A DNA stretch of 28,396 nt, taken from IMG/VR virus record IMGVR_UViG_3300028840_002716, positions 1 to 28,396 of that record; one strand, written 5' to 3'. Below, piece after piece: positions 1 through 28,396 of the stretch. How positions within the stretch are numbered: position 1 is the first letter of the stretch; every line of letters starts with the position of its first letter. A program made the translations under genes and the position numbers. The stretch is from a virus. The notes under the pieces were generated by a model that was not told the origin of the DNA, did no database searches, and saw only the letters and a list, made by a program, of their open reading frames with translations.

Positions 1-305
1 TTGGCGAATTGCAGATCGGCGTCTCGCAGATTGGCGCCTTGCAGGTCGGCGTATTGTAGATTGGCGTCTCGCAGACTGGCGCCTTGCAGATTGGCGAATT
101 GCAGATCGGCGTCTCGCAGATTGGCGAATTGCAGATCGGCGTATTGTAGATTGGCGCCTTGCAGATTGGCGAATTGCAGATCGGCGCCTTGCAGATTGGC
201 GAATTGCAGATTGACGTCTCGCAGATCAAGTCTGATGCCACCTTCTTTGTCTTCCAGCCATAGTTTGTGAAGCTCTAACTTTTTGTCTAGTTCTTTTTGA
301 TTCAT
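1..305 (-). CDS. Pentapeptide-repeat protein, C-terminus beyond window
   Basis: The gene starts at ATG 305-303 behind an AAGGAG ribosome site and is open to the window edge, so only the first 101 codons are visible. After a charged N-terminus (MNQKELDKKLELHKLW...) the protein becomes an unbroken series of A(N/D)L(Q/R)X pentapeptides from about residue 35: ANLQG, ADLQF, ANLRD and so on. Pentapeptide-repeat proteins fold as a right-handed quadrilateral beta-helix, and some members mimic DNA to act on gyrase, but nothing here shows the target. The repeat is also regular in the DNA, in 15-bp units with few variants. The first 34 codons are duplicated in the gene at 2918-3169. Confidence 0.85.
   Translation of the reverse strand, partial: MNQKELDKKLELHKLWLEDKEGGIRLDLRDVNLQFANLQGADLQFANLQGANLQYADLQFANLRDADLQFANLQGASLRDANLQYADLQGANLRDADLQFA
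204..305. repeat. 102-bp repeat, copy 1 (pair with 3068-3169)
   Basis: These 102 bases match 3068-3169 at 99 positions without gaps. The match begins exactly at the start codon and ends where the second gene leaves the pentapeptide pattern. Two of the three differences are synonymous and one changes Ile to Val. Confidence 0.95.
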
Positions 306-352
306 TTTTCTTTCTCCTTTTCTTGTATTAGAGCTTAATTGCTCTTGCAAGG

Positions 353-574
353 CTACTCACCAAGACTATACCAATACACCCTTTTAACATCCACACTCCT
401 GTCTTGAATATTGATCTCATAGTAGTAATCATAATTGGAAGTTACTTTCGTAAGAGATGGAGCCAACACCTTAGCAAACCAAGCATTCGTTTTGGCTCTT
501 TCACTTTGGACACCCAGCAGATAAGTCGTCAAGGCAGTCAGGCCTAACAGTAAAGCAAAGATCATAATTTTCAT
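353..574 (-). CDS. Small membrane-anchored protein, unknown function
   Basis: A 73-residue protein starting at ATG 574-572, behind GGAG. A longer reading from 685 is possible but has no ribosome site and would overlap the upstream gene by 89 bases. Residues 1-21 (MKIMIFALLLGLTALTTYLL) form a signal anchor or uncleaved signal peptide; the remainder is a small polar domain rich in Tyr. I do not recognise the family. The segment ERAKTN after the anchor resembles ERAMTN in the lipoprotein at 5092-5499, which may indicate distant relatedness. The product is probably an inner-membrane or periplasmic accessory protein. Confidence 0.6.
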   Translation of the reverse strand: MKIMIFALLLGLTALTTYLLGVQSERAKTNAWFAKVLAPSLTKVTSNYDYYYEINIQDRSVDVKRVYWYSLGE

Positions 575-596
575 TTTTGATTCTCCTTTTTTCAGT

Positions 597-881
597 TTAA
601 ATAAAAAGATTTTCTCGAACATAGATTCTAGCAACAGCTTCCTCAAATACCCTATCAAAGGAACAACCAACATACTCACAAGCATCTCTCAAGTCCTTTT
701 CTGTAAAGCAAATAGAATCCCAGAATTCTTTTCTTCTTTGCTCAGAAGAGCGATGAACATCTTGATGGCACTCAGAAGGAGCACTCCAAACTTGTACATC
801 CTCATGGCTTATTGCTTCATCAGCTTCTATAGCAGCTAATCTGCCAATCATCTCACCAAGATTTTCTAGCCTTGTTTCCAT
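597..881 (-). CDS. Hypothetical 94-residue acidic protein
   Basis: Starts at ATG 881 behind a good AAGGGAG site. It is soluble, acidic and probably helical, with three Cys residues and a C-terminal half (DLRDACEYVGCSFDRVFEEAVARIYV) that reads like a small helical domain. The family is not recognised. It is the first gene downstream of the structured RNA region, with no obvious terminator in between, so RNA and gene may be co-transcribed. Confidence 0.65.
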   Translation of the reverse strand: METRLENLGEMIGRLAAIEADEAISHEDVQVWSAPSECHQDVHRSSEQRRKEFWDSICFTEKDLRDACEYVGCSFDRVFEEAVARIYVRENLFI

Positions 882-904
882 TTTCTTTTCTCCCTTTTCT
901 TATT

Positions 905-1645
905 TGCTAGTTCATTCTAGCATTCCTGCCTATTTCCCATTATCAGTAGGGAACTTATAGATCTATTAACAGAGATCTTCCCAGCAAGAAATAAGCAGGA
1001 TGAAAAAACGAACTAAAAAGAACATCATCCCAGGAAGGAGTGGCCCAAGAAACATTCTTGTTGCTATGATAGATAAACTCTAGCAGGGGAGCACCCTAAG
1101 AATCAGATGGCCCAAAAATAACAGTGCTCATATGGCTTGTAGCAAACCTAACACCTTCCTGCCTGCTAGAGGAGTTTTGCAGTTGGATAAAAACCCTTCG
1201 CGCCAAAAAGAAAAAACTCAGATATGAAATAAGGTAGGAAATGACTGGTAGGTAAATTCGTGGAAGTTATGGCAGCGCGAACCAACTACGGAACCGCAAA
1301 ACCCATCTCAAATAGCCTTGGCTGTTTAACCACCAACAGCCGACAAAGGACTTTGATACCTTCAAAGTAAAGTCACGTTCCTCATACGCGGAAGCTCTAC
1401 AAAGTTTATAATCGCCTTTTAGTTCACCCCACTCCGGAGATCAGCTTAGGCTTAACAGCTGGAGTCGATGTCGCTCGTCTCGGGCGTTCAGATTTTCAGC
1501 TCTCTGAAAGGCTAGTCGGAAATCCTCTGAGGCCTGCCCCGTCTTAAGCTTTCCTCCTTTATTTGCTTCGACCGAAATCCCTCCCGGTCTCTCCGGCTTT
1601 GCCCTGCCTGTCTGGGAACCTCCTTTCGAAACTGATTTAAAAATC
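905..1645 (-). ncRNA. Candidate large structured RNA (about 740 nt)
   Basis: No credible gene lies between 882 and 1845. The minus strand here is G+C-richer than its flanks and holds many perfect helices: hairpins at 1494-1509, 1350-1368 (7 bp), 1320-1341 (7 bp) and 1046-1060; a 10-bp long-range helix 1162-1171/1078-1087 with 1089-1094/1124-1129 nested directly inside; and a 12-bp helix (one G-U) 925-936/988-999 enclosing 949-953/978-982 and 959-964/973-978. A promoter lies at 1652-1680. TTGGGCCA occurs twice in single-stranded-looking segments (1041-1048 and 1108-1115) and its GGCC is self-complementary. Size, multibranch architecture and phage setting recall GOLLD or ROOL RNAs; I cannot confirm the class. 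The 3' end is uncertain because no U-tract terminator is visible. A 70-codon reading frame (1441-1653) is judged spurious. Confidence 0.75.
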
Positions 1646-1651
1646 AGTTTC
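1628..1651. repeat. Perfect 24-bp palindrome at the RNA start
   Basis: Arms GAAACTGATTT and AAATCAGTTTC meet around two central bases. It lies just downstream of the -10 element at 1652-1657. If the transcript begins upstream of 1651 it would form an 11-bp 5' hairpin. If transcription begins near 1645, as -10 spacing predicts, it fits an operator overlapping the start site better. Confidence 0.75.
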
Positions 1652-1680
1652 ATTTTACCCTATTTTTTCAGAAAAGTAAA
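1652..1680 (-). promoter_or_regulatory. Promoter for the structured RNA
   Basis: On the minus strand TTTACT (1680-1675) and TAAAAT (1657-1652) are separated by 17 bases, close to sigma-70 -35 and -10 consensus. The sequence before the -10, AAATAGGG, matches the AAATAGGA of the two promoters at 9942-9984 and 13180-13222. Predicted start is near 1645. Confidence 0.7.
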
Positions 1681-1845
1681 GCCTGCTAGGTCTAATGATA
1701 TCAATAGGTTACAAACTTTTTTCGCAATCCTTTTTCAGGAACCAAAAAAGTTAATGATATTAGACACATAGAAAAACCTAGCTATCTTATATATATTAAA
1801 AATAATTTATCAATGAAAGCAATAGGTTATAAACTTTTTTCATTT
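1681..1845. repeat. AT-rich repeat region between primase and RNA promoter
   Basis: A 22-bp direct repeat occurs at 1702-1723 and 1820-1841 with one mismatch; on the minus strand its core is GAAAAAAGTTT(G/A)TAACC. An inverted partial copy, AAAAAAGTTAATGATAT, lies at 1744-1760. Imperfect inverted repeats also pair 1685-1696 with 1759-1782 (GCTAGG/CCTAGC and GTCTAAT/ATTAGAC). The region is strongly AT-rich and contains no gene. It could be an origin-like or regulator-binding region; the sequence does not decide which. Confidence 0.6.
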
Positions 1846-2778
1846 TTACAATCCTAAAATCTCCTCAACCTCATCGTCCGGCAGATCTGACGGATCTCCG
1901 GATTCCAGGAGAATCGGCTCCATCACTTCATAGAACCCAAGCTCAACCAACACCATATAGAGCTGATTAGCTTCTTCATAAGCATCAGCATCCAGCAATA
2001 TCTTTATCCTTCTCCACTCAGCCCGTTCCTTCAAAGTGTATAGCTGACTGGCACAGAAGTTCTTTCCGAATAAAGCCAAACCACAATCACCTATCCTCCA
2101 CTTATCCAACACACCTTCAACCAGCACAATCTGGTCCTGTCTCATGATGTCATCAATACCATAAAGCAATTTGTTGTTAGGCACCTCCACTAGCTCTTTA
2201 GGGCAGTGGATATATCGAACATGAGAAATATCCTCCAGCTCTATCCTCTGCCAACTAACCACCCTACCATCTACAAACACAGGCACAATTAAACTGAAAG
2301 GATACTCACCAGCAAAGCCATCCCAATAGACAGTATACTTCTGTAAGTAGCTCAAAGTAAATCTTCTATACTCCATAAACATCTTTACAATATCAGGCTC
2401 ATTACCTGCTACTATAGGTTGTGCTGTTACTGGTATTATGTCTTCTTGTTTTTTATCTTTCCCTTCCTCCTTTTCTTCTTCTAGTAAATCTATCTGCTGA
2501 AACTCTTTCAGCCTCCTAACAGCAAACATGAAGTCCATCTGCTCTAAGGTTTCTATCAGCCTTATAATGTCGCCAGACTCATTACACATCCAGCAGCTAA
2601 AATAGTTGCCACCAGTATAGTTGATACCACAATGGTTAGAATGGTCTCCACAGTAAGGGCACTGTATATTCACCCATCCTTGAGTAACATTGTTGCCCTC
2701 TAAGCTGTAATCAATCTCTCGCTCTTCCAGATAGGCTACAGTGTCAAAGTTTTCTTTCAGTTCTTGTAAGTTTTCCAT
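1846..2778 (-). CDS. Phage DNA primase (zinc finger plus TOPRIM)
   Basis: A 310-residue protein of the DnaG/T7-type primase superfamily, expected to make RNA primers for the lagging strand alongside the helicase at 10215-11639. Residues 36-66 form a zinc-binding domain (C40-P-Y-C43, H46/H49/C50, C62-W-M-C65). An acidic Lys/Glu-rich linker covers about 95-115. A TOPRIM-like domain follows, with LVEGVLD (E221 as the metal-binding Glu) and LLDADA (D263, D265). No helicase domain is fused. The start at 2778 overlaps the upstream small membrane gene by 35 bases. The AT-rich repeat region begins right after its stop. Confidence 0.88.
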   Translation of the reverse strand: MENLQELKENFDTVAYLEEREIDYSLEGNNVTQGWVNIQCPYCGDHSNHCGINYTGGNYFSCWMCNESGDIIRLIETLEQMDFMFAVRRLKEFQQIDLLEEEKEEGKDKKQEDIIPVTAQPIVAGNEPDIVKMFMEYRRFTLSYLQKYTVYWDGFAGEYPFSLIVPVFVDGRVVSWQRIELEDISHVRYIHCPKELVEVPNNKLLYGIDDIMRQDQIVLVEGVLDKWRIGDCGLALFGKNFCASQLYTLKERAEWRRIKILLDADAYEEANQLYMVLVELGFYEVMEPILLESGDPSDLPDDEVEEILGL

Positions 2779-2917
2779 TCTTCTTTTTATCCTTTAGAAA
2801 TATAATTCGCCCCAGCTGCACACCTCCTACAGCCAGAGCAAACAAAGCTCCAACAGAAACAGCCTCTCTTTTTATTCTGTCCTTTATCTTATATAATAAA
2901 GTTCTTTCCATCACCAT
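2744..2917 (-). CDS. Small 57-residue membrane protein
   Basis: A short frame not obvious at first sight: its ATG (2917-2915) directly follows the stop codon of the upstream gene (TAG-ATG), suggesting translational coupling, and it ends 35 bases inside the primase gene. The protein has a basic N-terminus (KIKDRIKRE), one hydrophobic segment at about residues 19-41 (VSVGALFALAVGGVQLGRII) and a Lys/Arg-rich tail (KDKKKNGK). It fills what would otherwise be an unusual gap in this tightly packed region. Function unknown. Confidence 0.6.
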   Translation of the reverse strand: MVMERTLLYKIKDRIKREAVSVGALFALAVGGVQLGRIIFLKDKKKNGKLTRTERKL

Positions 2918-3169
2918 CTATATTTCAAGAGCACGTTCTAAAGACAGATAATCCTCTAAACCATAAACACAGAAAACCTTTTTCTTCTCAGCGCTAGCTA
3001 TGTTACTATCGAAAAATGTATCTACAAATCCCCAAAGGCAAAAATCAGATAAAATAACAATCGCGTTTTGCAGATTGACGTCTCGCAGATCAAGTCTGAC
3101 GCCACCTTCTTTGTCTTCCAACCATAGTTTGTGAAGCTCTAACTTTTTGTCTAGTTCTTTTTGGTTCAT
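2918..3169 (-). CDS. Protein with duplicated pentapeptide-gene N-terminus
   Basis: An 83-residue protein whose first 34 residues are almost identical to the pentapeptide-repeat protein at 1-305 (one Ile/Val change). Immediately after DVNLQ it leaves the repeat pattern and continues as an unrelated 48-residue domain (NAIVILSDFCLWGFVDTFF...). ATG 3169 overlaps the TAA of the nucleotidase gene by one base, and no Shine-Dalgarno sequence is seen, so translation probably depends on coupling. It may be a remnant of a pentapeptide gene fused to another frame, or a genuine two-part protein. Function unknown. Confidence 0.7.
   Translation of the reverse strand: MNQKELDKKLELHKLWLEDKEGGVRLDLRDVNLQNAIVILSDFCLWGFVDTFFDSNIASAEKKKVFCVYGLEDYLSLERALEI
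3068..3169. repeat. 102-bp repeat, copy 2 (pair with 204-305)
   Basis: Gap-free 99/102 match to 204-305. The identity stops at the start codon on one side and inside a codon after DVNLQ on the other, so only the 5' coding part was copied. Confidence 0.95.
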
Positions 3170-3747
3170 TAAACAAACAGCCCAATATTATTAATCAACC
3201 ACTTCAGATTATCAATGTATACGATTCTGTTATTTTTACTTCCTTCATTATACTTTCTCTTAGGCACAAACACATACTTACCATCCTCAGCAAGAATCTC
3301 CGCCGTGCTCAGCCTATCATCCACAAACCAGCTATAGTCCTTCAAGTACAAAAGCTTCCCATTCCCACAAGACTCATAACCGCCATCAGCAAAGCAGAGA
3401 ACATGAGGAACCTTACCACGTACTACATTATTGACGCAAGCGTAGGTGTCAGAAGCAGACCAAACAGGCCTAGCAGTCACTATCCGTATTGGATCTCCGG
3501 TCTTCTCATACAGCTTACATAGTAGTTCCTCAGCATATGGCTCCACCTCATACTCTTGCCACCTACCATAACACTCTCTAATCTGCTCCCACACCTGCTC
3601 CTCTAACAACCCAATATCTTCCCAGCAGTCATAGCTCCTATTCTCTCCGAACTTCACACCATAAGTGTATTCCAGAGCAGACTCCACCAGAAAGAACCAG
3701 TTCACCAATACGCCATCCAAGTCAAATGCCACTCCGCACTTCCCCAT
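3169..3747 (-). CDS. HAD-family 5'(3')-deoxyribonucleotidase-like protein
   Basis: A 192-residue haloacid dehalogenase-fold phosphatase. Motif I is FDLDGVLV (D9 nucleophile, D11 acid/base), motif II is IVTAR (T91), a Lys-containing segment near 131-136 could serve as motif III, and motif IV is FVDDR (D143, D144). The size and DxDGV...VTAR...VDDR pattern fit the NT5C-type deoxyribonucleotidases, which dephosphorylate dNMPs. In a phage this would tune nucleotide pools or recycle host DNA products. It sits in a tight operon, ending one base into the next gene and beginning one base after the preceding one. Confidence 0.8.
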   Translation of the reverse strand: MGKCGVAFDLDGVLVNWFFLVESALEYTYGVKFGENRSYDCWEDIGLLEEQVWEQIRECYGRWQEYEVEPYAEELLCKLYEKTGDPIRIVTARPVWSASDTYACVNNVVRGKVPHVLCFADGGYESCGNGKLLYLKDYSWFVDDRLSTAEILAEDGKYVFVPKRKYNEGSKNNRIVYIDNLKWLINNIGLFV

Positions 3748-3748
3748 A

Positions 3749-4444
3749 CTAATCTCCTAAATCCTTCAAGCAATCATTACAGAGATGTATGTCTGAATCC
3801 TCTAAGCTCTCTTTCACCCTTACGCCAGCCAGAGGTTGGTACTCTATCGCTTTGCCTGTGCTCTCGTTTATTGTTCTTCCACACCTATCGCAATAGTAGC
3901 CATCATTATCCTTACCAACAATACAAGCCCTACCCTTTTCCACCGCCTCCTTCAGCTCATATATAATCCTATAAATCTCTCCAGCACTAAACTCCACATC
4001 CAGTACAGCTTCCTTTATCACCCTGCGCCCATCTTCAACTTCAGTCAGTATGTATTCAGAGCCTACAACCTTTCCACCCTTCAACACGATTATCCAAGTG
4101 TGAGTAGCCTTGTACTGTTCATTTCCATCTCTGTAAACAACCCTAGAAATCATAAGATTAGATATACCACCATTATCAGCAAGTGACTCTATATAGACAA
4201 CATTAATCTCGTCTACATCAGCAGAGACAGGCTGTCCCAGCCATGGTTCAATAAATCTCAAATGTCTCCAGCACTGGTTATATCCATCACTGTTATAAAG
4301 CACATTCCTCTGGTCTATCTCTACTCTAGGAACTGCTGGAGCACCTAATACAGCCTTAACACCCAAACCAATCAGCAGCCATAGGAACAGCGAGATTGGT
4401 AGCGCATTAAGCATCCCTCTTTGTAGTCCTGTTAGTCTTTTCAT
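3749..4444 (-). CDS. Exported or membrane protein with C-terminal zinc ribbon
   Basis: A 231-residue protein with a hydrophobic stretch at about 14-35 (ALPISLFLWLLIGLGVKAVL) that is a signal peptide or membrane anchor. A mixed alpha/beta domain (40-165) follows. The C-terminus carries a treble-clef-like metal site, CDRC...HLCNDC (roughly residues 185-225). A zinc ribbon behind a signal sequence is an uncommon combination, and the sequence does not show on which side of the membrane the ribbon lies. Family not recognised. The gene overlaps the upstream gene by 38 bases and is followed closely by the nucleotidase. Confidence 0.7.
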   Translation of the reverse strand: MKRLTGLQRGMLNALPISLFLWLLIGLGVKAVLGAPAVPRVEIDQRNVLYNSDGYNQCWRHLRFIEPWLGQPVSADVDEINVVYIESLADNGGISNLMISRVVYRDGNEQYKATHTWIIVLKGGKVVGSEYILTEVEDGRRVIKEAVLDVEFSAGEIYRIIYELKEAVEKGRACIVGKDNDGYYCDRCGRTINESTGKAIEYQPLAGVRVKESLEDSDIHLCNDCLKDLGD

Positions 4445-4655
4445 CTTCCTTCTCTTCTATTATTCTTTTCAGAGCTTTCTTCAACAACACTTCATAGCCA
4501 TCTTCCCTGTAGTGCCAGATGAACTTGTCCACAACCACTGGCTTCTGTATCTCATACATTCTACCGTCCGGCCTTATGCCACCCTCAATACCAGTGTTCA
4601 AAATGCGGAGTTCATCAATCTGCTCTTGGTTCACGAATATCTTAGCTATAAGCAT
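4407..4655 (-). CDS. Hypothetical 82-residue protein
   Basis: Starts at ATG 4655. It begins MLIAKIFVNQEQIDELRI, has a small beta-rich N-terminal part and ends in a highly charged helix (KKALKRIIEEKEDEKTNR). The N-terminus resembles small phage proteins with a beta-hairpin plus helix, but no family is recognised. It overlaps the next gene by 38 bases. Just upstream (4659-4757) lies an out-of-frame coding-like extension of the previous gene. Confidence 0.65.
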   Translation of the reverse strand: MLIAKIFVNQEQIDELRILNTGIEGGIRPDGRMYEIQKPVVVDKFIWHYREDGYEVLLKKALKRIIEEKEDEKTNRTTKRDA

Positions 4656-4658
4656 CGT

Positions 4659-4757
4659 TTAGAATCCTAACACTACTTCTCTGCTCTCAAAGTCAACTCT
4701 CTTGATGTCTACCTTACCACCAACAGCAGCACTGATAAGATCAAACAGCTCCTTGCT
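4659..4757 (-). other. Out-of-frame extension of the 4756-5076 gene
   Basis: After the TAG at 4758-4756, reading one base further on (+1) gives 32 codons that look genuinely coding (SKELFDLISAAVG..., then KVDIKRVDFESREVVLGF) before TAA at 4661-4659, two bases before the next start codon. This frame has no usual start codon of its own downstream of its last upstream stop. It is either a +1 recoding product (context UCA UAG C), a frameshift mutation, or a sequencing error. Confidence 0.45.
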
Positions 4758-5076
4758 ATGAGTATAGCTTTACCACTACATCTGTATTCATCTTTTTCTT
4801 CTCTGCCCTTTTAGCCTTAGCAGCTAGTGGTTTTCTACCACACTTCAACAGCTCCCAATTCTTAATCTTGGTATATATGTAAGGTTTATAATAACCATTA
4901 TTGTCCTGCCTACGAGTCATAATGCCTTTCAGATAGGCATCAAACAGAGCAGAAGCAGCATCCTTGTCTGGCACCTTAGTCTCGGTTGATAGTAAACTTG
5001 ACCAAGTAGTATCACCAATCTCCATAACTGTGTTAATATAATTTCTGATCTTCTGTCTTTTATTTTCTTTCTTCAT
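4756..5076 (-). CDS. Hypothetical 106-residue basic protein
   Basis: Starts at ATG 5076 behind AAAGGAGAGGGAG. The protein is basic and mostly helical. Residues 1-60 read like a small helix-turn-helix or winged-helix unit, and about 90-95 hold a Lys-rich cluster (KAKRAEKKK). The last 11 residues (MNTDVVVKLYS) continue naturally in the +1 frame, so the stop at 4756-4758 may not be the end of the ancestral protein. No family is recognised; DNA binding is only a guess from charge. Confidence 0.6.
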   Translation of the reverse strand: MKKENKRQKIRNYINTVMEIGDTTWSSLLSTETKVPDKDAASALFDAYLKGIMTRRQDNNGYYKPYIYTKIKNWELLKCGRKPLAAKAKRAEKKKMNTDVVVKLYS

Positions 5077-5091
5077 TTCACTCCCTCTCCT

Positions 5092-5499
5092 TTAAGCTAT
5101 CTCTTGAATGTAAGCAATTGTTGAATCGACATTATTCTTCTTCTGGTAGCTTGTACTATAGTAAAATGTAACTCTAGTCAAATTATCAGACACCGCCTTT
5201 ATCTCTGTATATGTACCGTAGAACTTAGCCAGTCCCACAGACACCACTACAATATAGCCTTCCTGTATATCATGGTAGAGTTGTCCTTCTACATCCATAG
5301 AGCCAGTCAACAATAAGTTGCAGGAGAACTCTCGCTTCTGGTAGTCGAATATTTCTCGGTAGACTTTCTGGTAGTTCTCCTCCACTGTGATGACCATAGC
5401 ATAGCGGTAATTAGTCATGGCCCTTTCAGGCCTCAACTTACCACCAAAGCACGCAGTCAGTAGTAATGCTGATATAATAAGACTGATTACAGTTTTCAT
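5092..5499 (-). CDS. Putative lipoprotein
   Basis: I choose ATG 5499, preceded by GAGGGT, rather than in-frame starts up to 5544 that overlap the neighbour. The N-terminus MKTVISLIISALLLTAC is a lipoprotein signal with a lipobox ending in C17. The mature part (about 118 residues) looks like a small soluble alpha/beta domain. It is expected to be attached to the inner face of the outer membrane or to the cell membrane. Candidate roles for phage lipoproteins include superinfection exclusion and outer spanin, but no second lysis component sits beside it. Confidence 0.7.
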   Translation of the reverse strand: MKTVISLIISALLLTACFGGKLRPERAMTNYRYAMVITVEENYQKVYREIFDYQKREFSCNLLLTGSMDVEGQLYHDIQEGYIVVVSVGLAKFYGTYTEIKAVSDNLTRVTFYYSTSYQKKNNVDSTIAYIQEIA

Positions 5500-5507
5500 C
5501 TTTACCC

Positions 5508-5756
5508 TCATAATGTTTTTGTTTTTAGTTTTTGTCCCTTGCATCCTCTTCTACTAGTTTCCTCTCTATACAAAAAGCCATCCATCCCTATGTAGTCATC
5601 CGTCACACAGTGAGCATCAGAAATTTCTCTATGGCACTGTAAACAGATTCTCCAATTAGGCCAGCAGTACTTACCGCAGATCTCACAACGCCTGTCGTGA
5701 GTCCTGTTCTTAGGATTCGGTCTGCGGTAACAGTCGCCTCTGTTTCTAGATGCCAT
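5508..5756 (-). CDS. Small zinc-finger protein
   Basis: An 82-residue basic protein with a clear four-Cys metal site: CEIC at about 24-27 and CLQCH at about 38-42. Its N-terminus is Arg/Asn-rich (MASRNRGDCYRRPNPKNRTHD) and its tail is Lys-rich. Such proteins are common in phage early regions and may bind nucleic acid or host transcription proteins; this is inference. The stop lies just before the lipoprotein start at 5499, whose ribosome site overlaps the end of this gene. Confidence 0.65.
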   Translation of the reverse strand: MASRNRGDCYRRPNPKNRTHDRRCEICGKYCWPNWRICLQCHREISDAHCVTDDYIGMDGFLYREETSRRGCKGQKLKTKTL

Positions 5757-5785
5757 TTCTGTAAGTTAGTCCTTCTTAGGGATTC

Positions 5786-5887
5786 CTATTGGTCCCTTAC
5801 CCTTACCTCTCTGCCTTTCCCTTTGCCTTTGCCGCCAGAGCGAATCTTACCACCAGGACAAAGTTTTCCTTTTGTGCTTCTAGCCAT
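5786..5887 (-). CDS. Small basic Gly/Lys-rich protein (33 residues)
   Basis: ATG 5887-5885 overlaps the end of the upstream gene by 8 bases and has a near-perfect AGGAGGT ribosome site seven bases before it, which makes a real start likely. The peptide begins MARSTKGKLCPGGKIRS and continues with GGKGKGKG before ending at TAG 5788-5786. In the -1 frame the low-complexity pattern continues as GKGKGPIGIPKKD up to TAA 5768-5766, closer to the next gene. The ancestral product may therefore be about 40 residues. Function unknown; charge suggests nucleic-acid contact. Confidence 0.6.
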   Translation of the reverse strand: MARSTKGKLCPGGKIRSGGKGKGKGREVRVRDQ

Positions 5888-6098
5888 CTTGTTCTACCTC
5901 CTGTCCTTTTTTATCTCCTGCAACTGTATTGATGATATTAATGAATATATCATCATCAGATATTACCACCACATCCTTACCAGATTTAACTACCTTACCC
6001 ATAGCTTTCAATCTAAAAATGTTTTCCCCTTCTGTATTACATACCCACACTCTTACTTGTTTTTCCTCAATAGCTATCTGTACATTTCCTTCATACAC
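5880..6098 (-). CDS. Hypothetical 72-residue protein (GTG start)
   Basis: The likely start is GTG 6098, with GAAGG a few bases upstream. A nearby ATG (6109) is in another frame and is followed by TAG after three codons. The protein is a small mixed alpha/beta domain (IAIEEKQVRVWVCNTEG...KDVVVISDDDIFINII) with an acidic cluster DDD. Nothing identifies its function. Its 3' end supplies the ribosome site for the 33-residue basic protein. Confidence 0.55.
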   Translation of the reverse strand: MYEGNVQIAIEEKQVRVWVCNTEGENIFRLKAMGKVVKSGKDVVVISDDDIFINIINTVAGDKKGQEVEQDG

Positions 6099-6133
6099 TA
6101 TGCCTTCATACGTCTTTTATTCTCCTTTCTTTT

Positions 6134-6373
6134 TTATTCTGCTTCTATTCCTACTAGAAAAAGACCATTCCCTAAGTAAAGCCAACCTTTGTCATTATAT
6201 AAGCCATCGCCCAGGTCATAAAGCGGTTCACCTTGCTCTGTAGTGAAGTCTGGTTCCGGTAGCACTCTAACTGTTACACTAATTGACGCCCTCAGTTCAG
6301 CGTTTGCCCTGTCCTGGGCGATGGCTGTGGAGGAGAGTAAGAATAGTAACAAGATAAATATCACAATCTTCAT
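6134..6373 (-). CDS. Small secreted protein
   Basis: A 79-residue protein with a textbook cleavable signal peptide (MKIVIFILLLFLLSSTAIAQ, predicted cut after AIA). The mature part of about 60 residues is acidic, with a C-terminal pattern YDLGDGLYNDKGWLYLGNG suggesting short beta strands. It would act in the periplasm or outside the cell. Family not recognised. It starts one base after the ParB-like gene's stop and uses a GAGGAAAT site in that gene's end. Confidence 0.65.
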   Translation of the reverse strand: MKIVIFILLLFLLSSTAIAQDRANAELRASISVTVRVLPEPDFTTEQGEPLYDLGDGLYNDKGWLYLGNGLFLVGIEAE

Positions 6374-6374
6374 A

Positions 6375-7292
6375 TTACAAAATTTCCTCGAAGGTACTTA
6401 TACCCCGCTTCTCATTGATAGCTTGCATAGGCTCATTCTGAACATAACGATTCCAGCACTTAATACACCAATAATACCAATGAATAGGAGGAACCTCGAA
6501 CGAACCATTTACTGGCCTAGCAATCCTACCACTACTTGATTTAGTTCCTCTGAGATAATCACGTAATCTATATGCAGGATCACTACGCTTTAAACCTTCT
6601 CCATCCCTAACAGCTATCCAAAATTCCCTAGCTTTAGCTTCTCCCCCAGTATCAAAAGTCCTCATCATAACACCAACGGCTGCAGCTCTCTTAATGTGTC
6701 TGATGATACTCTTAGCTTCCTTATAGGGAAGAGTAGGATCGCATAGAATACTATCTACAAAATCAAATCTCTTTCTATGAGTTCTTTCTAGCTTCTCCAA
6801 CTTCTTATGCTTGGTAGAATACCCATCAAAATCACCCCAATAAAAAAGGAGAGATTGAACAAACAATCTAATATACTCATAATTAGGTAAACCCAGAATA
6901 GAAGCTTTGACCTTTGCTAAATCTCCCAGTGTTCTTATCCTATTATCATCAAATTGACAATAAGCCAGAATGAGATCATTATCATCCTTACACTCAGCAG
7001 TTTGTATTGTTACCCATGCAGGAATCCCTCCTCTTATAACAGCTTCAGCGACATGCTGGCCATTAAGCCTAAAAACATTCCCATTCAACTTTGCTATCGC
7101 TAGTTGTCCCGTATGGAATAACCCCTTCTTCATCTTATCCTTATACTCAAGAACGGTATCCTTTTTCAACTTTCTATCTTCCCCAAGAGGAGGAATCCCC
7201 AAAAACTTCCTTGCCTCAGCCACATCGAGCATCTTGGGATTTGGCTCCTTCCATTTGATACTACTAACATCATTATTATTTACTTTTTTCAT
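6375..7292 (-). CDS. ParB-fold protein, divergent member of a tandem pair
   Basis: A 305-residue protein. Residues about 25-110 fit the ParB/sulfiredoxin fold: the strand-turn LNGNVFRLNGQHVAEAVIRGG (split here as LNGNVF and RLNGQHVAEAV, around 69-86) corresponds to the ParB box with G-x-H in place of the usual GERR/GHHR Arg. The C-terminal 190 residues are helical, basic and unassigned. The ATGA overlap with the upstream ParB gene indicates coupled translation. Because the Arg of the nucleotide-binding box is missing, it may bind without hydrolysis or be a partner subunit. The role (partition-like, nuclease or regulatory) is not shown. Confidence 0.6.
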   Translation of the reverse strand: MKKVNNNDVSSIKWKEPNPKMLDVAEARKFLGIPPLGEDRKLKKDTVLEYKDKMKKGLFHTGQLAIAKLNGNVFRLNGQHVAEAVIRGGIPAWVTIQTAECKDDNDLILAYCQFDDNRIRTLGDLAKVKASILGLPNYEYIRLFVQSLLFYWGDFDGYSTKHKKLEKLERTHRKRFDFVDSILCDPTLPYKEAKSIIRHIKRAAAVGVMMRTFDTGGEAKAREFWIAVRDGEGLKRSDPAYRLRDYLRGTKSSSGRIARPVNGSFEVPPIHWYYWCIKCWNRYVQNEPMQAINEKRGISTFEEIL

Positions 7293-8242
7293 TTTGCTCT
7301 CCTACTATCTTCTACTAAGTCAGTTAATTGTTCAAGATCCTCAAATATAGCCTTCCCATTAACAGCGCCACTCTCCATTGAAGAAATAAGAATCTTTCTA
7401 TAATTATCATAAGCCGCAGAATAATCTTCATTCCTCACTGGAGGAGGATCAACATATTCATCAACGCACTTGCTGATGCCTTCAGCCGTCACCTTGCCTT
7501 CATCTTCTAATCTATTTATCACCTCCTCTGCTACATCGTATTGGTCATCCTTACTTATCGTCTTACAATATTGCTTCATCTTTTTCTTAAATCTCTCAGC
7601 ATGTGAAGCAACTGTGAACAACTTTACAGCCTCTACATCATACAGATCATCTTCATTCCTAATAGTATCCAGAGCTTGTGTAATATGCTGAGGATTAAAA
7701 TTACCTCTAAGAAAACGATGAAGCAAAGTAGTCCCAACCCCAATACGGAAAGTGCCGTGTTGCATAACACCGTTTTTCATCATACTCCAATCTTGATTTT
7801 TAAGACCATCTAGATCCGACTGATTAAAAAATTTTTTAATCACTTTTACGAAATCTTCTAAAGTATCACTAGCTTTAACAAACTTATCTAAATGTTCTTT
7901 AGCTAGTTTCACAGTCTCAAGTATCTCTTCAGTAGTGGCCTTCTTCTGACTATCATTCTCAGTAATCATCACTCGGAGCATATCCGTATCATCAAAGCTC
8001 TTAACTAATACCTCAATCTCCTTATAACCAAGATCCTTTAGAGCCTCCAAGCGGTGATGCCCAAATGCCAGCTCATACTTCCCTTTCTTCTTCGGAGCTT
8101 TCCGTACAACTATCCCTCCCCAATAACCATCAGGAGCATGTTGTATGGAATCTTTCAATAAAGCAACATGCTGAAGATCTAATGGTAGTCGTTCAAAGTC
8201 TCTATGAGGATTTGGTAGTATATCAGAAATTTTAACTTTCAT
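7289..8242 (-). CDS. ParB-like protein
   Basis: A 317-residue protein with the ParB N-terminal domain: ISDILPNPHRDF (5-16), LLKDSI (28-33), IVVRKA, YELAFGHHRLEALKDLGY (box II, about 56-73) and ITENDSQKKAT (about 92-102), matching the positions of the ParB CTP-binding motifs GERR and ENxQR. The rest is helical and could hold the central DNA-binding domain. Families with this domain include ParB/Noc CTPases, KorB regulators and phage nucleases. No parA-like gene and no obvious parS array was seen, so partition of a phage-plasmid is not supported by this window alone. Confidence 0.8.
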   Translation of the reverse strand: MKVKISDILPNPHRDFERLPLDLQHVALLKDSIQHAPDGYWGGIVVRKAPKKKGKYELAFGHHRLEALKDLGYKEIEVLVKSFDDTDMLRVMITENDSQKKATTEEILETVKLAKEHLDKFVKASDTLEDFVKVIKKFFNQSDLDGLKNQDWSMMKNGVMQHGTFRIGVGTTLLHRFLRGNFNPQHITQALDTIRNEDDLYDVEAVKLFTVASHAERFKKKMKQYCKTISKDDQYDVAEEVINRLEDEGKVTAEGISKCVDEYVDPPPVRNEDYSAAYDNYRKILISSMESGAVNGKAIFEDLEQLTDLVEDSRRAK

Positions 8243-8248
8243 TCTGCT

Positions 8249-8518
8249 CTACTCTCCTATTTTCTTTAAAGCATCCACAAACAATTTATAACCATAAGCC
8301 GTAAAGCTCACTTCCTCAACCAAACCAGATTTGAAATATATTTGAGCTTTCCAATCAAAATGAATACTATACGGCTTTGCCTCTGCCTCATGTTTCATAA
8401 GTTCTTTATTAAATTCATTGTCATCATTGCATACGCCAACAATTCTAACAAACTCTATTGCCTCTAAGTTGATTAGCTCTTCTCTATTATCAATTCCATG
8501 TTCGCAAACAAATATCAT
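8249..8518 (-). CDS. Hypothetical 89-residue protein
   Basis: I place the start at ATG 8518, which overlaps the stop of the helicase gene as ATGA and has GGGGA upstream; an in-frame ATG at 8530 lies inside the helicase gene. The protein is acidic, with a beta-rich middle (IHFDWKAQIYFKSG) and a C-terminal helix (KLFVDALKKIGE). It has one Cys/His pair near the N-terminus (CEHG). No family is recognised. Confidence 0.6.
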   Translation of the reverse strand: MIFVCEHGIDNREELINLEAIEFVRIVGVCNDDNEFNKELMKHEAEAKPYSIHFDWKAQIYFKSGLVEEVSFTAYGYKLFVDALKKIGE

Positions 8519-9909
8519 AACCATCCCCATTCTGAATACGTTACTACTCTCTTTAATGAATGTTTAATGAACCACTTATGATTTTGATCTATAAAGTCTA
8601 TCAGTATCACATCCTCCTTTCCTTCAGCTTTCCTCAAGCCTCTGCCAAATCGCTGAATGACTGCTATTTCACTCTCACCACCCACCGCATTGACAACACA
8701 ACCAACACTCCGAATGTTCACGCCCTCACTCCAAATGCGAGTTGCGATGACAGCTTTGGTCTCTCCATTCTCAAACCTTCTCTTCTGCTCTTCCACAATC
8801 TCCTTATCCGTATCACCATGCAGGAAAACAAACTCCACATTAGTAGAAGACAGCAGCTTTGACATCTCCCTTAAGATTTCACCATGCTCTACTCTCTCAA
8901 CCATTATGAGAACTGTTTTCCCTTCATTCAACTGCTCTGCTGCTTTGTCTAGAATGAGTTTGTTCCTGGTTCTATTTTCAACTATTCCTTTCTGGTAAAC
9001 TTTATCATAGGTGCCTTTCAGCTCATCTTTCAGAGTATCAGACTCAGGCACCGCATAGAACTTTAATTTTGGTTTTGCTAGTATTTCTCTCTTCTCCATT
9101 TCTGTATACGTAGTCCTGCCGATTGTAGGCCCAATCAATCCCTCCAATGCCATTTGACCTCTTTGGTCATTTGGCAGGGTGGCGGTGAAGCCAAACCTCA
9201 CAGGAGCAAACAATCTCTTCAGCACATTAGCATAAGTACCACTTAGATTATTAACATGGTGAGCTTCATCCACAATCACCATACCATAATCTTTAAAGAA
9301 CATACCAACATCTACTTTGGCCAAAGTCTGAATCATACCTATTGTTATTTCTTTCACTTCTTTATAACCACAACCGAACCTGCCTATCTCATCCTCTTCA
9401 TCAGGAAAGAACTTTTTCAGCTCCTCATAAGTCTGTTCAAAAAGAGAAGAAGTATGAACAATGATCAGAGTAGGAGTACTAAAGCAACTACACAAAGCAC
9501 CAATCAGCACTGTCTTACCAGAACCAGTAGGAGCTTGCCAGACGCCTCTAGAATAACCTCCCTCCTCAGTCATCTCATTAACAGCTTTCTCTTGGTCCTC
9601 TCTGAGAGTAATACCAACCAGATAAGGAGGCCAATCAGGTTCAATGCCATAATCAGGACAATCTAGTTCTGGAACAAACTCATATTTGTCTATCAAAAGA
9701 AAAGCTACTCTATCAATAAAACCAGAAAGGAAGATCCCTTTAGCACTTACAACAGGATAGAATTGAGTCTTCTTTTCTTTACTGAAAGGTCCTTGCTCAT
9801 ACCAAGTATAGTTATAGCCCAAGACCTTGCGGAGGTAGGGAATCACAGTAGGGTCATCTGTAATGATTTGTGAAGTAACGGGGTTGCGTTCTTTTATTTT
9901 AATTTTCAA
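8515..9909 (-). CDS. Superfamily 2 DNA/RNA helicase
   Basis: A 464-residue protein started by TTG 9909 behind GGGGAG. SF2 motifs appear in order: Q-like motif LREDQEKAV (102-110), motif I APTGSGKT (126-133), motif II VDEAHH (213-218), motif III FTATLP (241-246), motif V ATRIWSEGVN and motif VI QRFGRGLR. The architecture is that of the ResIII/UvsW-type helicases that phages use in recombination-dependent replication, branch migration or R-loop removal. No nuclease domain is fused. It is the first gene after the promoter at 9942-9984. Confidence 0.92.
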   Translation of the reverse strand: MKIKIKERNPVTSQIITDDPTVIPYLRKVLGYNYTWYEQGPFSKEKKTQFYPVVSAKGIFLSGFIDRVAFLLIDKYEFVPELDCPDYGIEPDWPPYLVGITLREDQEKAVNEMTEEGGYSRGVWQAPTGSGKTVLIGALCSCFSTPTLIIVHTSSLFEQTYEELKKFFPDEEDEIGRFGCGYKEVKEITIGMIQTLAKVDVGMFFKDYGMVIVDEAHHVNNLSGTYANVLKRLFAPVRFGFTATLPNDQRGQMALEGLIGPTIGRTTYTEMEKREILAKPKLKFYAVPESDTLKDELKGTYDKVYQKGIVENRTRNKLILDKAAEQLNEGKTVLIMVERVEHGEILREMSKLLSSTNVEFVFLHGDTDKEIVEEQKRRFENGETKAVIATRIWSEGVNIRSVGCVVNAVGGESEIAVIQRFGRGLRKAEGKEDVILIDFIDQNHKWFIKHSLKRVVTYSEWGWL

Positions 9910-9941
9910 GGTGCTCTCCCCTTTTTTGCTTCCTTCCTATT

Positions 9942-9984
9942 TACTATTATATCCTATTTCCAGAATAAAAGAAAAAATATTTTT
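9942..9984 (-). promoter_or_regulatory. Phage promoter, copy A (SF2 helicase operon)
   Basis: A 43-bp block agreeing with 13180-13222 at 38 positions without gaps. The -10 TATAAT lies at 9951-9946, preceded by AAATAGGA, and further upstream are CTTTTATT and an A/T palindrome (AAAAATATTTTT). No good -35 TTGACA match is present at 16-18 bp, so an activator or extended -10 contact is likely. Predicted start is near 9939, about 30 bases before the TTG of the helicase. Confidence 0.75.
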
Positions 9985-10204
9985 AACAAAATCTACCACC
10001 AGGATATTCAGCCTCAACACCAGACTTTCGATGCTTGAATACAAAACCAGAGCCTCCGCATCTCCTACATTCTCTAGGATAGAAACCTCCCCACTCAATA
10101 CCAGCACAGCATCCACAATCAACCTTATCCCATGCAGGCCATATTTCAGATTTCTGTGGCTCTCTGTAAACTATCTCTCCTCTTTCATTATCGTAGTGTG
10201 CCAT
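9983..10204 (-). CDS. Small Cys-rich zinc protein
   Basis: A 73-residue protein; I prefer ATG 10204 (GAGG upstream) to the in-frame GTG at 10207. It holds CGCC (about 30-33), then CRRCGGSGF (about 46-54), a zinc-ribbon resembling the CxxCxGxG units of DnaJ. The rest is Trp/Gly-rich. It lies between the DnaB-type helicase and the SF2 helicase and probably has a nucleic-acid or protein-contact role in replication, which is inference from position. Confidence 0.65.
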   Translation of the reverse strand: MAHYDNERGEIVYREPQKSEIWPAWDKVDCGCCAGIEWGGFYPRECRRCGGSGFVFKHRKSGVEAEYPGGRFC

Positions 10205-10214
10205 CACAATAACC

Positions 10215-11639
10215 TCATTTGGAACTTTTCATAGCTCCACTCTTTCCATCAGCCATTGTCGGTCTGTCCACTTTACGACTATCTAGAGCAAACTGACCAG
10301 CATCCAGCTGCTGTAGCACCTCAACCTGCTTCATCCCAGTAAAGCCTCTATGTCTATGGCCCAGCACATTTATTCTCATGATGTGTTCGTCTTTTTCCAG
10401 CTCACCTTGATTCAATCCCAACATAACATCTATGTTAGCAAAAATCCTTATATCCCAACTTGTGTGTTTAGTTCCTAAGTTTATTCTGTCTATTCCTTCT
10501 CTTGTTGACTGATGAGCGCTGTAGACTATCGCCTTGCGTTTCTGAGCCAGCGCTTTTAGCATTTTGCTGTTGTAGTTGTATTCACTATCACTGCCCCTTG
10601 TACTGGAGGAAGGAGCTGCCATAGCTCCAATATAGTCAACCACTATGACATGAGGCGAAAAGTTCTCAAACACCTCCAACGCATCCAGATAGTTTTCAAT
10701 CTCCCTGATGCCAGCACTGCCCATCGGAAAGCTCTTCAGCCTGAGCATACCAGCACCAGGTCCCAGCTTATCCAACACTTCACTCTTGACGCTCTGCTCA
10801 TCCAGAGCAGGTCTTAGTTGCCTCTCATACCTTATCTCTCCTCCTTCATAGTAAGGAAACCTCAGATTGTCATTATCAGAAATCAACAGACTACCAATCG
10901 AACTCCACATTCTTTTAATATTGTCCTCTTCTTCTGTTTCTAAGGAAATGAACACAGTGTTCAATCCAACCTCTACCGCTCTGGCTGCTGTGTGAATAAG
11001 AGCAAAGGTCTTACCTCTTTTCATAGGAGCCAGAAACACCGCCAACCATCCAGTCTTAATAGGACCTACCATTCTGTCTAAAGCATCAATCCCGAAAGTC
11101 AAACTCACTCTGTTCTCTTCTCGCTCAAATACTTTCTTTACCGTCTTAGAGTCAAAAGCATCCAGCCCTAAATCCTCACGCTCTGGAATCCTGCCACCTT
11201 GATTCCATATTTCTTCTGCTCTCTGAAGTTGATCCTTTTCTAAAAGAGTTAAAATCTTACGACAGCTCTTGTGCATTCGCTGCTTCTTAAAATATTTCAG
11301 TGACTGCTCAAACAAGTAATCCTCGTTGAAACCTTTCCTCTCATACTCCTTGCTGATACTATACAGAAAGGTCTCTATCCAATCCGACTCATCCTCCTTC
11401 AATCCTTCAGCATGGTCCTTGTAGATGTCTTTTATCATAGTGAGAGGAGCTTTAGAATGACCAGCAAAATACTCCAACACCCACTTCATCACAGTCTTAG
11501 CTGCCATACCATCAAAGTATTCCAACTCTACCAGCGGTTGTATCTTCTTCAAGTAAGGAGTAGAGACTATGCAGCCAGTCAGTATCCTGCGTTCCGCGTC
11601 AGCGTCTAGCTTTTTACTTCTACCGATTCTAAAAGCCAT
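10215..11639 (-). CDS. DnaB-type replicative helicase
   Basis: A 474-residue hexameric helicase candidate. Residues 1-150 form a helical N-terminal region; the RecA-like core starts about 180 (LTFGIDALDRMVG). Walker A is APMKRGKT (204-211), with Ala instead of the first Gly, as in several phage and archaeal RecA-fold ATPases; the catalytic Lys is K210. Walker B is VIVVDYIG (331-338, D335). The arrangement SLETEEEDNIKRM after the first helix fits motif H1a of DnaB. It follows the initiator-like gene in the same transcript, as in many phages where an origin-binding protein loads the helicase. Confidence 0.87.
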   Translation of the reverse strand: MAFRIGRSKKLDADAERRILTGCIVSTPYLKKIQPLVELEYFDGMAAKTVMKWVLEYFAGHSKAPLTMIKDIYKDHAEGLKEDESDWIETFLYSISKEYERKGFNEDYLFEQSLKYFKKQRMHKSCRKILTLLEKDQLQRAEEIWNQGGRIPEREDLGLDAFDSKTVKKVFEREENRVSLTFGIDALDRMVGPIKTGWLAVFLAPMKRGKTFALIHTAARAVEVGLNTVFISLETEEEDNIKRMWSSIGSLLISDNDNLRFPYYEGGEIRYERQLRPALDEQSVKSEVLDKLGPGAGMLRLKSFPMGSAGIREIENYLDALEVFENFSPHVIVVDYIGAMAAPSSSTRGSDSEYNYNSKMLKALAQKRKAIVYSAHQSTREGIDRINLGTKHTSWDIRIFANIDVMLGLNQGELEKDEHIMRINVLGHRHRGFTGMKQVEVLQQLDAGQFALDSRKVDRPTMADGKSGAMKSSK

Positions 11640-11836
11640 CAGAATTTACAAGCCCACATGATATGTTTAAATTTATTGACCCATTCAGGAGCATACTCCC
11701 AGTCACTATCCTCCCACAACTTCTTTTCAACCCTACCACAAGTCCAACAATATCTGTAATTCACAATCTCATACTCTCCTGTTATAGGATTTTGCCATAC
11801 AGGACCTCCTCCATATCCCCAATAATGATTGCACAT
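11639..11836 (-). CDS. Small zinc-ribbon protein
   Basis: A 65-residue protein with a C2-x-H4 pair at the N-terminus (MCNHYWGYGG) and CWTC at about 30-33, together able to bind one metal ion. It is rich in aromatic residues (9 Trp/Tyr in the first 35). It overlaps the helicase start by one base and so is translationally linked to it. The family resembles small phage proteins of unknown function that begin CxH. Confidence 0.6.
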   Translation of the reverse strand: MCNHYWGYGGGPVWQNPITGEYEIVNYRYCWTCGRVEKKLWEDSDWEYAPEWVNKFKHIMWACKF

Positions 11837-11851
11837 AATACATCTCCTTTC

Positions 11852-12082
11852 TTATTGTATCTCATATTTCTCAACAAGCTGGACTGGTTTTGGAAAAACA
11901 ATTCTTCCTTTGATAATCAAAGCTCTCTTCTCCCAATAGTTTGGATCACTTTCTTCTGGAATTTCATAATGAAAAGAAATATCACCATAATAGTTTTCGT
12001 TGATCCTACTTAGTAACTCATCCTTATTCATTTTCTCAATGGACAAATCCCCATCTTCACTGATATGAAAAAGAAAATACAT
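11852..12082 (-). CDS. Hypothetical 76-residue protein
   Basis: I choose ATG 12082, nine bases behind AAAGGAG; an in-frame ATG at 12100 overlaps the initiator gene and lacks its own site. The protein begins MYFLFHISEDGDLSIEKMNKDELLSRINENYYGD and is acidic, with an alternating beta/helix pattern. Small phage proteins with such a start are frequent in replication operons, but no function is known to me. Confidence 0.6.
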   Translation of the reverse strand: MYFLFHISEDGDLSIEKMNKDELLSRINENYYGDISFHYEIPEESDPNYWEKRALIIKGRIVFPKPVQLVEKYEIQ

Positions 12083-12096
12083 CTCATTAACTCCTT

Positions 12097-13008
12097 TCAT
12101 TTAGCTAAAAAATTCTCTGCGACATATCTTGGCCATATTTCGCTCCAAGCATAGTTGCTGCACAAAGCACCAATCCGTATCTTTGTACTACTACCAAACT
12201 CCAAAGCCAGAGCCTGGTAAAAGTGCAAGCAGTAGTCCTTGTAAGTAGCATTCGGTATGGCACCGTTCAACTTTCCACTTTCTATATAAGTACACATCCG
12301 CTTAACAGCAGCATCAAACTGCTGCTCTTGCTTAACAGAAAACCTCCTAACATTCCCATCACAAACTACATGCTTCCTGTAAAGCCGTTTCATTTCATCG
12401 TAGACTTTGTAATAGTTTTCTGGTATCTGTTCCTTACCGCCTCCATTCTCCCTATAAATATGGTTTAGGAATTTAAAGAGATCCATTGACCTTTTCTTTC
12501 TTCTAGTCCTACAAGACTTATTATTATAATCCAAGATAGCACTTTTTACTTGCTCTGGTGTCATCACCTTAAATAGTTTTGTTTCTAGAAAAGTTAAACT
12601 CTTCTCTGACACGCCACTTTGCTCGCTGTGCATAATGGTTCTTGGTTGCTGGTTCCAGTATTTAAATACATCCCTTGCTTCTTCTGTTGCTCTCAGATAA
12701 GAGAACCGTTGTTTTTCTTTTTTAACATTCTTGCTCTCAGTAATATGGAAGTCTCCCGGTTTAGGTCTTCTCTTTCCATTGCTTTTTTGCCAAGGTAAGC
12801 AGATGTCCACTAAAAAGTTAGGCGCGTTTAACTTTTCGTTTTCCTTACTAATATTTTCTTCTTTATTAGTTACTATATTTCTTTCTTTTTTATTATAAGA
12901 GTATATTAGAGGAATGGAAAAGTTAGGTGCGTTTAACTTTTTTTCTGTTTTTCTTATTCTGTTAAGGAGTTCTTTAGGAATATCAACTAGTTCTGAAGAG
13001 GTGGGCAT
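12097..13008 (-). CDS. Replication-initiator / replisome-organizer-like protein
   Basis: A 303-residue basic protein behind AAAGGAG. Residues 1-85 are low-complexity and include KLNAPNF twice, encoded by two of the 24-bp repeats. Residues about 110-200 contain ARDVFKYWNQQ, MTPEQVKSAILDYNN and SMDLFKFLNHIY, the pattern found in phage replisome organizers and lambda O/DnaD-type proteins (...YWN... ysxEEI..AI.NY ...FL). Location upstream of the DnaB-type helicase supports this. Repeats inside the coding sequence would mirror lambda, whose origin iterons lie in the O gene. Assignment rests on pattern and context, not on a database match. Confidence 0.65.
   Translation of the reverse strand: MPTSSELVDIPKELLNRIRKTEKKLNAPNFSIPLIYSYNKKERNIVTNKEENISKENEKLNAPNFLVDICLPWQKSNGKRRPKPGDFHITESKNVKKEKQRFSYLRATEEARDVFKYWNQQPRTIMHSEQSGVSEKSLTFLETKLFKVMTPEQVKSAILDYNNKSCRTRRKKRSMDLFKFLNHIYRENGGGKEQIPENYYKVYDEMKRLYRKHVVCDGNVRRFSVKQEQQFDAAVKRMCTYIESGKLNGAIPNATYKDYCLHFYQALALEFGSSTKIRIGALCSNYAWSEIWPRYVAENFLAK
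12813..12836. repeat. 24-bp palindromic repeat, copy 1
   Basis: Arms AAAAGTTA and TAACTTTT flank GGCGCGTT. It lies inside the initiator-like gene and encodes KLNAPNF. Confidence 0.85.
12918..12941. repeat. 24-bp palindromic repeat, copy 2
   Basis: Same arms AAAAGTTA and TAACTTTT with centre GGTGCGTT, 105 bp from copy 1, which is ten helical turns. Also inside the gene and encoding KLNAPNF. Confidence 0.85.
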
Positions 13009-13027
13009 TAAAATCTCCTTTAAAAAT

Positions 13028-13051
13028 AAAAGTTAGGCGTGTTTAACTTTT
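13028..13051. repeat. 24-bp palindromic repeat, copy 3
   Basis: Arms as in the other copies with centre GGCGTGTT, 110 bp from copy 2. This copy is in the untranslated leader just before the ribosome site at about 13015-13021, so binding here could repress the gene as well as mark an origin. Confidence 0.85.
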
Positions 13052-13062
13052 ACGTTTTCCCC

Positions 13063-13083
13063 TTTTTCTGAAAAACAGAAAAA
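13063..13083. promoter_or_regulatory. AT-rich hairpin in the initiator leader
   Basis: Arms TTTTTCTG and CAGAAAAA with a five-base loop give an 8-bp stem on either strand, between the GC-rich stem and palindromic repeat copy 3. Confidence 0.6.
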
Positions 13084-13108
13084 CCAACCATTAGAATGAA
13101 ATAAAATC

Positions 13109-13161
13109 GAGCGCCCGACAAGAAAAGGAGAAAGGAGGAAACCTCAACTTGCCGGACGCCC
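13109..13161 (-). terminator. GC-rich leader stem, possible attenuator
   Basis: On the minus strand 13161-13148 pairs with 13122-13109 over 14 consecutive bases (three G-U). The 25-base loop holds a small GAGG/CCUC hairpin and pyrimidine tracts. The stem is followed by GATTTTATTT, so it resembles an intrinsic terminator between the promoter and the initiator gene; partial read-through would make it an attenuator. Confidence 0.55.
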
Positions 13162-13179
13162 TTTCCCATATATGGATAC

Positions 13180-13222
13180 TATTATTATATCCTATTTCTT
13201 AAATAAAAGAAAAATTATTTTT
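13180..13222 (-). promoter_or_regulatory. Phage promoter, copy B (initiator operon)
   Basis: 38 of 43 positions equal the promoter at 9942-9984. TATAAT is at 13189-13184, preceded by AAATAGGA, CTTTTATT and an A/T palindrome. It overlaps the end of the preceding gene and would start transcription near 13177, giving a 170-base structured leader before the initiator-like gene. Confidence 0.75.
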
Positions 13223-13415
13223 CCTTCTGCTTCCCATTCTTGATATAAGGGACCAAGCCACTTAAGATCTGCACAATCTTATCATCTGTAGCCCAAGGAG
13301 TTGCCCGCGCTATGCCTTTCAGTAGATTGTAGGAAAGCAGTAGAAAGAAAGAGTTCTTAGCAACAAATTCTCTTATATAGAGGTCTAAAGAAATGATGTC
13401 AGTAGGACTATCCAT
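13215..13415 (-). CDS. Small 66-residue protein, possibly membrane-associated
   Basis: Starts at ATG 13415, overlapping the upstream small gene by eight bases. It has a moderately hydrophobic segment (NSFFLLLSYNLLKGIA, about 21-36), then TPWATDDKIVQILSGL, a pattern I associate with small phage proteins near lysis or virion genes, and a Lys-rich end. A holin role is conceivable but a single weak hydrophobic segment does not establish it. Its 3' end overlaps promoter copy B. Confidence 0.55.
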   Translation of the reverse strand: MDSPTDIISLDLYIREFVAKNSFFLLLSYNLLKGIARATPWATDDKIVQILSGLVPYIKNGKQKEK

Positions 13416-13575
13416 TTCTGTCTCTCTCTGCTAATCTATTACTTCGTTCCTCCTCCTCTTTAGCCTTGGCGAGAATTTCTTCTTCGGTGAGACCTTCAAG
13501 CTCTCCTGTTACTTTCCGCATGGCTGCCATTATAAGAGTGTTTATGGCAAACCACAACTCTGGTGATATTTTCAT
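13408..13575 (-). CDS. Small 55-residue protein
   Basis: A short frame with a strong GGAGGG ribosome site eight bases before ATG 13575. It begins MKISPELWFAINTLIMAAMRKVTG, possibly an amphipathic or weak membrane helix, followed by an acidic/charged coiled segment (LTEEEILAKAKEEEE). It fills the gap between the lipoprotein gene and the 66-residue gene and overlaps the latter by eight bases. Function unknown. Confidence 0.65.
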   Translation of the reverse strand: MKISPELWFAINTLIMAAMRKVTGELEGLTEEEILAKAKEEEERSNRLAERDRNG

Positions 13576-13585
13576 CTTTACCCTC

Positions 13586-13960
13586 CTATTCTATTTCCAG
13601 AATATCGTACTGTAGCATTAGCAGTACTATCTCCCGGTATATTTTGTTGTAGGCTAAGGCTGCGGCTGCTTCCTCTTCTGAATTTATTACTGCACTCCAA
13701 TGGTCTAAAGCTAAATCAGCGTCAACAAAATAGCTATTTCCTGTAACTCGGTTCTTGAATTTATCTACAAATTCAGCTCTCTTCTCTGCTGGTAAGGCAT
13801 CTCTGTAATCGAGATACATCTCCCAATAGTCATTCAGCATTTGTCTAGCCATGATGTAAGCATCCCATCCTATAGAATCACTACGGATGCCTTTACCAAG
13901 ACAGCCACATAAAGCAATAACAATGGTTAAAAACAATACTACTCCTATCTTACATTTCAT
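13586..13960 (-). CDS. Putative lipoprotein
   Basis: A 124-residue protein with the signal MKCKIGVVLFLTIVIALCGC, a lipobox-like end (LCGC, C20). The mature part is helical (AYIMARQMLNDYWEMYLDYRDALPAEKRAEFVDKF...). It follows a 63-residue coiled-coil gene by three bases. Location after the tail genes would suit an outer-membrane spanin, but a matching inner-membrane spanin is not evident, because the upstream coiled coil lacks a membrane segment. Confidence 0.65.
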   Translation of the reverse strand: MKCKIGVVLFLTIVIALCGCLGKGIRSDSIGWDAYIMARQMLNDYWEMYLDYRDALPAEKRAEFVDKFKNRVTGNSYFVDADLALDHWSAVINSEEEAAAALAYNKIYREIVLLMLQYDILEIE

Positions 13961-13962
13961 CT

Positions 13963-14154
13963 TTACTTCTCCTCTCCATTTATTTCTGCTTCACAGATAC
14001 AAGTGTCAATGATTATATCTATTTCTTTAGCAGATTGTTCTAAAGCTCTTATTTTGTCTTCTGTTTCTTTCCTGAGCTTTCTTAACTCAAGTTTCTGCCT
14101 CAGAACTAGGCTCTTTAGCTTGTCTCGTAAGTTCTCTTCTTCCTGGCGTTTCAT
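13963..14154 (-). CDS. Small coiled-coil protein
   Basis: A 63-residue, almost entirely helical protein (EEENLRDKLKSL..., then ELRKLRKETEDKIRALEQ) with heptad-like spacing and two Cys near the C-terminus (TCICEAE). No hydrophobic membrane segment. Its first 68 bases overlap the end of the upstream gene in a different frame. Function unknown; oligomerisation is likely. Confidence 0.6.
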   Translation of the reverse strand: MKRQEEENLRDKLKSLVLRQKLELRKLRKETEDKIRALEQSAKEIDIIIDTCICEAEINGEEK

Positions 14155-14434
14155 TCGGCGCTCCGATTGAGGCTAGGTCTTTAAAGAATTCTGTAAGTTT
14201 TGTTATGCTTTTAACTGTTTCATTTCTGTCAGAGTTGCTAGCTGCTTCCACTCCTCCAATTCCTATCCAAATATGTAACAAAAACAAAAGACCTAAATCA
14301 AACTTGCAGCCTTGAAAATCTATAGGTTTATTATCACGACCCCTTATTGTCCAATCTCTAAATAGAGGATGTGTTCTGAGATCAATATAATGCTGACAGC
14401 CTTTGCAGTCTTTCTCTTTGCATTTTAAAGACAT
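14087..14434 (-). CDS. Conserved phage Cys-containing protein
   Basis: A 115-residue protein that starts directly after the collar gene stop (TAA-ATG) with AGGAG. Residues 4-50 (CKEKDCKGCQHYIDLR...GCKFDLG) match the layout of a widespread phage protein with a C...C-x2-C...GC pattern and a following helix with SNSDRNETVKSITKLTEFF. The Cys residues could bind iron or zinc. Its role is not known to me; it is often near tail or tail-fibre genes. Confidence 0.65.
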   Translation of the reverse strand: MSLKCKEKDCKGCQHYIDLRTHPLFRDWTIRGRDNKPIDFQGCKFDLGLLFLLHIWIGIGGVEAASNSDRNETVKSITKLTEFFKDLASIGAPNETPGRRELTRQAKEPSSEAET

Positions 14435-14872
14435 TTAGCTCCTTTCACAAGCTATAAAGCAGTAGCTGGCTGGACGCCAGGTAGTGCCATGGTTGTGAGT
14501 TCCGTTTCCTCCGGCATCTGCAATAACATTACTCATGTTAGTGTTAGTAGCAGAGTGGAAATTCTTATCAGTCGAAGTATCTCCATAAGAAGGGTAAACA
14601 AAATTACTATTTGAATCTCCAGAATTGGTCTTAAAGTAATGTGAGTGAGTAGGCATTTCAGATATAGTTAGTTGATGACTTGGCTGCGTCCAGGTGCCAG
14701 TAGAATGCGCTCCACCTCCAGTCTGCCCGCCATTACCACTGCCACTGGTAACAAAGACAGCTTTATCGTTCATACCAGCTTTTAGAGTGTAACCTATCGG
14801 AGCAGTGTCTGCATAGAATAGAATAAGTGTCTGCATAGAATAGAATAACTTCACCTGTTGGGATATCATCAC
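14435..14872 (-). CDS. Tail collar/tip-type protein, present frame
   Basis: The surviving frame (GTG 14872, AGGGG upstream) encodes the typical body of phage collar or fibre-tip proteins: FYADTAPIGYTLKAGMNDKA, FVTSGSGNGGQTGG, a SHQLTISEMPTHSHYF segment and a final HNHGTTWRPASYCFIACER. The HSH/HNH pattern is the metal-ion motif of the YomR/T4-gp12-like tip fold. The first 23 residues of this frame are an artefact of a 22-bp duplication; the ancestral protein starts at 14927 and would be 156 residues. It should sit at the distal tail and take part in host contact. Confidence 0.7.
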   Translation of the reverse strand: MMISQQVKLFYSMQTLILFYADTAPIGYTLKAGMNDKAVFVTSGSGNGGQTGGGAHSTGTWTQPSHQLTISEMPTHSHYFKTNSGDSNSNFVYPSYGDTSTDKNFHSATNTNMSNVIADAGGNGTHNHGTTWRPASYCFIACERS

Positions 14873-14927
14873 CCCTTGTGCTGTATGACAAGTCGCTTCT
14901 GTTAGTCGATCTTAATCCTATAGTCAT
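14763..14927 (-). pseudogene. Original N-terminus of the collar gene, frameshifted
   Basis: ATG 14927 has a GAGGT site and encodes MTIGLRSTNRSDLSYSTRGD, then DIPTGEVILFYADT, the proper N-terminus for the collar protein. Because of the tandem duplication it runs out of frame and stops at TAA 14765-14763 after 54 residues. Removing one 22-bp copy restores a single frame from 14927 to 14435. Confidence 0.75.
14805..14848. repeat. 22-bp perfect tandem duplication
   Basis: 14805-14826 and 14827-14848 are identical. 22 is not a multiple of three, so the duplication shifts the collar frame. The unit itself contains a short TATTC-TATTC repeat that may promote slippage. Confidence 0.95.
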
Positions 14928-14929
14928 TT

Positions 14930-15310
14930 CTATACCTCATAACCTCCGTATACTTGGTAAGTAAAAGTAGTTTTGGAAGTATGTACCATCTGTAAAGTAT
15001 CGTTAGCATCGCCAAGTATTATGCCAGGGATTCCACAATCTAGTATGTAGGTCTCATTAGTGACAAAAGATCTCTCGAAAAACTGGTTGGTGGGATTCCG
15101 CGCAGTACCAACAGAGCCGCCAGTATCCAATACTTTGTACATCTGTACGGTAGCTTTTGAGAAGTCAGTCAATCCTCCTGTTGGAGCATGTATCCAAATC
15201 TGCCTAATGAAACTTGTAGTACTGCTGGGATTGGTATACATTATATGGGTCGTTCCAGCGGTTGTAACTGCAGTCATATCTCTGATAATATCATAGTCGA
15301 AAGTAGCCAT
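14930..15310 (-). CDS. Probable fibre or virion accessory protein
   Basis: A 126-residue beta-rich protein (MATFDYDIIRDMTAVTTAGTT..., then FIRQIWIHAPTGG, ILDCGIPGIILGDANDTLQMV). The GIILGDANDTL stretch is typical of small beta-sandwich proteins in phage tail-tip regions. It is between the second fibre gene and the collar gene, and its end carries the ribosome site of the collar gene. Exact family not recognised. Confidence 0.65.
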   Translation of the reverse strand: MATFDYDIIRDMTAVTTAGTTHIMYTNPSSTTSFIRQIWIHAPTGGLTDFSKATVQMYKVLDTGGSVGTARNPTNQFFERSFVTNETYILDCGIPGIILGDANDTLQMVHTSKTTFTYQVYGGYEV

Positions 15311-15325
15311 TTTGTACTTCTCCTC

Positions 15326-16066
15326 TTATAGAAGGCTATATTTTTTTAAATCTAGTCTAACAGTCTGGCTAAACAGTTGGGTTGTAACTCCTCCACTACC
15401 GTCTGATACCAACACCATATCGTCAGCACAAGTATCGCGACTGGTAGCAGAATTGCTCCACAGCACCCTAGTCCAAGGCATCTTGTGGTGGTAGTTATGG
15501 TGTGGCTGTCCATATTGTGGAGTATCCATACTAGCATCTAGTATAGCGTCTTTAAGGGTAATGATGGTTGATGTTCCACTATATGCACAGGCAGTAACAT
15601 AACTATGGCCTGGGCTAGCTGTTCCTGTTATATATACTGCCCTGCCTATTGTGTAGACAGACCTCATGTCTCCATTCTCTTCCCACTGGACTGTGCTGTA
15701 ATAACGCCATGGGGTTGTGCCTGTTCCCCACCAGCTTCCCCCTGGGGTGTTCCCAGACAAGGTACCGTCATCATTAAGAGACACTGATATTCTAGCATCC
15801 AGGTTAGCAGCAGAACCTCTTGCATCCACAACTTCATCATAAGTTGTTGTATTGTAGTCTATGTCTTTCCATGCTGATCCGGTGTAAACGTACATTCGGT
15901 CATTTGCACTATCATACCAAGTGGTTCCTTCAGAAGGAGAGCCAGGAGCAGAAGTACCTACCATATTTGTTATGGCGGCATCAATGTGGTTTCTTAATAT
16001 TTGATAAAGCTCCCCGAAAGTAGTTACGCCGCTTTCTGGTTCTGTGCTGTCATAAGTTTGTCCCAT
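15326..16066 (-). CDS. Tail fibre-like protein, paralogue 2
   Basis: A 246-residue protein. Residues 1-65 (GELYQILRNHIDAAITNMVG, WYDSANDRMYVYTGSAW) are a conserved attachment or assembly module shared with the gene at 16069-16959. The rest is beta-rich with Gly/Thr/Ser, ending in VRLDLKKYSLL. It likely forms part of the distal tail fibre, the shared N-terminus docking both proteins to the same tail component. The distal segments differ completely, as expected for host-range exchange. Confidence 0.75.
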   Translation of the reverse strand: MGQTYDSTEPESGVTTFGELYQILRNHIDAAITNMVGTSAPGSPSEGTTWYDSANDRMYVYTGSAWKDIDYNTTTYDEVVDARGSAANLDARISVSLNDDGTLSGNTPGGSWWGTGTTPWRYYSTVQWEENGDMRSVYTIGRAVYITGTASPGHSYVTACAYSGTSTIITLKDAILDASMDTPQYGQPHHNYHHKMPWTRVLWSNSATSRDTCADDMVLVSDGSGGVTTQLFSQTVRLDLKKYSLL

Positions 16067-16068
16067 TG

Positions 16069-16959
16069 TTATTTCTCCTCCAGCCTATCTTGCATCCACT
16101 GCGGGAGACTTTCTTTTCTCTCCTTAGTTACTTCTTTCTTTGGAATGTCTTGATAGTAGATAATGGATTCCCCACTCATGGCTTCCACTATCCTTGCTAG
16201 TTTTGCCAGGTCTACATTTATTCGCTTTCCTAGGATGGAATTCTGCGCACTAAATGACCAAGGGTAAGGTTCATTTGGATCTGGAGAGAACATATCAAAT
16301 CTATGGGAAGTGAGCTGAGTGAGGTCACCATTATCATTTAAGGCTTGTAGCTCTCCATTAGCAGACATGTCTTTATATATAGCAGCTCCTTCACTACCAA
16401 ACCATACAGTAACACCACTAGCACTCTGCGTTCCTCCAACCGTTACTCCTGAGCCAACACTAACACCACTGAGTGTAGTTACTCCGCCTGATATAGTAAT
16501 CCCACTAGCAATACTGACTCCACCCTGTATAGACACTCCCCCAGCTACAGTCAGTCCACTAGGCAGCTCCATTACTCCGGTGATCTTAGTCTCTGTCCCG
16601 CCATCGTCTTGGCTGTACATATGATTGTCAGCCTTCTTGTACATAGCAGCTCCGCCAGTGCCATACCAGCAAGTCACGCCACTGCTGTCATTTGTTCTTC
16701 CCAGAGTAACACCAGTCTCAAAACTCACTCCAGCATAGGTAGCAAAAGCACTAGCCCCCATCCACATATTCCCATCATAAATGTAAAGGTGTGAGTTGCC
16801 GCTGTTATACCACATCATTCCTGATACAGGGCTGCTGGGAGCTGCACTCCCTATCATATTAGTCATTGAGGCATCGATGTGATTTCTTATGATATCATAT
16901 AGCTCTCCGAGAGTAGTTACTCCGACTTCTGGATTCGAGCTGTTATATGTTCTTCCCAT
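16069..16959 (-). CDS. Tail fibre-like protein, paralogue 1, with G-V repeats
   Basis: A 296-residue protein beginning with the same module as its neighbour (GELYDIIRNHIDASMTNMIG, WYNSGNSHLYIYDGNMW). Residues about 130-190 are a tandem (S/G)GV(S/T) series (VAGGVSIQGGVSIASGITIS...) fitting a trimeric beta-helical shaft. The C-terminal 50 residues are charged and helical (LARIVEAMSGESII, then PQWMQDRLEEK), possibly an adaptor or chaperone segment. It belongs to the tail-fibre group following the tip protein. Confidence 0.75.
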   Translation of the reverse strand: MGRTYNSSNPEVGVTTLGELYDIIRNHIDASMTNMIGSAAPSSPVSGMMWYNSGNSHLYIYDGNMWMGASAFATYAGVSFETGVTLGRTNDSSGVTCWYGTGGAAMYKKADNHMYSQDDGGTETKITGVMELPSGLTVAGGVSIQGGVSIASGITISGGVTTLSGVSVGSGVTVGGTQSASGVTVWFGSEGAAIYKDMSANGELQALNDNGDLTQLTSHRFDMFSPDPNEPYPWSFSAQNSILGKRINVDLAKLARIVEAMSGESIIYYQDIPKKEVTKERKESLPQWMQDRLEEK

Positions 16960-16970
16960 GTTTTGTTCTC

Positions 16971-17306
16971 CTAAATACTTTCACTGCTACTTTCTGATGA
17001 GCTGCTCTCAGAGCCTGAACTGGATTCTGAGCTGCCTGATGACAATAGCTTGCTTTCCAAATAAGCTACTCTGTTTTCAAGTGCTTCTACTTTTTGCAAC
17101 AACTGCAAGCCGTGGCTTTGTACTGCATCAACTCTTGAGTTAAGAGTGTCTTTATGGTTTTGTAGATCGTTTACTTGATTCTGTAGGTAGCTCTTAGAAT
17201 TCTCTAACTTGTTGTCTAGATAAGCCTGAGTTTGATCTGTTTTGTCCTGCATGTAATCTTTTGCAGCCTGTATTGCTTTAGCAGTAGCTGATACCCAAGT
17301 AGTCAT
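16971..17306 (-). CDS. Coiled-coil tail-tip protein with Ser-rich end
   Basis: A 111-residue protein. Residues 10-88 are one continuous coiled coil (AYLDNKLENSKSYLQNQVND, then VEALENRVAYLESKLL), and the last 20 are nearly all Ser and Glu with a few Gly. It sits between the tip protein and the fibres, eight bases after the former, and may form a trimeric linker joining them. That role is inferred from position and shape only. Confidence 0.65.
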   Translation of the reverse strand: MTTWVSATAKAIQAAKDYMQDKTDQTQAYLDNKLENSKSYLQNQVNDLQNHKDTLNSRVDAVQSHGLQLLQKVEALENRVAYLESKLLSSGSSESSSGSESSSSESSSESI

Positions 17307-17314
17307 TTTTTAAT

Positions 17315-20300
17315 CTAATATCCTTTTATAACCATGTTGACTTCTCCAGGAACAATATTACCAGCATCATCATACAGGGTGATGTGAAAATCACTCAGTG
17401 ATTTATTTTTAAAAGAGTAGTAGTAAGCATCTGTAACAGTAGTACATACCACAGTGTAATCGACCAAAAAGTTTAGACTAAGATCAGAAGACAAGTTAAA
17501 AGTAGTTCCACTTTCAGCGCCTATTATACCACTTATGGATTTAGCATTGAAGAGGCGCAATTTATCTGGCACATCAACATAAGAGGCTATGGAGACAAAG
17601 TTGAGAGTTGTTAAGTTGGTGTCTAATGTGAATAGCTCTTTCCGTTGGAAATATCTGAAAGAGGCTTCTATTGGAGTCGAGGTATATGTTACCCAGCTAG
17701 CAGAGGCTAATGGGCTAGACGATCCATACCTATACATAGTAGTGATTGCAGACAAACTAGTTATCTCTGCATCCGTGTCATTCGGAAATGAAATATCAGT
17801 TCTATTTGGATAGGTTAGGTCAGTGGCCCTCAACACCTCACTATGGTATTGCCTAACTAGTCTGAGTGTTTGTCGCTGTTCTGCACCAACATCCCTACAA
17901 GGGCTCTGGTAATAGCCAGCGGTCACTACACTGCCATCGTAATAAGTTAAAGAGGTTCCAGAATCAACCCAGGTACTAACGCCACTGCCCGTGTCTAGTA
18001 GCGCATGCGGAACAGCAAGGCCTGGGGTGTTACCGCTGTGTATCCATACAAGGTTGTCTGTGATGTTACCATGGAGAGATAGATCTGAAGCAATCCCATC
18101 AACAAAATCGTCTATTTCCTGTATAGAATAGACTATATTTACATAAGTACCGATATCGATATTGACGTCAGCAGAAGTAGCATTGACAGACATGTTCCCT
18201 GAAGTATCTATTGCTTTTATCCAATAAGTCCAATTCCCAGTGTAAGGAGCTGTATGTATGTGTAGATTCTGGCTGATCTCTTTTGTTATATTAGTGCCTG
18301 TCTCCCAGGAGGCTCCTTCTCTAATGAGATAACCCCTTCTGTCTGCATCTGTTACATGATCCCATTTAAAGATAATGGAAGAGCCGTCTTGAGCCACTAT
18401 GAAGTTGCTTACGTCCTCTGGAGGTGCTGTTTTCCAGAGTATTGTTAAGTTATCCGTTCCAACCTCAGGATTATCAGGATTATGCGCCCTGTTGGATAGC
18501 GCATCATAGCCGCACACTGCTATTGTGTAGGAAGTATTAATCTGCCACTCTACTTGGTTTGAGACATATATATTGCTTGTGGTAGCTCCTAGATATTCCC
18601 ATACGCTATCAGTTATGGAAGTATTTTTCCTGTAAATTAGCCACTTAGCTATTTTCCGCTCTGTGTACTCTGAATAAGTCCATATAACATGGACTTCACT
18701 TTTTAGGTTGCCGCCTGTATCTGTCCTTAACCTTTCAAGGGCGCTTACGTTGGCAGCGATGGGAATTGTTTGCAGAGCAGAAACATCCCAGTCTATCGGA
18801 GTTCCTTCTTCATAGAGACTCTCGTTGTATTCGATTGCTGATATCGTTCTTTTAAGATCTCCGCTTCTTGATATCTCAACTATCTTTAGTTTTTTAAATT
18901 CGCTATTCTGCACTCCCACAGCATATACATCATGCTCAGATGGAGTAGTGCTCCAGTTTGTCGGAGCTATACTCAAGGTTGAGTGATCGCCTGCTCCTGT
19001 AGTTATTGTCTGGCTTTCAACGGTGTCAGTTCCGCTGTGCCTGATGTAGATAACATAAGTACTGCCTCCAGCCAATGTAATAGTCCTATCCAACACCACA
19101 CTATCACTAGAAGCAGAAACCACTCGCCCACCAAAACCCCACTGAGGTATGTCATGCTGTACTCTTATGACATCACCAACTTGGCAAGCTAAGGCATCAA
19201 CATCAACATCAAAACTAACACTTCTGGTCAGATATTTATTGCAGTTTAGTCTATACAAAGCTTCTCTAAAAGCTCTGTTATAGCTAGTGCAGCCATAAAG
19301 AGTTATAGTAGATCTGCGTTCAAGATCCCCTTCAGAGTAATCATTCCCATATACTTGTATGGACTCTCTCTGATAGTCTCTGGTCTCATCAAAGTAAGTC
19401 ACTTCTATTACATTTGCTCTGTCTTCCAGCCCTAGGAATGATTCTTTAAAGCTGTCTTCATAGATGTTTCCTACAGTGAAAAGCTGCACTGGATCATAGC
19501 TTTTATCAATAACGCAGCTGAACTTTGTGCCTCTCATCACTACCATCCCGCGACCAACTTGACTAATGTGGCTTAGGGCTTCCCATGTTGGTGTTTGGGA
19601 GTCAAACACTATATCTACCACACATCGCTTATCTCCTTCATCAGTCAGCTCATCACAATAATCAGCCCAATTTTTAAAGGCATCATAATCTATGCGGGTT
19701 GTTGGATCTATTCCGTCTCTTCCTTTATAAGAGAAGGAAGTTACTGTGTCTCCTGTACTTCCACCAGTAGTAAGTTCATAGAAAGGCTTCACTAGAATAT
19801 CGTAGCACGCCCACGCAGGGTTATCAGCTCTCACTGCTTCCCATTGGCTGGTGTTGGTATTGTAAACGATAGTGTGGCTGCGTACAACTTCACAAGTTAT
19901 GCTGGGAGCACCACTACTTAGCTGTGCTGTGGCTAGGGCTCTGACTCCAAGCAGAGCAGTATATGGGTATGTAAGGTCGTCTGGTATTATCTCTCCTATG
20001 GCTTTTAAGTATATAGTGTTTATGTACCTTGATGTGCTTGCTTCTGTGTCTGTTACTTTTATTCTTACATCATATTGTGCTGGGCTTAAACCGTGGACTT
20101 CAAACGCTCTGCGTATTGGCTTATTCTGTGCTCCTATTATATTTATATTACCAGCCTTGTAGTATCTGGTGATACTTGAGAACCAATCATCAATATCCCC
20201 AATTGACCAGGTGTCATAATCTGCAGCTACAGCAACCTCAACTATCTGAGCATGATTAAGACCTCTTATTTCTACCCATGATTGCTTGTAGGAACCCATC

Positions 20301-21505
20301 TCTACCCAACCAGTGTCCATAGTAGCATGGTAACCTGTTCTGTATCTCAGAGGATGATATTGATATCTAATCTGACCGGTAGCATAATTGTGAGAACTGC
20401 TATAAAGGGGAAAGTGTCCACTAGTATTCTGACCAAAAAAGAATCTAATTCTGTCGCAGGTAGAAGTGAACTTAAATCCCCAGTTTGTATAAGTACTGTC
20501 TGAAGCTGAGATTTCTCTGTCTTGTCCCCCAGTGAGAGCAGTCCAGCTTGCTGCGCCTGAGACACTGTATTCTATGCTTATTTCTACATAAGTGGAACTT
20601 AGCCCACCACTGTCATTGGCGTAGTAAAGACCATAAGGACAAACTACTTCTATCCGCAAGCCTTCTACTGAGTCACCAGAAGTAGTTTTAGTTACATAAG
20701 TACTATCTGTTATCTCTGTGTTATAGGAAGTTATATCATAAGTATCATCGAAGTAGGGGATCTGTGGCTGTTGTCTAGTGCCATAGGTACACCGCACCCA
20801 GACATGGCTGTAGTTGCTTATGTCTTGCCCGTTTATCTGTATCTTCTTTATTGCCTGTACGTTTCCATCATGGACAGCTATTAGAGCATTGTAGTATTCA
20901 TCATTTTCCTGAACATCAATGTAGCGATTAATAATGACGCCAGCGACTCTGCGCGTGCCGTAGATTCTTGGGATAGCACCTCCTTGGGTGGTTATGTTGC
21001 GCATCTCACCCCAACCGTAGGTATCTGTGGAATCGAAGTCTCCACCTACCCCAGAGTCTAGTTTAGGAGTGGATGGCATACCTACTGGCAGCAACCAGTT
21101 TACCAAGAGGCTTCCGGCTGTAGCTACGGCTGCTCCGGCCAACGCAGCTCCAAGTTTACCAAGACCTGCGGCCCAATATTGTTGAGTAACAACAGCTAGC
21201 ACCATCACAACTACCATGGCTAAGACTCTGATTATAGACTTATCATCACCTCCTCCACCATGTAAGACGGGTAGTATTATTATCTGGTCCCCTGGATTCG
21301 GGCAGATGTGATTTAGATCTTCCTCTGTTAGGACTCTGCCGTTGATGCTGTAAGAGAGGTCTATCCCTTCCTCTTGTCTGGTGAGAAAGTTCTGCGCAGC
21401 TATGTACTCTGATACAGGCGTTGCTGCCTCGTACTCGGAGTAATAATCAGTTTTGTCCCAAAGGTTAAATGGACTATTAACTACTGTCAGCCTGACTTGT
21501 TCCAT
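17315..21505 (-). CDS. Tail tip/host specificity protein, J-like with fused I-like domain
   Basis: A 1396-residue protein, the largest here. Residues 1-80 look like the beta-grasp (ThiS/ubiquitin-like) domain of tail assembly protein I: INGRVLTEEDLNHICPNPGD, IIILPVL, then a Gly run HGGGGDD at 82-88. A strongly hydrophobic region covers 91-141. Residues about 165-900 correspond to the lambda J-type tip hub (GGAIPRIYGTRRVAG; CYDILVKPFYELTTGG; WEALSHISQVGRGM). Fibronectin III-like repeats appear at about 920-1115 (APPEDVSNFIVAQDGSSI, then FKWDHVTDADRRGYLI). The C-terminus would contact the receptor. The start overlaps the K-like gene by 29 bases. Confidence 0.87.
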   Translation of the reverse strand: MEQVRLTVVNSPFNLWDKTDYYSEYEAATPVSEYIAAQNFLTRQEEGIDLSYSINGRVLTEEDLNHICPNPGDQIIILPVLHGGGGDDKSIIRVLAMVVVMVLAVVTQQYWAAGLGKLGAALAGAAVATAGSLLVNWLLPVGMPSTPKLDSGVGGDFDSTDTYGWGEMRNITTQGGAIPRIYGTRRVAGVIINRYIDVQENDEYYNALIAVHDGNVQAIKKIQINGQDISNYSHVWVRCTYGTRQQPQIPYFDDTYDITSYNTEITDSTYVTKTTSGDSVEGLRIEVVCPYGLYYANDSGGLSSTYVEISIEYSVSGAASWTALTGGQDREISASDSTYTNWGFKFTSTCDRIRFFFGQNTSGHFPLYSSSHNYATGQIRYQYHPLRYRTGYHATMDTGWVEMGSYKQSWVEIRGLNHAQIVEVAVAADYDTWSIGDIDDWFSSITRYYKAGNINIIGAQNKPIRRAFEVHGLSPAQYDVRIKVTDTEASTSRYINTIYLKAIGEIIPDDLTYPYTALLGVRALATAQLSSGAPSITCEVVRSHTIVYNTNTSQWEAVRADNPAWACYDILVKPFYELTTGGSTGDTVTSFSYKGRDGIDPTTRIDYDAFKNWADYCDELTDEGDKRCVVDIVFDSQTPTWEALSHISQVGRGMVVMRGTKFSCVIDKSYDPVQLFTVGNIYEDSFKESFLGLEDRANVIEVTYFDETRDYQRESIQVYGNDYSEGDLERRSTITLYGCTSYNRAFREALYRLNCNKYLTRSVSFDVDVDALACQVGDVIRVQHDIPQWGFGGRVVSASSDSVVLDRTITLAGGSTYVIYIRHSGTDTVESQTITTGAGDHSTLSIAPTNWSTTPSEHDVYAVGVQNSEFKKLKIVEISRSGDLKRTISAIEYNESLYEEGTPIDWDVSALQTIPIAANVSALERLRTDTGGNLKSEVHVIWTYSEYTERKIAKWLIYRKNTSITDSVWEYLGATTSNIYVSNQVEWQINTSYTIAVCGYDALSNRAHNPDNPEVGTDNLTILWKTAPPEDVSNFIVAQDGSSIIFKWDHVTDADRRGYLIREGASWETGTNITKEISQNLHIHTAPYTGNWTYWIKAIDTSGNMSVNATSADVNIDIGTYVNIVYSIQEIDDFVDGIASDLSLHGNITDNLVWIHSGNTPGLAVPHALLDTGSGVSTWVDSGTSLTYYDGSVVTAGYYQSPCRDVGAEQRQTLRLVRQYHSEVLRATDLTYPNRTDISFPNDTDAEITSLSAITTMYRYGSSSPLASASWVTYTSTPIEASFRYFQRKELFTLDTNLTTLNFVSIASYVDVPDKLRLFNAKSISGIIGAESGTTFNLSSDLSLNFLVDYTVVCTTVTDAYYYSFKNKSLSDFHITLYDDAGNIVPGEVNMVIKGY

Positions 21506-21896
21506 TATATCTAAAAAAGCCCCTTGTTCGACGTTTCCAAAGCGGATGATTCAGAGGTTCTATAACAGCATTTAATTTTTTCAGAGTATGGATGAAATGC
21601 TGTTCATCTACACAAAGACCTATGTGGTTAATAAAACGAGGATGGTTCTTTATAAGAACTAAGCACCCTCGCTCAGGTTTCTCAATCTTCTGCCAGACAT
21701 TTCTTAAAGAAGCCTGATCATTAATCTGGAGATTTATTATAGCACTGTGGAATGCGCAGATTTTGAAATCAGGAAGCTCCGCTCTATTTACTCTCTTATA
21801 AGCTTCTCTAACAAGTCCCCAACAATCAAGACCAGTTCTGAAGTCCCTGCCGCCATCAACAAACGGTACGCCAACCAGCTCTTCTACACTCTCCAC
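21477..21896 (-). CDS. NlpC/P60 peptidase, tail assembly K-like
   Basis: A 139-residue protein with a GTG start at 21896. The NlpC/P60 triad is visible: C25 in GLDCWGLVREAY, H91 in INHIGLCV and a third polar residue near H103. In lambda, gpK also has an N-terminal JAB domain; none is present here. Members act at the tail tip as peptidoglycan hydrolases or in maturation of the I/J proteins. It lies between the L-like and J-like genes, as in lambda. Confidence 0.85.
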   Translation of the reverse strand: MESVEELVGVPFVDGGRDFRTGLDCWGLVREAYKRVNRAELPDFKICAFHSAIINLQINDQASLRNVWQKIEKPERGCLVLIKNHPRFINHIGLCVDEQHFIHTLKKLNAVIEPLNHPLWKRRTRGFFRYNGTSQADSS

Positions 21897-21913
21897 AAAA
21901 ATACACTCTCCTA

Positions 21914-22537
21914 TTATTTTTCAACATTAACATATATACCACCCTCAGGGATTCCAGGGAACCCGCCAAAATACCTGGCATTGTTTCTCTGCCTACAATC
22001 AGCTAGTGTTTTATTGCAAGCATTATATGCTCCACTATAGCCACAGCGAGTCCCTTTAAAGGACCATCTACAGAAGTTCTTCATATACCGAAAAGGTGGA
22101 AACAGCACAAACACTTGATTGGGAGCACTCAGATCAAAATAAGCCCACTGAGAGTCTGAGTAAGAAGAAGTTATAATGAAACTCTCCTCTATCTCTGCCG
22201 AAGTCAAGTCCAGATGTTCACTGTGTACTACGTACAGAGTTACATCAGCACCTACCCCACCATCGTAGTCTTCCATATAGGCTTGTATAGCTCTGCTGAC
22301 ATTACCTACCTTTACAGTTATTGTCTGGTGCTCTCCCTTTCCTGATTCCTTAGCTTCATCGAGTTCGAAGGGGAATGCTGTCCATGTGTTGCTGTCCCAA
22401 GTGACATCCTCGTTGTTGCGAGCAAGCCTTAAAGTTGTACCATCGCTCAGAATTAATTTCAATAATACAATCCAGGCACCTTCTCCTGCTAGTTTGTTCT
22501 TCTCTAGGATTGCTGCTGAGCTAAGATTTAAACTCAT
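21914..22537 (-). CDS. Minor tail protein, L-like with four Cys cluster
   Basis: A 207-residue protein. The N-terminal half (IVLLKLILSDGTTLRLARNN; WTAFPFELDEAKESGKGEHQ) is the beta domain of the lambda gpL family. The C-terminal domain has Cys 156, 165, 174 and 181 in CRWSFKGTRCGYSGAYNAC and NKTLADCRQRNN, followed by RYFGGFPGIPEGG. This matches lambda gpL, which carries an iron-sulfur cluster bound by four Cys. The protein would form the tail-tip baseplate between the M-like and I/J proteins. Confidence 0.85.
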   Translation of the reverse strand: MSLNLSSAAILEKNKLAGEGAWIVLLKLILSDGTTLRLARNNEDVTWDSNTWTAFPFELDEAKESGKGEHQTITVKVGNVSRAIQAYMEDYDGGVGADVTLYVVHSEHLDLTSAEIEESFIITSSYSDSQWAYFDLSAPNQVFVLFPPFRYMKNFCRWSFKGTRCGYSGAYNACNKTLADCRQRNNARYFGGFPGIPEGGIYVNVEK

Positions 22538-22538
22538 A

Positions 22539-22886
22539 TTATATCTGCCTTATGGTGATAGTGCCTCTCCAGTAGCCTTTACGACTGCTAATGAATTTCA
22601 TCTCGTCCTCTGTGAACCTGACCATGTATGTGGTGCCGCTGCTATCAGGACGATGCCATACGAATCTAGAAGCTCCACTTTCCATAGTGGTTTCGTAGAA
22701 TGTCTGTAAAGTATTAAGATCGGTTGTAGAAAGAGCATTCCAAGTTATCTCCCACTCTTTCACTGCCCTAGTCCACTTGGATCTAGTCTGCTCGTAGCCA
22801 GCTTCAAACGGACTCCTAACGGTAGCCCTTTTGCTTGTTTCTTTTATTTGGGCATAGGCCCCGTCTATCTTAGGGAAGTCAGTCAT
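22539..22886 (-). CDS. Minor tail protein, M-like
   Basis: A 115-residue beta-rich protein (TVRSPFEAGYEQTRSKWTRA, WEITWNALSTTDLNTLQTFY, SRFVWHRPDSSGTTYMVRF, YWRGTITIRQI). Size, order after the tape measure and the pattern ending in a W-R-G-T-I-T-I strand fit the lambda gpM/distal-tail family that initiates the tail tip. It overlaps the preceding small gene by eight bases. Confidence 0.75.
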   Translation of the reverse strand: MTDFPKIDGAYAQIKETSKRATVRSPFEAGYEQTRSKWTRAVKEWEITWNALSTTDLNTLQTFYETTMESGASRFVWHRPDSSGTTYMVRFTEDEMKFISSRKGYWRGTITIRQI

Positions 22887-23097
22887 TCCCTTTCTCCCAA
22901 GGCTTTACAGACAGTTTCTTTTCTACTTTCTCTTTAACATGCTCTTTTGTTGGTTCGGCTGCTTTTGCTACTGTGTTTTTTATTATCTGCTGTCTCACAG
23001 ACTCTCCGGCTATTCTAAGCTTAATAGCCTCCCAAAAAGAGATATTGACTTTTGTGTTTACTACCACATCTACTTTAATGCTTTTTGCCACTGCCAT
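22879..23097 (-). CDS. Small protein between tape measure and M-like gene
   Basis: I choose ATG 23097, one base after the tape measure stop and behind GGGGAG; an extended frame to 23148 overlaps the tape measure. The 72-residue basic protein has a beta start (KSIKVDVVVNTKVNISF) and a helical Lys-rich end (EHVKEKVEKKLSVKPWEKG). It occupies a position where some phages have a small tail-tip assembly factor. Family not recognised. Confidence 0.6.
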   Translation of the reverse strand: MAVAKSIKVDVVVNTKVNISFWEAIKLRIAGESVRQQIIKNTVAKAAEPTKEHVKEKVEKKLSVKPWEKGND

Positions 23098-23098
23098 A

Positions 23099-25069
23099 CT
23101 ATGCTCCCCGTATAGCCTGCCTGAAGGGTAGGCTGGTAGTGATGCCACTCAGCACCATGTCCATAACCCACTTCTTACCATCAAAGCGCATATCTCCTCT
23201 CTGCTCAGCCTCCATCTTATTTCCAGTCTCATTAATAACGTTTATCTGAATAGAAGGCTGCCCCCTTGGTGTAACAGTTTCTCCGCGTTGTAGGATGGCA
23301 GGGAACTCATCTGCTCTCAATCCTGAGTGTAGTCTTGGTGCCCCAGTAAACAAGGCTGCCGGATAGCTCCTGCTTGGGATAGTGGAACCAACCACACCTC
23401 CCTTATGTCCAAAGCTGGCAGAAGTAGACATTGCTCCTCCGCCAGCAGTAGTCGTAGTGCTTCCGCCAAACATCCCACCAAAACCACCAATTATATTATT
23501 GATAAAATCTACAAAGAACCTATTTGCATACAGTCTAAGGATATCTCCCATTATAGAAGTAACCATGTCTTTAAACGCATCGCTGGCAGTCTTAGTGCCA
23601 TTAGCAAATGCTACAAAAGCATCAGTGAAGCTGTCGCTGGTGACTTGATTAAGCTCTTCTGTATTTATCTTTATGTAGTCCCAGAAGTTTTTGTATGCTT
23701 TCTTATCTCTTTCTAAAGCTTCTTCTATATATTTAGCCTGTTCCTCTTGGGCTTCTCCAAATGCTGCCAACTCTTCCTGGATTGATTTTTCTTTCCACTC
23801 ATCCCACTGCTCCATCTCATCTTTGATACCTTCTGCTACTTCTTCAATTGCATCTTTAAGAGCTTTTTGGTGATCTCTAATATTTCTAATACTAGCCGTA
23901 ATATGAGCATCTTCTGCAGTAGTTAATTCCTCTATAACCTCTTCTGTTTTTTTGTATTCTGTTTTTAACTTAGCAAGCTCTTGTTGTTCTTCTTTTATAA
24001 GCTTGAGAATATATAAACGACCTTCAGCCTTTTGCATCGTGCGAGCCCAAGCCGCTGTCATAGATCTAGCTCTTTCTTGAGTGGGAGATTCTTTGATAGG
24101 GCCAAGTATGCCCCCTCTTACTCCTGCTTCTCCACTACGCATCCTTTTGGCTTGGTCAACCATACTTTCCAAAGCATTCAGCCAGTAAATTACAGTATCA
24201 ATAGCACCTGTAAAAACTATATCTAATACCTGTCCTACTTCTGTTGCCCACTCTTGAAGTTTTCCTTCTTGATAAAGGCGGTCTATAAGATCAATGAGTC
24301 CTTTTAAAGCATTACTAGATCCAGTTAAAGCATCTCCAGCAGTTCTTTTAAACTCCTTCCACATAGACTCCAGAGACTCAAACATTCCTCCCCAAGTATG
24401 ATGGATTTTTTGGGACAATCCTCCGTAATGCTCTTCCATGTATCTAAATATAGCAGCAATAGCCTCTTGAGCACCTATACCAGCATTGCCGATATTTTCC
24501 ATCTCCTTGGCAGATAGCCCAAACTCAGATCTCAAGATTTCCATCGCAGGAATACCGAGTTCAGCTAACTGATTAAGCTCTTGCTGTACAACTCTGCCCT
24601 TAGCAGACATTTGACCTAGTGCCCTGGTAACTCGTTGCATTCCTTCAGAGCCTGCTCCTACAGCACTGACAGCATCAACCAATATCTCCATCTGTTTAAT
24701 GGTAGGCTCCATGCCCATAGCTCGCATACGGATGAAACCTTGTATGGCTTCTTCCGTACTGATAGGCATGCGCATAGCCCACTCGTTCAACTTTTGGAAC
24801 CACTCTTCTCCTTTGCCCTTTGTAAGAGTATCAAGAGATATTCTCATCTTCTCAAAAGCAGCAGTTGTAGAAACAACACCACGTATCATACTAGATAAAC
24901 CTTTAGCCCCAATAATAACGCCAAAGGCTGTACCAAGGCCAATGGCGGTTTTTTGCAGACCGCTCATAGATTTATGGAAGCCACCTACATGAGTACGAGC
25001 TTTTTTAAGACCGGCCTGTAAACCTTTGGTGTCTGCTCCTACACGGACAGTGATATCTTCGCCTGCCAT
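23099..25069 (-). CDS. Tail tape measure protein
   Basis: A 656-residue protein. It starts with the standard pattern of tape-measure proteins (ITVRVGADTKGLQAGLKKAR), has a hydrophobic helix at 41-62, and around 150-178 the conserved QMSAKGRVVQQELNQLAELG segment of the PF20155-type N-terminal domain. Residues about 330-480 are long charged helices. At about 0.15 nm per residue a tail of roughly 100 nm is predicted. It is preceded by the G/T-like chaperone pair as usual. Confidence 0.93.
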   Translation of the reverse strand: MAGEDITVRVGADTKGLQAGLKKARTHVGGFHKSMSGLQKTAIGLGTAFGVIIGAKGLSSMIRGVVSTTAAFEKMRISLDTLTKGKGEEWFQKLNEWAMRMPISTEEAIQGFIRMRAMGMEPTIKQMEILVDAVSAVGAGSEGMQRVTRALGQMSAKGRVVQQELNQLAELGIPAMEILRSEFGLSAKEMENIGNAGIGAQEAIAAIFRYMEEHYGGLSQKIHHTWGGMFESLESMWKEFKRTAGDALTGSSNALKGLIDLIDRLYQEGKLQEWATEVGQVLDIVFTGAIDTVIYWLNALESMVDQAKRMRSGEAGVRGGILGPIKESPTQERARSMTAAWARTMQKAEGRLYILKLIKEEQQELAKLKTEYKKTEEVIEELTTAEDAHITASIRNIRDHQKALKDAIEEVAEGIKDEMEQWDEWKEKSIQEELAAFGEAQEEQAKYIEEALERDKKAYKNFWDYIKINTEELNQVTSDSFTDAFVAFANGTKTASDAFKDMVTSIMGDILRLYANRFFVDFINNIIGGFGGMFGGSTTTTAGGGAMSTSASFGHKGGVVGSTIPSRSYPAALFTGAPRLHSGLRADEFPAILQRGETVTPRGQPSIQINVINETGNKMEAEQRGDMRFDGKKWVMDMVLSGITTSLPFRQAIRGA

Positions 25070-25072
25070 ATT

Positions 25073-25309
25073 CTACCTTCTTACCTTTGGAGCCTTGTTT
25101 AGCATCCTTACTTCTGTAGTCTTTTCTTTCATCTGATCTGTTTCTTTTTTCATCTTAGCAGATTGTATTCTTGTAAATGTTCTTAGCTTTTTCCTTTCTA
25201 TTCTCGGTAGTTCTAAAAACTCTTGATGGGTACATTTTAAAAACTCCGTACATATATACATATCGAAATACAATGGAGTAGTGATTTCTAAATCATCCTC
25301 CCCCATCAA
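25073..25309 (-). CDS. Tail assembly chaperone, T-like part (frameshift extension)
   Basis: A 78-residue frame in the -1 register to the G-like gene. It can be entered by slippage at 25321-25315, giving a fusion of about 251 residues; an internal ATG at 25309 overlaps the upstream stop. The segment is helical and basic (FLKCTHQEFLELPRIERKKL, then KKETDQMKEKTTEVRML). In lambda, gpGT made this way brings tube protein to the tape measure. Independent translation is possible but not needed. Confidence 0.75.
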   Translation of the reverse strand: MMGEDDLEITTPLYFDMYICTEFLKCTHQEFLELPRIERKKLRTFTRIQSAKMKKETDQMKEKTTEVRMLNKAPKVRR

Positions 25310-25824
25310 TCCTGCAAAAAATCGTTCTCTTCAGCCTCCTGCCATTCTGTGAGTGATGTAATATCTCTTATAATCTGAGTAAAATGCGGAGCAGTCAGTC
25401 CCATATCTCTAAGGATTGTCATCTTTTTATCTCTATCTTCTACTATGTTACCTTCTTTGTCTTTGATAGGAACATCTATGCCTTTTAGCATCAGCTTAAT
25501 GCCTATCTCTTGGTTATGTTTTTCTGTTGCTTCTATATAACTTTCATCAGTTAGATCAAAAGTCTTTACATGCTGCTTTCTAGATAATCCCAGCTCCTTA
25601 AAAGCAGGATCATCTGGGTGGATAACTTTATTTATCACTGGAGGCTTTGGAGCCTTGGCCCTCATCTCTTCCATCAGCTCAGTAACACCAGTGGACTTTA
25701 TAGGTATTCTAAGCCTCTTCTCCTGCCCATCATGAGTCACTTTAAGAAGGCTATGTCCTCTGCTTTGAAACAGAGAATTTCCTTCCTTCAGCTCCTCTAT
25801 GTTTATAGTTTCAATTCCTTCCAT
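25306..25824 (-). CDS. Tail assembly chaperone, G-like
   Basis: A 172-residue, mostly helical acidic protein between the tube and tape measure genes, the place of lambda gene G. It includes IPIKSTGVTELMEEMRAKAP and ILRDMGLTAPHFTQIIRDIT. Its end (EENDFLQD) overlies the slippery site, and a share of ribosomes is expected to continue into the T-like frame. The unshifted and shifted products normally act together in excess during tail assembly and are absent from the virion. Confidence 0.75.
   Translation of the reverse strand: MEGIETINIEELKEGNSLFQSRGHSLLKVTHDGQEKRLRIPIKSTGVTELMEEMRAKAPKPPVINKVIHPDDPAFKELGLSRKQHVKTFDLTDESYIEATEKHNQEIGIKLMLKGIDVPIKDKEGNIVEDRDKKMTILRDMGLTAPHFTQIIRDITSLTEWQEAEENDFLQD
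25315..25321 (-). promoter_or_regulatory. -1 ribosomal frameshift slippery site T TTT TTG
   Basis: Zero-frame codons are GAT TTT TTG, giving an X XXY YYZ heptamer nine bases before the zero-frame stop (TGA 25308-25306). After slippage the reading continues GCA GGA TTG ATG with no stop, directly into the T-like frame. Confidence 0.85.
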
Positions 25825-25846
25825 ACTTAACTCTCCTTATCTAAAA

Positions 25847-26446
25847 TTACGAAGCTGTCATACAAGTAACACCAGAGTAGAAAGAAGACATAGTGGCTAT
25901 GTTACCATATATCAGCCCATTGATGTTACAAGTGACAGCGTCTTCACTTTCTGTAACGGTTTGTTCATTGGGTGGAAAGTACACCTCGTCCAGAGTCCAA
26001 CCATAGTCAGTGGCTCCATCCCAAAGCACCTGCACTCTGTAGGCCATCTTACTGTTATCAGCAAAGCTCTTAGTACTATAAGCAGCAGCTCCACTTAACT
26101 GTCCTACGTTGATAGTAGAGTGGCCTTTCCAGGTAACTAAAGTTCTTCCATTACAAGTAGTTGCTCCACTGAGCCAATCTCTCAAGTACCCAGTATAAGT
26201 AGTATCCTCAAGTCTTATGGAAAATGAACAAGGCAGGGGTTCAAATATAGCATCATCTGGCCCCATGTGGTAGCTGGCGCTGGCATTGTAGTTGCCTCTA
26301 TCCATTTCCAGCATCTCTTCTACTTTCCCTCTAGCCACAGGAAAGGTTAGGTCTGCATTAGTAAATAGCAGCTCTAGATACAATCCTGTAGTAGCGCTGT
26401 GGTAATCATATATTCTAAGTTCTCCATCTTTGTTAGTAAACTTCAT
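25847..26446 (-). CDS. Major tail tube protein
   Basis: A 199-residue beta-rich protein directly upstream of the chaperone pair. Residues such as YLELLFTNADLTFPVARGKV, YNASASYHMGPDDAIFEP and PCSFSIRLEDTT fit a siphovirus tube subunit with a beta-sandwich core; it ends with GLIYGNIATMSSFYSG. Position (after the terminator gene, before the chaperones) is the main support. Confidence 0.75.
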   Translation of the reverse strand: MKFTNKDGELRIYDYHSATTGLYLELLFTNADLTFPVARGKVEEMLEMDRGNYNASASYHMGPDDAIFEPLPCSFSIRLEDTTYTGYLRDWLSGATTCNGRTLVTWKGHSTINVGQLSGAAAYSTKSFADNSKMAYRVQVLWDGATDYGWTLDEVYFPPNEQTVTESEDAVTCNINGLIYGNIATMSSFYSGVTCMTAS

Positions 26447-26459
26447 CTTCTAAATCTCC

Positions 26460-26621
26460 TTACTTCTTTTTTGGAGTTTTAATTACTTCTTGAATATCTT
26501 TCTCTTTCTTCTCTTCTTTATCCTCTTCTAGTTTAGGCATTAAAGCATTAGCAAGCATCTCACTCTTCTTTCTACTGAATCCTAAACCGAGATAATGTTG
26601 AATCACCTCTTCTAATCTCAT
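26460..26621 (-). CDS. Small helical protein of the tail operon
   Basis: I choose ATG 26621 behind AAGGAG rather than 26645, which overlaps the terminator gene. The 53-residue product begins MRLEEVIQHYLGLGFSRKKS, a helix-turn-helix-like amphipathic pair, and ends in a Lys/Glu-rich helix. It lies between terminator and tube genes. Function unknown. Confidence 0.6.
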   Translation of the reverse strand: MRLEEVIQHYLGLGFSRKKSEMLANALMPKLEEDKEEKKEKDIQEVIKTPKKK

Positions 26622-26631
26622 TTTGTACTCC

Positions 26632-27114
26632 TTACCATTTTTCAAGCCAGCTAATACCTACAGTGTAGTCAAATTGCATCCACTCGTCATTTGGTATCGG
26701 CTGGTCTGTTATTATCTCTCTCACCTTCATTGTCTGCAAAGCATCAGTAAAGTCATCAGAGCTGAAGTCATACAAGCTGATTGTTTTATTGATATGAAAA
26801 TGCTCTGCTATCTTGTCTCTTATTTCATAGTGTCTATTTGTCTTGTCTGCTTTCTCAGGATTTACAAATATATTAAAGCTGAGCATAACCATAGTGGTTT
26901 GGCCTTCTTCTGTATCACTCACTTGGCGATGGTAGTCTCTATCAGCAAAAGCGAGTATCCTTTCCCGTACCCATTCGGCCATGTGCTCCGGTTCAAACTG
27001 CATGCCTTCCCATGCAATTGTCAATTCCTCTTCCATTACCAACTGATTAGCTATATACTTCTCGATAGAAGCCTTTACATTCTGTACCATGCCATCAGCA
27101 TCAATAGACGCCAT
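26632..27114 (-). CDS. Tail terminator-like protein
   Basis: A 160-residue alpha/beta protein (MVQNVKASIEKYIANQLVME, MVMLSFNIFVNPEKADK, MQFDYTVGISWLEKW). Alternating strands, a final W-containing strand and position before the tube gene agree with the gpU-type terminator that caps the tail and joins it to the head. It starts five bases after the gp10-like gene's stop. Confidence 0.7.
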   Translation of the reverse strand: MASIDADGMVQNVKASIEKYIANQLVMEEELTIAWEGMQFEPEHMAEWVRERILAFADRDYHRQVSDTEEGQTTMVMLSFNIFVNPEKADKTNRHYEIRDKIAEHFHINKTISLYDFSSDDFTDALQTMKVREIITDQPIPNDEWMQFDYTVGISWLEKW

Positions 27115-27119
27115 CTCAT

Positions 27120-27662
27120 TTATACCCCAAAACTAATTGTTGGCCTACCATAATAAAATCTATTCCATCGCCGCTTGTAATAGTTACTTAAATCCTTTAC
27201 CAGAGTTGCTCCTCTTAGTTCACGCATTGAGACACGGACCATTCCATAGGGAGCTTGTCTGCTGCTTCCATACTCCAAAAAAATGATGTAGGAAACTCCA
27301 TTCACAATCTCGACCCATTTATTCATATATTTTCCTAGGTGTTCTGTGTAACTGCCTTCACCCTGTCCTTTTATTACCTGTGCTCTACTAAATCCTTTTC
27401 CGCTCCTACTTTTTGGTATAGTTTTGCCGAAGCTTATCCATTTGCCAGAGCCACCGAGTTTGCTATAAGCCACCAGCCAACCAGCCCTAGCACGACCTGT
27501 GTCTACGGGTGTCTTCCTTATAATTCTCCCCACTAAATCAAAAGCAAACTTCTTAATAGCCTTATTCGTATCAACAGAAGTTCCTGCAAGAAAATCTTTA
27601 ATATGCCTATTGAACTCTTCTGTTTCAACTTCTATTGAGAATGCTTTTTTAGGAGCTACCAT
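27120..27662 (-). CDS. HK97 gp10-like tail completion protein
   Basis: A 180-residue protein with characteristic gp10 motifs: RIIRKTPVDTGRARAGWLV (about 47-65) and VSYIIFLEYGSSRQAPYGMV, then VRVSM (about 124-149). Family members act at the head-tail interface or in completion of the tail. Its ATG overlaps the stop of the upstream gene by one base. The C-terminus is aromatic and basic (KRRWNRFYYGR). Confidence 0.88.
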   Translation of the reverse strand: MVAPKKAFSIEVETEEFNRHIKDFLAGTSVDTNKAIKKFAFDLVGRIIRKTPVDTGRARAGWLVAYSKLGGSGKWISFGKTIPKSRSGKGFSRAQVIKGQGEGSYTEHLGKYMNKWVEIVNGVSYIIFLEYGSSRQAPYGMVRVSMRELRGATLVKDLSNYYKRRWNRFYYGRPTISFGV

Positions 27663-28045
27663 TACGCCACACTCGCATACAAGATGTAAACTAAGTCTAG
27701 AGGATCATAAGCTATACTCTTAATGTTGTAAGTAGCACCACTATCAACAATCAAATCTGAGACGCTAAGGGTGTTAGAAACAGAGGAGCGCATGATGACA
27801 AATTTTGTATCTCCTACTTCAATTCCAGCTGTCATGTCGACTTCTTTCTGCGTAACCAAACCTCTTAATGCACTCACACCAGACCAGTCTGTCCGTTCAG
27901 AGAGTACCTGCTGGTCTCTGGGATTGTAGTAGTCCTCTCCAGTATATTGACGATACTTGATGGTAGTATTAATAGATGTATCTTTCACTATCTCATCAAT
28001 AGTATCTCTTATTTCTGCTAAGTCTGAAGAAGACAGAAGAGTCAT
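27662..28045 (-). CDS. Head-closure/head-tail joining protein
   Basis: A 127-residue protein between the Ig-like and gp10-like genes. It begins with a helix (LAEIRDTIDEIVKDTSINTT) followed by beta strands (VTQKEVDMTAGIEVGDTKFV, LIVDSGATYNIKSIAYDP). This fits the head-closure (gp16/gp9-type stopper) family, whose members have a D-x-I/V...Y-x-I-xxI pattern. Assignment relies largely on gene order. Confidence 0.6.
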   Translation of the reverse strand: MTLLSSSDLAEIRDTIDEIVKDTSINTTIKYRQYTGEDYYNPRDQQVLSERTDWSGVSALRGLVTQKEVDMTAGIEVGDTKFVIMRSSVSNTLSVSDLIVDSGATYNIKSIAYDPLDLVYILYASVA

Positions 28046-28046
28046 A

Positions 28047-28370
28047 TTAGCCCTTAACTATAATCGGTACTTCTCCCCACATTATTCCATTAGTATAATC
28101 AGAATCATACACAATTAGCTCAGCATCATAAGTTCCAGGAGAGATAGAAGATCCTGCTGATCCTAGCTTTAAGTTTACTTCTCCGGTAGTTAGTCCTTCA
28201 GAAGTCCAATCAAACCAACTGGAATTTGTAGTAGAGCTTAAAGTTACCCCGCTGAATACCACTTCTATTGTAGTAGCAGAGCTTAAATCATGAGCTGATC
28301 CATCAGCCTTCAGAATAAGATCTACAGTATTATCTCTACCGAGCCAAACGACTTCTCTATGAGTTGCCAT
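28047..28370 (-). CDS. Small beta-sandwich virion protein (BppU/Ig-like)
   Basis: A 107-residue protein of alternating strands (EVVWLGRDNTVDLILKADG, AHDLSSATTIEVVFSG, GTYDAELIVYDSDYTNGIMW, VPIIVKG). This is the pattern of the small N-terminal beta-sandwich of BppU-like baseplate proteins and similar phage Ig-like proteins. At this position, just before the head-closure gene, it could decorate the capsid or the neck. The first visible gene in the transcript; its promoter lies outside the window. Confidence 0.6.
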   Translation of the reverse strand: MATHREVVWLGRDNTVDLILKADGSAHDLSSATTIEVVFSGVTLSSTTNSSWFDWTSEGLTTGEVNLKLGSAGSSISPGTYDAELIVYDSDYTNGIMWGEVPIIVKG

Positions 28371-28396
28371 TCTTTATTTTCTCCTGTTTACTTATT

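Follow-up and report, generated by a model that had tools for sequence, protein, structure and literature searches.

A 747-base non-coding interval behind a conserved phage promoter, a candidate operon leader RNA

Known phage RNAs and the content of the interval

Phage operons can begin with leaders that carry processing or attenuation hairpins, as in the RNase III sites of T7-like mRNAs and in lambda-type leaders. Among the giant phage-associated RNAs, ROOL is built of covarying stems P1-P19 with a pseudoknot, P10, and assembles into a homo-oligomeric nanocage. We know of no established function for either GOLLD or ROOL. Both often adjoin tRNA islands in phages and prophages, and many GOLLD members are longer than 800 nt (PMC12286853).

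We analyzed the linear IMG/VR virus record IMGVR_UViG_3300028840_002716 over its whole length of 28,396 bases (in the following called the window). The record carries a tailed-phage gene set, nearly all of it on the minus strand, with the tail genes to the right and the replication genes (DnaB-like helicase, ResIII helicase, ParB-like, primase) in the middle. No close relative of this phage was found among the GenBank phages, and the 28-kb window contains no tRNA genes. Downstream of the DNA primase gene (1846-2778, minus strand; phrog_47, E 6.8e-32) lies an interval of 747 bases (905-1651, minus strand), followed by an ORF of 94 amino acids without a family match (597-881, minus strand). This ORF starts at 881, is preceded by AGAAAAGGGAGAAAAGAAA and has a ribosome-binding site.

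The interval had been proposed as a large, ornate non-coding RNA, belonging to GOLLD or ROOL or forming a new class. It resembles ROOL in being phage-encoded, non-coding, several hundred nt long and unremarkable in folding energy, but differs in having neither a model match nor a tRNA island nor a terminator at its end. It shares the size range and the phage location with GOLLD, but gave no covariance-model match at E ≤ 10. Phage operon leaders are similar in their promoter, their long untranslated 5′ region and a strong hairpin immediately upstream of the first ribosome-binding site; compared with these, 905-1651 is unusually long.

No Rfam family, including self-splicing introns and other catalogued RNAs, matched anywhere in the window at the gathering score. 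The models for ROOL (RF03087, gathering 99.1 bits), GOLLD (RF02032, conserved 3′ region; run without a GOLLD positive control) and HEARO (RF02033) found nothing in the interval even at E ≤ 10, and the suggested membership in one of these families is not supported. In a positive control, the ROOL model detected the ROOL RNA of Lactobacillus phage Iacchus (locus L322, MH809529.1 130845-131400) with 144 bits. A TnpB/IscB-type gene, expected in the vicinity of a HEARO RNA, was not present among the ORFs scanned against Pfam, a subset of the window ORFs. The best-scoring Rfam match to the interval, with E allowed up to 10, was RAGATH-19 (RF03096) at 873-1005, a weak match to the 3′ stem described below whose 23.7 bits (E 0.33) are far under the gathering score of 85.6; this match and all others, among them miRNA and snoRNA families, were at chance level and were dismissed. 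In a related phage contig (L021), a type II hammerhead ribozyme was found at 1963-2030 with 47.5 bits, above threshold.

The interval is non-coding. No frame showed a coding signal, the six-frame stop and codon statistics were the same as in shuffled sequences, and 882-1440 holds no sense-strand ORF of at least 60 amino acids. A 70-amino-acid ORF at 1441-1653 scored −0.15 per codon, compared to +0.08 to +0.18 in five genes of the phage, and should be absent from the transcript because its start codon overlaps the proposed −10 box. The best sense frame has 7 stops where 14 are expected (P 0.009 for this frame by itself, 0.12 when all six frames are allowed for). Read through, it gave zero matches in Pfam and PHROG, and its codon use is not gene-like; a hidden or broken protein was rejected. 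The purine content of the minus strand (0.502, compared to a mean of 0.572 elsewhere) is likewise unlike that of genes. The original prediction was thus right in recognizing no credible gene here, codon use and stop content both being without a gene signal, and also in noting a raised G+C content, which is 0.45; windows of 747 bases average 0.411, and 8% of them are equally high.

Promoter, transcript start and the nearest relative

The promoter that had been assigned to the interval is present as the sigma70-type sequence TTTACT-N17-TAAAAT (1652-1680, minus strand). Protein-guided scans of IMG/VR yielded relatives at 25-49% protein identity, of which L059 (IMGVR_UViG_3300032516_004170), the nearest, has its genes in the same order, with identities of 42% for DnaB, 49% for the ResIII helicase and 38% for the primase. 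The window has a single copy of the motif TTTACT-N17-TA[AT]AAT and the 12-kb L059 contig has two; other loci, about 3.6 Mb in total, together have nine.

At the same place after its primase gene, L059 keeps the promoter (TTTACT-N17-TAWAAT, collinear at 11887) and roughly the first 50 bases of the transcript. The local alignment of promoter and leader reached a score of 44, which was attained in 0 of 500 shuffles. The conserved transcript start (1600-1632, minus strand; GTTTcGAAAgGAGGT..ACAGGC.GGGCA) holds AAAGGAGG, and the collinear sequence shared by both phages reads GTTT-GAAAGGGAGGT..ACAGG..GGGCA. The L059 contig ends about 190 nt after the promoter, and its remaining 160 bases are without codon-like composition. 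For the interior of the interval, neither about 320 loci (blastn, nhmmer) nor 44 related whole records (blastn) contained a homolog, only short matches at chance level. Direct comparison of the interval with phages and plasmids likewise returned only AT-rich chance matches; those to Lactobacillus phage fall in the AT block, outside that phage's ROOL gene. Similarities between AT-rich intergenic regions of the relatives were rejected as composition artefacts, the same query having matched dozens of loci.

The AT-rich block at 1654-1845 (0.255 G+C) contains repeats and inverted repeats. Two copies of a 30-nt repeat (1694-1723 and 1812-1841, minus strand) are 90% identical. The first contains the IHF-consensus-like site TATCAATAGGTTA (1699-1711, plus strand), one of four matches in the window to a consensus that is weak. 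Behind its primase gene and two small genes, L059 likewise has an AT-rich block, in which both the IHF-like site and a 26-nt box, CTATGTGTCTAATATCATTAACTTTT (1746-1771 in the window, minus strand), recur; in 1000 dinucleotide shuffles, a similarity as high as that between the two blocks came up three times. Among about 110 related-phage loci, the IHF-like form WATCAATAGGTTR is found only in L059, at the same place. As at least 120 stretches of viral contigs carry the IHF-like motif as such, it was dismissed as too common to mark the studied RNA. The pattern of the 26-nt box matched L059 and 15 further places, mostly in AT-rich coding-looking sequence, and these 15 were judged to be chance. In the related contig L021, tandem AT-rich repeats (TTATTGATATTATTATATAAAAAATATT) at 77-240 lie upstream of a promoter-like site, a layout resembling that of 1694-1841 in the window.

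Folding of the ends and the interior

Compared with dinucleotide shuffles, the minimum free energy of the whole region on the minus strand gave z = −1.16 (2 of 20 shuffles) and, in a second run, −2.3 (2 of 100). All of the excess folding comes from two hairpins at the ends. At the transcript start lies a perfect 11+11 palindrome (1628-1651, minus strand; z −5.6), which is unique in the window and may be an operator or a stabilizing 5′-terminal hairpin. At the opposite end, a stem-loop of 40 pairs (907-1016, minus strand; z = −5.3 to −6.1) ends 25 bases before the ATG of ORF 597-881. When the window was scanned in 472 local pieces, the strongest fold was 901-1020 (z −5.6), the next best reaching −3.7. 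The energy of the 3′ stem is −41.6 kcal/mol on the minus strand, compared to −29.9 on the plus strand. Six of its 40 pairs are G-U on the minus transcript and would become A-C mismatches on the plus strand; the wobble pairs fit the minus transcript only, which favors selection on a minus-strand RNA.

Whereas both end hairpins exceed chance, the interior is not shown to do so: its 604 bases (1022-1625) fold as shuffled sequence does (z +0.94). The individual helices of the original prediction can be found. The 10-bp helix 1162-1171/1078-1087 is exact (spanning 1078-1171, minus strand) and encloses the 6-bp helix 1089-1094/1124-1129, and the hairpins 1350-1368, 1320-1341, 1494-1509 and 1046-1060 are all present as described; the 12-bp helix 925-936/988-999 exists as well, with one pair being G-U. 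The elaborate interior architecture read from them is not supported, as the proposed helices also arise in shuffled sequence. The domain around the 10-bp helix (1022-1180) reached z = 0.27, no better than shuffles. Perfect helices of at least 10 bp number two in the shuffle count, compared to 0.1 expected (P 0.005), one of them being the 5′ palindrome. A second helix (1151-1161/1031-1041, 10 of 11 pairs; spanning 1031-1161, minus strand) crosses the 10-bp helix, and the two form a possible pseudoknot in this single sequence. Folding energy is no argument against an ornate RNA, because the genuine ROOL of phage Iacchus, included as a control, folds at z only −0.98.

Leader, discrete RNA or DNA element

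Judged from the sequence, 905-1651 is very probably transcribed. We suggest, with a probability of about 0.5, that a phage transcription unit begins here with a long untranslated leader RNA of some 745-770 nt. The locus combines a promoter, an untranslated interval and a first gene without a preceding terminator. An intrinsic terminator is absent from the stretch between 905 and the start codon at 881, so transcription should continue into ORF 597-881. Given also the ribosome-binding site of this gene, an operon leader explains the interval no worse than a stand-alone RNA does. Transcription would start at about 1645-1650 from the conserved phage-type sigma70 promoter, behind the AT-rich block with its IHF-like sites, and IHF may have a role at this promoter. 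The transcript would open with the perfect hairpin, possibly protecting its end, or the same palindrome may serve as an operator. It would then cross the structurally ordinary interior and finish in the 40-pair stem-loop before the ribosome-binding site of ORF 597-881, with which it probably forms one transcription unit. The 3′ stem could be a processing or insulating element, either an RNase III site or a hairpin controlling translation or transcription, and might in this way separate off the mRNA of the small genes that follow, or regulate it. A known antitermination or processing motif was not identified in 905-1651. Two points count against a leader: 745 nt is very long for one, and a hairpin at each end is also expected of a discrete stable RNA.

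A second untranslated leader of the window, with a promoter of its own, precedes the replication genes. It is highly structured (13010-13215, minus strand; z −5.0), and its end, AAAAGTTAGGCGTGTTTAACTTTT-ATTTTT, lies immediately upstream of the ribosome-binding site of ORF 12097-13008. In L059, the second promoter (4534) drives a non-coding stretch of about 270 nt, reaching to about 4836-4840 on the plus strand (z −2.8), with a closing stem of 18 pairs followed by TTTTTT. This stretch is located upstream of the replication genes, is without an Rfam family and is a candidate small RNA or attenuator. The promoters of the second leaders in the window and L059 align (9 of 500 shuffles). The terminator-like hairpins of both were read from the sequence, and the consensus terminator scan of the window did not flag the one there. 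Since a second leader exists in both phages, long structured untranslated leaders downstream of promoters seem to recur in this phage group. For this reason, and because no terminator follows 905, we prefer a leader over a stand-alone giant RNA. As a leader behind a conserved promoter, 905-1651 would be unusually long, and together with 13010-13215 it would suggest shared RNA-based control in a little-known phage group.

The two end hairpins could instead be the protected ends of a stand-alone large structured RNA of a new, GOLLD/ROOL-like class. This would be a discrete, stable RNA of about 740 nt, so far undescribed, with the 5′ palindromic hairpin, an interior pseudoknot and the 40-pair 3′ stem, in a phage group that also has a second structured leader RNA. 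By analogy, it would fold into, and perhaps oligomerize as, an RNA-only particle, and it would join GOLLD and ROOL as a further class of giant phage RNA. The length of 747 nt, the own promoter, the hairpin at both ends, the raised G+C content and the two crossing helices that could form a pseudoknot all agree with such an RNA, and the energy test is not contrary to it given the value for true ROOL. We nevertheless consider it unlikely, as there is no Rfam match, no tRNA island and no terminator at the 3′ end, and the interior both folds at chance level and is without a homolog in the about 320 loci or the related whole records.

Less likely still is an element acting at the DNA level, i.e., an origin of replication or a regulatory region next to the primase gene, with the palindrome 1628-1651 as its operator; a transcript, if made, might prime replication. 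Such an element would suit the neighborhood of the primase and helicase genes and the low G+C content, repeats, inverted repeats and IHF-like site of 1654-1845, but these features lie upstream of 905-1651 and not inside it. Moreover, the G-U pairs in the 3′ stem point to selection at the RNA level, and the conservation in L059 continues through the promoter into the transcript start. This conservation likewise argues against the least probable explanation, a spacer left by lost or decayed genes in which the helices are accidental and only the end hairpins functional. The chance-level structure of the interior would be expected of a spacer, and the sense frame low in stops could be seen as a gene remnant, but that frame lacks Pfam and PHROG matches as well as gene-like codon use.

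Some further details of the window concern the two leaders and their surroundings. The leader at 13010-13215 contains a 14-pair hairpin with the anti-Shine-Dalgarno-like loop GUUUCCUCCUUUCUCC; the loop sequence UUUCCUCCUUU is complementary over 11 pairs to AAAGGAGGAAA at 1547-1557 (minus strand), possibly by chance. A direct repeat of 108 nt (199-306 and 3063-3170, 95% identical) flanks the segment with the primase gene and the leader. It represents the duplicated start of a pentapeptide-repeat gene, fused to another short frame (ORF 2918-3169). At the contig edge, a gene for a pentapeptide-repeat protein (3-302, minus strand) contains a 15-nt tandem repeat that is nearly perfect.
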